IMG/VR virus record: IMGVR_UViG_3300042485_000398
Span: 53,296-117,295 of that record
Direction: 5' to 3' (one strand)
DNA length: 64,000 bases
Origin: a virus
How positions within the stretch are numbered: the stretch's first letter is position 1; each line of letters opens with the position of its first letter. This document shows, piece after piece, positions 1 through 64,000 of the stretch. The notes below the pieces were generated by a model, which worked only from the letters and a program-made list of their open reading frames with translations, was not told where the DNA came from and made no database searches. A program made the translations under genes and the position numbers.

Positions 1-749
1 GGATGGCAAAGAAGCATACTCCAGATAATTTTGAGTTCCATTTCTATTGCTATACCGATAATAGCGAAGGATTTGACGAAGAGATTAAAGTCATCGACTT
101 TCCAGACATTCCCGACATTCATCCCAAATACTGGTTCGGTTCAGAGGATTTCAAATACGGTATGGCACGTTGTTGGGACAGGCCAAAGACGTTCATCTTC
201 AATACACACAACTTCGCAGACGATAAACCCACTGGAAGATTTGTCTTTTTCGACCTTGATGTTATCATACAAAATGATTTGTCGCCAATCATCACTTATG
301 ACCTAGAGAATCCCACCAAGTTGCGTTCATGGTGGCAAGACCCTCGCCCCATGAAGTCTCGTAACTTTAAGTTGTCACATGGTGCATATACTAATGGTAG
401 TTGCATGGTGTGGTCAGATGATCAGACCGAATGTATTTGGCAGGATGTCCTAGAACATCAAGAGCGTATTTGGTTTACCTTTACAGACGGCACAGATAAT
501 TATCACAGTTGGCGATGGGGCGACTTTAGTAATACTCCTCTATGGAAACATTTTCCTAATACCTTTGCATACTCATACAATAGAGGTCGAGACTGGCAAG
601 AAGGTGATTTAGAAGTCGCTAAATATAGAAAAGACTGCATTCTTTGTGTATTCAACGTGGACTTATTGCCGTTTCAAGACAATCACAGAGGTAAAGTAAA
701 ACAAGAAACGCTCGTTGATCCAGACTTATTAGAACATTGGAATATTTAA
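1..749 (+). CDS. Glycosyltransferase-like protein, 5' end cut by window edge
   Basis: This is the 3' part of a gene that begins left of the window. The first in-frame ATG, at position 3, is probably internal: its protein starts with MAKKHTPDNFEF, which lines up with about residue 25 of the related protein encoded at 749-1432. A FFDLD motif near residues 82-86 of the visible part is a DxD-type metal and nucleotide-sugar site, and it is followed by a substrate-like region rich in Trp and Tyr. I infer a cytoplasmic glycosyltransferase that modifies a glycan or a phage protein; the acceptor is unknown. The stop codon overlaps the next start (TAATG), so the two genes are translationally coupled and form a tandem paralogous pair. 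Confidence 0.65.
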   Translation, partial: MAKKHTPDNFEFHFYCYTDNSEGFDEEIKVIDFPDIPDIHPKYWFGSEDFKYGMARCWDRPKTFIFNTHNFADDKPTGRFVFFDLDVIIQNDLSPIITYDLENPTKLRSWWQDPRPMKSRNFKLSHGAYTNGSCMVWSDDQTECIWQDVLEHQERIWFTFTDGTDNYHSWRWGDFSNTPLWKHFPNTFAYSYNRGRDWQEGDLEVAKYRKDCILCVFNVDLLPFQDNHRGKVKQETLVDPDLLEHWNI

Positions 750-1432
750 TGATTGATATCTACACAGTGAAATGGGGATACAAATATGGTCCTGAGTATG
801 TCAATAAATTGTTCGAGCAGTGTAAGGAGCATATTACGGGTGAGTTTGAATTTCACTGCATAACGGAACATGAAGTGGGATTGAACCCAGAAATAATCAT
901 TGTTCCTTTGCCTACAGACAACTATTATGAGAAGTGGTGGAACAAGTTATATTTGTTTGATCGACATTTTATTCGTAAACAGGGTGAGAAATTATTCTTT
1001 GATTTGGATATTGACATTCAACAAAACATCGATTGTATCGTTGAACATGATCCAGAAGATAAACTTACTTTCATTCGAACTCATTGGCACAACCTAAACA
1101 AAATGAAAATCGATACTAAAGATATTCCTCATAAGTATACAGACTTGAATTCAAGTGTGTTAAGATGGAATGACAAATTAGATGTTGATAAAATCACCAA
1201 GTTCGTTAGAGATTACCCTGACCAGATGTTTTATTATTATCGGGGTCTCGATAACATGTTCGGTCATCAAAGAGAACGTCTTTTAAAAATAGACTATTTT
1301 CCAGACGGCTGGGTATACAGTTATAATTATGGGTATATGTGGCCTGCCGATACTAGAGAACAAGTTCTCAGAGAACAGCCACTAATTTGTTTGTATGATT
1401 CAATGGAAAGACCACAAGATGCTAAACTATAA
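749..1432 (+). CDS. Glycosyltransferase-like protein with DxD motif
   Basis: The start is the ATG at 749, inside the TAATG overlap with the upstream gene; a TTG twelve bases earlier is less likely. The 227-residue protein begins with a beta strand (IDIYTVKWGYKYGPEYV) followed by FFDLDID at about residues 83-89, the DxD site expected of a GT-A fold glycosyltransferase. It is similar in layout to its upstream neighbour, including a C-terminal region with Trp, Tyr and Asn (VYSYNYGY against FAYSYNRG). The role is inferred from the fold motif only; donor and acceptor cannot be read from the sequence. Its 3' end overlaps the next gene by 14 bases. Confidence 0.65.
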   Translation: MIDIYTVKWGYKYGPEYVNKLFEQCKEHITGEFEFHCITEHEVGLNPEIIIVPLPTDNYYEKWWNKLYLFDRHFIRKQGEKLFFDLDIDIQQNIDCIVEHDPEDKLTFIRTHWHNLNKMKIDTKDIPHKYTDLNSSVLRWNDKLDVDKITKFVRDYPDQMFYYYRGLDNMFGHQRERLLKIDYFPDGWVYSYNYGYMWPADTREQVLREQPLICLYDSMERPQDAKL

Positions 1433-2075
1433 TTTTTTGAATAATTACCGTAATTGGGGTGAAGGTCTAGAAAAGATCAGCCATGAAATGCCATGGAAGC
1501 ATGAAGATTTTCGTAAGTCTTTAAATCCTAATACGATGGATGCCGCCATTTGGTTAGTTGAAGAACTGAAAAAACATGTTGACTTTACCAAAAAACTTGA
1601 TATAACAATTCTAAACTCTTGGCTAGGATTTCCTCTTGTTCCACTGCTATGCGAAAATCTAAGTGTAAAGAAGTTGAACCTAATTGATATTGATAAAGAT
1701 GCCTTAGAACTATCTAAGGTTTTCAATAAGTATTATACAGAAAAAGATATCGAACTCAGCCACCTTAATTGGGATGTACCCTTTGCATACCACGATATCA
1801 ATTCGCTAAACACAGATGTGGTAATTTCACTTGGTTGTGAAACCATGTACCCTTTGAAGAATATGACTACTGCAAATTCAGATTGTATTTTTGCGTGTCA
1901 ATCATCTAATGTGTTTCGCGAAATGTATGGCATCAATTGTGTTCCGACCCTTGAAGATCACATAGAAAATGTCGGGGTTAAAGACGTTCTGTATAGCGGA
2001 AACATTAATCAGTTTTATTGGTCTTGGGATGGTAAAGTAGACTTTGATAGATTTATGGTCATAGGAAGGAAGTAA
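1419..2075 (+). CDS. Methyltransferase-like (Rossmann-fold) protein
   Basis: The ATG at 1419, within the end of the upstream gene, is the best start because it begins MLNYNFLNNYRNWGEG; eight further upstream codons are possible but would deepen the overlap. The protein has about 218 residues. Its middle (ITILNSWLGFPLVPLL, then KKLNLIDIDKDALELS) has the pattern of strand 1, a nucleotide-binding loop and an acidic end of strand 2 seen in class I SAM-dependent methyltransferases. The usual GxGxG is not obvious, so the call is tentative. It sits in an operon with two glycosyltransferase-like genes, which suggests a shared modification pathway. Confidence 0.45.
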   Translation: MLNYNFLNNYRNWGEGLEKISHEMPWKHEDFRKSLNPNTMDAAIWLVEELKKHVDFTKKLDITILNSWLGFPLVPLLCENLSVKKLNLIDIDKDALELSKVFNKYYTEKDIELSHLNWDVPFAYHDINSLNTDVVISLGCETMYPLKNMTTANSDCIFACQSSNVFREMYGINCVPTLEDHIENVGVKDVLYSGNINQFYWSWDGKVDFDRFMVIGRK

Positions 2076-2076
2076 T

Positions 2077-2802
2077 ATGGGAAGAGCGAGAGTTGTTGCA
2101 CCTCCACCCGAGGATTATATACCAGAACCTTTAGTATCACTACCACCTCCTCCTGAAGAAATAGTTGTTGAAGAGTGGACCAATGGAAACTTCCAAGAAG
2201 AAATTATTGAAGTTGAGATTGATGAACCTTCTCAAGAAGAACTTGATAGAGAAAAAATCGCTCAAGAAAAACATGAAGAATTACAGAGACAAAAACTTGC
2301 AGTAGAAGAAGAAACAAAAGTGGCAGCAGAAACAGTTGCTAAAGCAAAAGAGATTTTAGAAAACCCTCCTGTGAAAATTGAGACAGTAACAGAAACAGTT
2401 ATAGAAACCGTTCATGTAACAGATCCAAAATTACTAGAAGAGTTGCAAGCAATTAAAGACGAAAATGAAAAACTTACCAGAGAAAAAGAAGTGGCAGAAA
2501 AGGCAAGGGAAGATCAGATTGTAAAAGCGCGACAACAGGCAACTGACAGACAAGTCACTCAGTTGAATATGGTTGAGGCAAGAAAACCTACTTTACTTAG
2601 TAAAGTAAAAGATTTCTTTCGACGCAGAAGAATCAAACTTGCTACCGTTTCTCAGGCGAACTACGAACAGGCAATTATCTACCAAGCATCGGTTGCCGTT
2701 CCAAAGATGCTAGACGAAATTGAAAAGATGCACGAAAGTTTGACTATTCTAGAAGAACTTCTAGCGAAAAACAAAGAACGTCAAAAGATTAAAGTTCGGT
2801 GA
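2077..2802 (+). CDS. Acidic coiled-coil protein of unknown function
   Basis: I do not recognise this 241-residue protein. It starts one base after the upstream stop codon. The N-terminus is rich in Pro and Glu (PPPPEE), residues of about 45-160 form a long Glu/Lys/Gln-rich coiled coil, and a basic patch (FFRRRRIKLA) near residue 180 is followed by a second helical region. There is no signal peptide or membrane segment. The acidic coil and basic patch suggest a scaffold or a nucleic-acid or partner-binding protein. Its 3' end overlaps the converging oxygenase-like gene by 14 bases and no terminator is visible between them. Confidence 0.6.
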   Translation: MGRARVVAPPPEDYIPEPLVSLPPPPEEIVVEEWTNGNFQEEIIEVEIDEPSQEELDREKIAQEKHEELQRQKLAVEEETKVAAETVAKAKEILENPPVKIETVTETVIETVHVTDPKLLEELQAIKDENEKLTREKEVAEKAREDQIVKARQQATDRQVTQLNMVEARKPTLLSKVKDFFRRRRIKLATVSQANYEQAIIYQASVAVPKMLDEIEKMHESLTILEELLAKNKERQKIKVR

Positions 2803-3436
2803 AATCTACACCCGTAATATCTTCAACCATTGATTTCCAGAGGTCCTCATGGGGAACGACATAACCGAGAGTGAGGCGCTTGCTTCGGCTCCCAGCACAG
2901 TGATAGAAGACCTTATCAGTCTCACTACGCCTACCGAAGTAACCGACCTTGACAGACCAACCCTTGGGGTCCCAAAGAGTGACCATTTCTTTTGTTATTG
3001 GATCTAGATACCTAAAGTAGCCGCCATTCTCTTCTGTATTATAAGAAAGAAGAATGTTGTAGCCGCTTGCATTCCAGTTTGTGTGCCAGCCCATAAATCC
3101 ATTTTCTGGATAATAAACATGAACCGCATTGTTTTTGGCACCTAGAAACGAAATTAATTCACGATTGAGTTTCTGTTGCTTCTCGCGGTGAGTGGTCGGG
3201 ACAGAATCTACCATTCCGATATCACAACAGAAAGCGGTTTCTGGATACCCCTCATGTTCACCATCTTTACCGACTAACTCATTCATATACTTTTCAGAAG
3301 TGCCAGTGTCGATATCAAATCCTCGACGCCTATCTGGCTCTCTCAATTTGTCGTGGTCTGTTTGTGAGAAGAACCACTCCGCATAAGGAGTAAGAATTTC
3401 CAGAAGTTCTGGATTAATATTTTTAGAAACCTTCAT
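2789..3436 (-). CDS. 2-oxoglutarate/Fe(II) oxygenase-like protein with HxN motif
   Basis: The start is the ATG at 3436, overlapping the upstream stop (TAATG); a longer reading frame extends into the previous gene. The 215-residue protein has a double-stranded beta-helix pattern: MGWHTNWN with His118 and Asn120, then a strand-rich stretch (YNILLSYN, GGYFRYLD), then a C-terminal FYHCAGSRSKRLTLGY with His179 and Arg187. This matches the order HxD...H...R of 2OG/Fe(II) dioxygenases, except that the usual Asp is Asn. Known enzymes of the family hydroxylate proteins, nucleic acids or small molecules. The substrate here is unknown and the Asn ligand makes catalysis less certain. It is coupled to a glycosyltransferase-like gene. 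Confidence 0.55.
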   Translation of the reverse strand: MKVSKNINPELLEILTPYAEWFFSQTDHDKLREPDRRRGFDIDTGTSEKYMNELVGKDGEHEGYPETAFCCDIGMVDSVPTTHREKQQKLNRELISFLGAKNNAVHVYYPENGFMGWHTNWNASGYNILLSYNTEENGGYFRYLDPITKEMVTLWDPKGWSVKVGYFGRRSETDKVFYHCAGSRSKRLTLGYVVPHEDLWKSMVEDITGVDFTEL

Positions 3437-4134
3437 TATTTGTCCAATACGGATGACGGCAACGTGTAGTGATAGATGACAATCTCTTGTCCTTGCAATT
3501 CTTCTTGTTTGTACCCGATGACAAAATTCCACCTTGCATCTGGATCAGGAAATCTTCCTGTTTTTACACCCATATCCCCGTATGTCAATAAGCGCCACAT
3601 TGTAAATGTGTCCCACTGTAGTGCTTCTTTTGGATAGTGTTGTCTATCATAACTAGGTTCATTCTGCTTACAATATTCGCCCCACCAAGCGCCCATCAAT
3701 TTCAGTGTTTGTGAATTATTGCGGTAGACGAATAGACCGCAATGCTCGGTCATTTCTTCTGTATCAGATAGCTTTGTTAGGGCTGCATTATATGGACGAT
3801 TTGCTGTAAAAATCACATCTATATCATCTGGAATCTGATCAAAGATTTTTAGAATATCGTCGTGTTGAACTTCTGTATCACAGTCCATATAAACTGTCAA
3901 GTCATATGGAGTTTTATCTAGCGCCCAGAGTTTGGCTCTCTTGTGATATGGAACACCATCTGTAATAATGTTCTCGAAGATTTCTTCATCACCTGGTTCT
4001 ATCCATTCTGCATGAGTGAATAAAGTAATCTTTGCTTCTGGCCAATAGTCTAGAAGTGATAGTGCAGAGTTTTTCGCGGCTCTATAGTAACCTCTACGAA
4101 GCGATGCTACATAAACGAATCCGTTATTCTGCAT
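3436..4134 (-). CDS. Glycosyltransferase-like protein (DCD motif)
   Basis: This 232-residue protein begins MQNNGFVYVASLRRGYYRAA, a nucleotide-sugar-binding first strand, and has VYMDCDTEV at about residues 82-90, the DxD site of GT-A glycosyltransferases of the GT8-like type. The middle contains a conserved-looking ALQWDTFTMWRLL segment. It is cytoplasmic, with no signal or membrane helix. It overlaps the upstream gene by 11 bases and the downstream oxygenase-like gene by one. The acceptor is unknown; phage proteins, phage DNA or host surface glycans are all possible. Confidence 0.65.
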   Translation of the reverse strand: MQNNGFVYVASLRRGYYRAAKNSALSLLDYWPEAKITLFTHAEWIEPGDEEIFENIITDGVPYHKRAKLWALDKTPYDLTVYMDCDTEVQHDDILKIFDQIPDDIDVIFTANRPYNAALTKLSDTEEMTEHCGLFVYRNNSQTLKLMGAWWGEYCKQNEPSYDRQHYPKEALQWDTFTMWRLLTYGDMGVKTGRFPDPDARWNFVIGYKQEELQGQEIVIYHYTLPSSVLDK

Positions 4135-4591
4135 TCTTTTCTTCTTCCATGATCAGCATGGTAGCATATGCCATAACTTCAAGCGCAGACTTCGATCTAC
4201 GTATCTTAGTTTTCATTACCTTGTTAGTTGAATTTTTGATGGTAAGAACTTCGAAGGCTTCTAACTTAGCTTCGAAAAGAGTCTCATCTTTACGGCGCTG
4301 TAGATCGACCTTCGATCTTTCCATGCGCTGGCGAACTTCTTCGGTGCGGCGCTCTTCGCGAAGTCGAGTATTTTCATCAATATCTTCTTCAGTAAACTTT
4401 TCCATAATAGCAATATAGTCTGGATTGCCACCTTCACCCGACACAGATGCTGGCAGTCTCTTACCATCTGGATAGATGATAATTACCATTACTTGCTGTA
4501 GTTCTTTATTTAGCCAAAAGGGTTCTTCGTAGTCTTTTGTTTCGGCAATGATGGCCGAATCCAATACGATGGCGTCTTCATTCACAATCAT
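4124..4591 (-). CDS. Unknown protein with charged helical region
   Basis: I do not recognise this 155-residue protein. Residues 1-60 look like a small mixed alpha/beta domain (QVMVIIIYPDGKRLPASV), and residues 65-120 form a highly charged Arg/Glu-rich helix or coiled coil. The ATG at 4591 is preceded by a clear GGAGAG ribosome binding site. Its position just after the fibre genes suggests a virion accessory or chaperone role, which is an inference from context only. Confidence 0.6.
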   Translation of the reverse strand: MIVNEDAIVLDSAIIAETKDYEEPFWLNKELQQVMVIIIYPDGKRLPASVSGEGGNPDYIAIMEKFTEEDIDENTRLREERRTEEVRQRMERSKVDLQRRKDETLFEAKLEAFEVLTIKNSTNKVMKTKIRRSKSALEVMAYATMLIMEEEKNAE

Positions 4592-4635
4592 TCAACTCTC
4601 CATAAAAAGAAATAATATAAAGTATATAGTATAGT

Positions 4636-6066
4636 TTAAGCGGTACGAATCCAAAGAGATACTGTTGATACTGTATCTTTAGTTGCTTGAATTGTATCGC
4701 CCGCATATGTACCAGAATATGTTCCAGAATAGGTTCTAGAGCCAGAATACCCACCCGAATATGTTCTTGAACCGGCAAATGAGTTTGCATATGTGCCAGA
4801 ATAAGTTCTGGAGCCAGAATAACTGGCGGAGTAAGTTCTAGAACCAGCAAATGAACCGGCAAAATTTGTTGGTTCCGATACATATCCTGCATTCGAATAT
4901 GTTCTGGTACCAGCAAATGTTCCGGTAAAATTGGTTGATGCTGATACATAGCTGGTTGAGTATGTGCGCGAACCAGCGAATGTACCACCAATAAAACCAC
5001 CGTAATATAGAATATAGCTGGCAGAATATGTTCTAGAACCTGCAAAGGGTCTAGTCCCCGCGAAGTTGGTTGCATAAGATCCAGAATATGTTCTAGAACC
5101 TGCAAACGTTCTAGTACCAGAGAAGTTAGTCACATAAGATCCAGAAAATGCTCTAGACCCAGCATATGTTGTGCTGTAAGTTCTGCCTCCGGCAAAGGTA
5201 TTTGTATATCCCGCCGGGGTATATGTTCTAGTTCCAGCATATGCTGCATTAGAATATGTTCTGGTACCACTATAGGCGCCGGTATAGTTTTCAGACGCGA
5301 CTTGTTCACGAGTATCAGAAGCTGAACCCATGCTAACCCAAGTACCAGGAGATGGCGATGATGCTTGGATCTTATATGTACCAATACTGGTGCTGATAAT
5401 ACGATTTCTGAAATAAGGAATCATTTCCTGAATTTCAGTATCGGTCATTTGCTTTACGTTATTGCCACTATATGTTTTCAGTGGACGAAGATCGGCATTC
5501 GGTGATGTTGTAGCCGCAGTCTTCTGCCAAATATAATAAGTTGTGTTACCACCATTTGCAACATCGGTGATGGTGTAACGTGAGGTCCATGTACCGCCAC
5601 TTGGCGCCGAGCCAGCAAGACGATACTGTCCCGCAGTATACTCTGATTCAGTAACCATTGCTGTGACCGCTTGGTCAATAATATCATTGCGGATCTGAGC
5701 GTCTGTCATTTGCTGAATTGCAGTGTCATATTGCAAAGGACGGTTTGTGATTGTACCAGCATCCTCAGCAGTAATTTGCTTTGCATAATACGTTACGGTG
5801 GCTATAGCACCAGTAGCTGGGTGAGTACCAGTCGCTTCTGTTCTATCCGTATCAGCAAAAGTGCCGATTGCGGTACCAGAAAGTGCGTTTGCTGTATCAA
5901 TATTAAGGTCAGCCGTATTAGAACCATTGCTTGCCGCGCCAGCAAATCCTACTGTGATTTTATTTGCAATATAATTTTTGACTTCCGTATTTGACATGGT
6001 CTGCAAACCCTGAAAGTTTGCAGAAGTAATCGGTGTAGCAGATGCTTTGAGCTTTAACGGGTTCAT
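4636..6066 (-). CDS. Repeat-rich virion fibre protein
   Basis: This 476-residue protein has two parts. The N-terminal half carries three copies of a module beginning LQTMSNTEV, IQQMTDAQI and VKQMTDTEI, each followed by a helix and a short beta segment. The C-terminal half (from about residue 255) is a run of short repeats built on FAGSRTYS, YSGSRTYS and NFAGTRTYS, rich in Gly, Ser, Thr, Tyr and Arg. T4-like marine phages often carry such Tyr/Arg repeat proteins among tail-fibre genes. It is probably an elongated fibre or adhesin, in an operon with two other fibre-type genes. No catalytic motif is visible. Confidence 0.7.
   Translation of the reverse strand: MNPLKLKASATPITSANFQGLQTMSNTEVKNYIANKITVGFAGAASNGSNTADLNIDTANALSGTAIGTFADTDRTEATGTHPATGAIATVTYYAKQITAEDAGTITNRPLQYDTAIQQMTDAQIRNDIIDQAVTAMVTESEYTAGQYRLAGSAPSGGTWTSRYTITDVANGGNTTYYIWQKTAATTSPNADLRPLKTYSGNNVKQMTDTEIQEMIPYFRNRIISTSIGTYKIQASSPSPGTWVSMGSASDTREQVASENYTGAYSGTRTYSNAAYAGTRTYTPAGYTNTFAGGRTYSTTYAGSRAFSGSYVTNFSGTRTFAGSRTYSGSYATNFAGTRPFAGSRTYSASYILYYGGFIGGTFAGSRTYSTSYVSASTNFTGTFAGTRTYSNAGYVSEPTNFAGSFAGSRTYSASYSGSRTYSGTYANSFAGSRTYSGGYSGSRTYSGTYSGTYAGDTIQATKDTVSTVSLWIRTA
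4680..5300 (-). repeat. Coding repeat array, AGSRTYS-type units
   Basis: The DNA behind the C-terminal half of the fibre protein contains more than fifteen imperfect repeats whose plus-strand form resembles GAATATGTTCTAGAACC, encoding GSRTYS or GTRTYS. The repeats differ mainly at third codon positions, so the protein repeat is better kept than the DNA repeat. Spacing alternates between short units and longer ones carrying a Phe-Ala-Gly insertion. Such arrays can change length by recombination. Confidence 0.8.
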
Positions 6067-6077
6067 TTTTTATAGCC

Positions 6078-6560
6078 TTAATTTAGTCTAGTGCCGCTCG
6101 AATCAAATACCAACAGAGGTGTAAGTGAATACCAATCTGTAGCATCCTTAGCAACAAAAGTGGCAGATGATCCAGCAGCCACCGTTACAGCAACGTTAAC
6201 CGTTCCGCCGTTAATCTTGTCTGATACGTTTGGATAAACTAGTAGATTTGTTGCAGTAGTATTAACAAGTGTATAGGTCAACGAGGCTTCGGCTGTTGGA
6301 AGTTTGACACCTGCTCCAGAACCCACTGTAGTGATAATATTATAAACATCCGAAAGTTCTGTTGCTCCAGACTGGTTTGTTCCTGCCGCAGAAACAGTAG
6401 CCGAGATGGAAGGCTTTAGATCGCCCGTTAGAGTAAGATTACCAAACGTGGGATTAGACCCGGATTCATACTTGTCAGTATTCAGATTGTTGAAGTTATT
6501 ATCAACTTCGGTATTTGTAAGTGGCGACCCCTTTACGGATCTAAGTGTAATTGTGGCCAT
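6078..6560 (-). CDS. Virion structural/fibre protein (T4-like marine phage type)
   Basis: The 160-residue protein begins MATITLRSVKGSPLTNTEVD, an N-terminus I recognise from fibre-type structural proteins of T4-like marine phages, where a trimerising adaptor segment precedes a variable domain. The remainder is Thr/Val/Gly-rich beta structure with no catalytic motif. It lies between a small coiled-coil gene and the repeat fibre gene, and an exact TATAAATA late promoter lies about 70 bases upstream. The likely role is attachment to the host or to the baseplate. Confidence 0.65.
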   Translation of the reverse strand: MATITLRSVKGSPLTNTEVDNNFNNLNTDKYESGSNPTFGNLTLTGDLKPSISATVSAAGTNQSGATELSDVYNIITTVGSGAGVKLPTAEASLTYTLVNTTATNLLVYPNVSDKINGGTVNVAVTVAAGSSATFVAKDATDWYSLTPLLVFDSSGTRLN

Positions 6561-6562
6561 AT

Positions 6563-6796
6563 CTATCTACCTTGGTTCTGTAATATTTGCTGCAACAACA
6601 ATTTGATATCTAGCATCTCTTGTTTCACACTATTTATATCATTTTCAAATTGTCGAAGCTGATTTGTTTGTTCTCGAACTTTGTTTTTTCTAGCTTTGTA
6701 TGCTGATAATCCAGCAACATCGGTAGAAATAATGGCTTTTGAATGGCCATCTCTAACATATTTAGTTGTGTCGTCCAGATGATATCTTTGTCCCAT
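6563..6796 (-). CDS. Small coiled-coil virion protein
   Basis: This 77-residue protein has a short polar N-terminus followed by a heptad-like helix (NQLRQFENDINSVKQEMLDI and QQILQ) from about residue 42 to the end, which suggests a dimeric or trimeric coiled coil. It starts one base from the end of the 2067-residue structural gene's reading frame and ends two bases before the next fibre gene, so it belongs to the same virion operon. A connector or trimerisation partner for fibres is plausible. I cannot assign a T4 counterpart. Confidence 0.6.
   Translation of the reverse strand: MGQRYHLDDTTKYVRDGHSKAIISTDVAGLSAYKARKNKVREQTNQLRQFENDINSVKQEMLDIKLLLQQILQNQGR
6631..6638 (-). promoter_or_regulatory. 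T4-type late promoter TATAAATA
   Basis: The minus strand reads TATAAATA, the exact T4 late promoter -10 element. It lies inside the small coiled-coil gene, about 70 bases ahead of the fibre gene that starts at 6560. The window encodes a gp33-like co-activator, which fits late transcription of this type. Confidence 0.55.
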
Positions 6797-6797
6797 G

Positions 6798-9700
6798 TTA
6801 TACCTGTAGAGCTATTGCACGAAGTTCACGACATTTTGGAACAACACTGGTTTGATTTGAAAGAAGAACTACTTTAACTGCGAAAGTTTTGTAGCCCGTG
6901 TAAGTTACGCCGTCAGTGGTATATTCCAATACGCCATCACCATTCAATTCGGTCGATGGAATATCATATGTATACTCAATGAAACTGGATGAAGTAACAG
7001 TCGGCGGAGTAGTTGTTAATTCGATCCAATCTTTTTCTTCAAACGGTGCTGGATCACTTTGATGTAGGAATCTGCCATATACCTTTACATCTGTTCCATT
7101 TGGAACATACTGACTTAGATATACTCTAAGGTCTTCTGCTTCCTGCCCGTCATCTAGAACAACTTGACGAGAAACATACTTAGACCTTGCTTCACCGATA
7201 CCAATATCTTCGTCTGTTGCATCATTGTTAACATCATTTGCGATTGCAATCATAGAACATTTTCTAAGGTCGATAACAGGTGAAACCGTAGAAGTCTGTG
7301 ATGACATGCCCAGTTGAATTTTAAACGACTTATCTCCGTCGAGATCGTTTTGCTCATTTGAATATGAACGAATAGCCGCATCGATAGTCAACTCTGTGGT
7401 TTTATCTGGCACAAAATTCTCATACGATGTCGATGCTTCTGTTTCGGAACCAGTATTTGCCGTGGCAGAATACGAAAAAATAAGTTGACATGGAGTATGA
7501 TCCATATATGCAAGATTTGCACCCAATGCATTCAACACTTTATCCTCAAGTTCTGCTATTAGAGCATGAGAAGTGCCGTTGCCTACTCGGTCATTGACAG
7601 TGAAGTTCCCGCTCTCAACATAAATCTTAGCAACGTTGTATAGAGTATCGTAAGTATGAGCAAAGCCGGAATTGAGAGTAACACCGATATTTACATTCGA
7701 TCCACCAGTCATAGTCAAAGTTGGATTGCTGGTATATCCAGCGCCGGGATTTGTCACTGCTACATTAGTCACTGCACCGCCGGTAACAGTAACTGCAACC
7801 GTAGCATTGGTTGTTGCACCACCGCCCGAAAGTGTGCGGGCAACAACTGTTGTAACTGTGTATGTTAGACCGGTTAGCGTGCCAGCAGTAGTTACGATTG
7901 CGTCACCAGATTGAGTTGTCAGCGTGAATCCAGTAACAGCACCAACCGAACCTGTAACAGCAGAAACCTTATAGACAGTTCCTGTCGCATAACCAGATAT
8001 TGTAGCAGTACCACCCAGAGTACCAGTGATAGTTACAAGATCGCCAACAACAAGTTTTGAAGCACCGCAAGTAAACTGGCCTGCAGTTCCAGAAACAGCA
8101 ACAGTTGCGACAAGGGCACTACCATAACCAGTGCCTGCGTTGATTATATTAAACGAGAATCCATGAATTTTATCACCCGGAGAAAATTGAGAACTTGAGA
8201 AGGAATGAAATTTTGCGTAATCGATATCATGTGTATTCAGTGCGACCGTACCAGTTGTGCCGATTGCAAAGTTTGCTCTCTGTAAACTAAACTTAATATC
8301 TTCTGCCTGATATGCGGTCCAAGTTCTGTTGTTCGCGGATGTAAATAGAACACCGACATTAGGCTGCTCTGAAATACGAGTTGTTGTGTTAAGTTGGTTT
8401 TCACCCAATTCAGAAACCCAAATTTCATAGTTGGGATCATTACCCGCTGGCAGAAGAACAAAGCAATACTCGGTATTGTTTTGTAAGAATACGGGAGATG
8501 GGAAAGTAAACTTAGTTGACGTAGCACCATTTTCGGCATCGATGTTTACCTGACCAGGGGATAGTGTTACTTCACCGAAAGGAATTACTCTATCACCCGG
8601 ATAACCATTTACCACTTCTCGTAGTTGCAGGGTAATAGGATTTGTGGTAGATTTTTTCTTAAAGTAGGTATCTATTGAAGTCACATAACATCCAAACGGC
8701 ACCTCAGAAACCATAAACGTCTGTGCGATTGGATCGGGAGCTCCGAACCTAAAATCAAACATTGATAAGTCGAAGTCAAACATTGGTAGATCTGGCACAA
8801 CGGGTGGTTCAGGTTGAACAACTGGCGGTGCCGGCGGTAGCGGAGCAGGATCTGGAGCAGTTACAGTAACATTAGTTACCTCAGTGACGTTATTGGTAAC
8901 GTTGGTCACAGATGTATTATTGATATTTTGTGTAACCTGAGTGACTTCGGTAACATTTGTGGTATTATTGATTGTAGTAAATGTATTATTTACCACTGTT
9001 GTTTGAACAACACCAACCGCTCTTTCACCTAGTCGATTTGTTGTCGTATTGCTATCGGAAACCGATCTACTATCCGACAGATTTGAGGTTGCCAGATTAG
9101 CAACTCTTGTAGAAATAACAGTATCTTGAACGCTTTGTGATAAACCATTCGCAGAGAATGTCATCGAGGCAGCGGTAGTAATAAACTTGGGTCTGTTTTT
9201 AGAATCATCGGTAAGTCTGAATAGCTTTTCTCCGACGCGGAAAGTACCAGCAGGAATTCTGAATTGACCAAAGCATTCACCAGACGCATTTGTGATCAGT
9301 GGGTCGCCATAATCACCAGTTGCTAGTGATGTATTTTGAACAGAATTTGTTGCGCCGCTAACAACACCAGATAACGGACGACAATGAGCCTCAACAGTGG
9401 CACCGTCAAAGAATGGATATACACGAGTAAGCGGCTTCATTCTCGTTGCTTTAAACGTCACAATAATAGAACGCATAAACGGAATGATAGAAGTATTTGT
9501 TACTCTAGGACCAATTCGTTGAGTTTGTGTTTCCGGCGTTACAGTAAGTTGAACGCCCTGACGAGTTTGTCTTTGTTCTGTTGTCGTTGTTACGATAGCA
9601 ATATCTTCTTGGAATAGAGTATCGCCTCGTATGGCAGTGTTACCCGCTGCCGTTTGTGTGTTTGTAGTAACTCTACCCGTTCCGGTATCTTGCCAATCTT

Positions 9701-12700
9701 CCCACTGAGTGCCCCATGCATCAGCAAGAGTTTCCCAAGCATCATAGTTACCATCAAAATTAGCAGAAATATCAGGAAGAACAGAAGTGTCTGTCCAGTT
9801 ATCAACAGGAGGATCGAGGTCTATTTCACCGATATATGTGAACAGAAGTTCACCGGTGCAATTACGGAACTTAGATGCTTGTAACTGACTCATCATCGTA
9901 AATTCGGTATACGGTAGTGTCAGTAGATCGCCTGTTTTTGTAATATTAGACGAGTTTGCAGAATCATACTGTAGGTCCACATTTTCCATGAAGAAGAATG
10001 GACGCATTTCTTTTGCGTTTGGATCGATAGCAATATGGTATTCATTACTTAGAACATTACCGACATTATGTCCGGTGAATGCATCTACAAGAATACCGTT
10101 CTTAAAGCGATCTAGGCCGTTGGTATCAGTAATACTCAAATCACTAGCAGATTTTTCTAGTAAATTTAGCGAAGTGTAGTATTCCAGTCGATTTAGTCGC
10201 TGTTCTAGCTGACCAATATCGCGCATTGTATAACGACGATTATCAATTGCCTTATACTTAATTCCATAATCCGGTCTACCCACAGATTTAGCAACGTTGG
10301 GTGCCAGAGAAGGATACGGAGGAATGTCTATAACCGCGATAGATAAAGAATTCTCCGGTTCTACTGGTTCAAGTGGACTTAAAGAAGATACACCATATAC
10401 AGAGGAAAATACACCCTCGTCGTCCATAACAATTCTATCTTTACGTCCCAGATAATACTCAATGTCTGTAGTAAATTGTTCTGTCGGGAAAGGTGTTATA
10501 ATAGCTGCGCCAGTAGGACCACTAGGTGAAGAACCTACTGCAGGATTAACTGTCGCTGAGCCAGGGCTTGTCGTGAATGTAATAGTATCATCCCAGCGAG
10601 GACGAAAATCTAGTGTGTCGCGAAGATCATATGTGACCCCGGAAGTTGTAGAGGTATAAATTGGAATTTGTTCTGTGCGAATTTTGCCCGCTGGTGTAGT
10701 TTCGTCATCTACAGGATATGAATCAACGGTGTAGAAGTTGTATACAGTAGATGGAGAACCGCCATGAGTAAAATAGTCAAACGTGACAACCAACTTTTTA
10801 TCTGTTAGCGTAAGACTTGCACCTGGTTTTTTAACAATTCTGGCGTTTGCATAGAAGCCGTCTCGCTGACCATTATCGAAGTTAAACAATGAAGTTACAT
10901 CTGTTCCGCTTGCCTGAATATCTGCCGCGGCATCATCGAAATCACCGATCTTGACCGTGCGAAGTTTGTAACCATCAGACGCGCCTAAATTATATGTACC
11001 TGTGGTGTTGCCACTATCTTCGGTATCTAGAACAACTACGGCGCTTTCTTTAAGTTCTTTAGTTACTTTATTTGCGCCAGCAACTTGTACCTTACAGTGA
11101 ACGCGAATGTTTGTGGCCGCGCTGATTGCTCCAGGGAAAGTTATTGTAATCTGTGTTCCAGTATTAGTTACAGTTACACTAGCAGTAGATTGTAGATTTA
11201 ATACTGAACCAATTTCATATGCCACACTATTAATAGTGCAAGCGGCCTTGGTAGTAATTAAGATATTATCTAGAATTTCTGTGTTAGTCAGTGTTCCAAC
11301 AGTAAACGGAAAACTCTCAGGTGAACTTACCGAGAATGTAATAGTGTTGCTGCCATCAATAGTGTCATCAAATTGTTTGCTATAGACAAAACTATTGTCA
11401 ACAGAAACAGGATTTGTAGTCTTCAATGCTCTAGCAGGAAACTTGAAAAGAAGACTGTTAAATTTGCTTTCGTAAATATAAGCCTTACTATCGACGAGAA
11501 CAACATCCGCATGACCATCGGCAGTGGTATCATAGTAAACGCCCTTAACATCTTCAAAGTTAAATGAAGATGTCATTTGAATGTCGTAGAGATACATGCG
11601 GAATTGCGTATTATATGCGCCAGGTGTACCAGTCTCGTGAACGATGTGGCGAACTCTAGCTGTACCGATTTGCGATCCTGGTGCCGCCGTGGCAGATTGT
11701 GCGCCACCTGTTGGAGAACCAGAAGTACCAATAGCATTTGCGGCAGTGCCGCGAAGAGATACGGTATCACCCGCTGCAATATCCCAGTTACCGCAGAAGT
11801 TGTCAACTAGAATATAGCTACCAAATGCAGTAGAGATAGGAACTTCATTTACAACCTTTGTTGTATTACCTTTCGGAACAACTACATATTCTGTTTGTCT
11901 AGTTTCGTATGCATAACCGCGAACATATGCTTTACCTGCTTCGATACCAATTGCTAAAAGTGTCTCGTCACCACCGGCTGCGGGGGTTGTCGCATTATAT
12001 GGTATTAGACCACCATTGGTTCCGGTGTCGAGATGTTCCTTGATTAAAATAGGAAACGCTTTTACAGTATAGTTGCCCGATTCATCGAAAGTGCGTTTTG
12101 CAAGATTGCGACCAAGGTCGGCATAAATGCGGTCTTCGCTCATAACATTTTGTAACTGACCAGCAACAACTGTTATATACTCAGAGAACTCGTCGCCTGG
12201 CGTGGCATCAAGCGCATATTTAACCAGAGATGCGGTCGTTACATATCTGTCGGCACCTGGCGCGGCATAGTTGAATGTACCTTGTGCGGGATCCAAAAGA
12301 TCGGGGTCAGTTTCATGTGTGACGATACTTTCTACAATCTCAAAACCAATTCTAAAATAGGGGTATGCATTATATTTTAGTAGTTCGAGAGTAGTTTTAG
12401 TAAAAGGAAGAAACTTACCATCTAGAAAAATAATACCATCATCTAGAGTTACAAATGACCCTCTACCATAATAATAGTTGCCTTCTTCAAAAGTATCATC
12501 TACTACAAAAGTATCGGTAACTTGATCGCCAGTTTCAGATTCTATTACGCGAATTGTTTCACCGGGAGAAAAGTGAACTGCGTCCGTGGATCCATCACCC
12601 GTAAGATATCTTAAATAAAGTGTATTAAGATCGGGTGAGTCCTCCTCCGAACCGCCGCTCACATAAATAATTTCTGCTTGTATCGAAGATGTTAAGCCAA

Positions 12701-13001
12701 TTACTTTAGCACCTACATAATCCTCAATATCTTGAATCAAAAATCCAGAAGCATCTTCATCTAGAACTTTAATGAAGTCCCGTGCGGTGTCTAGTTTGAA
12801 CTCACACCCGGTAACTACAGACCCATTTTTAAAAACATGGTTGCCGAATTTTCCAACCTGATCCTGAAGAATAGATTGAAGTTGTGTTAATTCTCTTGCC
12901 TGAACAGCATAACCCGGCTTGAACAGAATTCTATTGTAATTGTTTGCAATCGCATCCGCAGCATCATCATAATACGGGGATACATTTAAGTCCAAGGCCA
13001 T
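6798..13001 (-). CDS. Very large virion structural protein (DUF4815-like)
   Basis: The 2067-residue protein starts MALDLNVSPYYDDAADAIAN, the N-terminus typical of DUF4815-type tail or baseplate proteins of T4-like marine phages. Its long N-terminal region of about 1300 residues is beta-rich with many short acidic turns. Near residues 1340-1375 is a Thr/Asn/Val repeat segment (NVTEVTQVTQNINNT), followed near 1385-1405 by a proline-rich linker (APLPPAPPVVQPEPPVV). The remainder is beta-sandwich-like, including a GAGYTSNPTLTMTG repeat also found in two other baseplate proteins here. It sits directly after gp8 and before the fibres, so it probably joins fibres to the baseplate. An exact late promoter lies about 134 bases upstream. 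Confidence 0.75.
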   Translation of the reverse strand: MALDLNVSPYYDDAADAIANNYNRILFKPGYAVQARELTQLQSILQDQVGKFGNHVFKNGSVVTGCEFKLDTARDFIKVLDEDASGFLIQDIEDYVGAKVIGLTSSIQAEIIYVSGGSEEDSPDLNTLYLRYLTGDGSTDAVHFSPGETIRVIESETGDQVTDTFVVDDTFEEGNYYYGRGSFVTLDDGIIFLDGKFLPFTKTTLELLKYNAYPYFRIGFEIVESIVTHETDPDLLDPAQGTFNYAAPGADRYVTTASLVKYALDATPGDEFSEYITVVAGQLQNVMSEDRIYADLGRNLAKRTFDESGNYTVKAFPILIKEHLDTGTNGGLIPYNATTPAAGGDETLLAIGIEAGKAYVRGYAYETRQTEYVVVPKGNTTKVVNEVPISTAFGSYILVDNFCGNWDIAAGDTVSLRGTAANAIGTSGSPTGGAQSATAAPGSQIGTARVRHIVHETGTPGAYNTQFRMYLYDIQMTSSFNFEDVKGVYYDTTADGHADVVLVDSKAYIYESKFNSLLFKFPARALKTTNPVSVDNSFVYSKQFDDTIDGSNTITFSVSSPESFPFTVGTLTNTEILDNILITTKAACTINSVAYEIGSVLNLQSTASVTVTNTGTQITITFPGAISAATNIRVHCKVQVAGANKVTKELKESAVVVLDTEDSGNTTGTYNLGASDGYKLRTVKIGDFDDAAADIQASGTDVTSLFNFDNGQRDGFYANARIVKKPGASLTLTDKKLVVTFDYFTHGGSPSTVYNFYTVDSYPVDDETTPAGKIRTEQIPIYTSTTSGVTYDLRDTLDFRPRWDDTITFTTSPGSATVNPAVGSSPSGPTGAAIITPFPTEQFTTDIEYYLGRKDRIVMDDEGVFSSVYGVSSLSPLEPVEPENSLSIAVIDIPPYPSLAPNVAKSVGRPDYGIKYKAIDNRRYTMRDIGQLEQRLNRLEYYTSLNLLEKSASDLSITDTNGLDRFKNGILVDAFTGHNVGNVLSNEYHIAIDPNAKEMRPFFFMENVDLQYDSANSSNITKTGDLLTLPYTEFTMMSQLQASKFRNCTGELLFTYIGEIDLDPPVDNWTDTSVLPDISANFDGNYDAWETLADAWGTQWEDWQDTGTGRVTTNTQTAAGNTAIRGDTLFQEDIAIVTTTTEQRQTRQGVQLTVTPETQTQRIGPRVTNTSIIPFMRSIIVTFKATRMKPLTRVYPFFDGATVEAHCRPLSGVVSGATNSVQNTSLATGDYGDPLITNASGECFGQFRIPAGTFRVGEKLFRLTDDSKNRPKFITTAASMTFSANGLSQSVQDTVISTRVANLATSNLSDSRSVSDSNTTTNRLGERAVGVVQTTVVNNTFTTINNTTNVTEVTQVTQNINNTSVTNVTNNVTEVTNVTVTAPDPAPLPPAPPVVQPEPPVVPDLPMFDFDLSMFDFRFGAPDPIAQTFMVSEVPFGCYVTSIDTYFKKKSTTNPITLQLREVVNGYPGDRVIPFGEVTLSPGQVNIDAENGATSTKFTFPSPVFLQNNTEYCFVLLPAGNDPNYEIWVSELGENQLNTTTRISEQPNVGVLFTSANNRTWTAYQAEDIKFSLQRANFAIGTTGTVALNTHDIDYAKFHSFSSSQFSPGDKIHGFSFNIINAGTGYGSALVATVAVSGTAGQFTCGASKLVVGDLVTITGTLGGTATISGYATGTVYKVSAVTGSVGAVTGFTLTTQSGDAIVTTAGTLTGLTYTVTTVVARTLSGGGATTNATVAVTVTGGAVTNVAVTNPGAGYTSNPTLTMTGGSNVNIGVTLNSGFAHTYDTLYNVAKIYVESGNFTVNDRVGNGTSHALIAELEDKVLNALGANLAYMDHTPCQLIFSYSATANTGSETEASTSYENFVPDKTTELTIDAAIRSYSNEQNDLDGDKSFKIQLGMSSQTSTVSPVIDLRKCSMIAIANDVNNDATDEDIGIGEARSKYVSRQVVLDDGQEAEDLRVYLSQYVPNGTDVKVYGRFLHQSDPAPFEEKDWIELTTTPPTVTSSSFIEYTYDIPSTELNGDGVLEYTTDGVTYTGYKTFAVKVVLLSNQTSVVPKCRELRAIALQV

Positions 13002-13015
13002 GTGTAACTTCTCTC

Positions 13016-14575
13016 TTAAAAGTTAATAACTGTTCTAATCTTTTCTACTTGATCTGCTTGTCTATTAATGGGAAGGCGATTTTCTATATAAAGAATTTCA
13101 CCTGTAGTATTAATAACATCCGGACTAGTTAGACTATTTATAGTCAATCCAGTAACGCTGGTTCTATTATTTGTCAAAACAGAATCTACTGTGATAACTG
13201 AAATCACGGGAAGAAGATATACTTCATCTGTAGCTTCTTTAATCTGAGCAACAATAAATCTTCCGCCACCGTCTGTCGAAATGGAATCATCGTTTGAATA
13301 AACGGTGGTATCATCAACTGTAATTACATAACAGGTAGTGCCAGTGTCTGCCATAAAATTAGCCAGTTCATCGTCCAATGGATTTTTAACTATACCAAGT
13401 TGACGATAATCGTTATTGTAAAAATAATCAGTTGTGTCATTTGTCAAATTGACTGAAAGACAAACTGTTTTGGCATAAAGTTCTTTAACAGGATTTGCGC
13501 CATGTCCATAATATGGGGAAACAGTTGCAGTGGCGGTAGCACCAGAGCCAAAGCCTAGAATATTATTAAATGATATCTCTGCAAAGGTATATCCTGTACC
13601 CGGGTTAGTAACATCAACACGTTCAATTCTACCCAATTCATCTACAAATGCCACTGCTTCCGCGCCAGATCCGTCACCGGATATGGTAACAAGAACGTCT
13701 CCTGAAGAATAATTCTGTCCAATTTGCAGTAAATTAATTCTATCTACAGTGCCTGGAACTGCGGCGGCTTCAATACTTTCTTGAACCAGAGATACTGGAA
13801 TACTACCTAGAGATACTTCTGCGGTAGCACCAGCACCCGTTTCATTATCTACAATTTCAATATATGCAAATGAATAACCATAACCCTGATTGGTGATGGT
13901 GATATCTGTAATTTCATCGTCGGTAACTACAGCCACAGCCGTAGCTCCTACCCCGTCACCCTGGATAAGAACTGTTGGCAAATCTTCTGAATCGTATCCT
14001 GTTCCTCCAGAAGTTACGGTGATATCATCAATTTCACCGTTGATATCGTATAACGGAACACCTACTCCTGCCATCTTACGAACTGGAATAAAATCTGGAG
14101 TAAGAAACTTCAATTGATCTGATGCTTCGACTCTAAACATGTATTTCCACACATATCCATCTGGAAGTATGAATGCATTGGTAACATCTGTGCTGTTAGG
14201 TTTATTAAAACTGGGCGTGCCACCGTTATTATTTAAACATTTGTATACGCGCATATCATCTGTCAGGACATAGAAGTCCTCGGTTGACAAATCATCTACA
14301 TCATCGTAATGATCATAAATGGTACCAGCTACCCAATCGATACGACGAATCATCATAACAGCATCCGAAGCTTGGACACGCTTAACAAACATCATATTCC
14401 TATGTGTTTGGCTATTATAAGACTCGGTATCGAGTGGGGTTTCTGGTGTGCCGACAACTGGCCATTCTGTGGTTTTACCCACAAAGAAATAAAAGAAGTC
14501 GTTCTCGTTAACTACGTCACGATAGAAACTTCTTGCTAGTTCATTTCTAGCCAATGTTCTTAGCAATAGAGCCAC
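13016..14575 (-). CDS. Baseplate wedge protein gp8-like
   Basis: This 519-residue protein begins MALLLRTLARNELARSFYRD, matching the N-terminal pattern of gp8-type wedge proteins in T4-like marine phages (a short helix followed by DFFYFFVGKTTEW). In T4, gp8 links wedge gp7 and gp10. The middle, about residues 165-350, holds four beta units of the type GGTGYDSEDLPTVLI, NQGYGY and NPGTGYTFAEIS alternating with GxGAxAxA strands. T4 gp8 is only about 334 residues, so this array is probably an insertion. The order gp6, gp7-like, gp8 follows T4, with one small gene between the last two. Confidence 0.65.
   Translation of the reverse strand: MALLLRTLARNELARSFYRDVVNENDFFYFFVGKTTEWPVVGTPETPLDTESYNSQTHRNMMFVKRVQASDAVMMIRRIDWVAGTIYDHYDDVDDLSTEDFYVLTDDMRVYKCLNNNGGTPSFNKPNSTDVTNAFILPDGYVWKYMFRVEASDQLKFLTPDFIPVRKMAGVGVPLYDINGEIDDITVTSGGTGYDSEDLPTVLIQGDGVGATAVAVVTDDEITDITITNQGYGYSFAYIEIVDNETGAGATAEVSLGSIPVSLVQESIEAAAVPGTVDRINLLQIGQNYSSGDVLVTISGDGSGAEAVAFVDELGRIERVDVTNPGTGYTFAEISFNNILGFGSGATATATVSPYYGHGANPVKELYAKTVCLSVNLTNDTTDYFYNNDYRQLGIVKNPLDDELANFMADTGTTCYVITVDDTTVYSNDDSISTDGGGRFIVAQIKEATDEVYLLPVISVITVDSVLTNNRTSVTGLTINSLTSPDVINTTGEILYIENRLPINRQADQVEKIRTVINF
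13135..13142 (-). promoter_or_regulatory. T4-type late promoter TATAAATA
   Basis: The minus strand reads TATAAATA within a small palindrome (GACTATAAATAGTC) near the 3' end of the gp8-like gene, about 134 bases ahead of the 2067-residue structural gene. The exact match and its position ahead of a virion gene support a late promoter, although no start site can be confirmed. Confidence 0.5.
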
Positions 14576-14588
14576 AGTTTATTACCTA

Positions 14589-15032
14589 TTATTCTACAGT
14601 GACCGTCCAAGTGATTGTCATCGAGTCACCTGCAGCCTTGTTGATAACTGCAAACTCGGTACGGCAAAGCATTGTGCCCGCCGAAGAAGCGTTGAAAATA
14701 CCTGCTTCTGTAACAGCACCCGTGCCGGTACCAGCTGGGAATGTAGCAACATATTCTACGGAGTTGCTTGTAACTGTTGTAGAAAATAGCGTGACACGAC
14801 CCAGTTGTGTTTGTAGGGCTGTATCACCTGCGGCTGGATCGTTTGTACCCGAGCCGATTGCCATGTGAGTCATTGCTGTTTCAGTGGCGTCCTTCATGCG
14901 TGATGCGATGTAGTCTAGGCCCGCGTCAACAACGAGGTTGGTTACATTAAGTTCTTGCTTAAGGTTGCCTGCATTGTCATTGACAACGATAGATAGCTTA
15001 CCTGTAGCTGAAAGGAAATCCTTATTTCTCAT
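14589..15032 (-). CDS. Small virion structural protein
   Basis: The 147-residue protein starts MRNKDFLSATGKLSIVVNDN and is almost entirely predicted beta strand, with a central MTHMAIGSGTNDPAAGDTAL segment that recurs in tail-associated proteins of many phages. It lies between the gp7-like and gp8-like wedge genes, 14 bases upstream of gp8. It is likely a baseplate or fibre component. The exact T4 counterpart is not clear. A TATAAATA element lies about 104 bases upstream of its start. Confidence 0.6.
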   Translation of the reverse strand: MRNKDFLSATGKLSIVVNDNAGNLKQELNVTNLVVDAGLDYIASRMKDATETAMTHMAIGSGTNDPAAGDTALQTQLGRVTLFSTTVTSNSVEYVATFPAGTGTGAVTEAGIFNASSAGTMLCRTEFAVINKAAGDSMTITWTVTVE

Positions 15033-15055
15033 GAGTATTATACCTTCTTCTTGTG

Positions 15056-18000
15056 TTAAATCGAATTGTTACTTCCAACGTAATCGCCTGCTTCATAAGC
15101 GCCGGAAGTGTAATCGTATGACCAGTAGTCTTGTGTATTTATATTGCCAATTTCGCTTACTGTGGAAGTTTCTACTAGATTTTTACTGATACTAGAGTGT
15201 GTGTCTTCCATAATATGTAGCGTGGATTGAGCAGCCTTACCCGGCTCAACGACTTCAATATTTTCATTGACGCCGTTTGGTAAACCATCGCTAGACGCCT
15301 TATTTACCGAAAGCGAATTACTGTCCGAGATAAAAATACCATCGGTTACTGTTTTAGTAAATGAAGTTTCCACAACATCCGTGATAATAGGATCATCGTC
15401 TGGAACTCTAAACACAGGAGTAATTGAGTCAATGGTTTCAGTTACAGTCACCGTCTCATTGATTAACTTGGTGATTACCATATATGGTATACTATCACCC
15501 GAGGCCACCGTTTCTGTTAGTCCTTTAGCCACTCGAATGGATGCAGTATCAATAGCAGATAGAATAATATCCGCATCTGTGATATAATCTTCGGCAAAAT
15601 AATCGCCAAGAATATATGGTGCGGCGGTGTCAATGGTTTTATCAACATATTTGTAGAAGTGAGATGTAGAACTGTCTGACATACCCATAGTGGATTCACT
15701 AACGGTTCTCATGAAGCCGAAATAGATATCTTCCGAGGTAAGTGGAATATCAAGTAGTGTTTTACCGACATCAATAGCATCGATACTATCACTTGTTACC
15801 GGAACATCAGTTACTCCTTTGCCCACATCGTTGATAACTAGCTCTGTGAACCCATTGCTTATGTCGGATAGAGACTTACCAACATGTGATGCATGTTCTT
15901 CAGTAGTAAGATATGTATCATTAAGCGTCTTCCTAAAGTCTACTGCAATATCATAACTTACACCAAGAATTTCTACTGCTCGAACAATTTCAACTGGGAA
16001 TTCATAGAAGTGAATTGGTTGACGAACAACTTCAAACGAAGCCCCAAGCTCTAGGGTGCTACCTAGTAATAGTTCACTGAATATGGCCATGCCGGCAGGG
16101 TGAACTGTGTTTTTCACCATTGTCATCCAGTTAACAGATGGCACCTTTGAGCGAAGAACATACGAATAATTCTGGTAATAGTAATTGTCTTGGAGTTTAT
16201 TAACATCCGACAACATACCTTGACGATTCTGGAATCCTTCTTGTATCGAAGTTATTGCTCCTGTGGAGAAGCGAAGGACACAATTTGATCCAGATGGCGA
16301 TGTTATCGTAGCTGTAAATGTCTGTGCTTCAAATCCACTACCACTTGAGAAGATTCTTACCTTTGTAGGTCTTCCTTGAGCATTGACGCTATCAATAATA
16401 ACACTGGCTCTATTATCTACACCGAACTGGACGTAATCACCCGCGAAATAATTTAGAGCCGTATCTGGGAAACTGAATACATATTGCCCAGTTGATCCGC
16501 TTTCGGAAATTGAGTATACTTCACCCTGTAAGAAGCCGTAATTTGGGGTGCCAGAAATACTAACAATGTCTACGGTATCTGTAATGCTACGAGTAAGATA
16601 ACCATACTTATCTGTTAACTCATCAATATAAACAAACGACCTTATGGTATCGGTGCTAAAGGATACGATAGTGGATTCTTCTGCGTATCCAGTACCTCCG
16701 GTTAACATCGAAACATATTCAATACCACCGGTAGCATTTAGATACGCTTGCGCTGTTGCTCCAGTAGCCCCGATGTCGGAAATAAATGTGATTGCGGGAA
16801 TTGCATTATAGCCACTACCGGGTGCATCCATGGCATCGATGAAACGTTGTTCGTCGCCAGTACCTGCAGAGGTAAAATTGATAAAGTATTCTTTAGAAAG
16901 CACATGAAAATTACCGACACCCACATTGGTAAGATCCAATTCATTATATGAACTAATAGCTACATAATCGCTGGCAAAATAAGTATCATCTAAACAATAT
17001 CTTGGATCACTATCGATTAAAGATTCCGCGAGTTTGATTGTATTGTTATTAATTTTAATAACATAATACACACCGGAATCATCCAGCCCTCCGATTTCGG
17101 TAGAATCTGCCTTATATACAACCAGATCGCCAGTATTATAACCATGTGCCGCTATCGTTATGGTATTAGTAGAAATGTTTACATTGGCACTTTTAAAAAA
17201 AGTTCTTGTAGGAACTTGTTGCAACGCAATTTTGTCACGATACAATCGAAAATATCTACTGTCAATTACTTTAACAAAATATTGTCTATATGGAATTAAT
17301 CCGCCAATTGCCGTGCCTTCCATAGGATCATAGATAACACAATCGCCAGTTGTAAACCCATGGTCCGGAATTAAAAATCTGGCATATATGTCAAAGTTTT
17401 CAGCCGGATCGAAGTCTCTAGAAGAAACTGCCGGGTCACCTGTTATTGCCTTGATTTCGCCATCGACAACAAGGGGTCTGGCATTTGCGCCTGCACCCGG
17501 GAGAATGATAACATCATTTTCTTGTTGCTTAACATAAAGTTCATATGTTGGAACAGTAGAGTATGCTAGTCTCGTTACTTCATCAACTATAATATTGTAT
17601 GTCTCAAACGTAGAAACACTACCAATATCAATGTGCGAGTAAATCTTGGCCCTTTTACCCTTTAAATCAAACGGGTCTAATGAGATAGTATCATCTGTTG
17701 TGATACGCATCTTTTCGCGATTTACCCATATACCATCAGATGGCTTTAAAACATAAGTTGATGGATAGATAATATCAACATGTTCGTTGAAGAAGGTTCT
17801 AAAAATGAATAGAATACTTTCTTCTGACCCCTTTGCTTCATAAAACTCTCTAATGAATTTTATAAGGCGACGATCCGTAATAAGTGAATCTTTAGGAAAC
17901 ATCTGTAGATATTGTTCACGGAACGAAGGAATAAAGGCATCAAGTGTATTATTGATATCCGAAAATGAGCTGGCATTCAATAGGACATTATTCACCTCTC

Positions 18001-18124
18001 CATCCTGATCTAGAAACTCATAGTATTTTTCTAGAAAAAGGACGAATTGTGGGAATTCTGCTTTAATATAATCTGGAACTTGATTTGTAATCAAATATGC
18101 CAGAGAATTTTTGAAATCCGACAT
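15056..18124 (-). CDS. Baseplate wedge protein, gp7-like
   Basis: The 1022-residue protein begins MSDFKNSLAYLITNQVPDYI and contains an N-terminal module (FLEKYYEFLDQDGEVNN, KGSEESILFIFRTFFNE) recurrent in wedge proteins of T4-like marine phages. T4 gp7 has about 1032 residues and lies between gp6 and gp8, as this gene does, so I assign it by length and order. Two GxGY beta units lie near residues 430-480 (GSGYNAIPAITF, GGTGYAEESTIV). The C-terminal third, from about residue 720, is a run of degenerate repeats with the pattern K-L-x-E/D-x-V-x-x-x-D-x-I (GKTLLDIPLTSEDI, KGLTETVASGDSI), unlike T4 gp7, and may form an extended rod. Confidence 0.6.
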   Translation of the reverse strand: MSDFKNSLAYLITNQVPDYIKAEFPQFVLFLEKYYEFLDQDGEVNNVLLNASSFSDINNTLDAFIPSFREQYLQMFPKDSLITDRRLIKFIREFYEAKGSEESILFIFRTFFNEHVDIIYPSTYVLKPSDGIWVNREKMRITTDDTISLDPFDLKGKRAKIYSHIDIGSVSTFETYNIIVDEVTRLAYSTVPTYELYVKQQENDVIILPGAGANARPLVVDGEIKAITGDPAVSSRDFDPAENFDIYARFLIPDHGFTTGDCVIYDPMEGTAIGGLIPYRQYFVKVIDSRYFRLYRDKIALQQVPTRTFFKSANVNISTNTITIAAHGYNTGDLVVYKADSTEIGGLDDSGVYYVIKINNNTIKLAESLIDSDPRYCLDDTYFASDYVAISSYNELDLTNVGVGNFHVLSKEYFINFTSAGTGDEQRFIDAMDAPGSGYNAIPAITFISDIGATGATAQAYLNATGGIEYVSMLTGGTGYAEESTIVSFSTDTIRSFVYIDELTDKYGYLTRSITDTVDIVSISGTPNYGFLQGEVYSISESGSTGQYVFSFPDTALNYFAGDYVQFGVDNRASVIIDSVNAQGRPTKVRIFSSGSGFEAQTFTATITSPSGSNCVLRFSTGAITSIQEGFQNRQGMLSDVNKLQDNYYYQNYSYVLRSKVPSVNWMTMVKNTVHPAGMAIFSELLLGSTLELGASFEVVRQPIHFYEFPVEIVRAVEILGVSYDIAVDFRKTLNDTYLTTEEHASHVGKSLSDISNGFTELVINDVGKGVTDVPVTSDSIDAIDVGKTLLDIPLTSEDIYFGFMRTVSESTMGMSDSSTSHFYKYVDKTIDTAAPYILGDYFAEDYITDADIILSAIDTASIRVAKGLTETVASGDSIPYMVITKLINETVTVTETIDSITPVFRVPDDDPIITDVVETSFTKTVTDGIFISDSNSLSVNKASSDGLPNGVNENIEVVEPGKAAQSTLHIMEDTHSSISKNLVETSTVSEIGNINTQDYWSYDYTSGAYEAGDYVGSNNSI
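15136..15143 (-). promoter_or_regulatory. T4-type late promoter TATAAATA
   Basis: The minus strand reads TATAAATA near the 3' end of the gp7-like gene, about 104 bases upstream of the small structural gene starting at 15032. It is an exact match to the T4 late consensus. Confidence 0.5.
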
Positions 18125-18127
18125 GTA

Positions 18128-19993
18128 TTAAGTTCCGATAATATTAATTGTTGTACCTGAGATATAATTTCCAGCACCAGAAATAGTAGAAGTATCTTGT
18201 GCTAAAACTAAATTCTTATTTGCATACGGGGTGACCGCATACGTATAGGAAATATCCTCATTTACTGGTGCCATAATGATGTCCGGTGATGAACCTTGTG
18301 GCTTAATATAAATTCTAAGATAAAGATCCGTACCAGAAATAGTATTAATATACAAACTAGGTATCAAGATTTTACCTGTTTGATACTCTATTGTTCCTAC
18401 GGCAGTTGATATCAGGACATTAGTATCATCATACAAATCTAATACACCCGGCAGCGAATCATCTTCGGTATAACTGTCTCGAAGATAACATGTTACTTGC
18501 TTGCCCGATGGTAATATCGTGGTAAAAAGGTTTGATCTTACACTATTGGGCGCGATTGTAGTATTATATGCAAATGAAATTCTATTATTTTCGCCCGTGA
18601 ATGGCTGATATGCTCTATGTAGATTCATTTCTATATTGGTGGCATAGATAGAAGTTGAAACAGAATTTAATAATTCTAACAATTCTGAATAGTAAAAGTT
18701 CTTTTTTACTTTAGAAGTTGTATTTACAAAATAACTCGCCAAGTATTCAGACATAGTATTCTGAATAACAGACGCCGACACGGATGTATTATTTTTTAAA
18801 TATCTGGCTGTTATATTAAAACTAACATACAGATATGAGGGGTCCACAAATACTGGCTGAATTCCAACGACACCTCTAGGCTTTAGAATGTCCCGTGCAA
18901 TAGATGTCTTATCGGATTCCGTGATAACACTATTTGGCAGAGGCTCAATTGAAACGAAAACTTTACCGTAAATAGGAGGGTCATTATCTTCTCCTCCCCA
19001 AACAGTTATCGAATTGATGTTGGCGTATTGACTCTCGATCAGTGCTGTATAGTCCTCAGCGGTTACGGCTCTATTCTTTGTAGCATTGAATTTAGGTGCA
19101 ATGAAGCGAATTGAATCAGTTGATTGGGCTTCTGCACCGCCAAATGCAGCGGCGGCCGAAACAGAAATTATTTCTCCTGTTCCAAGAATTACAGATTTTG
19201 CGGATAATCCTGTGACAGAGTTTGCGCCTATCCCACCACTTACAATATAGTCTATAGTAACAATATTACCGACTGTTAATTTTTTACCCAAAACGTTATC
19301 ACCAAAACGAACTTCAATTAATCCATTTGCATTTTCTTCCACAAAGAATGCTCTTGAAGTTTCCGTGAGTGAAACGATGTTCTGATTTTGAACGAATGTT
19401 TGAAGGTCTAATTCAGATGAAGATGTTTGGACTCTACATACTATTGTAGAAGTGTCCACATTTCTATTTAAAAGTTCGAACGGACCAGACACAGTATCTG
19501 CCGTAACGGTAAAGAAGTTATTGGTTCTTACACCTTCGATTAGAGTTACAACGAAAGTAAAAGTTCCGTCTGCTTTTGTTGCAGTAATATCGTCTTCAGG
19601 ATAAAATGTATACGTAACACCATCTGAACCAACTCCCTTAAACCCTAGGTTTTTACTTAGAGTTGCCGTGCTGGATGTATACGATGTCGGAGGAGTTATT
19701 TCAATTGTGGCCTCAACTCTAGCGGAACGAATTGAGCGAGGATTATATCCAAGAGACTTAGAAATCGAAACGACAGACGATCTTTTTACCGCACTGTCTA
19801 TGAACATTTCATTTGCGAGAAGGTGGGCAAGCGTTGCGTTATAGTGAGTATTATACGCAAGTAGGTCAATTAAAACCGATAGACCAGATCCATCAAAGTT
19901 GTAGTCCGCAAACTCAGTTTGACTTTGTAGATATGTCTTTAGATTTTCTCTAATGCCAAAGAAATCTAGTTCGGTAACATTTAATTGAGCCAT
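18128..19993 (-). CDS. 6: Baseplate wedge protein gp6
   Basis: This 621-residue protein matches gp6, the ring-forming wedge protein homologous to gpJ/BaseplateJ. The N-terminus contains the conserved block DFFGIRENLKTYLQSQ, then SGLSVLIDLLAYNTHYNATL and KRSSVVSISKSLGYNPRSIR. The BaseplateJ-like core follows (FGGAEAQSTDSIRFIAPKF, RAVTAEDYTALIESQYANI). Length is close to T4 gp6 (about 660). It starts one base from the gp25 stop and lies just ahead of the gp7-like gene, keeping T4 order. It joins wedges into the baseplate ring during tail assembly in the cytoplasm. Confidence 0.9.
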   Translation of the reverse strand: MAQLNVTELDFFGIRENLKTYLQSQTEFADYNFDGSGLSVLIDLLAYNTHYNATLAHLLANEMFIDSAVKRSSVVSISKSLGYNPRSIRSARVEATIEITPPTSYTSSTATLSKNLGFKGVGSDGVTYTFYPEDDITATKADGTFTFVVTLIEGVRTNNFFTVTADTVSGPFELLNRNVDTSTIVCRVQTSSSELDLQTFVQNQNIVSLTETSRAFFVEENANGLIEVRFGDNVLGKKLTVGNIVTIDYIVSGGIGANSVTGLSAKSVILGTGEIISVSAAAAFGGAEAQSTDSIRFIAPKFNATKNRAVTAEDYTALIESQYANINSITVWGGEDNDPPIYGKVFVSIEPLPNSVITESDKTSIARDILKPRGVVGIQPVFVDPSYLYVSFNITARYLKNNTSVSASVIQNTMSEYLASYFVNTTSKVKKNFYYSELLELLNSVSTSIYATNIEMNLHRAYQPFTGENNRISFAYNTTIAPNSVRSNLFTTILPSGKQVTCYLRDSYTEDDSLPGVLDLYDDTNVLISTAVGTIEYQTGKILIPSLYINTISGTDLYLRIYIKPQGSSPDIIMAPVNEDISYTYAVTPYANKNLVLAQDTSTISGAGNYISGTTINIIGT

Positions 19994-19994
19994 A

Positions 19995-20393
19995 TTATCT
20001 GCTTCTTCTTAGAATAGTTGAAAAGTTAAAAGGACCTTCGATACCAAAGACATAAAAAGTAATGTTTACCGTAAAAGCATTTGCATCATATTCAGGAATA
20101 ACCTCTATGTCTTGCGCTCTAACTCTTGGCTCATATTTGTTAATCAATATTTCAAGTTCTAGTTGTAATCTATTGGCCGTAATAACATCGATATTTTCAA
20201 ACAATAATGCATATATGGGAGACCCTAATTTAGGTTGAAAAGGTCGCTCATAAAATCTAGTAAGCACTAGAGTTTTAAGAGATTGTTTAACTGCATTGAC
20301 ATCATATTTCTTCGCAACATCACCCGTTACAGGATTAGCTGCAAACGAAAGATCGAAGTCCGAGTATATTCTGTTTACTTGTTTAATAGCCAT
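19995..20393 (-). CDS. 25: Baseplate wedge protein gp25
   Basis: The 132-residue protein has the GPW/gp25 fold: IYSDFDLSFAANPVTGDVAKK, then VKQSLKTLVLTRFYERPFQP, then KLGSPIYALLFENID and the EPRVRAQDIEVIPEYD strand. Its length equals T4 gp25 (132 residues). gp25 binds gp6 and gp53 and connects the wedge to the sheath. An exact TATAAATA stands only five bases before the ATG, so a late transcript may start at the AUG itself. No Shine-Dalgarno sequence is visible. Confidence 0.92.
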   Translation of the reverse strand: MAIKQVNRIYSDFDLSFAANPVTGDVAKKYDVNAVKQSLKTLVLTRFYERPFQPKLGSPIYALLFENIDVITANRLQLELEILINKYEPRVRAQDIEVIPEYDANAFTVNITFYVFGIEGPFNFSTILRRSR

Positions 20394-20398
20394 AAGTA

Positions 20399-20406
20399 TA
20401 TTTATA
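20399..20406 (-). promoter_or_regulatory. T4-type late promoter TATAAATA directly ahead of gp25
   Basis: The minus strand reads TATAAATATACTTATG, ending in the gp25 start codon. With the usual T4 late spacing, +1 would be the A of the AUG, which predicts a leaderless mRNA. Confidence 0.6.
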
Positions 20407-20413
20407 CATTAAA

Positions 20414-21298
20414 TTAGCCTCTGAGACCAGGCATTTGATCAAATTGTCCTTTAGTTTTATACGGTGCGTCCCTGTAGAAACTTTGTGCCCAACCCCTAAC
20501 TGCTAATGTTGAGGGTTGTCTTAATCCAATATGAATCCATGGAGCCTTGGATGGGTCACTACCCTTTCTGGGCGCCGGCGCCCATTCGTAAAGAAGTTGG
20601 TCATAAGGAATTTTTAATCCTGCAATAATATTTGCAACCTCACGGTGTCTACCCCCTACATATCCACAACTTGCGAACTGCATATCAATACCCCAGCCAA
20701 CATTATGGGCTGAGCCATTTGATTTTGAGCGTAGAGTTGATGTAATCACAAACCCGTTGCCGAAACGCGCTCTAATAGGATCAATACAAAGAACAAAAAG
20801 ATCGCGCAAGTTTTGGACTATTTGATATGCTGTCCATCTTCTTTCAGCAGCAGTTTTTCCGCCCATAGGAATACTAGCTGCGCCGCCTAGGGCTGGGTTC
20901 AAGACATCTCGTAAAGTATAGTAGTGTGATAGCCTAATGTCCTTTGCCATTGCATTGTAGTTACCAGATGAAGGAATTATTGGTAGCTTATTTCCTTTAA
21001 AATCTGTATCGGTCTTTCTAAGTCCCGCGGCGGGCGGCACTGGAGTTCCTGGTTCAGTAGATGTAGGTGCTCCACCTTCGTCACCCATAAAACTGGGACT
21101 GCCGTCGCTGTTCGCTTCCGCACAACCAGGATCCTCATTTGCAGGTTCATTTGTACCCGGCGCTTGAGTAGTTTCTGTCGGTTGCGCGGCGGGTGCGGCT
21201 GCCGGAGCAGTAGGGGCGCCGCCGGCTGGAGGCGCCGTCGTAGTTGCTGGCGTATTAGAGTTTGCTACGGGTGGATTTGTTGGTGATGTTTCTGCCAT
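20414..21298 (-). CDS. Tail-associated M15-type peptidoglycan peptidase
   Basis: The 294-residue protein has a low-complexity Pro/Ala/Thr-rich N-terminal linker of about 100 residues and a C-terminal domain with the zinc peptidase M15 (VanY/D-Ala-D-Ala carboxypeptidase-like) signature: SAHNVGWGIDMQF, giving the SxHxxGxxxD pair of zinc ligands, and a second His in APWIHIGL. Such enzymes cut peptide cross-links in peptidoglycan. Its position between gp25 and the spike gene suggests that it rides on the baseplate and helps the tail penetrate the wall. There is no signal peptide, which fits a virion enzyme rather than an exported lysin. Confidence 0.75.
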   Translation of the reverse strand: MAETSPTNPPVANSNTPATTTAPPAGGAPTAPAAAPAAQPTETTQAPGTNEPANEDPGCAEANSDGSPSFMGDEGGAPTSTEPGTPVPPAAGLRKTDTDFKGNKLPIIPSSGNYNAMAKDIRLSHYYTLRDVLNPALGGAASIPMGGKTAAERRWTAYQIVQNLRDLFVLCIDPIRARFGNGFVITSTLRSKSNGSAHNVGWGIDMQFASCGYVGGRHREVANIIAGLKIPYDQLLYEWAPAPRKGSDPSKAPWIHIGLRQPSTLAVRGWAQSFYRDAPYKTKGQFDQMPGLRG

Positions 21299-21307
21299 AT
21301 ATTCCTC

Positions 21308-24300
21308 TTATGCCAACGATGTATAGGGGTTTAATGCCGTATCGTCGTTGATTGTCGCTTGTTCGTTGAAGGAGATGCCACCCGCTGAATTTAGAAGCTG
21401 ACTACTACCACCTGCGCCCGCCGAAGTAAGGCCATCTGAACCACCGATAATAGGTGATGCTGAGACAGATACTGGTTTTTCAATAGGAATTGGATTTGCA
21501 AGTGTTGCAATCTTAGCGCCAGTTGCTTCGCTTGCTGGATCAGCCGAGTTGGCATTACCGGCGGTGACCGCCGATCCTGGTTCAGTAACAGAAGCAGATG
21601 TAGGACCAGATATCGGAAGATCGTGAGTGCTTCCACCATTAGTACCAGTATCAGTTCCAGTTGCTCGAAGATTTGTGCTACCAGCATTCAGTGTGGAGAC
21701 ATTTGCAGTTGTGACATCAAGAGTTGGTGTATCAATAGGTGAAGACGCAACAAGAGGTGCCTTAAGATTGATATTTCCTGTACCTTCAACGTTGACGGCT
21801 GCGCCAGACTTGACGTTGGTTGCTGCCGCAGAGTTGACATTCACGGCATTACCAGACTTGACATTAACTGAATCCGCTGCTTGTGCGTTTATTACATTTG
21901 CGGACTTGATATTTGTAGAAGCAATGGATTCTGTATTAACAGAACCAGCAGACTTGATGTTTGTATTGCCAAGAGATTCGATGTTTGTATGTGTACCAGA
22001 CTTACTATCGATAGTTACTGCGGCTTTGCTCAAGATTGAACCATCTGTGTCTTGGTTGATATTGCCAATAGATGTATGATAAGAAACTCCAGATACCTTA
22101 ACGTGATAATCGCCCTTAGATGTTACTTTATAACCGCTTGCGGTAAGGTTATGAGTGCCATCAATTGTCGAATTGAAGTTGCCTGCACCATGTATTTGCA
22201 TGTCGCCTTTATTATCGTGCGAGAATACACCATCGTTTCTAATGAAGATGCCGCCACCTACAGATAGTCCAAAGTGACCAGCAACGTTTAAGTTGAAGTC
22301 ATTATGAACGTCCATGTTGACTTTACCGTTCATAGTAAGATTTGCATCACCCATAATCATAACATTACATTCACCTGCAACGTGAACATTGGCGCGGCCC
22401 TCAATTAAAATATATCCGTTATTATCGATAATTGTATAGTTATCACCAACAACGCGAGTTACTTGTGTTCCGTCAGGACCGATTTCATTAAATGAGCCTG
22501 ATTTATGAGCGGTGTGAATACGTTCGGCACCGGGGGTATCGTCGATTTCTTGAACGTGACCGGATTCGGATGCAGTAACCTTGTTGAAAGGATACTGAGC
22601 GGCATACGCGGTCTTAGGTTGCGACCAAGATCCACCGTTTCTACCCGCTTTTGGAATGTCTCTTTTACGAAGAGCATTTTTGGCTGCAGGTGATGCACCA
22701 GAACTTAAACTCTCTTGATTTGCACCCTGTGACGTTGGGTTATTTTGAATATGAGGTGAATTTATACCCACCGCAAGAGGATTAGTATCTGGTTTACCAC
22801 CGAGAGACTTCTTCGGATATTGGCCTCTTGGATCGCCGAACCCGTTTTGGGTATCGTTTGTAACGGGAATATTGGCAGCATCGGGCGGAGCTTGCGTCAA
22901 TGACTGCGCGGTATCTGCCGCGGCTGGATGTTCTACGCTATCTGCTTGTAGCGGATTTGTATTCGGAGGAGCTGTTGCGATAGGCGGAGCAACTCTCGTG
23001 ACTTCTTTTTGTGAAGACGCAAATCCTTTTTGATCTTCTACAATTGTAGTTGTTACTACAGAACCATCGCCATATTTTTCGGTGACAACAGTTGTCGTTG
23101 AACCGTCTGTATTTGATTTACTTGGTCCTTGTGCCGCAACTGGAGTATTATTACTAAAAGTTTTCTTGACTTTCTCAAGATTTGTAGTATACTCACCCGC
23201 GATTCCAGACTTAGCACTTATAAGGTCGTTTGATAGCGCAGTATCTGGCCCAAGAGGAGCATTATTAGTATCTCTAACCCATTTATTATAGTTGAAGATG
23301 ATGTCTTTTTGTTCTCTCTTTAGAGAAGTAATAACATCAAGCCATGCTTCTGCGGTAGGAAGATCCCACTTAGCTGTTGATGTATCGCCCGCGGAAACCT
23401 CTTGCGTCAATTCAACAATGTCTCGCATCGTGGATTCAATTTCGCGAGTTAATTGGGCGTCAATACTTTCCTGCCATTCAGGTCTGTTGAGAGATATAAT
23501 GTATTTTGTTCTATCTGGTTGATAGTTTATTGGTTTTAATCCATCGACCTGTATTGCGTAGTTACCCCCAAACGGAATAACTGTGGCAATTATTGGAATC
23601 TCTCTGAGTGGCAGCGCCCCACTATTTTGAGGATAAAGAGCATTTCCAAGATTTTGTTCAAACGTTTTAGGAGTTTTCGGAGTATAGTTATTGATACGTT
23701 CTTGCTTAATTGCACCGTCAATAGCAGAAATCAGTGTCAAATACTGAGGAGTTTTAGTATCGGTCTTATCAATTAAGTTTACAGACGCAATGGGTGTTCC
23801 CTTGGTAGATAGTGTAACAACACCATTAGATGCTGTCCATTGATATGAAACTTCGACTGAGCCATATGTAGACTTCATTGGATTAGGGTCGACAGGTGGC
23901 GAAGAAGCCTGCGTTGGTCCTCCTACCGCGGCCGCAATTTGCGTGGACGGTAGCGTAGGAACTGCGTCTGCGGACGCCGCACCTGTTTGAGGAGTTGGAG
24001 GAACAGAAGCGGGCGATACCGGCAAGAACGACGAAACAATTTCACCTTCTGCTGGCTTTTCGGTAGTGGTAGGCGAAGAACTGCCTAGCATTCCTGAAAC
24101 ATTTGATGCTGCATTCGACAACGCACTTGTAACGTTGCCCGTGGCAGAGTTGAGTGCTCCTTGTGCGTTACCAGCTATACCCGAAACTGCGCCAGTTGCC
24201 GCTGATATAGCGCCCGTAACATTTGATACCGCAGAAGCGCCAAGGGCGGCGGCTGCGGCAGATGGATCGCTTGCACCGGCTGTTATCGCGGTGAGATTAT

Positions 24301-26521
24301 TAGCAAGAGCAAGACCAGACACTGCGGTCGAACTGGAATTGAGTATGTCACTTGCGGCCGCAGATGCTTGTTTCTTCAATGATTCCATCGATGCAGAACC
24401 TGCACTACTAATCAGAGAAGTCAGTTCTGGTTTACTTACACCGATTGCACTAATAGAGGCTGCTTTTGCTTGCTCGAACTTATCAAGCAATCCAGGTTTA
24501 GCACCTGTTTGTTCTATTAGCGTTGTATTGAGTGCTGGAATAGCTGCACCCACATTCCCCATCTTATTAGTTTCGGATGCGATCAGATCAGAAATTTTTG
24601 CGGGGTCAGTGACGCCATCGATTGCCGCACGAAGAAGTGCCGTTGCACCCGGAGGACACATACCTCGACGATTTAATTCATTGATTACCGCAGTCTGTGA
24701 ATCGTTGGCTAGACCAAAACCGGACTTTAGAGATTCACCAATAAAACTTAACGATGCTGGATCAACTTTGCCGCTTGCACCAGCTGCACCGAGTGCAGCA
24801 CCTACTGCTTCTGTGGCAGTATTTTCAACATCGGCTGCCAGCGAAGTAATCTGTTTTGCAAGCGATGTATTAGATACCTTGCTTACCGCAGAGGTTATAC
24901 TATTTTTAGACGCAAGACTACTAATAGATGGAACTTTGCTGGTAACTCCGCTAACTTTAGATGAAATGCCCGATATAGATTTCAGTGCTGAAGTAGTATT
25001 TGCTGGCAATATACTTGACGCTGCGGCCAAAGCATCTTTAGCCTTATTGATTTCACTGAGTTTATCTTTGATTGTTGATGCTGCTATTCCCAGTCCAGCA
25101 TCTAGTATGCCACCAATATCAGCAGGAATAATTCCATTTTTAACTAGTCCAGAAATGACTCCGTTTATATTTTTACCAGATAGAACATCAGCCAGATCTT
25201 TAGCAGTTTCTATTAGAGCCTTGGTACTGATTTCTGTTGTTGGTGCTCTTACGCCGGATTTTAGTAGGGGCTTATCGCTATTAGTTTCTTTTGGTTTTTC
25301 AGCTACCGCGTTATATCCAATATCGTACCAATACTTAGAATTGATGCCATCTGAATTGGATTTGATAACACCTTGGGCAAAACTAATAGCATCATCTAAT
25401 TTTCCACAAAGGGCGACGGAAAGTAAGCCCGCTACAGTTTCTTTAGAAGTGTCTACGTTTACAATCTTTGCATTACTTAAATCTACGTATGCCTTCTTTA
25501 AATAATAATATGCTGCTTTATCTTGCATTTCTTCCGATGTCACGAAAGAAATCATGCTTCTTACGGCAGCCTCATGATTTAGAGGAATAGGATTGTATAA
25601 GAAGAAATACTGGATATTATTGCCGGCTTCTCTCTTGTAAGGCGCGAAGTCATAATCACCAGCAGTATCTTGAACTGCCTCTGCGTATGACTTAACTCTT
25701 TCGGCGGCACCAGGGCGACTGCCATTAATCTGAATACAATCTTCTGCCCATTCTTGTATTTCTGGTTTTAGAAAATCAATATCAATAAGTTGTGATATCG
25801 TCATTCTATATGCGCCGTATTCACCGCGATTGTGAACCTTACGCCATATGTTTCTCTTACCACCGACAACATATTTTCTAGAAATTGCTTGTTGACATGC
25901 AGTAAGAACTTTTACACAGTCCTCTTTTGTCAGTTTACCTGGCGAACCGATATCTGGTAATTTTGCGGCAGTAGTTTGATATCCAGAACTTACCTTAGAA
26001 GTTTCAATCGTAGTAGGAACAGCCTTTAATACTTCAGTTGCTGCTTTAGAAACATTGAGAGGAACATCTGCAATCTTTAATGCGCCGGTTATCACGCCGG
26101 AAATATTTCCATTTGATGCCGCAGTAAGAATGCTTAACCCATTTGATAATAATTTGCTAGTAGTTTTATCGATAACTCCACTCTTAGTAAGAGTTGCCAG
26201 TAACTTATTGGCATTAGAAACTGTATTTCCCGGTAGAGATGACGAAGAGACATTAATCTGTTTAGTTAAACTATTTGCACCTGTCTTTGAGAGCAAACCT
26301 ACTGCCGCCAATCCACTAGTTACCGCAGATAAACTCGGAGTTTTTCCTTGTTCGATTGTGTTTGCTAGAGACAACCCAGACTTAACTGCCTTGGCTTGAT
26401 CTCGTGACAAAACGCCAGCTGAAGACAGTGCATTTACCGTTGATGATAAATCAGGAAGTTTACCAGTTTTGACAGACTTGACTGCCGATGTAATTAGACT
26501 GGTTGCTTGTAATAATGACAT
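21308..26521 (-). CDS. Giant central spike/needle protein (gp5 C-terminal beta-helix type)
   Basis: This 1737-residue protein has three visible regions. Residues 1-200 are Ala/Ser/Leu-rich helix. At about residues 200-400 is a folded region containing HNRGEYGAYRMTISQLIDID, which resembles the substrate-binding part of lytic-transglycosylase-like domains, although this is uncertain. A long Ala/Ser/Pro-rich stretch follows. The C-terminal part, about residues 1290-1620, is a triple beta-helix of gp5C/VgrG type with octapeptide-like repeats (GECNVMIMGDANLTMNGKVN, NIKSAGSVNTESIAS). T4 gp5 has this needle fused to an OB and lysozyme domain. Here those are in the next upstream gene (26534-27562). 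No internal stop or frameshift is seen. Confidence 0.75.
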   Translation of the reverse strand: MSLLQATSLITSAVKSVKTGKLPDLSSTVNALSSAGVLSRDQAKAVKSGLSLANTIEQGKTPSLSAVTSGLAAVGLLSKTGANSLTKQINVSSSSLPGNTVSNANKLLATLTKSGVIDKTTSKLLSNGLSILTAASNGNISGVITGALKIADVPLNVSKAATEVLKAVPTTIETSKVSSGYQTTAAKLPDIGSPGKLTKEDCVKVLTACQQAISRKYVVGGKRNIWRKVHNRGEYGAYRMTISQLIDIDFLKPEIQEWAEDCIQINGSRPGAAERVKSYAEAVQDTAGDYDFAPYKREAGNNIQYFFLYNPIPLNHEAAVRSMISFVTSEEMQDKAAYYYLKKAYVDLSNAKIVNVDTSKETVAGLLSVALCGKLDDAISFAQGVIKSNSDGINSKYWYDIGYNAVAEKPKETNSDKPLLKSGVRAPTTEISTKALIETAKDLADVLSGKNINGVISGLVKNGIIPADIGGILDAGLGIAASTIKDKLSEINKAKDALAAASSILPANTTSALKSISGISSKVSGVTSKVPSISSLASKNSITSAVSKVSNTSLAKQITSLAADVENTATEAVGAALGAAGASGKVDPASLSFIGESLKSGFGLANDSQTAVINELNRRGMCPPGATALLRAAIDGVTDPAKISDLIASETNKMGNVGAAIPALNTTLIEQTGAKPGLLDKFEQAKAASISAIGVSKPELTSLISSAGSASMESLKKQASAAASDILNSSSTAVSGLALANNLTAITAGASDPSAAAAALGASAVSNVTGAISAATGAVSGIAGNAQGALNSATGNVTSALSNAASNVSGMLGSSSPTTTEKPAEGEIVSSFLPVSPASVPPTPQTGAASADAVPTLPSTQIAAAVGGPTQASSPPVDPNPMKSTYGSVEVSYQWTASNGVVTLSTKGTPIASVNLIDKTDTKTPQYLTLISAIDGAIKQERINNYTPKTPKTFEQNLGNALYPQNSGALPLREIPIIATVIPFGGNYAIQVDGLKPINYQPDRTKYIISLNRPEWQESIDAQLTREIESTMRDIVELTQEVSAGDTSTAKWDLPTAEAWLDVITSLKREQKDIIFNYNKWVRDTNNAPLGPDTALSNDLISAKSGIAGEYTTNLEKVKKTFSNNTPVAAQGPSKSNTDGSTTTVVTEKYGDGSVVTTTIVEDQKGFASSQKEVTRVAPPIATAPPNTNPLQADSVEHPAAADTAQSLTQAPPDAANIPVTNDTQNGFGDPRGQYPKKSLGGKPDTNPLAVGINSPHIQNNPTSQGANQESLSSGASPAAKNALRKRDIPKAGRNGGSWSQPKTAYAAQYPFNKVTASESGHVQEIDDTPGAERIHTAHKSGSFNEIGPDGTQVTRVVGDNYTIIDNNGYILIEGRANVHVAGECNVMIMGDANLTMNGKVNMDVHNDFNLNVAGHFGLSVGGGIFIRNDGVFSHDNKGDMQIHGAGNFNSTIDGTHNLTASGYKVTSKGDYHVKVSGVSYHTSIGNINQDTDGSILSKAAVTIDSKSGTHTNIESLGNTNIKSAGSVNTESIASTNIKSANVINAQAADSVNVKSGNAVNVNSAAATNVKSGAAVNVEGTGNINLKAPLVASSPIDTPTLDVTTANVSTLNAGSTNLRATGTDTGTNGGSTHDLPISGPTSASVTEPGSAVTAGNANSADPASEATGAKIATLANPIPIEKPVSVSASPIIGGSDGLTSAGAGGSSQLLNSAGGISFNEQATINDDTALNPYTSLA

Positions 26522-26533
26522 TAAATGCTCCGA

Positions 26534-27562
26534 TTATGCTTTAGCAGACAACATTGCTGGTGTATATTTTTTAGAGAATTTATCAACTTTGGCGAAATTT
26601 TCTCTACCAAAGGCAGAACCGGTGCTAAAGTTGTCTCTGCCTCCAGTTGCATCAGTAATGATTTTGTTTGCTTCACTCTGACTTCTCGCCGTTTTTCTGC
26701 CTCGAACCACTCCTCCACCCAAGCCTCGATATTGATAGAAGGCAAAAAACGCCTTAACCGCCACATCTTGATCAGTAATCAACAAATCTGGATTAGCTAT
26801 GATATCAACGCCGATAATTTGTTTAATCGCGGCATAGTTTGCTCTACCCGTCAACTGATTTAGACCCTTGCCTCTGTAATTCCATCCGTCGGTTCCGCCT
26901 TTATTACCATTTACGGTAGCATAGATGAAGTTGGCCAGACCCTGTGGATTATTGGCATATTTAACTGCCTGATCTGCTCTTTTCGGCCACACTTGTCTAA
27001 TTCTTGCTGCGGAATAACCCATTTGTTCTGCCTTAGGTTTAAGACCACATTCTTTTTCTGCAAGTGCGACAAATGCGATACTCATATAGTCATCATAACC
27101 AAGACTTTTTGCTGTTTGGAAAATCTTTTGGGCCATTCCTTTGGCACTACCGGATACTTGAATATCTTGTGCGCCGTCTGGTGCACCTGCTGGATCAGAA
27201 GCACTGTTGCCACCTGCTGGTGCGCATGGATCACCTGCCGGACCGCCAGGTACCGCACCGACCGTGCCAAAAAACATGGGGTGCTGGCCGTCTGAGCCAT
27301 CTGCAAAGAAACCTACGACCCACGTTCCGGTCACTACGCCGTTCGCCGAGCCGCCGACCCCAGATATTGAGGGATTATTTGCGGGCATAATTGGGACAGC
27401 CCACGGCAAATCTTCTGTCGGTAGTAGCTCCGTGCTATCTATGTGATAACCCATGATACGAACACGGCATCTTCCGATGCGTAAAGGATCGTCGCGATCT
27501 TCGACCACGCCGAACCACCAGTAAAACTGACCAACATTATTAGTTGTTCTATTATCCATCAT
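26534..27562 (-). CDS. Baseplate spike protein: gp5 OB domain fused to GH19-like lysozyme
   Basis: The 342-residue protein starts with a gp5-type OB domain (QFYWWFGVVEDRDDPLRIGR, CRVRIMGYH, LPWAVPIMPAN) covering residues 10-115. After a Gly/Pro/Ala linker (about 125-160), residues 165-330 form a glycoside hydrolase 19-like domain: AEKECGLKPKAEQMGYSA with the likely catalytic Glu, then GWNYRGKGLNQLTGRANYAA, the GH19 signature. It would cut the glycan strands of peptidoglycan during tail penetration. T4 gp5 carries a T4-type lysozyme at this place, so this phage has an unrelated hydrolase. The needle is encoded separately by the next gene, 12 bases on. Confidence 0.85.
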   Translation of the reverse strand: MMDNRTTNNVGQFYWWFGVVEDRDDPLRIGRCRVRIMGYHIDSTELLPTEDLPWAVPIMPANNPSISGVGGSANGVVTGTWVVGFFADGSDGQHPMFFGTVGAVPGGPAGDPCAPAGGNSASDPAGAPDGAQDIQVSGSAKGMAQKIFQTAKSLGYDDYMSIAFVALAEKECGLKPKAEQMGYSAARIRQVWPKRADQAVKYANNPQGLANFIYATVNGNKGGTDGWNYRGKGLNQLTGRANYAAIKQIIGVDIIANPDLLITDQDVAVKAFFAFYQYRGLGGGVVRGRKTARSQSEANKIITDATGGRDNFSTGSAFGRENFAKVDKFSKKYTPAMLSAKA

Positions 27563-27587
27563 AGTATAAGTAACTCCATTAATCTAT

Positions 27588-29201
27588 TTATTTGCTTGGA
27601 GCCGGGGTTGGAGCCGGTGAAGGAGGATTAGTTGTTGCTGGCGCGGCGGCAGGAGCAGCCGATGCTTCTTCGGCTACAAGTTCTTTCAAATAAGAATCCT
27701 TAGCAATTTCGCAAATCATATTATGTCTCAATTTTGTAATTTGATGATGTATCGCAGTTATCATATAATATCCACTTATCCATATATCTCTAACACTGTC
27801 CTCATCCGTTTCACCATTTCTACCAGACCCCACGGAAGGATAATCAAAATCTACGATTGTACCAACTTCCATGTCTGTTCTACCTGGAATAGTAATTTTC
27901 ATTTTCATAGTAGAAATGTCAGAAAACAGACTGTTTCTTTGCTGAACATATTTCTCAGGATGAAGATTCATCAATTCAGGATCCGAGCTATCTAGAACAC
28001 CAGGATGTATAGACTCAATAAAAACTTTACTGTCGGATGAGCGAATGACTGTAGCCGGAAAAATTGAATTATATTTCTTGCTTTCATCCAGAACTAGACC
28101 CGTTTGACCGGGCGCAGATTTATAACTACCTAAATGAGGATATTTCTGAAACTCAAACCCGTGATCGTATGACGTTGCCACATATTCTTTCTTGACTACA
28201 TCTAATGTGAAAAGAGAGCTTGCAAAATGCCCCAAGTCTTGACCTTTAAGAACATCAACGTTTGATAGAAACTCTAGATTTTCAACGTGAGAATACGCCA
28301 AACGAATTGCATTTTCTCCTAGTTGTTCTGCCTCATATTTCTTACGATACTTCAACTTCGACATAATAAAGCCAACTGACATCTGCGATCTAATTAGATC
28401 GTTTATAGAACACATGTAAAAACCTTTGGTCGTCTCATAAAATAGAAAAGTCGGAGCATCGGTAACATTTGTTCCCAATGCTCGTTTTGATAGATAACCC
28501 ATTATTTGAAATGGTGTCCACATAGGAGGTAATAATGAAACCTTAGAAGTATGTGGAGTATCGCCGATAGTAAAGTCAGATTTGGGAGCAGTTGCCGCTG
28601 TGTTTTTATCGTTCAAGTATCTAGGAATATCCTTGAACGAATCCTCAAAAACTTTGGCTGCTATTTCATCTGTTGTACCTTCATACTTCTGGCACAAATA
28701 TGAAATATTATCTACCATACCTTCCATCGAAATGAAGTGCAGAGAATACAATTGTTCTTTGTCTTCATTCGACAAAAATCTATTCTTGATAGCATATACA
28801 GCAAATGATTTTTGTATTTTATTTGTTGGGTCGTAGGGCGCCTGAGCTAACTGAGGAGTAGAAATATCCAGAGTTAATATTTCGTCGCCTATCAAAGGAA
28901 CCTTTTCTATCAAGTTTTGTGTGTCACGGATAATCACATTTCCATGTAAACAAGGAGAAAACATATCTTCATAGATATTGATTTCGACCACGAAGTCTCT
29001 AATATCAATAATGCCGCCGTTAGTAACTAGCAACACCTCGTTGTAAATAACATCACCCGCTTTTTGTAGAATTGCAGGATTCAGATCAGCAAAGGCCGAC
29101 TCATCGAAGTCTTCTTCATTTGAAAAGAGATCCCCATCGCCTTCATATTCAGGATCTCCCTTGGGCTTAGATGCACCCAAAAAACTAAGAAAGTCTACCA
29201 T
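27588..29201 (-). CDS. Baseplate hub protein, gp27-like
   Basis: The 537-residue protein has the hub pattern: a beta-rich N-terminal region (NEVLLVTNGGIIDIRDFVVE, INIYEDMFSPCLHGNVIIRD), a central LPPMWTPFQIMGYLSKRAL helix-turn typical of gp27-like hubs, and a C-terminal beta domain with FDYPSVGSGRN and GYYMITAIHHQIT. The last 30 residues are a Pro/Ala-rich tail. It lies between gp53 and gp5, consistent with the hub that seats the gp5 spike. T4 gp27 is about 391 residues, so this version is longer. It is probably a virion trimer. Confidence 0.75.
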   Translation of the reverse strand: MVDFLSFLGASKPKGDPEYEGDGDLFSNEEDFDESAFADLNPAILQKAGDVIYNEVLLVTNGGIIDIRDFVVEINIYEDMFSPCLHGNVIIRDTQNLIEKVPLIGDEILTLDISTPQLAQAPYDPTNKIQKSFAVYAIKNRFLSNEDKEQLYSLHFISMEGMVDNISYLCQKYEGTTDEIAAKVFEDSFKDIPRYLNDKNTAATAPKSDFTIGDTPHTSKVSLLPPMWTPFQIMGYLSKRALGTNVTDAPTFLFYETTKGFYMCSINDLIRSQMSVGFIMSKLKYRKKYEAEQLGENAIRLAYSHVENLEFLSNVDVLKGQDLGHFASSLFTLDVVKKEYVATSYDHGFEFQKYPHLGSYKSAPGQTGLVLDESKKYNSIFPATVIRSSDSKVFIESIHPGVLDSSDPELMNLHPEKYVQQRNSLFSDISTMKMKITIPGRTDMEVGTIVDFDYPSVGSGRNGETDEDSVRDIWISGYYMITAIHHQITKLRHNMICEIAKDSYLKELVAEEASAAPAAAPATTNPPSPAPTPAPSK

Positions 29202-29205
29202 TATA

Positions 29206-29700
29206 TTACCTTGAAATCAATGTCTGGAATTTAGTTACGAATGAGTTAAGATACTTAGGTTCTAAAATCTTGACTTCTCTCTTAGCATCATTCAGTATTT
29301 CTTCATATTCGATATTCGTAACTGCGATTTTATTTTCAGTATAACTAGATTGTACCGTGATGCCCTCATCGTTTTCATAGTGATGAACATCGTATAATTC
29401 TTCCAGACCGCCATATTTTAGTTTGCTATATTCAATCAAATCTGCACCCGACTTCGGCCATTCTTCTCTAATGTCAACGATGTTATTTAAAATCATAATA
29501 ACCCAGTGATATGTGGGTGAACCATAATATAAATCGCTGACTTGCTCGACTGTATATCCTTCAGGAATAGTTACGGTCTCTAGTTCCGAATAGTGTGTCG
29601 CAAACGTATTTGTATAAACTCGTCTGAAAATATCTGTGACATACTTGTATTCATTTCCAATTTTAAGTATATCCGATGGAAAGTTGCTAAAATATGACAT
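29206..29700 (-). CDS. 53: Baseplate wedge protein gp53
   Basis: The 164-residue protein matches gp53: an N-terminal YFSNFPSDILKIGNEYKYVT segment, then IPEGYTVEQVSDLYYGSPTY and HWVIMILNNIVDIREEWPKS, the conserved LysM-like part of gp53. T4 gp53 has about 196 residues. It finishes the wedge by joining gp25 and gp6. It is two bases from the gp48-like stop and five bases from the hub gene, so all are read from the divergent late promoter at 30.94 kb. Confidence 0.88.
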   Translation of the reverse strand: MSYFSNFPSDILKIGNEYKYVTDIFRRVYTNTFATHYSELETVTIPEGYTVEQVSDLYYGSPTYHWVIMILNNIVDIREEWPKSGADLIEYSKLKYGGLEELYDVHHYENDEGITVQSSYTENKIAVTNIEYEEILNDAKREVKILEPKYLNSFVTKFQTLISR

Positions 29701-29702
29701 AA

Positions 29703-30902
29703 TTAATATCCCAGCTTTGAGCGTTTGTTTGTAAGAGTTTCGAGTTCGGTAAATTCGAGTCTAATGGTGGCTTCTGTTGGCATACCGTTAGTTCCTTGAA
29801 AAGTGGTGAACCCATCTGCGCCATAATCGATATTCATTCCTGTGAGGGCACAATTTGATATTCTTCTGACCCAGGTGTTTTCTGCGCCAGACTTATGATA
29901 GATTACAATTAAAAACTCTGACGGATAAATTAAAAATACGCCAGCATTACTAGGTTCTGGATGCATATGTTCAAGAAATGTCCCAATAATACCACCGACG
30001 CCACCCCTGGCCTCCGATTTACCAAAAACTGTTAAACCTTCTTCATATGTTCTGGGTGCAAATTTATATTCAAAACCAAATTTTCTGAATCCCATATTTT
30101 TAAACAACTGCTCTTTATACGGGTTCTCTACTGTTTTTGATGTAGCTTCTTTTAAGTTTGTAACCTGATTTCCGCCAATTGCACCTGCAAGACTTGCTAA
30201 TTTTCTGGCTGCTAATGCACCAACATCGGTACCGACATCTCCTAGTGAGGCTTCTCCACTAAAGTTACCCGTTGCCGCGGCGCCGACAAAACCTCCTATA
30301 TCAGCAACATCATAGTTTGCCGAATAACCGTAGCTAAGTTTATCTTGAATGCCTAAAACGATTGCTTTAGATCCCATAATCAATCTTCTTGCGCCTATAC
30401 CATTAAGAGCCGCACCAGCTGCCACCCCGGCAGCTATACCCAGTGCTGCCACCGTGCCGGCTGTTCCAGCCGCACCAGATTTAAAGAAGTTTGATAACCC
30501 ACCTTTAGCGCCCATAATACTCTTCAATCCTGCAAGACCAGCAGTACCTAATGTTTCGGCAGCAAGTTTTCCACCTAGTGCGGCACCAGCGGCTGTTGCA
30601 TGTTCTGCATCGACTCTTTGTTGGCCTGAAGTTTCAAAAATAGTAGCTCTACCAGAGTCCCTCAATGCATTTGCTGCGGTGGTACCTTCTCTAACAAGAG
30701 GATAAAAAGCTATCCAATGTGTGTGTTCACTTTGGTCGTTAACAGTAGCTAAACTTTCCGGATATGTAAATGTCTTGGACGCTTTACTTCTTCCACTGAA
30801 TGGATTGACCATACCCGAAGTGTCTCTATTAAATCTTCCTTCAGGAGAAGGAGAAGAAGCGGACTGCTTTGGGCTTGCCGGCTCTCTTTTTTGTTCTGCC
30901 AT
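29703..30902 (-). CDS. 48: Baseplate tail-tube cap, gp48-like
   Basis: The 399-residue protein has a polar N-terminus, an Ala/Gly-rich central region of small helices (about residues 100-170), and a C-terminal domain, PYKEQLFKNMGFRKFGFEYK, then EHMHPEPSNAGVFLIYPSEF and NCALTGMNIDYGADGFTTFQ, that follows the tail-tube-like fold of gp48/gp54. Length is near T4 gp48 (about 364). It caps the hub and starts the tube. It is the first gene of the minus-strand structural operon, 34 bases after an exact late promoter. Confidence 0.75.
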   Translation of the reverse strand: MAEQKREPASPKQSASSPSPEGRFNRDTSGMVNPFSGRSKASKTFTYPESLATVNDQSEHTHWIAFYPLVREGTTAANALRDSGRATIFETSGQQRVDAEHATAAGAALGGKLAAETLGTAGLAGLKSIMGAKGGLSNFFKSGAAGTAGTVAALGIAAGVAAGAALNGIGARRLIMGSKAIVLGIQDKLSYGYSANYDVADIGGFVGAAATGNFSGEASLGDVGTDVGALAARKLASLAGAIGGNQVTNLKEATSKTVENPYKEQLFKNMGFRKFGFEYKFAPRTYEEGLTVFGKSEARGGVGGIIGTFLEHMHPEPSNAGVFLIYPSEFLIVIYHKSGAENTWVRRISNCALTGMNIDYGADGFTTFQGTNGMPTEATIRLEFTELETLTNKRSKLGY

Positions 30903-30936
30903 TTCTAATAAATATCCTATTGAGCTTGGTTTGGAC

Positions 30937-30944
30937 TATTTATA
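30937..30944 (-). promoter_or_regulatory. T4-type late promoter TATAAATA, divergent to gp4
   Basis: The minus strand reads TATAAATA 34 bases ahead of the gp48-like start. On the plus strand a one-mismatch version (AATAAATA, 30907-30914) could serve gp4, so the 60-base gap probably holds divergent late promoters. Confidence 0.65.
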
Positions 30945-30964
30945 TGACATACACAAAGGAGACT

Positions 30965-31399
30965 ATGAAAGGTCTCTACAAAATACAAAATCCTAAGAAG
31001 TATATTGGTGATCCTGGTAGAATTATATATCGTTCTAGCTGGGAGCTAAAGTTTATGAAATGGTGCGATAGTAATCCAAGTGTATTAGAATGGGGTTCAG
31101 AAGAACTGGCTATTCCTTATATTTCACCCAAAGATAATAGAGTCCACCGATACTTTGTAGATTTTTATATGAAAGTCCAAGAGAGTAGCGGTAAAGTAAA
31201 AAAATACTTAATTGAAATAAAGCCTGCTAAATTTGTTCAGCAGCCGAAAATTCCTGCGAGAAAGACTAAACAATTTCTAAATGAAGTTATGACTTGGGGT
31301 GTAAATCAAGCCAAGTGGAAGTATGCAACTGAATTTTGCGAAGATAATGGTTGGGAATTTATGATATTAACTGAAAAAGAACTTGGAATTAAAGCATAA
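30965..31399 (+). CDS. 4: Head completion protein gp4
   Basis: The 144-residue protein starts MKGLYKIQNPKKYIGDPGRI and contains IIYRSSWELKFMKWCDSN, EWGSEELAIPYISPKDNRVH and RYFVDFY...KYLIEIKP, the conserved core of gp4 (gp50/gp65), which has an endonuclease-like fold and completes DNA-filled heads before tail joining. The D (VDFY) and the E/K pair (IEIKP) are the restriction-enzyme-like active-site residues. I chose the ATG at 30965 because it follows AAAGGAG; longer versions lack a ribosome binding site and run through the divergent promoter. Confidence 0.88.
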   Translation: MKGLYKIQNPKKYIGDPGRIIYRSSWELKFMKWCDSNPSVLEWGSEELAIPYISPKDNRVHRYFVDFYMKVQESSGKVKKYLIEIKPAKFVQQPKIPARKTKQFLNEVMTWGVNQAKWKYATEFCEDNGWEFMILTEKELGIKA

Positions 31400-31423
31400 A
31401 TATACACTAAGGAGATTTATACC

Positions 31424-31546
31424 ATGGCTAAAGCAACAGGAAATACAAAGACAGTATTCGCACCTCGCCGCAAGGGAGTCAAACTAAGCACGATGAACAA
31501 GCATAAGCGCCGCAATTTTAAGAAGTATAGAGGTCAGGGCCGTTAA
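31424..31546 (+). CDS. Small basic protein (40 residues)
   Basis: The ORF begins MAKATGNTKTVFAPRRKGVK and ends KKYRGQGR. A strong AAGGAG ribosome binding site lies 11 bases before the ATG and the stop overlaps the next start (TAATG). The protein is very basic, with a MNKHKRRNFKKYRGQ core resembling short RNA-binding tails. I do not recognise a named family, but tight coupling and the ribosome binding site argue that it is a real gene. A one-mismatch late element (CATAAATA) lies just upstream, at 31395-31402. Confidence 0.6.
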   Translation: MAKATGNTKTVFAPRRKGVKLSTMNKHKRRNFKKYRGQGR

Positions 31547-32124
31547 TGCCATCAAATAACGCCTTTCAGAAACTTCGTGCGCAAGTAGGAGATGGACAGA
31601 AGTCCATTGACTGGTATATGCGCAACGTTAAGAGCCTCGTGGGCGCAAGAGTTTCTGGAAACACAGTGATGCAATCTGATATCGGCAGTCTTACCAGCAA
31701 GGTAGAGATTGGTGCGATGTATATGTATTTCTATGACCCGAAGTTTAAAAACGAACTACCGTTTTACGATACTTTTCCTTTAGTATTGCCGTTCGGTCCA
31801 GCTAAAGGAGGTTTCTATGGTATTAACGTTCACTATTTGCCTTACCTGTTAAGAGCAAAAGTTTTGGGTGAATTGATGAACTTTGCGGATTCCAAGACGC
31901 TTACACCAACCAGCAAAATGCGCTTGTCATATAATCTTTTAAATAGTCTACAAACAGCCGCGGAAATTAAACCTTGCATCAAACATTATTTGACTACACA
32001 TGTAAGGTCACAATTCATGAAAATTAATCCTGTTGATTGGAAAGCAGCGATATTCTTACCAGTTGAAGCGTTTGTTGGTGCAACTAAAGAATCAGTTTTC
32101 AGAGACACTAGGAGCAAGATTTAA
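31546..32124 (+). CDS. Conserved T4-like virion assembly protein, unassigned
   Basis: The 192-residue protein contains LPFYDTFPLVLPFGPAKGGF followed by YGINVHYLPYLLRAKVLGEL, a pattern I associate with a conserved assembly protein of T4-like marine phages. I cannot fix its T4 name. A baseplate hub, neck or DNA-end role is possible. It is coupled on both sides by TAATG overlaps, to the small basic gene upstream and to the tail-tube-like gene downstream, which favours a tail-assembly role. Confidence 0.6.
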   Translation: MPSNNAFQKLRAQVGDGQKSIDWYMRNVKSLVGARVSGNTVMQSDIGSLTSKVEIGAMYMYFYDPKFKNELPFYDTFPLVLPFGPAKGGFYGINVHYLPYLLRAKVLGELMNFADSKTLTPTSKMRLSYNLLNSLQTAAEIKPCIKHYLTTHVRSQFMKINPVDWKAAIFLPVEAFVGATKESVFRDTRSKI

Positions 32125-32720
32125 TGGAACAAGCATATAATAGCTTGGCAAATTTCCGCGCGGAGACGAGAAAAAGAGATTTTGCTCGTTCACATAGATT
32201 TGAAGTGCAAATAATTCCACCAGCAGAGTTGATGGGCGACGACGGTAAAAGAGTGCCAGGCGGACAAAGAATGGCCACACACTTAACATCTGCCGGTCGT
32301 TCAGCCAATCATCTGTCTCTATTTGTAGAAGATGCTATGATTCCAGGAATACTCCTTGGAACTAGACCAGTTAGAATCAACAATTTAAATGAACAACGTG
32401 CCAGCGCAATTGATTTTGGTGGAGACTCAATTACCTTTACGTTTTTAGTTGATGCGACATGGGCAGCAAAAGACTTTTTCGGAGATTGGATGCGCGGAAT
32501 TATCAATAAGAGAACCCGTGAAATTGCTTTCCCGAACAAATATTATGGCGGCATGATAGTAACTGCCTTGAATAATAAAGATGAAGTCGTTGCCAAATGG
32601 GAAATAGAAGATGTATTTCCAAGATCGATTGCACCCATTCAAATGTCTAATAGTAACACACAGCCTATTAGATTACCAGTGACATTTACATATAAAAGAT
32701 GGTTTGTAATACCAGTTTAA
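32124..32720 (+). CDS. Tail-tube family protein (gp19/gp54-like)
   Basis: This 198-residue protein shows the gp19/gp54 tube fold: FARSHRFEVQIIPPAELM, then SLFVEDAMIPGILLGTRPVR with the hydrophobic hairpin, DFGGDSITFTFLVDAT and a C-terminal PIRLPVTFTYKRWFV strand. T4 gp19 has 163 residues and gp54 about 320. Position beside hub genes (gp26, gp51, tape measure) makes gp54, the tube initiator, as likely as the major tube protein. It is coupled to the preceding gene by TAATG. Confidence 0.75.
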   Translation: MEQAYNSLANFRAETRKRDFARSHRFEVQIIPPAELMGDDGKRVPGGQRMATHLTSAGRSANHLSLFVEDAMIPGILLGTRPVRINNLNEQRASAIDFGGDSITFTFLVDATWAAKDFFGDWMRGIINKRTREIAFPNKYYGGMIVTALNNKDEVVAKWEIEDVFPRSIAPIQMSNSNTQPIRLPVTFTYKRWFVIPV

Positions 32721-32738
32721 TTAATGAAGGACTAAATT

Positions 32739-33425
32739 ATGCCGTTGCCAACTATGACTACTCCGACTTTCAGAGTAAAGTTGCATTCTTTATCAAATGA
32801 AATTGAGTTTCGCCCCTTTCTCGTAAAAGAGGAAAAGATACTTATCTTGGCTCAAGAATCCAACGAGCCAAAAGAGATGATAAAGGCTATGCAAGATATT
32901 GTTACATCTTGCTCTAATGGAAATGTGCAGGGCAGAGACTTGCCGTTTTTTGATCTACAGTATGCATTTATTCAATTACGCTCCCAGTCTATTGGCAGTG
33001 TCACTGATTTCGTTTTGATTTGCGGTGAATGTGGACACAAGACTGAGACTACATTAGATTTGAATTCGTTGACAATCGATTTTCCCGAAAATCATACGAA
33101 TAAGATAATGCTTTCAGATGCCGTTGGCGTGATTATGAAATATCCAAAGGCAGAAATTTTAGTCGATGATGAAACTCCAGCATTCAATCTTGTCGTAGCG
33201 TGTATAGATAAAATCTTCGACCAAGACGAAATCTACAACGCAGAGGATGAAGGTCCAGAAGAAGTAGAAAAGTTTATTAACAGTCTTTCGACACAGCAGT
33301 TTGAAAAGATAGTAGAATTTTTCCAGACTTCACCAAGACTTGAAAAGACAATTGATTATACATGTGTTAAATGTGAAACAGAAAATACGGTATTAATAGA
33401 CGGTGTAGAAAATTTTTTCGAATAA
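32739..33425 (+). CDS. 26: Baseplate hub assembly protein gp26-like with two CxxC motifs
   Basis: The 228-residue protein has the N-terminal block FRVKLHSLSNEIEFRPFLVK, EEKILILAQESNE and DLPFFDLQYAFIQLRSQSIG, typical of the T4 gp26/gp51 base plate family. Two CxxC pairs, Cys95/Cys98 (CGEC) and Cys209/Cys212 (CVKC), could bind one zinc ion. gp26 acts in central hub assembly in the cytoplasm. It lies just before a gp51-like small gene and the probable tape measure. Confidence 0.75.
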   Translation: MPLPTMTTPTFRVKLHSLSNEIEFRPFLVKEEKILILAQESNEPKEMIKAMQDIVTSCSNGNVQGRDLPFFDLQYAFIQLRSQSIGSVTDFVLICGECGHKTETTLDLNSLTIDFPENHTNKIMLSDAVGVIMKYPKAEILVDDETPAFNLVVACIDKIFDQDEIYNAEDEGPEEVEKFINSLSTQQFEKIVEFFQTSPRLEKTIDYTCVKCETENTVLIDGVENFFE

Positions 33426-33445
33426 CCCTTTCTCATGATAATTTG

Positions 33446-33601
33446 ATGAATCATTATAAGACAAACTTTATTTTAATGCAAGAACACAAATACAGTCTGT
33501 CAGAACTTGAAAATATGATGCCATGGGAAAGGGAAGTTTACATTGGATTGTTGATGACCCACTTGAAGAAAAAAGCAGAACAGAACCAACAGGATTATTA
33601 A
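33446..33601 (+). CDS. Small hub assembly protein, gp51-like
   Basis: The 51-residue ORF encodes MNHYKTNFILMQEHKYSLSE and continues LENMMPWEREVYIGLLMTHL before a Lys/Gln-rich end. The LxxMMPWEREVYxxLL core is the pattern of the short proteins that follow gp26 in marine T4-like phages and match the C-terminal part of gp51, a catalyst of hub assembly. The stop is three bases before the next start. A start at a later Met (residue 11) is possible. No strong ribosome binding site is visible. Confidence 0.65.
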   Translation: MNHYKTNFILMQEHKYSLSELENMMPWEREVYIGLLMTHLKKKAEQNQQDY

Positions 33602-33604
33602 GAA

Positions 33605-35974
33605 ATGGCCAGTAACTTACAAGGACTATCAGATAGACTACAGACTGCCCCTAATAATGGGCCAGATCCTGTTGTCGACCGTCTGGATGAGGTTATAGGT
33701 CAAGCAAAAGACATCAAAAAATTATTGAGTTCGTCTGGTTCTGGCGTGGGGAAAGAAACTCAATTAGAAAAAATTAAGGAAACTACGAATCCTTTTTCAG
33801 TGACTACTGTGGATGGCGAAAAAGCTGCTAAGATTTTATCCGCTGCCACAGAAAACATAAGCAAAGACTTAGAACAGTATACCGACGAAGAACGTAAAAT
33901 GCTGACCGAACTTGTCAAAGAAATTGGTAAGTTGACAGAAAAGAATCTAGAAGGATTCAATAAAGGTATCAAAGAGGTGCTTGCTCTTGCTAAAAAGGGA
34001 CAAGCCGTTGCACAGGCTTCAGGTAATACAGACGCCGCAACTAGATTTGCGAATGCCGGAAAGGCAGCTAAAGAGCAATATTTTCAAGCAAATGATATGG
34101 GTCTTAAAGGAAAAGAAGACACATTTAGAAATCGCTTGAAGCGTGCCGTTAGTGGCAAAGACACGACAACGGGTACTGCAATTCCAAAAGGATTTGTAAA
34201 AACTCAGCTTGAAGGTGCAAAAAGAGTCTTCACCGGAAAGCCCGGTGATATGAGATATGACCTGTTCACTTCTGATAAAAAGAAAAGAGCCGAAGCCAGA
34301 GATAGTATGGGATTGGCCCAAGAAGCGGAAAAATTAACTGATCTGACTACAGAACAGAAGAAACTACTGGCCGATAGAGGAATAGCGCCTGCTTCTGAAA
34401 AAGATATATCATATCGTAGAGAGGGGAAACCAGTATCAAAAGATACTATTAATGCCGAACTTCAAAAAGATTACGATGAGAAAAAGGGTGCATCGGTTAT
34501 TCTACCAGATAAACCAACTACAGGAGCAGTAGCGGCTGGCATCGAATCTAATGTAGCACAACCTACAAGCGAACTACAAGAAGATGCGGCTGGAATGTCA
34601 GAGAGCCCGGTTGTAGATGCTATCCAAGAAAATACGAAAAAGCTAGACGAAATATCTGATACATTCAAAGAAGCAAATGAATTATTCTCTGCAATAAAAG
34701 ATACGATAGAAAAGATTGCTCAATCGATTGAGAATTCTGGTGGCTCAGATGGACCAGGTGGCGGTGGACCCGTAATCGATATCGATTTACCTAGCCGTAG
34801 AAATCGCGGCGGAAATATTCCTAATGCTCCAGATGGTAGCAAGAAGTCTAGATCAGAAAGAGCTAGAAGTCAACCGAGAGATGCCAAGGGTAGATTTGTT
34901 AGAAAAACACCAGCAGTTTCTCCCGGTAGAACGCCTGGTAGGGGCAGAGGTATGCTTGGTGCATTAGCATTAGGCGCTGGTGCTCTCGGCGCGGGGGCAT
35001 TGTTTGCGGGTAACGATAATGATGGCGGTGAAAACTTAGCCGGAAATAATGCCACAAATATTGCTGCCAACACTGCAATGGTGGCAGCCGATCTTGCTCC
35101 TATGTCCGGAGATACAGCAAAGCCTGTTACTAAAGCGGGTGAAAAGGCTGCTACTAAAGCGGGTGAAAAGGCTGCTACTAAAGCGGGAGAAAAGACTGCT
35201 ACTAAAGCGGGTGAAAAGGCTGCTACTAAAGCTGGTCAAAAGGGTGCAGTTAAAGCCGGAGAAAAAGTTGCGTCTAAGGGTGTAGCTAAAGTTGGCGCGA
35301 AAGCAGTTGGCAAATCGCTATTGAAGAAAATCCCAGGTGTTGGTCTTGTTGCTGGTGGTGTATTTGCTGCCCAACGAGCTATGGCTGGTGACTGGACAGG
35401 CGCAGGCCTAGAATTAGCATCGGGTGCAGCGGGAACTATTCCTGGTGTTGGAACAGCCGCTTCTGTCGGCTTAGATGCTGCACTGGCTGCTAGAGATATG
35501 GGCGCCTTGGGTGGCACACCAGAAACACGTGCCGCAGAAGCCGCACAAAGTGGCCAAGCACCAAAGGCGGCAACACAACCAAAACAAACAGCTAAAGTCC
35601 AGGGTAAGCCAGGCGGCGGCATATTCAGCAAAGCAGCTGGATTTATGAAAAGAAATCCACTAATGACTGCGGTTGGTTTAGGTGGAGTCGGCCTTGCCGC
35701 TGTTGGTGCAAAGAAGGCTTACGATTACATGAGCGGTGGCGGAGAAGAAGCTAAAGTCCAGTCAGGACAAAATCCTGATAGCGGCATCTTAGAAAAGGGG
35801 TCGGAACAGGCTAAAGACCAAATGAAAGTCAATGTTCCGCCTCCAACAATCATCAATCAAGGTGGTGGCGGGGGCGGCGCATCGCAAAGCTCCCCGGTAC
35901 CAAATACTAAAACTTATGTTAGAGATGATGAGAGCAGTTGGATGAGATTTGCTCTAAAACGAGCAATGGCATAA
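33605..35974 (+). CDS. Probable tail tape measure / hub protein (gp29-like)
   Basis: The 789-residue protein follows the gp26- and gp51-like genes, the place where T4-like phages keep the tape measure or hub tail-length gene. Residues 1-130 are coiled-coil-like, 370-380 and 385-440 are Gly/Pro/Arg-rich linkers, and hydrophobic Gly/Ala stretches occur near 455-470, 575-640 and 680-705. A TKAGEKAA repeat occupies about residues 508-555. No enzyme motif is seen. Hydrophobic helices and repeats fit a tape measure, but homology is not certain. A strong hairpin terminator follows two bases after the stop. Confidence 0.55.
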   Translation: MASNLQGLSDRLQTAPNNGPDPVVDRLDEVIGQAKDIKKLLSSSGSGVGKETQLEKIKETTNPFSVTTVDGEKAAKILSAATENISKDLEQYTDEERKMLTELVKEIGKLTEKNLEGFNKGIKEVLALAKKGQAVAQASGNTDAATRFANAGKAAKEQYFQANDMGLKGKEDTFRNRLKRAVSGKDTTTGTAIPKGFVKTQLEGAKRVFTGKPGDMRYDLFTSDKKKRAEARDSMGLAQEAEKLTDLTTEQKKLLADRGIAPASEKDISYRREGKPVSKDTINAELQKDYDEKKGASVILPDKPTTGAVAAGIESNVAQPTSELQEDAAGMSESPVVDAIQENTKKLDEISDTFKEANELFSAIKDTIEKIAQSIENSGGSDGPGGGGPVIDIDLPSRRNRGGNIPNAPDGSKKSRSERARSQPRDAKGRFVRKTPAVSPGRTPGRGRGMLGALALGAGALGAGALFAGNDNDGGENLAGNNATNIAANTAMVAADLAPMSGDTAKPVTKAGEKAATKAGEKAATKAGEKTATKAGEKAATKAGQKGAVKAGEKVASKGVAKVGAKAVGKSLLKKIPGVGLVAGGVFAAQRAMAGDWTGAGLELASGAAGTIPGVGTAASVGLDAALAARDMGALGGTPETRAAEAAQSGQAPKAATQPKQTAKVQGKPGGGIFSKAAGFMKRNPLMTAVGLGGVGLAAVGAKKAYDYMSGGGEEAKVQSGQNPDSGILEKGSEQAKDQMKVNVPPPTIINQGGGGGGASQSSPVPNTKTYVRDDESSWMRFALKRAMA
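35127..35270 (+). repeat. Tandem coding repeat (TKAGEKAA)
   Basis: Five to six copies of a 24-base unit that reads ACTAAAGCGGGTGAAAAGGC or close to it occur in tandem in the tape measure gene. The first three are nearly identical at DNA level, so they arose recently or are kept alike by slippage. They encode Thr-Lys-Ala-Gly-Glu-Lys-Ala-Ala. Confidence 0.9.
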
Positions 35975-35975
35975 A

Positions 35976-36003
35976 AAAGGGGCGCTTAGAGCGCCCCTTT
36001 CTC
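35976..36003. terminator. Bidirectional hairpin terminator
   Basis: A perfect seven-pair GC stem (GGGGCGC, loop TTAGA, GCGCCCC), extended by A:T pairs, is followed by a T-rich run on the plus strand and, on the minus strand, by TTTTTTATGCC. It lies between the tape measure gene and gp32, which converge, and should end transcription from both sides. Confidence 0.92.
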
Positions 36004-36005
36004 TT

Positions 36006-36923
36006 TTAGTCGTCCGCAAGACTTGCGAAGTAACTCATATTATCATCACTCTTTTCATCATTCCAAGGTGGAGTTTCTTCGGTTGCCTTAGCAGCCGTCT
36101 TCATCTTGGTTTCAACGAAGAGTTCATCCTCTGCATCAAGCGGATTTACCTTCTCTGCGGTAGGCACACGAGTACCACTACCAAGAACAGTATTCAGCTT
36201 GGTCTTGAGTTCATCATAAGACTTGAAGTTTGAGGGATCAAGAAAAGCGGCAAGTGAATGCGTCTGCTTCCAGATTGCTTCTAGCTTATCCTCATTTTCA
36301 TCAAGTGGCGTATTACCATCAAATTCTGACTTATCGTAGTTACGATAGCCTTCTACCTGACGAATACGGAGCTTGAAGTTGGCACCTTCCCAAAGATCAA
36401 ACGGATTAACCGGCTTCTCATCTTCAAAAGTAGGCTGCATTACGTCCTTGATCTTGTCGAAAATCTTCTTACCATACTTATAGAGAAAGACTTTACCTTC
36501 GTTCTCAGGGTTCGATGGGTCCTTAACAACAAGAACGTTAGAGATATAAGACAAGCGGCGCTTCTGCTTACGAGCGATTTCCTTATTGGCTTCGATACCC
36601 GAATTCCAGAGTTCTGAATTGAGTTCACCAAGAGGATCTGGCTTGTTAATAGTGGTCAACGAGTTTTCGATGTACCACTTTCCGGTCGGACCTTGAAAGC
36701 CGTGATCATACACGCGAACCCAGGGAAGTTCTTCGCCTGGAGGAGCAGGAAGAAAACGAAGAACAGCCTGGCCATTGCCAGCCTTATCTACTGAAGGCTT
36801 CCATAAGCGATCATCATCGCCGCGCTTTTCGTTTGTGGGATTTGCAATCTTTTCGACTTCTTTCATAAGTGAGTCGAAGTTGCCACGGTTCTTACGGAGT
36901 TCCGAGAGAGAATTAAAAGACAT
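36006..36923 (-). CDS. 32: Single-stranded DNA-binding protein gp32
   Basis: The 305-residue protein (T4 gp32 is 301) has the N-terminal cooperativity region (ELRKNRGNFDSLMKEVEKIA), the OB core (GQAVLRFLPAPPGEELPWVR, SYISNVLVVKDPSNPENEGK, VFLYKYGKKIFDKIKD, PFDLWEGANFKLRIRQVEGY) and an acidic C-terminal tail (NDEKSDDNMSYFASLADD) that recruits replication proteins. The Cys-containing zinc loop of T4 gp32 is replaced here by NSLTTINKPDPLGELNSELW, with no Cys, so zinc binding is lost. The gene lies after a leader with a 10-base tandem repeat. gp59 and gp33 genes follow the T4 neighbourhood. Confidence 0.93.
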   Translation of the reverse strand: MSFNSLSELRKNRGNFDSLMKEVEKIANPTNEKRGDDDRLWKPSVDKAGNGQAVLRFLPAPPGEELPWVRVYDHGFQGPTGKWYIENSLTTINKPDPLGELNSELWNSGIEANKEIARKQKRRLSYISNVLVVKDPSNPENEGKVFLYKYGKKIFDKIKDVMQPTFEDEKPVNPFDLWEGANFKLRIRQVEGYRNYDKSEFDGNTPLDENEDKLEAIWKQTHSLAAFLDPSNFKSYDELKTKLNTVLGSGTRVPTAEKVNPLDAEDELFVETKMKTAAKATEETPPWNDEKSDDNMSYFASLADD

Positions 36924-36940
36924 ATTTGTATTCCTTACTT

Positions 36941-36980
36941 TGCGTTATATTGCGTTGTATTGCGTTAATATTTGCGTTGT
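36941..36980 (-). promoter_or_regulatory. Tandem 10-base repeats in the gp32 leader (putative operator)
   Basis: The minus strand ahead of gp32 carries three direct repeats, AACGCAATAC, AACGCAATAT and AACGCAAAGT, and a fourth ACGCAA two bases out of step further upstream. The unit is A-rich and predicted to be unstructured. T4 gp32 represses its own translation by cooperative binding to an unstructured leader, so this is a candidate operator. The role is inferred. Confidence 0.5.
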
Positions 36981-37132
36981 GTATCATAATCATCATAGTC
37001 ATCGAAATCTTCTTCTTGACTACCAGAGTATTTATACAGGTTTTTGCGGTGCTTACTGGATTTGTCCACACCTTTACGAACTTCTTTGACACGAGGTTCG
37101 TAATCGAAGTCTCTACGCTTAGAATGACTCAT
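36965..37132 (-). CDS. Small highly charged protein (55 residues)
   Basis: The ORF encodes MSHSKRRDFDYEPRVKEVRK, a Lys/Arg-rich middle, then an acidic end (EEDFDDYDDYDTQRKY). It lies between gp59 and gp32, starting at the ATG directly after gp59's stop. I do not recognise it. The split of basic N-terminal and acidic C-terminal regions might bind nucleic acid and gp32 partners. Its 3' end runs into the gp32 leader repeats. A late-type TATAAATA is inside it. Confidence 0.55.
   Translation of the reverse strand: MSHSKRRDFDYEPRVKEVRKGVDKSSKHRKNLYKYSGSQEEDFDDYDDYDTQRKY
37029..37036 (-). promoter_or_regulatory. T4-type late promoter TATAAATA ahead of gp32
   Basis: An exact TATAAATA on the minus strand lies inside the small charged ORF, about 105 bases ahead of gp32. 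A transcript from here would begin with the gp32 leader repeats. Coding constraint (codons CTG TAT AAA TAC) could also explain it. Confidence 0.4.
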
Positions 37133-37723
37133 TTAACAGACCACTTGGCCTTTCTCCTTGATCCATAGTTGAGAGAATTTGTCTTTATCAAACTTGACAA
37201 AGACGCGGTACTTTGTTATCAAACGAGATACATCTTTCCATATAAAATCATTTGCTAACACAGTATTATTACTATACACGAAATTAAACAATTTGTCAAG
37301 AATAATTAGGGTTTCAAGACTAATTTTTTTACCAAGGTATAGTTTTAATGCTAAGGGATGTTGGCCATCACTAATCAATGGATCAACATTTGCTTTTTCA
37401 GCCTCTAACATAAGTGTAGAAATATCTTGGGTGAACAGATATGTCAACTTCTCTTTTCTAGCCTTCCAGTCCCGATATACGTTATCACTTTCGGCATCAA
37501 ATAAACCATTATGTCCATTGACAAAGTTAGCAACGAAATAATCTACCATCTCAGTAAAGATAAATCGTTTCGCCAACTTGCGAAACAATAGAACATCCTT
37601 ACGTTTAAGAAATGTTTCTCTCTTACACCTGACACCCGATTTCGTTTTTGTGATATCGTAATCATCAGAAGTAAAATGAAGTTTGAGTGACATGTAGACA
37701 CGATAAACTTCGAAAGAGTCCAT
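37133..37723 (-). CDS. 59: Helicase loader gp59
   Basis: This 196-residue protein begins MDSFEVYRVYMSLKLHFTSD and has YDITKTKSGVRCKRETFLKR followed by VLLFRKLAKRF, the T4 gp59 pattern (217 residues in T4: VYKLYLMIKQHMNGKYDVIK, then the R/K-rich KRRDKYFFQKL). gp59 loads helicase gp41 onto gp32-covered forks. The gene is coupled to gp33 by a TAATG overlap and stands upstream of gp32, as in T4. Confidence 0.85.
   Translation of the reverse strand: MDSFEVYRVYMSLKLHFTSDDYDITKTKSGVRCKRETFLKRKDVLLFRKLAKRFIFTEMVDYFVANFVNGHNGLFDAESDNVYRDWKARKEKLTYLFTQDISTLMLEAEKANVDPLISDGQHPLALKLYLGKKISLETLIILDKLFNFVYSNNTVLANDFIWKDVSRLITKYRVFVKFDKDKFSQLWIKEKGQVVC
37271..37299 (-). promoter_or_regulatory. Sigma70-type promoter inside gp59
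   Basis: The minus strand carries TTGACA, a 17-base spacer and TATAGT. It lies in the gp59 gene, about 140 bases ahead of the small charged ORF and 350 ahead of gp32, and could give early gp32 expression. Confidence 0.5.
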
Positions 37724-37998
37724 TAGAAGGGTAGCTTTCCATCCTTGCGCTTCAACATATTTAGTTCTTCTGCTTCCGCACGAATCTTTTCCTTAAGTGA
37801 AGTTGTCAATAGAACCGATGCCGATTCCATTTCAATATCATTCTTCACGCAATAATCAACTAGCAAGTCCATACACGGTAGACCTGTTGTCGATGCTTGC
37901 TTCTCAATAAATTGAGAAAACTCAGTAGAAGTTCTAAACTTCTTCGTAATCAGAAATTCGTTGCTGACTTCATCTACCACTTGAAAATCCTCGACCAT
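37723..37998 (-). CDS. 33: Late transcription co-activator gp33
   Basis: The protein (91 residues from ATG at 37998, or 96 from GTG at 38013) contains SNEFLITKKFRTSTEFSQFI and EKQASTTGLPCMDLLVDYCV, then a basic C-terminal end KRKDGKLPF. T4 gp33 (112 residues) links host RNA polymerase to the sliding clamp at late promoters through its acidic/hydrophobic end, and it lies next to gp59. The presence of TATAAATA promoters fits its role. Assignment rests on location, length and the C-terminal motif. It overlaps the upstream methyltransferase gene by 29 bases. Confidence 0.75.
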   Translation of the reverse strand: MVEDFQVVDEVSNEFLITKKFRTSTEFSQFIEKQASTTGLPCMDLLVDYCVKNDIEMESASVLLTTSLKEKIRAEAEELNMLKRKDGKLPF

Positions 37999-38515
37999 AA
38001 AATTGTGTTCCACTCATTTCATTTTTATCAAAAAGATACCAACAAGCATTGTCCTTGCCAGTAAACTTACTATCTTCAATCCACTTTACTCTACCTATGG
38101 CCACAACCTTACTACAATATTGTAGATAGGGTATTGCTTGTTTAGTATGCATCCAATCAGCATCAAAGAGAAGCCATGTAGGACGAATACTAGCAAACCT
38201 ATCAATCAATGGATGAAGTATCCATCGCGACCAAGGCGGATTAGTTATAATATAGCTGGTATTTGCGGGAATGTCAACAGTTAATGCATCATATTTTTCA
38301 ATAGACGGGTCTTTAGGATCAATATCAGAAACCAAAGTAGCTACTGCATTACTATCTGTTAAGGTGTCTATATGCCTACAGAGTCTACCGTCGCCGGCAC
38401 AAGGCTCAGCGAAGGTAAACTCCGAGGGAAGAAAGGGTAAGAGAGGCTTTACTGCATCCAACGGAGTCGGATAGAAGTCGTTCTTACGATGTTCAAAGTT
38501 ACTTCTCTTACCCAT
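37970..38515 (-). CDS. N6-adenine DNA methyltransferase-like protein
   Basis: The 181-residue protein has NDFYPTPLDAVKPLLPFLP, the SAM-binding EPCAGDG at residues 37-43, an acidic VSDIDPKDP strand-2 end and the catalytic NPPW at residues 92-95, the (D/N)PP(Y/W) motif of amino-methyltransferases. It is shorter than most DNA adenine methylases and lacks an obvious target-recognition domain. It may modify phage DNA against restriction, or act on RNA or protein. It lies directly after the SleB-like gene and overlaps gp33. Confidence 0.7.
   Translation of the reverse strand: MGKRSNFEHRKNDFYPTPLDAVKPLLPFLPSEFTFAEPCAGDGRLCRHIDTLTDSNAVATLVSDIDPKDPSIEKYDALTVDIPANTSYIITNPPWSRWILHPLIDRFASIRPTWLLFDADWMHTKQAIPYLQYCSKVVAIGRVKWIEDSKFTGKDNACWYLFDKNEMSGTQFYGRGFSSGR
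38249..38277 (-). promoter_or_regulatory. Sigma70-type promoter ahead of gp33
   Basis: TTGACA, 17-base spacer and TATATT on the minus strand, in the methyltransferase gene about 250 bases before gp33. The same TTGACA-17 form recurs at six other places in this window. Confidence 0.4.
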
Positions 38516-38518
38516 TCT

Positions 38519-39124
38519 TTATCCTGCATAAAATATATGATCACCAATTTTAGCTACTCTACGAAGATTCCAACCTGGACTTACATAGTCGGCATGATAG
38601 AATAGAACATTTTTTCCTAATACGCCATGATTAGCCCCAGCGAACAATACCTTCTCAGCAACTTTCTTTGACTCAGCATATTGTTGCGCACTGCGGACAC
38701 TCTTCTTTCCTTCGCATACCCATGAGAACTGACACACACGTTTTGTTCTCTGGTATACAACGGAGCATACGGATTTAGGAAACTTGGGGCTATTTACCCG
38801 ATTGATAGTGACAGCAGCAACGGCCAATTTGCCTTGAGTAGACTGGTTACCAGCCTCATAATAGATATTGTCTGCGAGACACTTCAATTCTCTGTTATTT
38901 GCCAGACGAATATTTTGTGTCTGGATTCTTTGTTGTGTTACTTTACGTTGTTGTTCTTGGGCATCTTCTTTGATGTCCTGAATTACTTCTCCGACGCCGA
39001 GGGAATATTCCCTTGCTTCTCTTTCGATGGCAGTTTCAGCATATGAATTAATTCCATATAAACTATAACTTAATAGTGTAATAATCGAAAGAAACTTGAA
39101 AAACTTCTTATTAAAGGAAGTCAT
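38519..39124 (-). CDS. Exported SleB-type cell wall hydrolase
   Basis: The 201-residue protein has a signal peptide (MTSFNKKFFKFLSIITLLSY..., likely cut after SYA at about residue 29), a coiled-coil spacer (residues 31-75), and a SleB/Hydrolase_2 domain: LADNIYYEAGNQSTQGKLAV with catalytic Glu90, then AAVTINRV and CQFSWVCEG. It cuts peptidoglycan after export to the periplasm, so it probably serves lysis. In phages of this type such genes act as lysin candidates. It has its own short upstream gap after the tmRNA terminator. Confidence 0.85.
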   Translation of the reverse strand: MTSFNKKFFKFLSIITLLSYSLYGINSYAETAIEREAREYSLGVGEVIQDIKEDAQEQQRKVTQQRIQTQNIRLANNRELKCLADNIYYEAGNQSTQGKLAVAAVTINRVNSPKFPKSVCSVVYQRTKRVCQFSWVCEGKKSVRSAQQYAESKKVAEKVLFAGANHGVLGKNVLFYHADYVSPGWNLRRVAKIGDHIFYAG

Positions 39125-39194
39125 CTTATTTCCATTTTTTTGTTATACTTGAGAGGGTATTAACCAGTGACTCCCCACACTGATTGTCCGAAGA

Positions 39195-39240
39195 CAAAAA
39201 ATAACCCACTGTGCTTGCTGGTGTCAGGTCGCACAATGGG
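39195..39240 (-). terminator. Rho-independent terminator of the tmRNA transcript
   Basis: On the minus strand CCCATTGTGC and GCACAGTGGG form a 10-pair stem (one G:T) around a 16-base loop, followed by TTATTTTTT. It follows the tmRNA coding piece and precedes the SleB gene. Confidence 0.88.
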
Positions 39241-39284
39241 TCATACAACTATTTAGCATCCGTAGATTCTTACATCACTCATTT

Positions 39285-39479
39285 CATCGTATAAACCAAA
39301 CAGGTGATAGTTTTATTCTGTTTCGAGGGAAAACTATCAAAAACCCAATGAGATTATGCGGCTAGCGCATATCCTGCAAAGGCAACGTTATCGTTTGCAT
39401 TTACGTTTAGTGGCACTTTGCCAAGCAATCAGTCTCGAACCGCCCTATTACACGAAAATCGAATTCCAAGGTCACCCCC
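39285..39479 (-). ncRNA. ssrA: Permuted tmRNA, coding piece
   Basis: The 5' end GGGGGTG (39479-39473) pairs with CACCTCC of the acceptor piece, giving a seven-pair acceptor stem with a G:U at position 3:70, the AlaRS identity element. The next bases, GACCTTGGAATTCGA, match the tmRNA 5' signature (CUGGAUUCGAC type). The tag frame at 39398-39354 encodes ANDNVAFAGYALAA and stop, starting at a GCA resume codon. An H-type pseudoknot follows: GATAGTTTT pairs with AAAACTATC and the loop's AAACAG pairs with CTGTTT. The 3' boundary is approximate. Two-piece tmRNA is typical of alphaproteobacteria; it rescues stalled ribosomes. Confidence 0.9.
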
Positions 39480-39602
39480 ATCAACAAGAAACTCATCTAG
39501 GCAAGTACCGCAGCAAAAATCATCTTCTATTATACGCGCTCTTAAATCTTCTAGGTTAGTATACTGAGAGTCACGTATGTCACGACAACTGCAAATTACC
39601 AT
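39429..39602 (-). CDS. Bfd-like [2Fe-2S] ferredoxin nested in the tmRNA gene
   Basis: This 57-codon ORF starts MVICSCRDIRDSQYTNLEDL and contains FCCGTC. Cys4, Cys6, Cys31 and Cys34 match the CxC...CxxC pattern of bacterioferritin-associated ferredoxin (E. coli: Cys4, 6, 38, 41), with a shorter spacer. In bacteria Bfd releases iron from bacterioferritin. An AGAGGA ribosome binding site follows the tmRNA acceptor CCA directly, four bases before the ATG. The last 17 codons or so lie in the tmRNA coding piece, so tmRNA processing would destroy the mRNA. The ORF is short; the motif, ribosome binding site and conserved start make it credible. Confidence 0.65.
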   Translation of the reverse strand: MVICSCRDIRDSQYTNLEDLRARIIEDDFCCGTCLDEFLVDGGDLGIRFSCNRAVRD

Positions 39603-39612
39603 AATTTCCTCT

Positions 39613-39676
39613 TGGTGGAGGTGCGGGGAGTCGAACCCCGGTCTTTCCGCCTTTATTGTTGATTGTCAACAACTGA
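39613..39676 (-). ncRNA. ssrA: Permuted tmRNA, acceptor piece
   Basis: The piece carries a perfect T arm (stem CGGGG/CCCCG, loop TTCGACT), the acceptor strand CACCTCC and an encoded ACCA end (CCA at 39615-39613). A GGCGGAAAGAC stretch before the T arm is a candidate 3' strand of helix P2. In permuted genes this piece is transcribed before the coding piece, as here. The 5' end is set by the predicted start of transcription and may be trimmed. Confidence 0.88.
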
Positions 39677-39681
39677 TAATC

Positions 39682-39712
39682 TATTTATACACTAGTTTGC
39701 TTTGGAAGTCAA
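39682..39712 (-). promoter_or_regulatory. Dual sigma70/late promoter of the tmRNA gene
   Basis: TTGACT, a 17-base spacer and TATAAA form a sigma70 promoter. The -10 extends to an exact T4 late element TATAAATA (39689-39682), so the tmRNA locus may be read both early and late. Predicted +1 is near 39676. Confidence 0.7.
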
Positions 39713-39728
39713 CAGTTTTTTATATTCT

Positions 39729-40295
39729 TCACGCCGCAGCATCGATTACAAATGACCAGAATGATGTGCCAGGGTAGAACGTAGCAGGTTTACCGAGTTG
39801 TTGCTCTAGTCGTTTTACGTTCTCAACTACGTCTGGCCAACCGGGTGGCCACACGACTTCTGGCCAGCCCTCCACATAGTCATGGCCGCACAGTAGACCA
39901 CCACTTTTTAGATTTCTCAGTCCATATTGAATGATATGCCAGTCATTTGGATTAGTGTGTGCGGCATCGACAAAGAATATATCTGCAGGGTTGTTTACAT
40001 ATTCCGAGTATTTAAAATACGGACAGGCAGCGCGGATGCTATGAATATTTGGTATATCCTTAGTGTTCTTGTGGAACTCACCATGGAAATCTGTGTCTGT
40101 CTGCGGGGCATAAAATGTGTCTACACAATATACATTTACAGAGGGATGGCAGGACTTTGCCCATGTATATGCGCTACGTCCGTAGAGACTGCCGATCTCC
40201 ATGATGACTCCATTCTCTGGAACCTCATTCGCCCATTTCTCGATTTGATGAAGTTCTTGCTCGGTCATCCAACCGGGAATTTCTAAATTAACCAT
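39729..40295 (-). CDS. Class I SAM-dependent methyltransferase
   Basis: The 188-residue protein has a SAM-binding fold: GVIMEIGSLYGRSAYTWAKS (motif I, residues 34-53), VYCVDTFYAP (acidic end of strand 2), ADIFFVDAAHT (motif for strand 4) and GGLLCGHDYVEGW, typical of the Methyltransf_24/CmcI-like group. These enzymes methylate sugars or small molecules. It is preceded by a run of Fe-S and nuclease genes and has no visible own promoter. The acceptor is unknown. It lies upstream of the tmRNA gene on the same strand. Confidence 0.7.
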   Translation of the reverse strand: MVNLEIPGWMTEQELHQIEKWANEVPENGVIMEIGSLYGRSAYTWAKSCHPSVNVYCVDTFYAPQTDTDFHGEFHKNTKDIPNIHSIRAACPYFKYSEYVNNPADIFFVDAAHTNPNDWHIIQYGLRNLKSGGLLCGHDYVEGWPEVVWPPGWPDVVENVKRLEQQLGKPATFYPGTSFWSFVIDAAA

Positions 40296-40304
40296 TATAT
40301 TATC

Positions 40305-40649
40305 CTATAGATTAAAATTGATACTCTCTCCGCAGCCGCAGCTACTAGAAGCAAGCGGTGCTTGTATTTCAATGACGCTACCAATAATATCAACTTTTTT
40401 ATTAACGGTGCTACCTATAAGATATAGTTCCGACGGTCTATCCAGCCAGAACGTCCAATCATCATACTCTTGTGGAAAGTCATCTTCTACGAGTTCGTCA
40501 GCACTCTTTACCAAATCCCACTTGTAACTGAACCCGGCACATCCACCTCCTGCGAGAGATAGTCGAACACCTAGTGCGTTATTTGAAACTGAGACATTAC
40601 GAAAATGCTCAAGTGCGGATTCCGTAAACTGTATGCGGTCTTTTATCAT
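40305..40649 (-). CDS. A-type iron-sulfur carrier (IscA/ErpA/HesB-like)
   Basis: The 114-residue protein, started at ATG 40649 (a GTG 36 bases upstream lies inside the previous gene), contains SLAGGGCAGFSYKWDL with Cys37 and ends SSSCGCGESINFNL with Cys104 and Cys106, the three cluster ligands of A-type carriers. These pass Fe-S clusters to target enzymes. A 25-residue insert (VEDDFPQEYDDWTFWLDRPS) is typical of phage copies. An AATAAATA stands five bases before the ATG. It may serve the radical SAM enzymes encoded upstream. Confidence 0.9.
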   Translation of the reverse strand: MIKDRIQFTESALEHFRNVSVSNNALGVRLSLAGGGCAGFSYKWDLVKSADELVEDDFPQEYDDWTFWLDRPSELYLIGSTVNKKVDIIGSVIEIQAPLASSSCGCGESINFNL

Positions 40650-40653
40650 CAAA

Positions 40654-41322
40654 CTATTTATTACGACTCGCTTCGAATAAATCACGAGTTTCGATAAGTT
40701 TTTTGGCCCAGTTGTCGCGCTTTTCTACAAACACCTGAGGCTCATCGCCATCTACAGCAATCAAGATAACAAGAAAGGGAACAGGAATACCAGTTCGTTC
40801 TTCATACATGATTGCATATGCAGCGGTCTGCATAAAGTAGGAACTGATATATTCCTTCTTCTTGGGCCGATTAGAAGTCTTAAAGTCGATTACGGCGCGA
40901 ATACCATTGTATTCTCCGATACAGTCAACGCGACCAGCCATACGCAGGAAGTCGCTGTATAATGCCAGCTCTTGGCAGTGAATGTTATCGATAGGTTCAA
41001 GAATTGACTTAAACTTAGTAAACATTTCCTTGTCGAGCAAGGACGCTCTCACGCTATCAAAATCGACTTCTTCATTCTTTAAATATGCTTCGGTAAGTGT
41101 GTGTATTTTAGTACCGCGAGTAGAAGCCTGCTTAGAAATGCGGTCGGCTTCTTCTTCACCAACGCGCTCACGCCACTTGTTGATGCCATCTTTATTCAGA
41201 ACACCGAGAACAGTGGTAGCAGAGGGATATCCAACACCCGAGGCATTGACATAAACTCTGCTACCATCTTCTCTTGTTTCATCTTGGGCGAAATCAGTAT
41301 AATCATAGATCGTTTTAAACAT
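40654..41322 (-). CDS. PD-(D/E)XK exonuclease (MGME1/RecB-like)
   Basis: The 222-residue protein has YPSATTVLGVLNKDGINKWR, RGTKIHTLTEAY (RGTxxH, residues 69-74), CQELALYSDFLRMAGRVDCI with Glu118 and Asp133, then AVIDFKTSNRPKKK with Asp146 and Lys148, and SSYFMQTAAYAI (QxxxY). This is the order of PD-(D/E)XK single-strand exonucleases of the RecB/MGME1 group found in T4-like marine phages. It probably acts in recombination and DNA end processing. Its ATG follows five bases after a consensus -10 box, suggesting a leaderless transcript. Confidence 0.82.
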   Translation of the reverse strand: MFKTIYDYTDFAQDETREDGSRVYVNASGVGYPSATTVLGVLNKDGINKWRERVGEEEADRISKQASTRGTKIHTLTEAYLKNEEVDFDSVRASLLDKEMFTKFKSILEPIDNIHCQELALYSDFLRMAGRVDCIGEYNGIRAVIDFKTSNRPKKKEYISSYFMQTAAYAIMYEERTGIPVPFLVILIAVDGDEPQVFVEKRDNWAKKLIETRDLFEASRNK

Positions 41323-41327
41323 ATACT

Positions 41328-41356
41328 CTTATAACATGATTCGCATAGTTTGTCAA
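41328..41356 (-). promoter_or_regulatory. Sigma70 promoter at the exonuclease start
   Basis: TTGACA, a 17-base spacer and TATAAG on the minus strand; only AGTAT separates the -10 box from the ATG. There is no room for a ribosome binding site, so the mRNA may be leaderless. It sits in the 39-base gap after PhoH. Confidence 0.65.
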
Positions 41357-41361
41357 GTCTT

Positions 41362-42117
41362 TTATGCGTATCTCTCCTCATATTCTAATCTGGCCAGAAT
41401 ATATTCTTTAACCAATTTGGACCTTACTATATCATGAACAGAAAACTCTACAGTTTTGAACGAGGGCATTAGTTCGGCGATAGCGATGAACTTTTGAAGT
41501 CCAGACATATCGGTCTTTTTATATAGATCAGTCTGTCGGAAATCTCCGCAGAATATGATCTTTGAGTTTCTGCCAATTCTGGTCATAATTGAATTTAATT
41601 CCATATCCGTCATATTCTGACATTCATCAACGATGACGATGGAATTATCTAGAGTGATACCACGAACAAATGAAGTGATCATAAAGTTCACTGACTTTTG
41701 TTCTTGCAATCGCTGAAATGGCTGGATATGATTAAACAAATCCTCGCAGATTTCTACATAAGGTAACTGATAAACTTCTGTCTTTTCTTTTTCATCACCA
41801 GGTAGGTGACCAATTTCTCTTGATGGAACAGCAGAGCGGACTATTACTACTCGCTCAAATACTGTTTCTGGATCTAGTGCTTCTTCTAGTGCCTTAAAAA
41901 GCGCGATGTATGTTTTCCCTGTTCCTGCTACACCGTGAAGTAATATTGCTGCGGACTGTTGATTATAAAGTTCAAAAAATTGTCTCTGATTAAAGGTTTT
42001 TGGTTGAATATTTTTTAGGTCTTCGTATTTTACTTTGCATAGCTTACTCTTCTCTAGGGTTACGGGCGAGTCATTATTTGAGACAACTTGTAAGGCGTTT
42101 TGTTTTCTTCTTGACAT
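41362..42117 (-). CDS. phoH: PhoH-like ATPase
   Basis: The 251-residue protein has Walker A HGVAGTGKTYIALF (GVAGTGKT at 62-69), VIVRSAVPSREIGHLPGDEK, Walker B IVIVDECQNM (about 161-169) and IFCGDFRQTDL, the order of PhoH P-loop ATPases, which are related to helicase superfamily 1. I start at ATG 42117, after AAAGGA; a longer frame would read through the terminator hairpin. PhoH is common in marine phages and its physiological role is not fixed; RNA or phosphate metabolism has been proposed. Confidence 0.92.
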   Translation of the reverse strand: MSRRKQNALQVVSNNDSPVTLEKSKLCKVKYEDLKNIQPKTFNQRQFFELYNQQSAAILLHGVAGTGKTYIALFKALEEALDPETVFERVVIVRSAVPSREIGHLPGDEKEKTEVYQLPYVEICEDLFNHIQPFQRLQEQKSVNFMITSFVRGITLDNSIVIVDECQNMTDMELNSIMTRIGRNSKIIFCGDFRQTDLYKKTDMSGLQKFIAIAELMPSFKTVEFSVHDIVRSKLVKEYILARLEYEERYA

Positions 42118-42145
42118 AACAGTCCTTTGAGGTTTGAGGTTGATA

Positions 42146-42178
42146 CAAAAAAGGCGACACTGCAATAGCAGAGTCGCC
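42146..42178 (-). terminator. Rho-independent terminator closing the 42-57 kb operon
   Basis: The minus strand has GGCGACTCTGC, loop TATT, GCAGTGTCGCC and then TTTTTT. The stem is 11 positions with one mismatch. It lies 65 bases after the last gene of the radical SAM operon and 29 bases ahead of PhoH. Confidence 0.9.
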
Positions 42179-42243
42179 TAGTGCCGAGGGAGGCACGATG
42201 GATTCGGGAAGAGAAATCGGTATAACTGTCTTCATGTAGTTAT

Positions 42244-42792
42244 TTATTGTGTATCATCTTTCCACCAGCAAGGAATTTCACGATTTTTCCATTTTGCCAT
42301 AGTTTTTTTTGCGCCGATATAATAGTTACGATATGATTGTAAGGAATCACCTTGTACCTTGTATTCATCTGGCATCGCAGGCGTCGGCTGTGTTAGATAA
42401 CTTACCGGAATATTTTTGGGTGGCTTGCGAAGAAAATAAACTAATCGGTCGGTCGCATGAATTTTACCATACCGATAAGTGTATTCTGCCAGTAGGGATT
42501 GGAATAGACATACAAGCCAGTTATAATTATTGTTAGACTGGCGAACCCAGATAGCACTCGGATGATTGATATGTGTTGCTTTGTAGAGAACTGTTTCAAG
42601 GGTGTTGTCTTCCATACGCCAACGCTTGATTGAACGGCCATTCGCAGTTTTGTCTAGGTATTGTTCACCGTCGATTACGCGATGTGCAGTAGATAACAGT
42701 TGTGCATATTCTAAGATCATCTTAACGACATGCTTGTCATTATGATATTCAGCACATTTGGAAACGTCACGATCCAAATAAAAGATATTCAT
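42244..42792 (-). CDS. Conserved phage protein of unknown function
   Basis: The 182-residue protein starts MNIFYLDRDVSKCAEYHNDK and continues HVVKMILEYAQLLSTAHRVI, a pattern I know from conserved hypothetical proteins of T4-like marine phages (D-P-x-K-C-A-x-x-x-D-K-H-V-V-K-M). Invariant-looking His, Lys and Asp residues at the start (HNDKHVVK) and a Trp-rich C-terminus (WKNREIPCWWKDD) suggest an enzyme, but no function is known to me. It lies at the end of the radical SAM operon and has its own sigma70-type promoter. Confidence 0.7.
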   Translation of the reverse strand: MNIFYLDRDVSKCAEYHNDKHVVKMILEYAQLLSTAHRVIDGEQYLDKTANGRSIKRWRMEDNTLETVLYKATHINHPSAIWVRQSNNNYNWLVCLFQSLLAEYTYRYGKIHATDRLVYFLRKPPKNIPVSYLTQPTPAMPDEYKVQGDSLQSYRNYYIGAKKTMAKWKNREIPCWWKDDTQ

Positions 42793-42798
42793 GATATA

Positions 42799-43068
42799 TT
42801 AACTTTCTTCGATAGATTCACGTATGCAGCGTATATGCTCTTTTGCTACACTTGATATTATATCAGATTCCCTCGCAATGTCAAGACATTCTATAACTTC
42901 AATTGGGTCCATTTCTAATAAATCGTCCATCATGTTTCTTTCTGGTGTAACTCCGAAAGCATTGACGCAAAATAAAACAAGCTCCACATCGGCATCCGTA
43001 TATAACGGTATGCGATAGCGTCTAGGTTCCTTACGAAATCTATCTGGAAACTGGAGGATGTTATTCAT
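42799..43068 (-). CDS. Small protein of unknown function
   Basis: The 89-residue protein (MNNILQFPDRFRKEPRRYRI...) is acidic in its second half (DDLLEMDPIEVIECLDIARE). Two helices are likely. No family is recognised. It starts 11 bases after the carbamoyltransferase stop and has no signal peptide. An AATAAATA is five bases before the ATG, overlapping the upstream stop codon. Confidence 0.6.
   Translation of the reverse strand: MNNILQFPDRFRKEPRRYRIPLYTDADVELVLFCVNAFGVTPERNMMDDLLEMDPIEVIECLDIARESDIISSVAKEHIRCIRESIEES
42857..42884 (-). promoter_or_regulatory. Sigma70-type promoter (TTGACA-16-TATAAT)
   Basis: Both hexamers are the exact consensus, with a 16-base spacer, on the minus strand inside the 89-residue ORF. 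It lies about 65 bases before the gene starting at 42792. Confidence 0.65.
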
Positions 43069-43079
43069 GTTAATATTTA

Positions 43080-44513
43080 TTAGGAAAAGACTTTTACCAT
43101 GTATTTCGCCTCGAAATCATCCGCGTCTTTGAAGTTATTCACCATGGGCATACCCTTGATATTAAGACTAGTATTCAATAGCATTGGACAGCCGGTTTCT
43201 TCATACCACCTACTAAGAAGTTCATACAGTCCAGAGTGTTGCTCTTTTGTCACAGTTTGGACGCGACTTGTACCATCAGCATGGACAATAGCAGGAAACT
43301 GATCAGGATATTTACATCTTGAAGTATATTGCATATAAGGGGAGTCTTCCCATGACATCTCAAAGTAGTCTCTCGCATGTTCTGCCAAAATAACTGGAGC
43401 GAATGGCCGAAATTTTTGACGCTTTTTAATGGCATTTACTTTATCCTTAATGTCATGTCCTCTTGGATCAGCTAGAAGGCTGCGATTACCTAATGCTCTA
43501 GGACCAAATTCAGCTTGACCATTTGCAACTCCTACTATACTAGCCTTATGCAATTCTGTCAAGAGTTTTTCTACTGGATATTCTCCTCCCATATCTGCAC
43601 CTAGATATGGACCCTTCCAGTTCAATTTTTGTCTGTTGTTAGCTGCAATCGCACCCAAAGAACTACCCGAATCTCCAGGATTAGGCATAATCCAGACATT
43701 ATCAAAATACTTTCGTGCAATATGATTTGCACTACAGTTTAACGCACAACCACCCATAAGAACGAGATTATTTTGTCCGGGGTCTTTCATTTTTGCTCGT
43801 ATCAGAAGTTTTTCGAATTCTTCTTCATAGACTTTTTGAGTTGCCGCAGCGACACTATAAATGTCCAGGTCTCCATCATCTGGCCTCCACCAGCGACATC
43901 CACGATGCAGGTTCTCAGATTTCCAAAGATTTTTTACTTCATCATAATACTTTCCAGGATCACCATATGCTACCATTCCCATTAAGATATATTCGTCTTC
44001 ATTGGGCTTTAACCCAATTCTATCTGTCATAGCAGAATAGAACAGGCCCAAAGACTTGGGATAGTCCATAGACCATTTCTTTTTGAGTTTACTACCAGAA
44101 CATTTCCAGATTGATGCAGTATCGAATTCCCCAATAGCATCAATAACAAGAGCGGTTGCATCATCATATGGCGAAGTGTAAAAGCCAGCAGCGGCATGTG
44201 ACTCGTGGTGATAAGCAAACTCTACCGGAATATCTTTTAGACCAAAATGTTCAAGATACTGCCTGACACTAAATCGAATCAGTCCCTGACCGGCTAACAG
44301 TCTTCTCATTGCCCTAAGTTTAGGCTTTTCATACCAGTGAATTTTTTCTGGTTTGCCAAATTTCAAAGCAGCATGAATTAAATCATCATTTAAGTCTTTG
44401 TCGTTTTTGATACCAGAATATCTTTCTGCATGGGAAGCAAACAAAATTTCATTGCCAGAAACAACAGTCAAAGACGCATCGTGTGCGGCCGCAGATATAC
44501 CCCATTCAATCAT
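43080..44513 (-). CDS. NodU/CmcH-type carbamoyltransferase
   Basis: The 477-residue protein has ISAAAHDASLTVV (His11, Asp12) and AYHHESHAAAGFYTSPYDDA in the Kae1-like N-terminal ATPase domain, GGCALNCSANHIARKYF, and in the C-terminal YrdC-like domain AEFGPRALGNRSLLADPRGH and FRPFAPVILAEHARDYFE. NodU enzymes transfer a carbamoyl group from carbamoyl phosphate to a sugar hydroxyl. The protein is slightly shorter than NodU (about 560), with both active-site regions intact. It lies at the end of the radical SAM operon with two SGNH-like genes, so a carbohydrate target is likely. Confidence 0.88.
   Translation of the reverse strand: MIEWGISAAAHDASLTVVSGNEILFASHAERYSGIKNDKDLNDDLIHAALKFGKPEKIHWYEKPKLRAMRRLLAGQGLIRFSVRQYLEHFGLKDIPVEFAYHHESHAAAGFYTSPYDDATALVIDAIGEFDTASIWKCSGSKLKKKWSMDYPKSLGLFYSAMTDRIGLKPNEDEYILMGMVAYGDPGKYYDEVKNLWKSENLHRGCRWWRPDDGDLDIYSVAAATQKVYEEEFEKLLIRAKMKDPGQNNLVLMGGCALNCSANHIARKYFDNVWIMPNPGDSGSSLGAIAANNRQKLNWKGPYLGADMGGEYPVEKLLTELHKASIVGVANGQAEFGPRALGNRSLLADPRGHDIKDKVNAIKKRQKFRPFAPVILAEHARDYFEMSWEDSPYMQYTSRCKYPDQFPAIVHADGTSRVQTVTKEQHSGLYELLSRWYEETGCPMLLNTSLNIKGMPMVNNFKDADDFEAKYMVKVFS
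43534..43562 (-). promoter_or_regulatory. Sigma70-type promoter inside the carbamoyltransferase gene
   Basis: TTGACA, 17-base spacer and TATAGT on the minus strand, about 460 bases before the small gene at 43068. An internal operon promoter is possible. Confidence 0.4.
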
Positions 44514-44521
44514 AAAGAATC

Positions 44522-45397
44522 CTATTTTGGTTTTATCAAATAATCATATATTTCGGTAGCAAACATTTTGTGGGCTTCGATGCCAGCATGTCCATAAGCA
44601 CATCTTTCACCCTTATATTTATACATTGAGCCAACAGGTACAAAATTCAATCTATCAAATGTATCTTTATAAATCGTTTTTAGACGTTTAATTAAATCAA
44701 TGTCTGTTTTTGTTTTTAAGAATTTTAAATTAGAATGCTGACTAGATGGATCATCAGGATAAGGAATGTAGGGATGCGTTTCTATAAAAATATGTGGTAT
44801 ATTTTCTTGGTGTAAAGCAGTTTGTATTGACCGTAAAATAATCATATTGTTCAGGGCCACTTGATATTCGTTATTAATTTGTATCAGTGCATCATATAAG
44901 GTCTCTAGTTTATTTAATGTATGTCTATGAGACATAATAAAGTTGTGTAAATTACCTTCTTCATCTATGATCATATCTCTTACAGGAGATGTCGCTCCTA
45001 TAAATACCACATCTCCATCTTTGTAATAACCATTTGCTATATCCGACAGTATATTAAACAATATCTTTTTTTGAGAAGTGCCTGGTTCAGCAAAGTTCAC
45101 ATATTCCGTGGATAACATATCACTAAGATGTTTTGCGTATGAATATTGATTGCACAATTTCACATATCGGTCATTAGCTGATTCCGAACACCTTGGATCT
45201 AACATGGCATAAACTTTACTGTATAGTTGTGCGTTCCAGTTGCTGCGCCCATATCTCATTTTCAAAGTATTGACTTCTTTGAGCGACATATCGAATATAT
45301 CCGCATCTGCCAATTCGGACCCAGCAGTATTGGAACAGCCATAAAAAATTGTTCTTTTTATGTTGCATTCTTCAATATTATGGTATCGGATCGACAC
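44522..45397 (-). CDS. SGNH hydrolase-like protein 1
   Basis: The 291-residue protein begins with GTG (no ATG fits) and overlaps the upstream radical SAM gene by 20 bases. RTIFYGCSNTAGSELAD (residues 16-31) matches block I of SGNH hydrolases with Ser22, although the usual GDS reads GCS. DGDVVFIGATSPVRDMI resembles block III, and YGHAGIEAHKMFATEIY near the C-terminus holds the block V His (His270 or His276). SGNH enzymes hydrolyse or transfer acyl groups on glycans. The Asp-to-Cys change in block I is shared with its neighbour at 46504-47373. Confidence 0.65.
   Translation of the reverse strand: MSIRYHNIEECNIKRTIFYGCSNTAGSELADADIFDMSLKEVNTLKMRYGRSNWNAQLYSKVYAMLDPRCSESANDRYVKLCNQYSYAKHLSDMLSTEYVNFAEPGTSQKKILFNILSDIANGYYKDGDVVFIGATSPVRDMIIDEEGNLHNFIMSHRHTLNKLETLYDALIQINNEYQVALNNMIILRSIQTALHQENIPHIFIETHPYIPYPDDPSSQHSNLKFLKTKTDIDLIKRLKTIYKDTFDRLNFVPVGSMYKYKGERCAYGHAGIEAHKMFATEIYDYLIKPK
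44616..44623 (-). promoter_or_regulatory. T4-type late element TATAAATA inside an SGNH-like gene
   Basis: Exact TATAAATA on the minus strand, about 103 bases before the carbamoyltransferase start. It could allow late expression of that gene. It sits in coding sequence, so chance is possible. Confidence 0.4.
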
Positions 45398-46511
45398 TTA
45401 GCTCATTCCACAAGTTATAAAATTTTATGTCTTTTTTAAGAAATTTTGTTTCTAATTCTTCAATCCAAGAATCTAATTGTATCGTTTCATCTCTAACATT
45501 TGTAACTTCATTGTCGTCAACATGAGATAGAAGACTTTCTCTGATATTTACCAATTGAATGATATCAGAAGAAAAGTAGGATTCATATTTGTCGATGCAT
45601 ATATCTAACTGATCTATTGCTAATTTTTTTATTTCAGGCGTAGCAGCAAAAATATTAAGTGAACGAGGAGAAGTCAATAGCTGAAATGTAATACCGTCAT
45701 AATAGTCGCTGTAGTAAACATAATCACAGAATTCCACTAAACTTAAAGCACTGGGCAAACAATAGGTTGCATGAATAGTAAGTTTACTATCACTAAAATT
45801 TCTAATATATTTTACATTTTCCTCAAATGCATTCCATTTTGCACCATGTCTAATATATTCGAATTTGTCCTTAATAGTTTCAAAGCTAACTGCCCACTTA
45901 ACTTTTTTTCCTAGAGTTAATAGCTTTTTAGCAACGTCATTGTTTTTAACATCTACCGCCATATTAGATAGGACATAGTAAAACTTGTCAGGTAAAATAT
46001 CAATTAAATCCAAATTTTGCTTCTGTAGTAGAGGCTCACCCCCTAGAAGTTGCACACTAAAAACGTCATCTGCATTCTGTTTTATAAACTCAAGCAATTG
46101 AGCATCGGTATCTTTCGAGTTCTTTTCAAAATTGTCTTGGAGTATAGATGCCCACTTAGAACTAAATTGTGAGTTACAGTAAATACAACTTAGGTTACAT
46201 GTGTTGTCCCATCTTAGATCCAGGGATGTCAATTGAAAATCTGTTGGTTCAGAGAAGTTTTTAGGATTAGTAATCTTTCGTTGTGATATACTTCCTCCTT
46301 TTTCTGCCAAATCACAATAAGAACAATAACTTTCTGGTTGGCCAAGTAGAATATTTTCACGAATTTTATTAGCCTTTTTCCCTAGTAACATCTCAGAAGG
46401 ATTGTCTTTTTTTATGTTACCCAAAGGAAAAGAGCCAGCACAACAGAACTTAATATCTCCGTTGGTGTTGAGAAATAATCCAGTAAAAGGATATTCACAG
46501 AATTTATTCAT
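45378..46511 (-). CDS. Radical SAM protein A (N-terminal twitch domain)
   Basis: The 377-residue protein has Cys-rich residues 5, 23, 24, 63 and 66 ahead of the radical SAM motif CNLSCIYC (Cys105, 109, 112), which binds the catalytic [4Fe-4S] cluster. LLGGEPLLQ is the SAM-binding GGEP. The early Cys cluster is a twitch/SPASM-type auxiliary cluster site. These enzymes make a 5'-deoxyadenosyl radical to modify peptides or other molecules. It lies between the two SGNH-like genes, with 8 and 20 base overlaps. The substrate is unknown. Confidence 0.85.
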   Translation of the reverse strand: MNKFCEYPFTGLFLNTNGDIKFCCAGSFPLGNIKKDNPSEMLLGKKANKIRENILLGQPESYCSYCDLAEKGGSISQRKITNPKNFSEPTDFQLTSLDLRWDNTCNLSCIYCNSQFSSKWASILQDNFEKNSKDTDAQLLEFIKQNADDVFSVQLLGGEPLLQKQNLDLIDILPDKFYYVLSNMAVDVKNNDVAKKLLTLGKKVKWAVSFETIKDKFEYIRHGAKWNAFEENVKYIRNFSDSKLTIHATYCLPSALSLVEFCDYVYYSDYYDGITFQLLTSPRSLNIFAATPEIKKLAIDQLDICIDKYESYFSSDIIQLVNIRESLLSHVDDNEVTNVRDETIQLDSWIEELETKFLKKDIKFYNLWNELSVDPIP

Positions 46512-47373
46512 TAATCAAATACTTATATAGTTCTTCTGCCATCACTTGGTGTTCAGAAATTTTAGGATGACCGAAACCACAATATTTTGGATGAGGCTCT
46601 AATGCATTCCAATTTCTACCATATTCATAACTCTTAAAATAATAATCAAGTTTCATGATGGAGGGCAAATCTTTACTTTTTTCTGCTATACGATACATAT
46701 TTGATTGATAGAAAGTCGGATCTGAAATCCCTTTGAAAATATTATTGTAGTTAGTGGTGACATGAAAACTTTTTACTCTACCATTTGTTCGATGGTAGAG
46801 ATTATCAATATATTGAATTTGCCAGTAGGCATCCCAGCATATTTGATATGTGTTTCCCACGGTAGCTACATAATCTTTGTGAAATTTCGGCGAGGGCCAA
46901 TCCGCATGATATGACAATAACGGCTTCTTCGTTATTCCATTCTCATTTAACCAAAACCATCTATTAGCACTTGTTAATCCAAATAGAACTAAGTCTTTAT
47001 CTCCGATTTTCCCAGTGGCCAGGTCTTCCTCATAGCAGTATATTGAATACTCCATGCCTGCTCCACCAAGCCCTCTGTTTATCCAAGGAACGCCAAACTT
47101 ATCTGCCAGCCAACGCGGCCATGCCACTTCTTTGGTACGGCGTATCTGTTCGCCCCAATCCCATCTGCCGTTCTCATCGAATAAAGTTTTATCGGAACAA
47201 TACTTCGGATTATAATATTTTGTATTCCACTCAGGACAGTATAATCCGCCCAAGTCAATTTTTGTTTTATCAACTTCGTATTCCGTTAACGCATCAACAA
47301 AAACATGATCTAGCGTTTCATCACCGGCAGTCATACTACAACCATAAGCAATGATTCTATCGAATTCAATCAT
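46504..47373 (-). CDS. SGNH hydrolase-like protein 2
   Basis: The 289-residue protein begins MIEFDRIIAYGCSMTAGDET, with GCSMTAG at residues 11-17 as an altered SGNH block I. DKDLVLFGLTSANRWFW resembles block III, and CGFGHPKISEHQVMAEELYK at the C-terminus holds His269 and His275. It shares this layout with the protein at 44522-45397, so the two are paralogues. A role in acyl or glycan modification is inferred. The gene overlaps neighbours by 8 bases at each end. Confidence 0.65.
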   Translation of the reverse strand: MIEFDRIIAYGCSMTAGDETLDHVFVDALTEYEVDKTKIDLGGLYCPEWNTKYYNPKYCSDKTLFDENGRWDWGEQIRRTKEVAWPRWLADKFGVPWINRGLGGAGMEYSIYCYEEDLATGKIGDKDLVLFGLTSANRWFWLNENGITKKPLLSYHADWPSPKFHKDYVATVGNTYQICWDAYWQIQYIDNLYHRTNGRVKSFHVTTNYNNIFKGISDPTFYQSNMYRIAEKSKDLPSIMKLDYYFKSYEYGRNWNALEPHPKYCGFGHPKISEHQVMAEELYKYLINE

Positions 47374-47473
47374 AAATGAACGGGTCCTGCTTTCGGATCT
47401 CAGCCAGTCTCTTTTTATACTTTTGCTTTAGAACATATGAATTATATAATCTTTGAATCCATTTAAACAACAT
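47366..47473 (-). CDS. Small basic protein (35 residues)
   Basis: The ORF encodes MLFKWIQRLYNSYVLKQKYK and ends KRLAEIRKQDPFIYD. It fills the 90-base gap between two operon genes, overlapping the radical SAM stop by 11 and the SGNH start by 8 bases. The end KxDPFIYx occurs in short proteins of T4-like marine phages as I recall, which supports it. The amphipathic basic helix suggests membrane or RNA association. Confidence 0.55.
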   Translation of the reverse strand: MLFKWIQRLYNSYVLKQKYKKRLAEIRKQDPFIYD

Positions 47474-48635
47474 AAATTTCGTCCCTATTATTATTTTTAC
47501 CACATGCTTCTGAGCAAACATAAAGTTTACCGTCAGAGCAGCTTTTCTTCTTCCATGTATCTTTCAGATTTTGATAGTAAAGACCATCGACAATTGTTTG
47601 AAAGTTGCTAGTATTTAGATTGATGGAGGAAGTTCTTGTTTGAGAATAATGCCATTTTTTAAATTGATATTCATCAATTCTATGATAGCTATTATTAATC
47701 GCACTATCAAACCAACAACATGGTAGTAAATCGCCACTAGAATTGACATAAAATGTTTTCTTGTTATTAGAATTGCATTTAGGTTCGATTTCAGTATGCT
47801 CTAGTTCACTGGTATATTCTTTTGGACTTCTGAATATCTTTTTAAAATCTTCATGTTCGTCTTCTATGCTCATAAAGATATCTCTTACATCAACAGCCGT
47901 TTTATCCATTCGCTCTACATCATAGTTTCTAAAAACGATGTTTCTTTCGTTGTCATATTGAAAAGACACTCTATATTTTTCAGATGGTGCCTGAATTGCA
48001 TATTCAAACTTACCGGTAGCATCATGAACTGGAATACTACTAACACTCTCAAATCCTAGCGGTCGTTTCGCAATAAATTTTGCTCCAACACTCTCGGCCA
48101 AACTTTTAGCGTAATTAACCTGATGTTCATTGTGGGCAAATACTAAAAATTCCCAGACAATATTCGCACCAGTGGTAGTAGCGGCAATAAAATTATTAAA
48201 TGCCGTATCCCATTTGACATTTCTACGATATATATGGTTGGTGTCTTCAAGCCCATCTATACTAAAGACGATATCTCCCTTGTATAATTCTGGATTGAAT
48301 AACGCGCCCATTTTTTGCCAGAAATCTTCATTTCTAGTGCCACCGTTTGTGTGAAGTCTTATCGCTGATTTAGGCGACACTTCTCGAATATAGGAAACAA
48401 TTTCGTGTAGATCCCTACACAATGAGGGATCACCAGAACTTCCGCATAAAATCCACACTTCAACTTTTTCACATACTTCCGGCGTGAACCAAGTTTTAAA
48501 TTTTTCTAGACTAATCTGAGATAATTCAATCGTGCTTTTAGTTTTCCCACCCATCCAGTTACGTGTGCATCCGGGGCATGCCGCATTACAGTTATTGGTG
48601 AGTTCGATGTGTAACTCGTAAATATTAGGAATCAT
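47463..48635 (-). CDS. Radical SAM protein B (SPASM type)
   Basis: The 390-residue protein begins with IYELHIELTNNCNAACPGCT, the CxxxCxxC motif at Cys16, 20 and 23. There is no N-terminal twitch domain. The second half has Cys-rich EPKCNSNNKKTFYV, LLPCCWF and LYVCSEACG, fitting a C-terminal SPASM domain with auxiliary clusters. The usual GGEP is replaced by ILCGSSGDPSLC. It belongs with protein E (51069-52319), which has the same order. The ATG overlaps the upstream gene by 4 bases. Confidence 0.85.
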   Translation of the reverse strand: MIPNIYELHIELTNNCNAACPGCTRNWMGGKTKSTIELSQISLEKFKTWFTPEVCEKVEVWILCGSSGDPSLCRDLHEIVSYIREVSPKSAIRLHTNGGTRNEDFWQKMGALFNPELYKGDIVFSIDGLEDTNHIYRRNVKWDTAFNNFIAATTTGANIVWEFLVFAHNEHQVNYAKSLAESVGAKFIAKRPLGFESVSSIPVHDATGKFEYAIQAPSEKYRVSFQYDNERNIVFRNYDVERMDKTAVDVRDIFMSIEDEHEDFKKIFRSPKEYTSELEHTEIEPKCNSNNKKTFYVNSSGDLLPCCWFDSAINNSYHRIDEYQFKKWHYSQTRTSSINLNTSNFQTIVDGLYYQNLKDTWKKKSCSDGKLYVCSEACGKNNNRDEIYVV

Positions 48636-49876
48636 CTATATGCTTCCAATTTTTTTGCCCAGTCTGGAAAGTATTCAGAAAACTTTTGATTTTTATACTT
48701 ATCATGTTTTTCTGAAATAACATAGAAATTGCTGAAATGTCTTTCCGAAGGCCTCTCTGACATTAAATGCGTAGTCACATTTCTTAGCGTATCAAAATTC
48801 CATTCATTAGCCTCTTTATATTCAGAAATATAAGATGTGATTTTTTGGATTAGCTCTAGCTTAATTTCTCTGGGCAAATTGGTTATCTTATAATGATCTG
48901 GCTTGTATAACATGTTATACCATATACCAGAATTCACTCCATATCTATTACGTATGAATCTATCAAACTCTGTGATGTGGTCAATATTAGCTATGCTTAT
49001 AGTATAACAAAAACTAATCTTTATTGACGGATGTTTCCGACTTAACTCATGAAACTTGTCAATATTTGCAAGAACCACATCCCATTTTGCAGGATGTCTC
49101 ATGTATTCAAATACCTGTTCTATTCCATCGATACTTAGTGCAATATCAGAGGTTTGAAACTGAGTGAAAACATCAATCTGTTTTTGACTAGGAAAAATTG
49201 TGCCATTTGTATTACAATGCAGGTACTGGGACTTACTTACCCCAGCTTCAATACACTTATGTAACATTTTCCATGGCTTAGTAATTAATAACGGTTCACC
49301 GCCATAAAAGTCAATTCTTTTAGATTGTAGAATCCATTGTTCAAATTCTTCCCACAATAATGGATTGTCATCCGAGTAACTTATTCTCGCGGGCTCGAAG
49401 CGGGCAAGAAATTTTCTTTTATCTGCATATTCTTTTAAATATACATCATATTCTTCTGTTTGCCAAGCACTACTGCTATTTGAGTTGCACGTTCTACACC
49501 TTAAATTGCATGTATTACCAAACTTCATGTCAATATAGAACGGCGTTTCTGGGCCCATAACATCAGGATAATCCTGTTCATATTTTTCCCACAAATGTTG
49601 CTCTCTCAGGCGCTTACTAATTTTTCCTCCAGCATTTTCTTCTTCCCAACAAGCAATACAATTGGGATGCTGAATGCCAGCATCTAATGCTTCCAAAATT
49701 TCTCGTCTGTGATTGCTTTTCCAAAACTGACTAGGCTTATGCGTATTGAACCGCATCTCCTTGCCATCATCGTCTAATAATACGTCTCTTGCCATGCAGC
49801 ATGTTTTAGCATTGCCCATAGTCTCGGTTGCAATTCCATATTTGGCAGTCAGACAAGTTAATTTTTTGGTAGACAT
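48632..49876 (-). CDS. Radical SAM protein C (N-terminal twitch domain)
   Basis: The 414-residue protein has N-terminal Cys26/27, Cys73 and Cys76, then DMKFGNTCNLRCRTCNSNSS with Cys123, 127 and 130 and FYGGEPLLITKPW as SAM-binding motif. It is closest in layout to proteins A and D. The catalytic part is about 220 residues, followed by IALSIDGIEQVFEYMRHPAK, a radical SAM barrel strand. It is coupled to both neighbours by 4- and 19-base overlaps. The substrate is unknown. Confidence 0.85.
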   Translation of the reverse strand: MSTKKLTCLTAKYGIATETMGNAKTCCMARDVLLDDDGKEMRFNTHKPSQFWKSNHRREILEALDAGIQHPNCIACWEEENAGGKISKRLREQHLWEKYEQDYPDVMGPETPFYIDMKFGNTCNLRCRTCNSNSSSAWQTEEYDVYLKEYADKRKFLARFEPARISYSDDNPLLWEEFEQWILQSKRIDFYGGEPLLITKPWKMLHKCIEAGVSKSQYLHCNTNGTIFPSQKQIDVFTQFQTSDIALSIDGIEQVFEYMRHPAKWDVVLANIDKFHELSRKHPSIKISFCYTISIANIDHITEFDRFIRNRYGVNSGIWYNMLYKPDHYKITNLPREIKLELIQKITSYISEYKEANEWNFDTLRNVTTHLMSERPSERHFSNFYVISEKHDKYKNQKFSEYFPDWAKKLEAYR

Positions 49877-51069
49877 TTTTCAGCCCAAGGATAGGTTTCA
49901 AACACATTCTGTTTTCTGATCTTATCAAGTAACTGTTGTTTCATAACAAAATTATTTTGAATAATAGGATTATGTAGATTATCGGTTCTGGATTCCAGGT
50001 ATTTGATGATAAATTCTACTGCTTGTTTATTTAAAGCATTAGTATTTTTCTGAACCTCAAAATATTCCCGCAATTCGTTCAATCTAAGATTATAATTATC
50101 TTCGGGCATAACATCAGGCTGCAAAAAATCTGGACTATTAACAGGAATAACGGAACAGTGAATTCCAACCGTATCAAAGAAACGAATCAAGTCTGCCATT
50201 GTATCCAAAGATAAGTTTTGTAATGTTGTGCTTATGGTAGCATGAATGTTTTGATGTTCTTGCATAATGGTTTTGTAAGTCAATAAGTTCTTTTCGATTT
50301 TTTTCCACCTACCAGGAAATCTAATATATTCAAACGTTGACTTATAACCATCAATACTAAGGCCGAGATGAACTTCTCTAAACTGTTTCCAGTAGTCGAT
50401 AAATTCATACGGGTTGTTCATTCCGTTGGTATTATAGTGTAGCGCAATGTTTTTTGCCGCACCAGTCTCGCATAAAAATTGTAGTAGCTTAAGGTTTTCA
50501 TCAATGATTAGCGGTTCACCGCCTATCAAATAAATTTGTTTGATAGTATGAATATGTTGTGACAATACCTCATTGATATCTACGGCATCAATCCACTTTG
50601 TATCCGACCAACTAGACTGATAATATTGTTTTGCTTCCGGGTGTTCATCTACTTCCTTACGAATCAGAGAACTACTGAACGGCCCACACATTCTGCATTT
50701 AAGATTGCACTTGGCATCCAAATCAAATTCAACTTTTACAATACCAATAGGCTCTGGACTTTTTTCAGCCACAATCCTATCATATTCTTTACGAAAGACT
50801 GAATTCGCATAATCTCTAAAACTCTTATTACCAGAGTCTTCGATATTCCAGCATCGTGAGCAAAGTTCTGGCTTATTCCCCTTTAACATTTCATCTCGCA
50901 GATACGACATGGTTTTTGTTTTCAGTAATGTATTCACATCATAGTTTTCTTTGTCTTTGATGTTTTCTTGAACTTGTTTTGAGCCAATCGCATTGCAACA
51001 AGGCCTAAATTCCCCGTGTGAGCCAATGCTCAAATTCATCCAGGGATATACGCAAATAGTATCTGACAT
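49858..51069 (-). CDS. Radical SAM protein D (N-terminal twitch domain)
   Basis: The 403-residue protein has MSDTICVYPWMNLSIGSHGE then FRPCCN (Cys24/25) and LCSRCW (Cys70, 73), followed by LDAKCNLKCRMCGP (Cys121, 125, 128) and IYLIGGEPLIIDENL. The N-terminal YPWMNLSIxxxGxxRPCC pattern is the signature of N-twitch radical SAM proteins found in marine phages. Its stop overlaps the next start by 19 bases. The function is unknown beyond radical SAM chemistry. Confidence 0.87.
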   Translation of the reverse strand: MSDTICVYPWMNLSIGSHGEFRPCCNAIGSKQVQENIKDKENYDVNTLLKTKTMSYLRDEMLKGNKPELCSRCWNIEDSGNKSFRDYANSVFRKEYDRIVAEKSPEPIGIVKVEFDLDAKCNLKCRMCGPFSSSLIRKEVDEHPEAKQYYQSSWSDTKWIDAVDINEVLSQHIHTIKQIYLIGGEPLIIDENLKLLQFLCETGAAKNIALHYNTNGMNNPYEFIDYWKQFREVHLGLSIDGYKSTFEYIRFPGRWKKIEKNLLTYKTIMQEHQNIHATISTTLQNLSLDTMADLIRFFDTVGIHCSVIPVNSPDFLQPDVMPEDNYNLRLNELREYFEVQKNTNALNKQAVEFIIKYLESRTDNLHNPIIQNNFVMKQQLLDKIRKQNVFETYPWAEKCLPKN

Positions 51070-52319
51070 TATTGTACCTCGTTTACGTGATTTCTATTAT
51101 TACCCAATTCACCCTGATCCAGTTTATTGAATTCTAAACCACAACAAGAACTGCATTGATGACTGCGCATCGAACTACCACGCTCGAAACTCATCGGTAG
51201 ATATCTTTGAAAATATGCAGTATTAATAATTTCTTCTAAAGTATGCTTATGAAGATCCAGTGAGTCCATACCACCATTAAGTTCGATCATTTTAAGCGAG
51301 TTATCATTAGGATTTGACCATTGCGCACCAAATCTCCATGGTTCTCCGCCTAGAAAACAACAAGGGAAAACATGACCTGTGGCAGACAAGAACACTTCGT
51401 TGTTTTTCTGGTGTTCATTAATCTTTGCTCGACACATAATACCCAAAGAGTTGTGTTTAATCTTAATTGTTTCGTTGGAGTCGGGATCATGATTTACTAA
51501 AAACTCTTCTGTGTTTTCAGGCATCAATCTACCAAATTCTTCATTTGTGATATATTGTGGAATAAGATTCTTTATTGCTTTTGCAAAAACAACATCATTT
51601 TGATGCTTTAGTCTCTCTTCTTCCGGTTGCTTGATGTAGTATGAGGAACCATCTGGATTTCTAACTCTGTAGTACCCTCTTCCGGCTGCATCATATCCTT
51701 GCCATCTAGTTGTTCTTTTAATATTGAAAGTTCTAAAATTCAATTCTTTTGCGATGGCCTTGGCTTCGTCAATTTGATGCTCATTAAAATCAAACGCGAT
51801 AAAGTCCCATTTAGCTATGCCGCCTGCGGCAGTAAATGCTTTCATATTAGCATGAATTTTAGCAAAATTGGTATTTCTTCTGTATAGGTGATTTGTGTCC
51901 CATAAGCCATCAACAGAAAAAGTTACACCATCATCTCGTTGATTTTCTCCGTTGAGAATTTGACCTAGTTCTTTCCACCAACCTTCCGATCTAGCACTAG
52001 CATTTGTGTGCATTACTAATGAGAGATATGGGTTATTTTCTCGCAAATACTTGAATATTGGCAAAGTATCTTTAGCAGTAATAGGATCTCCATAATTCCC
52101 ACATGCATACACCCGTCTAAGTTGTGAAACAAACGGAATAGGAAACCATTCTTTGAATTGTTCTAGAGAAATATCTGTTAGATTTAGAAGAGGATTGATT
52201 TCTTTACCCTGATTGATATAACGAGGACACATAGGACATCCTGCATTACATTTATTAGATAATTCAATGTGCATCGCAGTAATATTGCGCCACGATTTGT
52301 ATAGTGGTTCAACTTGCAT
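51069..52319 (-). CDS. Radical SAM protein E (SPASM type)
   Basis: The 416-residue protein begins MQVEPLYKSWRNITAMHIEL with SNKCNAGCPMCPRYINQ (Cys24, 28, 31). The C-terminal part has a run of Cys (GIMCRAKINEH, HVFPCCFLGG, MRSHQCSSCCGLEF), matching a SPASM domain with auxiliary clusters. YACGNYGDPITAKDTLPIFK takes the place of GGEP. It resembles protein B. It starts at the last base of the upstream gene overlap (11 bases) and shares one base with the next gene. Confidence 0.86.
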   Translation of the reverse strand: MQVEPLYKSWRNITAMHIELSNKCNAGCPMCPRYINQGKEINPLLNLTDISLEQFKEWFPIPFVSQLRRVYACGNYGDPITAKDTLPIFKYLRENNPYLSLVMHTNASARSEGWWKELGQILNGENQRDDGVTFSVDGLWDTNHLYRRNTNFAKIHANMKAFTAAGGIAKWDFIAFDFNEHQIDEAKAIAKELNFRTFNIKRTTRWQGYDAAGRGYYRVRNPDGSSYYIKQPEEERLKHQNDVVFAKAIKNLIPQYITNEEFGRLMPENTEEFLVNHDPDSNETIKIKHNSLGIMCRAKINEHQKNNEVFLSATGHVFPCCFLGGEPWRFGAQWSNPNDNSLKMIELNGGMDSLDLHKHTLEEIINTAYFQRYLPMSFERGSSMRSHQCSSCCGLEFNKLDQGELGNNRNHVNEVQ

Positions 52320-53715
52320 TTTCAGTTAATTCCTTGCACATGTGGTAAAAATCCTTGTATTCAGGAAAAGTTTCTATTAGATTAAGCCCAGGAGAACGTT
52401 TGTCATATTCGGAAAAGAACTTATAGAAGTCCTTGCGACCGGTTTCGATTAATTCAGGAGTAATCCTAGGTCCACCAGTCACAAAGTAATTTCTTACTCG
52501 CTTTAGCTTTTCCCATTCATGTTCATTGAATCCAAACTCCATTCCGTATGGAGTAATACGCTGCTTGATGAAATCAAGGTCCTCATCGATATATGATACC
52601 CATTCTGGCGGAAGAAGATTAATCATCCAATGTGGTGGTTCTTTTAGATACGGCGTATCAAATCCAATACGCTCTTTACCCCACTTATCGCGAAGTTCTA
52701 ATATCTTTTCTAAGAATGGACGGAAAGAAGCAACACACAGAATGTTGTAGGTACACATAAAACTAATGTTTGCTTTTGGAACAATTCTTAGATATGTTTC
52801 TACGTTCTGCAAGAAAAGATCCTGATCCAGACCTCTGCGCATATATTCTGCCTTCGGTCCCCACGATTCTAGACTTGTGTAAAGTTTGAAATCCTTAATT
52901 TTCTTATTTTCGATCATCGACTTTACTGTTTCAGCAAACTTTGTCACTCGATTATTCGAAACGCCAAGATTACTATTCAAATTCAATTCAAGATGCTGAG
53001 TACCATCACCCTCTTCAATCAATTTAAACAACTTCATTGTGTTTGAGTTGATAAGTGCTTCGCCGCCCGTCAGGCGAAGAACACGGAGATCCTTCTTTAG
53101 GTCAGGCCACCACTTCCAAAATGCCTCGATGTAGGGATTGTATTCGTCATCTCTATACACCTTACTAGTTTCTAGATATTCAATCCCATACTGATTATAA
53201 CTAATGTCATAATTACCATGCTTGCGGATTTCATCTTCCCATAGTGAAGATGCTTGTGGACAGCAATAACCACACTTAAAATTACAACCTGCACCAAAAC
53301 TAACTTCAAGGAAGTAAGGATTGTAGTCTGCATCCCATGCCGTATTCTTAATCATTTCAGTTTCAGCGGCGGCATCTATCCAATGACTTGCATTATGAAA
53401 CATTCTATCGCTAAAATTTTCGCCAGGAAGATTTTCTACGTTCCAGCAGTAGTAACATTCTTCTGGACGTCCGCCCTCAAGCATAATTTTACGCTGTTCT
53501 TTCTTCCACTTCGTATTATGAAGTGCAGAAGGATTTTCAGCAATTTCTTCTAAAGGAATATGACGAGGGCGAGGATGATAACAACTGTGATTGTCGCCCA
53601 TATGAAGATACAGAGTCTCGTGGCGCCATTTTTGCAGACAAAATCCATTACCCACTGTATTCAGTGTATCTCGGACTTTTTTTACCTTATTAATATATTC
53701 TAAATTATCACTCAT
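52309..53715 (-). CDS. Radical SAM protein F (long N-terminal twitch domain)
   Basis: The 468-residue protein has an N-terminal Cys cluster (GFCLQKW Cys26, HSCYHPRPRHIPLEE Cys45, ECYYCWN Cys87 and 90), a radical SAM motif CNFKCGYC (Cys144, 148, 151) and RLTGGEALINSNTMK. Proteins F, G and H share HPRxxxxPLEE, P.ALHNT.Y/WKKEQRK and CxxCWxxE and are paralogues. The shared N-terminal part binds an auxiliary cluster. It overlaps both neighbours by 8 and 11 bases. The substrate is unknown. Confidence 0.86.
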   Translation of the reverse strand: MSDNLEYINKVKKVRDTLNTVGNGFCLQKWRHETLYLHMGDNHSCYHPRPRHIPLEEIAENPSALHNTKWKKEQRKIMLEGGRPEECYYCWNVENLPGENFSDRMFHNASHWIDAAAETEMIKNTAWDADYNPYFLEVSFGAGCNFKCGYCCPQASSLWEDEIRKHGNYDISYNQYGIEYLETSKVYRDDEYNPYIEAFWKWWPDLKKDLRVLRLTGGEALINSNTMKLFKLIEEGDGTQHLELNLNSNLGVSNNRVTKFAETVKSMIENKKIKDFKLYTSLESWGPKAEYMRRGLDQDLFLQNVETYLRIVPKANISFMCTYNILCVASFRPFLEKILELRDKWGKERIGFDTPYLKEPPHWMINLLPPEWVSYIDEDLDFIKQRITPYGMEFGFNEHEWEKLKRVRNYFVTGGPRITPELIETGRKDFYKFFSEYDKRSPGLNLIETFPEYKDFYHMCKELTENAS

Positions 53716-55144
53716 TAATCAGGCCTTCGCATTCTTCAATAAATTCTATCATTTCTGGAAATGTTTCTTTGAGGTTAGTCTTACGCCGCTTATCATGTTC
53801 TCTAAAATGCATAGTGAAGTTTTTCTTATGAAGAATTTCTTCATCTTTAGGCATTGGTTCAACTGCCCAGTCATAAAGGCGCTTTACTTTGTCAATTTCA
53901 TAATCTTTGAAACCCTTAAATCGATTTGATACGGTCTCTTTGTTTTGCTCCATAAATTCGATACTATTTAGCAAAGGCTGCAACATCTCTTTAGATGCCA
54001 ACTTTAGACTCAGCCACTTAGGATCAGTAAGCATAGGAGTATCAAACCAAACCAACTGTCTATCCGTATTATACTCTTGACGCAATCTTAAAATATTTTG
54101 AAAGTATGTCATCCAATTCGGTAAACATAGAATGTTACATGTCACAATAAAGGTTAGAGAATGCTTTTCACCTTCACTCAAAAATTGTGTGATGTTTTTA
54201 TAAAGAACATCAAAATCCATACCTGTCCGAATATACTCTGCCTGTTTTCCCCAACTATCGAGACTACAGAAGAGCATGAAGTGATCGATTGCATCCTGAT
54301 CTGTGATTTCTTTCAAGTCATCCATAAACTTTTGCCACTGTCCTTTTGGAGGGCAACAATTGCTAGTAATACTTAGCGTCAAATCTGGTTTTGGATTTTT
54401 CTTGACATGGTCAAAAATCTTAAAAGTATTCTTATCCATCAAAGGCTCGCCGCCTGTCATACGAAATGTCTTTAACTTGTCATATACAGTAGGAAACCAC
54501 TCCCAGAATGCAACAAGATATGGATTTACAGGAGAATTATCCGGCACCCAACCCTGTTCTTTCATCCAACCATCGTCATTATGAGTTCTATCGAAAAGCC
54601 GATATGGACCATGCTCTTTAATTTCTTTATGCCACTCTGTAGACAAATGAGGGGAACAATATGTGCATTTTAAATTGCAGGCCTGATTAAAGTTGACTTC
54701 CAAATATTTGGGGGCAGGATTTCCTTCAAACCCAACTGCTAACGCTTCATCGATAATACCCGGCGAGTTAACATCAAAACTGCGATACGCTCTATCGCTC
54801 ATATTACCAGTATCTTCGATATCCCAACAGAAAGAGCATTCCGACGGTCTTTCGCCTAGTAACATCTTCTTTCGCTGTTCTTTCTTGTATTTTGTGTTAT
54901 GTAAAGCACCTGGATCTGCCGCAAGTTCCTCTAAAGGAACCTTATGGGTTCTAGGATGATAGCAACTATGAGTTCTGCCAGTAGGAATATGAATGCTGAC
55001 ATTAAACCACTTTGCAAGACAAAAGGAAGGACTTACTTTGTTTAAGCCTTCCAGCATATCCTTAGTGTTGTCAAAGTAAACACTCTTGTATGCTCCATCT
55101 AGATCGGCAGTTACTTCATCACCGCGTTGATTTTCATCGTTCAT
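53708..55144 (-). CDS. Radical SAM protein G (long N-terminal twitch domain)
   Basis: The 478-residue protein has SFCLAKWFNVSIHIPTGRTH (Cys42), SCYHPRTHKVPLEE (Cys61), SECSFCWDIED (Cys103, 106) and VNFNQACNLKCTYCSPHLST (Cys156, 160, 163), then FRMTGGEPLMDKNTFKIF. It is a paralogue of F and H with the same N-terminal auxiliary cluster motif. It overlaps its neighbours by 4 and 8 bases. Its first 20 residues are an acidic extension not present in F or H. Confidence 0.86.
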   Translation of the reverse strand: MNDENQRGDEVTADLDGAYKSVYFDNTKDMLEGLNKVSPSFCLAKWFNVSIHIPTGRTHSCYHPRTHKVPLEELAADPGALHNTKYKKEQRKKMLLGERPSECSFCWDIEDTGNMSDRAYRSFDVNSPGIIDEALAVGFEGNPAPKYLEVNFNQACNLKCTYCSPHLSTEWHKEIKEHGPYRLFDRTHNDDGWMKEQGWVPDNSPVNPYLVAFWEWFPTVYDKLKTFRMTGGEPLMDKNTFKIFDHVKKNPKPDLTLSITSNCCPPKGQWQKFMDDLKEITDQDAIDHFMLFCSLDSWGKQAEYIRTGMDFDVLYKNITQFLSEGEKHSLTFIVTCNILCLPNWMTYFQNILRLRQEYNTDRQLVWFDTPMLTDPKWLSLKLASKEMLQPLLNSIEFMEQNKETVSNRFKGFKDYEIDKVKRLYDWAVEPMPKDEEILHKKNFTMHFREHDKRRKTNLKETFPEMIEFIEECEGLINE

Positions 55145-56478
55145 AGGGTATTACACCATTCTAAAAATTCTTTGAATTCTGGAAATACTTCCACTAGGTT
55201 GCTTTTGCTTCGTCTATCGTATTCTGGGAAAAACTTAGCAAAATCTCGTCTGGCATTTAGACGATACGTATCATCAATTGCATGTTCATCGTTATAAAAG
55301 TAATCTCGAATACGTAACATCTTTTGACGTTCTATATCAGTAAACCATTCAGACTCCTGAATGAATTTCAAGTCAGAATCGATATACTTACCGAAATCTT
55401 TAGTTAGAATATTGATTGTCCAGTGTGGCGGTTCTTTAAGATGTGGAATATCAACAATAATTCTATCTTTGCCCCATTTTTTTCTAAGTTCCACAATATA
55501 ATCTAAGAAGTCTCTGAAATACGGTACTACAAGATTATTATACGTTACCATAAAGGACATGTAAGCAGTTGGGACCAATTCTAGAACGGTGTCAACATTC
55601 TTCTTAAACAACTCGTAGTCCAGACCACGCCGAATGTATTCAGCTTGTTTACCGGTGCATTCAATACTGGTAAAACAACGAAAATTCTTAATCTTATTGT
55701 TATCTATAAGTTCTCGAACAGTATTACTTACTTCAACAACTTTTCGATTGGTTACACCGAGATTGGTATTAATCTGCAACATAAGGTCAGAATTACCCTC
55801 GTCACGCAACGTCTCTAACAGACGATATGTATTGGTGGTCATCAGAGGTTCACCACCAGTAATACGGAAAATCTTCAACTCTTTTTTTAGTTCTGGCCAC
55901 CATTTCCAAAATGCTTCCACATAGGGATTATATTCTTTCTCAGAATATATTTTCTTTCCTCTAGTTCCATATGGACTGTCTGTTAGATCATAGTCACCAA
56001 ATTCTTCAAGTTCTTGTTCCCACATAGAAGAAAAAGATGCAGTGCAATATCCACACTTGAAATTACACGCATTACTAAAACTAATTTCCATGTTGTATGG
56101 ATTTACGTTCTGATCCCATGGAGTATTGCGTAGAAGTTCGGTTTCTTCATTAAGATCAAAAATAGGATTAATTTTATCAATATTCTTCAATACGCGGTCG
56201 CTGACCTTACCAATCTTTTCAATATTCCAACAATATGAACAACCAGGCGGTTTACCACCAGAAAGCATATACTTTCTAGTGAATTTCTCATAAAGTGTGT
56301 TGTGAAGAGCGGCTGGATCTTCCTCAATTTCTTCCAGCGGAATAATTCTAGGACTAGGATGATGGCAGCTATGCTTGTCACCCGAATGCAGATACAGCGC
56401 AAGCCATCTCCACTTCTGTGGACAAAATCCCTCGCCTACAGAATTTAGTGTGGTTAAAGCATCATCTATTTCACTCAT
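55141..56478 (-). CDS. Radical SAM protein H (long N-terminal twitch domain)
   Basis: The 445-residue protein has GEGFCPQKWRWLALYLHSGD (Cys19), KHSCHHPSPRIIPLEE (Cys38), GCSYCWNIEKIGKVSDRVL (Cys80, 83) and SNACNFKCGYCTAS (Cys138, 142, 145), then FRITGGEPLMTTNTYRL. It is the first radical SAM gene of the operon, downstream of a small conserved gene, and shares the F/G signature. The ATG overlaps the upstream stop by 4 bases. The substrate is unknown. Confidence 0.86.
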   Translation of the reverse strand: MSEIDDALTTLNSVGEGFCPQKWRWLALYLHSGDKHSCHHPSPRIIPLEEIEEDPAALHNTLYEKFTRKYMLSGGKPPGCSYCWNIEKIGKVSDRVLKNIDKINPIFDLNEETELLRNTPWDQNVNPYNMEISFSNACNFKCGYCTASFSSMWEQELEEFGDYDLTDSPYGTRGKKIYSEKEYNPYVEAFWKWWPELKKELKIFRITGGEPLMTTNTYRLLETLRDEGNSDLMLQINTNLGVTNRKVVEVSNTVRELIDNNKIKNFRCFTSIECTGKQAEYIRRGLDYELFKKNVDTVLELVPTAYMSFMVTYNNLVVPYFRDFLDYIVELRKKWGKDRIIVDIPHLKEPPHWTINILTKDFGKYIDSDLKFIQESEWFTDIERQKMLRIRDYFYNDEHAIDDTYRLNARRDFAKFFPEYDRRSKSNLVEVFPEFKEFLEWCNTL

Positions 56479-56873
56479 CTACGCATCCTTGAGATTTCTT
56501 CCATCTGATCTTGATTAATTACTGGTACTGCATTAGATTTATGCATCGTGGCAATACCCCTGATCAGAGTACCAGTATATTCATTAGGCTTCTTAGCAAA
56601 CGTCATACCACCGCTATCTACAGATTTATAACGTTCGCGATGATCGGATTTATACGCTGCTGGCATGGGAGTGCCACGCAGCTTAGGCTTATACTTACCT
56701 TGACGGTATTGCACATATTCGTCAAAGGTCTTAGTCGAAGAACCAAGACGTTTCATCTGCTTATTGTAGTCTACCCAGTCCTGAGCATACTTACCAGTGA
56801 TTCCCTTATTTACAGTCTTTCTATTTTTGGTATTTGTTGTAGTATAAGCTGGGCCCAACAGATGCATTGACAT
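56475..56873 (-). CDS. Conserved small phage protein, first gene of the radical SAM operon
   Basis: I start at ATG 56873, after GAGGAGA, rather than the longer frame. The 132-residue protein begins MSMHLLGPAYTTTNTKNRKT and contains KYAQDWVDYNKQMKRLGSST, PMPAAYKSDHRERYKSVDSG and MTFAKKPNEYTGTLIRGIAT. I recall similar basic proteins in T4-like marine phages with no function. It stands 22 bases downstream of a consensus promoter and overlaps radical SAM protein H by 4 bases. Confidence 0.7.
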   Translation of the reverse strand: MSMHLLGPAYTTTNTKNRKTVNKGITGKYAQDWVDYNKQMKRLGSSTKTFDEYVQYRQGKYKPKLRGTPMPAAYKSDHRERYKSVDSGGMTFAKKPNEYTGTLIRGIATMHKSNAVPVINQDQMEEISRMRR

Positions 56874-56894
56874 AATAATCTCCTCAAGACTTTT

Positions 56895-56923
56895 ACAATA
56901 CAACATATAGCCAAGATTGTCAA
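56895..56923 (-). promoter_or_regulatory. Consensus sigma70 promoter of the radical SAM operon
   Basis: TTGACA, 17-base spacer and TATTGT on the minus strand, 22 bases before the first gene of the operon. It diverges from a second consensus promoter 15 bases away. Confidence 0.8.
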
Positions 56924-56937
56924 TAGAAAAATAATGG

Positions 56938-56966
56938 TTGACATTTGGTCGCGAATCGTCTATAAC
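56938..56966 (+). promoter_or_regulatory. Consensus sigma70 promoter, divergent
   Basis: TTGACA, 17-base spacer and TATAAC on the plus strand, 26 bases before the small gene at 56992. The two -35 boxes are 14 bases apart, back to back, so one regulator could control both directions. Confidence 0.82.
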
Positions 56967-56991
56967 TAGATTATAAGTTATGGAGATTGTG

Positions 56992-57183
56992 ATGATTCTT
57001 GAGATATCTAGAAGTGAAGAGACCCTGCTTAAAGAGTTGGGTGTCACATGGAACGGTTGGCAGTATGAACATGCCGAGTTTCTTGAAATTAATTTTGAAC
57101 TAGAAGCGAATGGTATTCCTACCTATTCGTCTTTTGAAGAATATCTTGAAGGCCGTGTGGCATATAAAAGGAAGGTTGCATAA
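56992..57183 (+). CDS. Small acidic protein
   Basis: The 63-residue protein begins MILEISRSEETLLKELGVTW and contains NGWQYEHAEFLEINFELEAN and YSSFEEYLEGRVAYKRKVA. I chose ATG 56992 because GGAG precedes it. No family is recognised; it is acidic and probably globular. Strong expression is suggested by the consensus promoter 26 bases ahead. Its stop overlaps the next start (TAATG). As an early small gene it might be a host take-over protein, which is inferred. Confidence 0.6.
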   Translation: MILEISRSEETLLKELGVTWNGWQYEHAEFLEINFELEANGIPTYSSFEEYLEGRVAYKRKVA

Positions 57184-57320
57184 TGAACACCGAAGAACTA
57201 GAACAACACTTCCTTCAGATGGAGAAGGAACTATTCGAACAAGAAGTTACTTCGAAGTCGCCCGATACACGCCGTCCCAATCTTTCGGAGGCGATACCTG
57301 AAACTCTTCAATACGGCTAA
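57183..57320 (+). CDS. Very small acidic protein, coupled
   Basis: The 45-residue ORF reads MNTEELEQHFLQMEKELFEQ, followed by a Ser/Pro/Thr-rich end. It is coupled to the preceding gene by TAATG, and its 3' part overlaps the converging adenylate cyclase gene by 74 bases. A helix-forming acidic head with a flexible tail suggests a partner-binding role. The evidence is limited to coupling and the start context. Confidence 0.45.
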   Translation: MNTEELEQHFLQMEKELFEQEVTSKSPDTRRPNLSEAIPETLQYG

Positions 57321-59307
57321 TCATCGAGTCGTAATAATCAGATAGTTCACCTTGCCAGCACTTCTTTAAGTCGCTGGCAAATTTTTTGGCTATTTCCCAG
57401 TTACCTTCACGATAAAATGTAAGAAACTTCTCATGCTGTTTCTCGCCTGGATGATCGAAGGTTTCCAAGATAGTGAAAATCTTAGCTGGCAGTGTCTTAC
57501 CTTTAACTGCAATCAAATCAAGTTCGACTACTTGGTATACATCCCTAACCAGTTCGGCAGTTTGCGGTCCGACGATGAGTTTGACGCCATAAGACTTGGT
57601 TTGACCTTCCAGACGAGCAGCCAGATTAACGCCATCCCCCAAGCAAGTATAGTCAAAACGCTGAGTGCTGCCCATATTACCAACAACCACAGTGGCAGTG
57701 TTAATACCAAGACCCATCCCAAAAGCGGGAATGCCTTCTCTTTGAACTTCTTCATTGAAAGTCTCCAAATCTTTTAGCATCTGAAATGATGTTTTAACTG
57801 CATCTAGTGCATGTTGGTTATTATCGAGAGGCGCATTCCAGAATGCCATCTGTGCATCGCCGATATACTTATCAAGTGTGCCGTTATTTTCAAGAATTGC
57901 TTTTGTCATGACCGTCATATAACGATTCATGATTGAAGTCAAGCCTTGGACATCTTCACCATAATGTTCTGAGATAGTAGTGAACCCTCGAACGTCCGTA
58001 AACATAATTGAAAGTTCGCGAGACTCTCCGCCAAGTTTTAATAGTTCTGGTTCTCTTTGTAGTCTTGCTACCAAATCTGGACTCAAGTAGGTACCAAACT
58101 GTTTCTTAATTTGTTGCTTCTGAAGGAATTCGCTAATAAACTTTACAGTGTAGATATGCATATAGATTATTGCAATTGCTAGTATGTTAAATGTTACATC
58201 AAGTAAAATACCGTGTTGCGAGAACAGATATAATGGTAGATAGAAATATCCGCCTAGTAGAACTGCGATAAATATAATCGAAAATCTAAATCTAGAGAGA
58301 ATGATCAATGCCAGAGCAAGACCCAGAAACGCCGCAAGATCCGCAATTGCTGACCAATTCGGAATCGAAACAGAATCCCCATTTATCAGAGTTTCTAGTA
58401 GACTGGCCTGAAGGACATGGGGATGTTGCGCACCTGATGGAGTCGCTACAGGATTTGCAATTCCAGCAGCAGTTACGCCAAGAATTACAATTTTCCCATC
58501 AAGACGAGGAATATCAGAACCTACTTCAACAGTCGGAAATACGTAATTGGGGTTGACAAATACTCTTCCATATTCATCAGTTTTAATAGTTTCAAAAGAA
58601 GGAATTCGTAATGCTTCAACCCCAGTCTGATTTATCTTGGCTTGATACGAAGAGTCTCCTGCAGCTACACGCAGCATCTCTAGAGCAAATGCGGGATAGT
58701 ATTCGCCTGATGTTTGAGATAGAAGAGGAACTCGCCTTACAACCCCATCACTCTCGGGTAGGGTCGACGTTATCCCAACACCGACTGCGGCTTCTTGAAG
58801 AGGTGCGATATTACTTAGAACGCACGGATATTGAGGAAGAAATTCAGTTGCTTCTCCATCGCCGATTACGGCAACGCCTGTTCTCCGAATTGTCGCACTT
58901 GCCCGAGAACAAGAATCACTTACCGTCTGACTCAGAACGACTGGATGTGATCTAAGGGTATCGACAAGAACACCGTCAGTCCCCATACGATCAGGCTCAG
59001 GCATAAGTATAGTGCTGCCAACAAGAGCAGCCCCTCTGCCATAAATGTCGCTAATAATTTGAGCATGGACTTCCCTAGGGAAAGGCCACTGGCCATATTT
59101 CTCAATTGCTTTCTCCCCAATATTGATAGTTACAATTTGTTCAGATTGCGTCGGCGAACCGAGCATCAAATAATCATAAAACTTCAATCTCGCGGATTCG
59201 ACCATGTATGGGTTTGATAATTTTACTGCTAACAGCACCGCGAAAGTAATCAATGCCAACCACGGCGAAAGAAGAGCTTTCTTAGTTTTTTGTATAAGAG
59301 TATCCAT
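57247..59307 (-). CDS. CHASE2-domain adenylate cyclase
   Basis: The 686-residue protein has an N-terminal membrane helix (WLALITFAVLLAVKL), a CHASE2 sensor domain (about residues 38-310, IVTINIGEKAIEKYGQWPFP then RLDGKIVILGVTAAG), three further membrane helices (about 318-387) and a class III cyclase domain (about 428-610). FTDVRGFT gives Asp438, DKYIGDAQMAFW gives Asp484 and Lys480, and FDYTCLGDGVNLAARLEG gives Thr554, Asn561 and Arg565, a residue set fitting ATP as substrate. It would make cAMP in the cytoplasm in response to a periplasmic signal. All catalytic residues seem intact. It is the last gene of the curli-like operon. Confidence 0.9.
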   Translation of the reverse strand: MDTLIQKTKKALLSPWLALITFAVLLAVKLSNPYMVESARLKFYDYLMLGSPTQSEQIVTINIGEKAIEKYGQWPFPREVHAQIISDIYGRGAALVGSTILMPEPDRMGTDGVLVDTLRSHPVVLSQTVSDSCSRASATIRRTGVAVIGDGEATEFLPQYPCVLSNIAPLQEAAVGVGITSTLPESDGVVRRVPLLSQTSGEYYPAFALEMLRVAAGDSSYQAKINQTGVEALRIPSFETIKTDEYGRVFVNPNYVFPTVEVGSDIPRLDGKIVILGVTAAGIANPVATPSGAQHPHVLQASLLETLINGDSVSIPNWSAIADLAAFLGLALALIILSRFRFSIIFIAVLLGGYFYLPLYLFSQHGILLDVTFNILAIAIIYMHIYTVKFISEFLQKQQIKKQFGTYLSPDLVARLQREPELLKLGGESRELSIMFTDVRGFTTISEHYGEDVQGLTSIMNRYMTVMTKAILENNGTLDKYIGDAQMAFWNAPLDNNQHALDAVKTSFQMLKDLETFNEEVQREGIPAFGMGLGINTATVVVGNMGSTQRFDYTCLGDGVNLAARLEGQTKSYGVKLIVGPQTAELVRDVYQVVELDLIAVKGKTLPAKIFTILETFDHPGEKQHEKFLTFYREGNWEIAKKFASDLKKCWQGELSDYYDSMISRIEEFQVSPPKDWDGVYRATSK

Positions 59308-60736
59308 TACATGGTCCAGTCGTGCATGTTATTTCCATTTTCGCAGAGTCGGCGGCAGTCAAGTTATTTTGTGTGACAGTTACACCAATTCCAGGACTAT
59401 TTAGTAAAAGTTGAAATTGCTTCATAGAAGAACCCAATTGAGTAACCGATGCAGTAACTCCACCAAATGGTGCGCTGATATCCAGAAAATGGTTAGCAGT
59501 TCCCTGTTGTAAGGTACTGATATTATTAGCATTTCCTAACGCATTGATAAACAACGATTTTCCTCCAGCATCTTTTTGTTGAGCCGAGATTTGATTGCCA
59601 AGTCCATTGGTGATAATCTCGGCATATTTGCTGCCTTGTTGTTGCGTCAATGACACTACGTTGTTATCACCAGTAACGGAAACTTCTGCTAAGTTCTTGC
59701 CGATTGGTGTAGTTGCTGTTCCTTGATTAATAGTAACGCTGTTACCACTACCATTGATAGTCATTGCTTGTGCGCCATTTACGCCACGGATTTGGTTCTG
59801 CTTAGAGGACTGTTCGATGTAAACAGAATTGCTAGAACCAGTTACATTGATGTAGATAGAGTTTTGTGTGATCGCATTAGTTTGATTAATCTTCAATGAT
59901 TGGTTTGCACTGATAGAAGCGAGAGGATATGTCGGTTCAGGTGGTGCAGGTGCAGGAGGTGGCGGCGCAGAAGAACCAGCATTCGGTTGAACTGGAGTAA
60001 ATGCTGTTCCATTCAGCGAGGTACTACCTTGTAACTGATCAATAAACAAAATTGGCGATAATGAAGTATCACCGAGATTGAATGATGCAAATCCTAGATT
60101 ATAGTTACCATCAGCAGGAACAGTAAACACTGCGACTTGCCAACCTGTTGCACCATATGAGTTTGTAGAATAGTTACCTGTTCCTGGATTCGTAAACCCA
60201 AGTAGCGCATAGTTCTGCGTAAGACCATTGACAGTTGGTGTTCCTGGACCGCCAGTAAGAGTTATGATTGAACCATCATTGAATGGAACGTAATCGGTCG
60301 AAAGATATTGCCACGCAAAGGTATATGTTACACCTGCCTGCAATGCTACGCTTCTTCTAACCCAAGATGCGTTAGTTGGAGTTGAGTTTCCACCAAGAGA
60401 TGTAAGATAGGATCTGATACTAGAAATGTCGGATCCTTGTAAACCAAGCGATGTCATGGCAGGGTCGAAGTTGACTGACCCTGCTCCTGCTTGAACAGCA
60501 AGCATGTAAGAACCATATGGCGTAACTGTCCAACACTTACCGCCACCTGGACAATAGTTAGTCATTCCAGTTGTAACTTGAGAACCTGAACCGTTTGGAC
60601 TCCAACTGTTTCTTAGAGTTGTTGACCCATTACTGACAGTCCATTCGGTATAGTTACCGTTTTCAAATCCAAGGTTTGTTTGTGCGAACGCTGGTATCGT
60701 AAAGAATAGTAAAAATAAAGCAATTAGTTTTTTCAT
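59282..60736 (-). CDS. Secreted curlin-repeat protein with N-terminal beta-sandwich
   Basis: The 484-residue protein has a signal peptide (MKKLIALFLLFFTIPAFA, cut before QT). Residues 20-245 form a beta-rich domain with Trp and Asn similar to carbohydrate-binding-like folds (ENGNYTEWTVSNGSTTLRNS). After a Pro/Ala linker (APPPPAPAPPEP, about 260) the C-terminal part shows curlin-type repeats, such as GSGNSVTINQG, GDNNVVSLTQQQG, GLGNQISAQQKD and GNANNISTLQQG, with the alternating Asn/Gln spacing of CsgA/CsgB. It would be secreted through CsgG. Known curlins are about 150 residues; the extra domain is unusual. It overlaps the cyclase gene by 26 bases. Confidence 0.75.
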   Translation of the reverse strand: MKKLIALFLLFFTIPAFAQTNLGFENGNYTEWTVSNGSTTLRNSWSPNGSGSQVTTGMTNYCPGGGKCWTVTPYGSYMLAVQAGAGSVNFDPAMTSLGLQGSDISSIRSYLTSLGGNSTPTNASWVRRSVALQAGVTYTFAWQYLSTDYVPFNDGSIITLTGGPGTPTVNGLTQNYALLGFTNPGTGNYSTNSYGATGWQVAVFTVPADGNYNLGFASFNLGDTSLSPILFIDQLQGSTSLNGTAFTPVQPNAGSSAPPPPAPAPPEPTYPLASISANQSLKINQTNAITQNSIYINVTGSSNSVYIEQSSKQNQIRGVNGAQAMTINGSGNSVTINQGTATTPIGKNLAEVSVTGDNNVVSLTQQQGSKYAEIITNGLGNQISAQQKDAGGKSLFINALGNANNISTLQQGTANHFLDISAPFGGVTASVTQLGSSMKQFQLLLNSPGIGVTVTQNNLTAADSAKMEITCTTGPCNGYSYTKN

Positions 60737-61878
60737 CTTGCACCTGTTTCTTGCATCACAGTTATATTACCCTGTGGTCTACCAGTTCCCGATGTTGTCC
60801 ACTTATCGTCCATAAAGTTATAGACATCTACTAATCCGTTTTGAACGGATACAACTTGTGCTTCGTTACCCTTCTCTAACCAGATAGTAACTGCCTGTTG
60901 TCTGTCATCTGATAGTCGAGTATACACCCAACCGACCTGAACGTTCTTCTTGAATGTCGGCGACACATTAGTATAAACTGTTTCCGCTGGTTTACTACCT
61001 TCGTTAAACTCAGCATAAACTTCTAGAAGTTCTTGTGGTGTTGCTTGGCGAAGCATGGCAACAGTAACTTGTTCTGTATTATCATTCGTGCCTGCATCTG
61101 GATCCTTATTGTCATCCGATGCTGCTTTTGCTGGGTTAGTGAATTTCTTTAAACTATCTCTAGCAAGTTGAAGTAAACTCTGACCATCATCTGTTTCCAA
61201 CGGAACAATTTGAACGTTGTTATCTAATGTCTTAATCAAAGGATTAATGATTACTGGTGGAGCAGGAGGAGCAAAATTGTTTTCTACAACTGTTGCTTGG
61301 AATGGTTGGTTTAACGTAACTACGCCAGATGCAGTTATTACATCGATTGAACCGTTAGGACATTCGGCAGTTTGTTTTGTGATGTCCAATTCGTTATAGC
61401 ATTCGGGAACCAGCACGACCGTAGAACGACCTGCTTCATCAACCGACATAACGAAGTCTGTGCCACGAACTGCGATAGTAGCAGTCGGTGTGCGAATGTT
61501 TACGCCTCGTGGGTTTGTTTTTGCGACTTTGCCTGATGCGTATCTGACGGTGCCAAGCGCGACCCGAAGTCCAAGTTTGCCCTTCGTCTTCCCTCCCCCA
61601 TCATACACAAAGTCATCCACAAGAAGGCGAGAGTTTTCTGTAATATTAACGGTAGTCGAGTCATTGAATGTAATCCTAAATCTGCCTTGACTGTTTGTTG
61701 AAACAGTGTCCATCTTTTGAACTCGTGCACCCTTAGATGCAACTGTAGTCTTGGCGCCACGCTTAATAGCACCACCTCCTCTGAAATCTGTTATCGACCC
61801 AATATCCGCAAAGGCAGGAGTCGATAACAGAAATATCAGTAGAAGATTAGTGACCAGTTTTGATATTAAACGTGCCAT
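60733..61878 (-). CDS. FecR-domain exported protein
   Basis: The 381-residue protein begins MARLISKLVTNLLLIFLLST with a signal peptide ending AFA. A FecR domain follows (GARVQKMDTVSTNSQGRFRI, NITENSRLLVDDFVYDGGGK, GVNIRTPTATIAVRGTDF) at about residues 45-150. The rest is acidic and Ala/Asn-rich without known motif. FecR domains sense or transmit signals at the cell envelope and are often encoded beside CHASE2 cyclases in proteobacteria, as far as I recall. I start at ATG 61878 because the longer frame begins with GTG. It overlaps the following curlin-like gene by 4 bases (ATGA type). Confidence 0.8.
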   Translation of the reverse strand: MARLISKLVTNLLLIFLLSTPAFADIGSITDFRGGGAIKRGAKTTVASKGARVQKMDTVSTNSQGRFRITFNDSTTVNITENSRLLVDDFVYDGGGKTKGKLGLRVALGTVRYASGKVAKTNPRGVNIRTPTATIAVRGTDFVMSVDEAGRSTVVLVPECYNELDITKQTAECPNGSIDVITASGVVTLNQPFQATVVENNFAPPAPPVIINPLIKTLDNNVQIVPLETDDGQSLLQLARDSLKKFTNPAKAASDDNKDPDAGTNDNTEQVTVAMLRQATPQELLEVYAEFNEGSKPAETVYTNVSPTFKKNVQVGWVYTRLSDDRQQAVTIWLEKGNEAQVVSVQNGLVDVYNFMDDKWTTSGTGRPQGNITVMQETGAR

Positions 61879-62620
61879 TTGATCCCACACTATTAATATT
61901 GATCACAGTTTCAGATGCACCATACTGTTGTGTTGTTACAGTGTTTAGCGAACCTGTCAGGTTTACATATAGTGAGTGACCGAATGTTCCACCGAGATCG
62001 GTTTGTGTAACATCAAAGTCATTGTAGTTGCCTGTCACCAGAATAGTTTGTGACGCATTTGGTGATAGTGCATCCATGTTGATTGTGTTATTGTTACCGT
62101 TGAAATCCATCGAGTTGCGGATATTAGCACCCGAACCACGGAAAACAAAAGCATTGTTGTTACCAGTGAACTTGGCATTCATGTCGAGTTGATTACATGA
62201 GGAGTCAGACTCTTCTGTTCCACAACGAATAGTAGCAGTGTTCAAATCGCCAATTTGACGAATTGTTACATCGGCGATTCCTTGTGCTCCTGTATCGGAT
62301 ACGACACCCATATAAAGTTGGTTTCCATTGCCTGTCTGTATTGCGATAACGCTCTGGTTATCACCACGTAGGTAAATAGGATCAAGAGTAGAACCGATAA
62401 CGTTAGCAGTACCAGTTTGAACGATGTTAACATCTACGTTACCCCCTTCTTGATCGATATATACCTTATTTGTTGTTGCAACAGTATTCGCTTCTGTTTC
62501 ATTTGGCGAAGTTGTTACAATTGCTGGAGGAGTTGGTGCTGTTGGCAGCACAGTTTGTGCAATCACAGATGTTCCATAACAAAGAGCAGCGCCAACGAAT
62601 AAAAACTTACTTAGTTTCAT
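61847..62620 (-). CDS. Secreted curlin-repeat protein
   Basis: The 257-residue protein (start ATG 62620 after AAAGGAAAC) has a signal peptide (MKLSKFLFVGAALCYGTSVIA). Curlin-type repeats follow: GGNVDVNIVQTGTANVIG, GDNQSVIAIQTGNGNQLYMG, GIADVTIRQIGDLNTATIR, FNGNNNTINMD and GSLNTVTTQQYG. It has Cys at two positions near residues 134-143 (CGTEESDSSCNQ). It would be translocated by the adjacent CsgG and might form fibres or a plug. The gene overlaps CsgG and FecR genes by 14 and 32 bases. Whether it polymerises cannot be read from sequence. Confidence 0.78.
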   Translation of the reverse strand: MKLSKFLFVGAALCYGTSVIAQTVLPTAPTPPAIVTTSPNETEANTVATTNKVYIDQEGGNVDVNIVQTGTANVIGSTLDPIYLRGDNQSVIAIQTGNGNQLYMGVVSDTGAQGIADVTIRQIGDLNTATIRCGTEESDSSCNQLDMNAKFTGNNNAFVFRGSGANIRNSMDFNGNNNTINMDALSPNASQTILVTGNYNDFDVTQTDLGGTFGHSLYVNLTGSLNTVTTQQYGASETVININSVGSNGTFNIKTGH

Positions 62621-63431
62621 TTGTTGTTTCCTTTTGTTTGAATCTCCATAGATTTTTGGTTTCACCATCCTTGATTAACTCAACAACGGCCGTTTCTATG
62701 GCAGAACGGATCGCATAACTACCTGCTTCATTACTTGTTTGTTGTCCATCAAATTCAAACGCTTTAGTTGCCATGTCGAAGAATGTGAATGCAGTTATCC
62801 CCTCAGATGTAGAGAGAACAGTTTTCTCTACAGTAACCGAATTGAGAACTTCACCAGTCTGGACAGAAACTAGACGAAGACTAACTGTAACTTGGTCTTG
62901 TGTGTATTGCTGGTATGGACCGACGCCAAGGAATCTAGCGCCAGTACCACCAGTTTTAATGTTAGAGTTATAGTCAATGATACCACCTTCTATGATGATA
63001 CCTGCAACCTTTAGTGGTGGAAGAGGTTCGGCAGATTCACCTGAAATCTGTTCGCGCATCTGGCGAACAAGTTGACGTTCTTTAATCAGCGAATCAATAC
63101 CAACACGCTCAACAGGGATAAACCACTTACCATTGCCCGTATCTTGTAAAGTCTTAATCAGATATGCATCTGCACCTTGGGTAACCGCAGTAGAGAAACT
63201 TGCGAGAGTCGAAGATGGTTTACGTTGACCAGTTCTATCAGTAAATGAATACAACGCAATAGGAATTGGTTGACCATCAAGTTCTGGTAAATTTTTAAAA
63301 AGTTTTGGATTAGCAAAACGCTTGACTTCTGCATCGTCTCTGAATAGATATGATTGGTTAGCAGTAGGATGAAGCGCACCAACGCAACCAGAAAGAACGA
63401 GTAAAAGTGGAAGGAGAATTAACTTTTTCAT
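62607..63431 (-). CDS. csgG: CsgG-like curli secretion lipoprotein
   Basis: The 274-residue protein has a lipoprotein signal (MKKLILLPLLLVLSGC, lipobox LSGC, Cys16). It matches CsgG throughout: IPIALYSFTDRTGQRKPSST, LASFSTAVTQGADAYLIKTL, WFIPVERVGIDSLIKERQLV, IIIEGGIIDYNSNIKTGGTG, ARFLGVGPYQQYTQDQVTVS and LRLVSVQTGEVLNSVTVEKT. CsgG forms a nonameric outer-membrane pore that secretes curlins. The length is close to E. coli CsgG (277). It is followed by a curlin-like gene and preceded by csgF, the usual curli gene set. In a phage a lysis or secretion role is possible. Confidence 0.93.
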   Translation of the reverse strand: MKKLILLPLLLVLSGCVGALHPTANQSYLFRDDAEVKRFANPKLFKNLPELDGQPIPIALYSFTDRTGQRKPSSTLASFSTAVTQGADAYLIKTLQDTGNGKWFIPVERVGIDSLIKERQLVRQMREQISGESAEPLPPLKVAGIIIEGGIIDYNSNIKTGGTGARFLGVGPYQQYTQDQVTVSLRLVSVQTGEVLNSVTVEKTVLSTSEGITAFTFFDMATKAFEFDGQQTSNEAGSYAIRSAIETAVVELIKDGETKNLWRFKQKETTNETK

Positions 63432-63440
63432 AACGTCTCC

Positions 63441-63890
63441 TTAGAATGCAAACGTAGCAATAGGAACGACAACAACCGTAGTATTGCCATTCTTATCAAC
63501 TACTGTTAGAGTAACTTCGGTGCCAGTCTTGACATAACTTACAGAGTTACCATCGAGATTGAATGTTCCCGTGGTTGCTGTTCCGCCTTCTGCGAACAGA
63601 TTGTTAGAAAGTTGTGTTGCAAGTTGTGCGTAAACCTGAGAGGTAAAGAGTGCCATGAATTTAGCAAGAGGAGTATTTGATGCCTCTGCCCTTATCAGTG
63701 CCGCTTTCGCTGCTTCGGCATCCTTAATTGCCTGCTCACGCGAACGCTCTTGCGCATCGATTGATTGCACATGCGAAGACCACCCATAACCAGTAAAGGA
63801 AGGTGATTTAAACTGTTGAACAATTGGATCCGCGTATGCTGGACTACTTAGACTTAGTAGCGTCAGGAGCACCATCGCTCGTTTTAGCAT
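63441..63890 (-). CDS. csgF: CsgF-like curli accessory protein
   Basis: The 149-residue protein has a signal peptide (MLKRAMVLLTLLSLSSPAYA), then VQQFKSPSFTGYGWSSHVQS, corresponding to CsgF FQFRNPNFGGNP, a helix (FMALFTSQVYAQLATQLSNN) and a C-terminal strand set (VTLTVVDKNGNTTVVVVPIA) matching CsgF. In bacteria CsgF caps the CsgG pore and helps nucleation. The central Ala/Glu/Arg-rich helix (SREQAIKDAEAAKAALIRAE) is longer than in E. coli. It lies nine bases ahead of csgG. Confidence 0.88.
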   Translation of the reverse strand: MLKRAMVLLTLLSLSSPAYADPIVQQFKSPSFTGYGWSSHVQSIDAQERSREQAIKDAEAAKAALIRAEASNTPLAKFMALFTSQVYAQLATQLSNNLFAEGGTATTGTFNLDGNSVSYVKTGTEVTLTVVDKNGNTTVVVVPIATFAF

Positions 63891-63981
63891 CTTTCTCTTC
63901 CTTTTTGTTTTTGTTGTCAGAAGAAAAATTTAAATCAAAGGAAAATACTTTAAGGATCTCAATCTTTAGATTTAGTGTCAT
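63844..63981 (-). CDS. Small ORF ahead of csgF
   Basis: The 45-residue ORF begins MTLNLKIEILKVFSFDLNFS and ends with a Lys/Glu/Asp-rich tail. It overlaps csgF by 47 bases and has GAGG 10 bases before its ATG. It is not CsgE by length. A short hydrophobic beta start and a charged tail are visible. It could be a leader or coupling peptide. The support is limited to the ribosome binding site and location. Confidence 0.45.
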   Translation of the reverse strand: MTLNLKIEILKVFSFDLNFSSDNKNKKEEKDAKTSDGAPDATKSK

Positions 63982-64000
63982 TACTGTGATCCTCTTTTAT

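Follow-up and report, generated by a model that had tools for sequence, protein, structure and literature searches.

Nearly all bacteria have tmRNA, whose precursor is usually regarded as non-coding outside the tag. For precursors of the tRNA type, cleavage by RNase P and 3' trimming to CCA are established. Permuted two-piece tmRNAs of the alphaproteobacterial type (RF04321/RF01849) are encoded in the order acceptor piece, intervening segment (IVS), coding piece, and are characterized by a G-U pair in the acceptor stem, a tag starting with ANDN and a hairpin-bounded IVS. Two-piece tmRNAs are also known from phages, for example Melnitz (PMC9004378). Additional genes within tmRNA genes are on record: some tmRNA genes contain a group I intron, in part with a homing endonuclease gene, and one permuted tmRNA has a tRNA-Ala in its IVS (PMC11915505). 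A protein ORF in an excised segment that is bounded by a terminal stem has been described for the 23S rRNA intervening sequences of Coxiella and Leptospira, which carry the S23p ORF (PMC4990558). S23p ORFs seem to be unexpressed in Coxiella (PMC4990558).

The phage locus described here shares the gene order, the G-U pair, the tag type and the hairpin-bounded IVS with the alphaproteobacterial tmRNAs. Whereas the 28 bacterial permuted tmRNA IVSs compared span 5-57 nt, the IVS here, with 133-135 nt, represents a conserved gene for a protein. As in the S23p system, an ORF lies in a segment that is absent from the mature RNA and has complementary ends, with excision in vivo to be expected from permuted tmRNA biology. 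The S23p system involves RNase III and rRNA, a longer, decaying ORF and a Shine-Dalgarno sequence (SD) that is lost on excision (PMC4990558); unlike S23p, the ORF here is conserved and continues into the mature RNA, and its SD is part of the stem. With the intron-bearing tmRNAs and the tRNA-Ala IVS the locus has in common the extra gene inside a tmRNA gene, but in those cases the insert is a self-splicing element or an RNA gene, and both an SD in a processing stem and a companion protein family are absent. A literature search, with most subscription journals outside its coverage, retrieved neither a description of a conserved protein gene within a tmRNA IVS nor one of a protein family linked to phage tmRNA. 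The placement of an SD in a conserved IVS helix and the protein family that accompanies phage permuted tmRNA are new here. A tmRNA precursor that carries a selected protein gene, with the start site within the conserved helix, provides a testable case of one RNA choosing between mRNA and ribosome-rescue RNA, and the family, which follows phage tmRNA genes across many phages, provides a candidate partner protein for phage tmRNA.

The window, a stretch of 64,000 nt, is part of the 117,295-bp IMG/VR virus record IMGVR_UViG_3300042485_000398, in which T4-type genes (PhoH, exonuclease) neighbour the tmRNA locus. ARAGORN placed a permuted tmRNA on the minus strand at 39708-39263, in agreement with Rfam (95.8 bits for RF04321, above the gathering cut-off of 47). 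All features below are on the same strand. Direct reading of the sequence identified a sigma70-like promoter just 5' of the tmRNA, with a -35 box TTGACT (39707..39712), a 17-nt spacer and a -10 box TATAAA (39684..39689); TTGAC is found at equal distance in most related phage tmRNAs. The -10 box sits in TATAAATA, which is T4-late-promoter-like as well. A T4-late promoter as the sole reading was rejected, because the excess of TATAAATA in the window is slight (9 versus 5.2 expected) and the TTGACT box at 17 nt fits sigma70 equally. According to the RF04321 alignment and ARAGORN, the acceptor piece, T arm included, occupies 39613..39674, with the acceptor 3' strand at 39623-39617 and CCA at 39615-39613. 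The coding piece begins beyond the IVS with the 5' strand of the acceptor stem, GGGGGTG (39473..39479), and 39479 is the expected RNase P site. The 7-bp acceptor stem is kept across the IVS, with double changes at two pairs, and the compensatory changes are found in L316 and L318/L319. ARAGORN located the tag coding sequence, ANDNVAFAGYALAA in a frame that ends in a stop codon, at 39354..39398. A putative terminator hairpin, ACCCATTGTGC..GCACAGTGGGT plus T-run (39193..39241), was seen by eye and not reported by a terminator scan. About 0.7 kb upstream of the tmRNA, at 40305-40685 (-) of the window, there is a gene for an IscA/HesB-like A-type carrier (Pfam Fe-S_biosyn, E 1e-9). An Fe-S operon including this gene was considered and rejected, as the neighbour is not kept in other ORF-bearing phages.

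The IVS (39480..39612, 133 nt) consists of a 10-nt leader and exactly 41 codons, without an in-frame stop. The SD AGAGGA (39607..39612) abuts the CCA end, and the ATG at 39602, 10 nt 3' of CCA, opens a 57-codon ORF (39429..39602, stop codon end at 39429) for a small cysteine protein with a CxC-x24-CxxC pattern. These coordinates, given in an earlier note on this DNA, are borne out. Codons 1-41 fill the IVS exactly and codons 42-57 overlap the tmRNA coding piece. The overlap is thus real as the note had it, but it comprises 28% of the ORF, and "third" was slightly too high. As the note also held, removal of the IVS takes away the start codon, together with codons 1-41, so that a given transcript can serve as mRNA or as tmRNA precursor, not as both.

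The ORF recurs in other phages. A peptide scan detected it within the IVS in 21 further viral contigs, the window's record not counted, and in differing gene neighbourhoods. The tmRNAs with the ORF are of the window-like type (tag ANDNVAFAGYALAA), the L007-like type (ANDNVAFALAA), the L318/L319 type and the L316/L317 type. The ORF is kept in the tmRNA IVS, without indels, in nine variants, which come from three divergent phage groups. Relatives that keep the tmRNA with a broken ORF, which would have told against the earlier note, were not found; ORF-less relatives have a wholly different IVS (L088 versus L014). Over codons 1-39, dN/dS was 0.04-0.14 in unsaturated pairs with at least 10 changes. 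In deeper pairs the synonymous sites are saturated, with pN about 0.15-0.24 and no indels. Of the 21 changes in two independent pairs, 16 are at third codon positions (P = 7e-5). Selection at the protein level is clear from dN/dS and the third-position excess, and a chance ORF is ruled out by dN/dS and recurrence; judged by these substitution patterns, the small cysteine ORF is a real gene. In its tail, from codon 42 onward, the sequence tracks that of the tmRNA and shows no conservation as protein. Matches to residues 39-57 (most of L019 onward) reflect the conserved tmRNA coding piece and were not counted as the gene.

Among 50,697 records of isolated phages, the small cysteine protein was not found, all matches having E>1. 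A bacterial source was also considered and rejected: a scan of genome contigs for the CCA+CxC pattern yielded 21 chance matches, none of them in a tmRNA, and 299 Pseudomonadota genomes gave weak, chance-like matches only. The permuted tmRNAs of L318 and L319 (about 2928-3245) were missed by ARAGORN and scored 97 and 85 bits with Rfam; surveys by ARAGORN alone will undercount tmRNAs of this kind.

In ORF-less phage IVSs, the complementary ends form an 11-bp helix next to the acceptor stem. In its register, the base directly behind CCA is paired with the base five positions ahead of the acceptor strand, and UGAU forms the linker. Across 17 distinct IVSs of this kind, 97% of the cells were paired, double changes were seen in 10 of the 11 IVS pairs, and pairing dropped to 38-61% in slid-register controls. 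ORF-bearing IVSs have the helix in the same register, with 91% of helix cells paired (11/11 in L316); for the whole structure the value was 94%, versus 52-66% when slid. Here the 5' strand (39603..39612 in the window) is the leader with the SD, and the 3' strand (39484..39493) comprises codons 37-39, GAG UUU CUU (39494-39486), and the next codon. The window's own helix has one G-G mismatch. The SD reads AGAGGA in L007, AAAGGA in L316 and TAAAGAAA in L318, and it is weakened in L012-type variants.

The codons for Glu37-Phe38-Leu39 are invariant at the nucleotide level in all IVS variants (3/3, versus 1/16 for the other invariant residues, P 0.004). When codons were redrawn with the amino acids fixed, the helix had P about 0.17 in a single variant, which is not significant, and the case for the helix consequently rests on register and invariance. 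In RNAfold calculations, which ignore pseudoknots and kinetics, the pairing probability of the SD in the helix was near 1 for six pre-tmRNAs. In folds of the growing transcript, the leader was unpaired at 0.5-0.75 up to the point where about 10 nt of the IVS remained to be transcribed, and at 0.03-0.15 thereafter. Because the SD is one strand of the IVS helix, the start site is predicted to be hidden in the folded pre-tmRNA. For the same reason, the mutual exclusion of mRNA and precursor is stronger than the earlier note held. Among 28 bacterial IVSs (Pseudomonadota), most have a hairpin, often in the same register as the phage IVSs, and with only 5-57 nt these IVSs cannot hold the ORF. A helix so widespread, present in phage IVSs generally and in many bacterial ones, probably serves processing in the first place, and the masking of the SD may be incidental.

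The idea of an exclusively IVS-borne gene was overturned by free-standing homologs in further scans. The gene was found in 59 contigs, 21 times in the IVS and 31 more times with a permuted tmRNA in the same locus. It lies just upstream of the tmRNA in L394-L400, L404-L410 and L421-L423, somewhat farther upstream in L401, L402, L411-L413 and L419, and just downstream in L430; it overlaps the tmRNA 5' end in L418, L424-L427 and L431, and is 1.5 kb away in L403. A permuted tmRNA was thus close by in 52 of 59 loci with the family gene, versus 1 of 117 control loci, taken among the matches listed from an unrelated loose pattern scan (P 1e-35, a value to be read with the contigs not being independent, many of them near-identical, and with about a dozen cases by distinct arrangement). 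In L404-L410 and L394-L400, the upstream cysteine gene contains the tmRNA promoter or has it at its end, and in L404-type loci the last codons GTA TAT AAA TAG represent the tmRNA -10 box TATAAA plus the stop codon. In L417 (2911-3001) and L420 (2916-3001), the gene starts 9-15 nt beyond a tRNA CCA end, and the L417 record has a permuted tmRNA 14 kb from the gene. The same spacing after a tRNA CCA was noted in L428 (about 3001), where the tRNA was recognized by eye only.

Among whole records with the gene, 16 of 17 contain a permuted tmRNA, whereas the gene was absent from all 17 records that have a permuted tmRNA with another IVS. Nearly all records with the gene carry the tmRNA, whereas the tmRNA also occurs where the gene is absent: the gene depends on the tmRNA and not vice versa. 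In its occurrence, the small cysteine protein behaves as an accessory to the permuted tmRNA of phages.

Cysteines in the window protein are C4 and C6 (CxC) and C31 and C34 (CxxC), the two motifs that the earlier note had taken as signs of a bacterioferritin-associated ferredoxin (Bfd). Invariant across 24 members are M1, C4, C6, R7, I9, R23, D28, C31 and C34. Bfd (PF04324) likewise has a CxC near the N-terminus and a CGxC after two short helices, but the spacing between CxC and CxxC is 24 residues in all members aligned, versus 31 in E. coli Bfd, making the loop about 7 residues shorter, and the genomic link of the family is to tmRNA/tRNA and not to iron storage. The window protein had no significant match in Pfam, PHROG or PDB. 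Fer2_BFD (PF04324) was the Pfam family matched by most members (5/24), in all cases below the cut-off of 26 bits, with the best score for the divergent relative L417 (22.0 bits, E 2e-4). The assignment to the Bfd family, for which the earlier note had required a match of residues 1-36, is therefore not borne out for the window protein itself, and divergent relatives approach it below threshold. In a profile comparison with seven Bfd domains, the score was reached by 1 of 100 shuffles that kept the cysteine columns. The predicted order loop-helix-helix-CGxC-helix agrees with Bfd, in models of three helices with low confidence (pLDDT 57-61), and Foldseek with the 57-aa model of this low confidence gave no fold match. 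The small cysteine protein is plausibly a Bfd-like metal or Fe-S domain that does not reach Fer2_BFD membership. It most likely acts on tmRNA/tRNA or a ribosome-rescue step, possibly through this domain.

The IVS can differ between otherwise similar phages. The flanks of the IVS are 94.7% and 97.4% identical between L088 and L014, and the difference is confined to the IVS, which is a 53-nt hairpin in one phage and holds the ORF in the other. Such near-identical flanks around different contents indicate that IVSs are exchanged as units. Identical IVS sequences also occur under different tags, for example in the tmRNAs of L083 and L119. Cys-type IVSs have a length of 133-135 nt, and other contents were observed as well. 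The L422 IVS, after CTGGTCCACCA (L421 and L423 identical), has the unrelated ORF MPVDMYYYTESEWNRLGCGPLPPERDIRNKVKSSFE, whose frame continues into the tmRNA; this ORF (MPVDMYYYTESEWNRLGCGP...) has a strong SD, AAAGGAG, right after CCA, and its leader pairs with the IVS end at 9/9 positions by eye. In L424, after CAGGTCCACCA (L425-L427 identical), a 35-aa ORF (MIYYIFILSLVVFGAVYI...) fills the IVS, with one likely membrane segment (MIYYIFILSLVVFGAVYIARDKTLDKEKERNCDLF) and the linker UGA as stop codon. The L422 and L424 IVS ORFs were each seen in identical copies only.

We favor, with a probability of about 0.6, a reading in which the locus is a bifunctional unit that yields pre-tmRNA and the mRNA of the small cysteine protein from one transcript, by a single initiation-dependent decision. 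Transcription would probably start at the sigma70-like promoter in front of the tmRNA, and the SD would emerge about 110 nt ahead of its masking strand. While the IVS is still being copied, the SD after CCA would be open, and a ribosome could initiate. This ribosome would traverse the IVS and then the acceptor 5' strand, so that this copy would be spent as mRNA and maturation barred meanwhile. Without initiation before the last ~10 nt of the IVS, the leader would pair with the Glu37-Phe38-Leu39 codons, and closure of the helix beside the acceptor stem would hide the SD and present the tRNA-like domain for maturation. Processing, by the expected RNase P cut at 39479 and 3' trimming to CCA, would then excise the ORF and destroy the mRNA. 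Protein and tmRNA output would represent one decision, governed by the ease of ribosome initiation, and when free ribosomes are scarce, a larger share of the precursor might become tmRNA. The unrelated ORF in the L422 IVS, whose SD also lies within the terminal helix, was counted in favor of this explanation. A broader proposal, which we put forward tentatively as a possibility that falls short of an even chance, is that a phage metal-binding family is dedicated to permuted tmRNA, and that the gene of one branch, placed inside the precursor, forms a self-adjusting translation/rescue switch.

Alternatively, the arrangement might reflect compaction without regulation. The IVS would be free space that needs only closed ends; part of the precursor molecules would serve for translation of the gene, and pairing of the SD would be tolerated, not selected as a switch. 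This would fit the role of the IVS as a swap site, with near-identical phages differing in IVS content only, the same IVS sequences under different tags, and the unrelated ORFs in L422 and L424. We consider it unlikely, since the family is tied to tmRNA even outside the IVS and GAG TTT CTT is invariant at the nucleotide level. The bifunctional unit is also to be compared with the earlier note's proposal that a Bfd ferredoxin links ribosome rescue to iron supply or phage stage. The four cysteines in Bfd-like order, the 22.0 bits of L417 for Fer2_BFD, the 1/100 shuffles and the predicted helix order point to Bfd, yet every match stays below the Pfam cut-off, the window protein has none at all, and the models are of low confidence, with no fold match and a spacing of x24. 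No iron gene is kept beside the family gene: the IscA-like neighbour is not kept, unlike the tmRNA linkage, and coupling to iron status is unsupported. We regard the proposal as improbable.

Two further explanations concern the fate of the ORF as a message. The excised IVS, leader plus exactly 41 sense codons, might be the real mRNA; ribosomes would reach its end and be released by tmRNA, giving a tmRNA-tagged product, and the element would titrate or sense rescue capacity. In favor, every Cys-type IVS ends flush with a complete codon and has no stop, and conservation as protein is limited to codons 1-41, the tail being governed by the tmRNA sequence. The length of 41 codons is inherited, however, and hence not an independent argument, and the SD may be lost when the CCA trailer is trimmed, a loss reported for the Coxiella 23S rRNA IVS (PMC4990558); we hold this explanation to be quite improbable. 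We give very little credence to the view that translation of the ORF at its present site is slight or absent, as for the S23p ORF in 23S rRNA intervening sequences. It could draw on this precedent (PMC4990558) and on the SD occlusion predicted for the finished precursor, but it is difficult to reconcile with strong purifying selection under saturation of synonymous sites between groups, and with an SD-like leader retained in most variants. The Coxiella S23p ORF, moreover, is reported as decaying, unlike the conserved ORF here.

Some of the loci with a free-standing cysteine gene have additional features. A second small basic protein ending in ...KITKKSLKGKKTQR(I/V)K recurs close to these tmRNAs, upstream of the cysteine gene in L401 and L418 and beside the tmRNA in L403, where the ending is KITRKSLKHKHTQAVR. 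The IVS of the L401 tmRNA contains a T-arm-like stretch, GAAGGTTCGATTCCTTC, as if from an inserted tRNA fragment.
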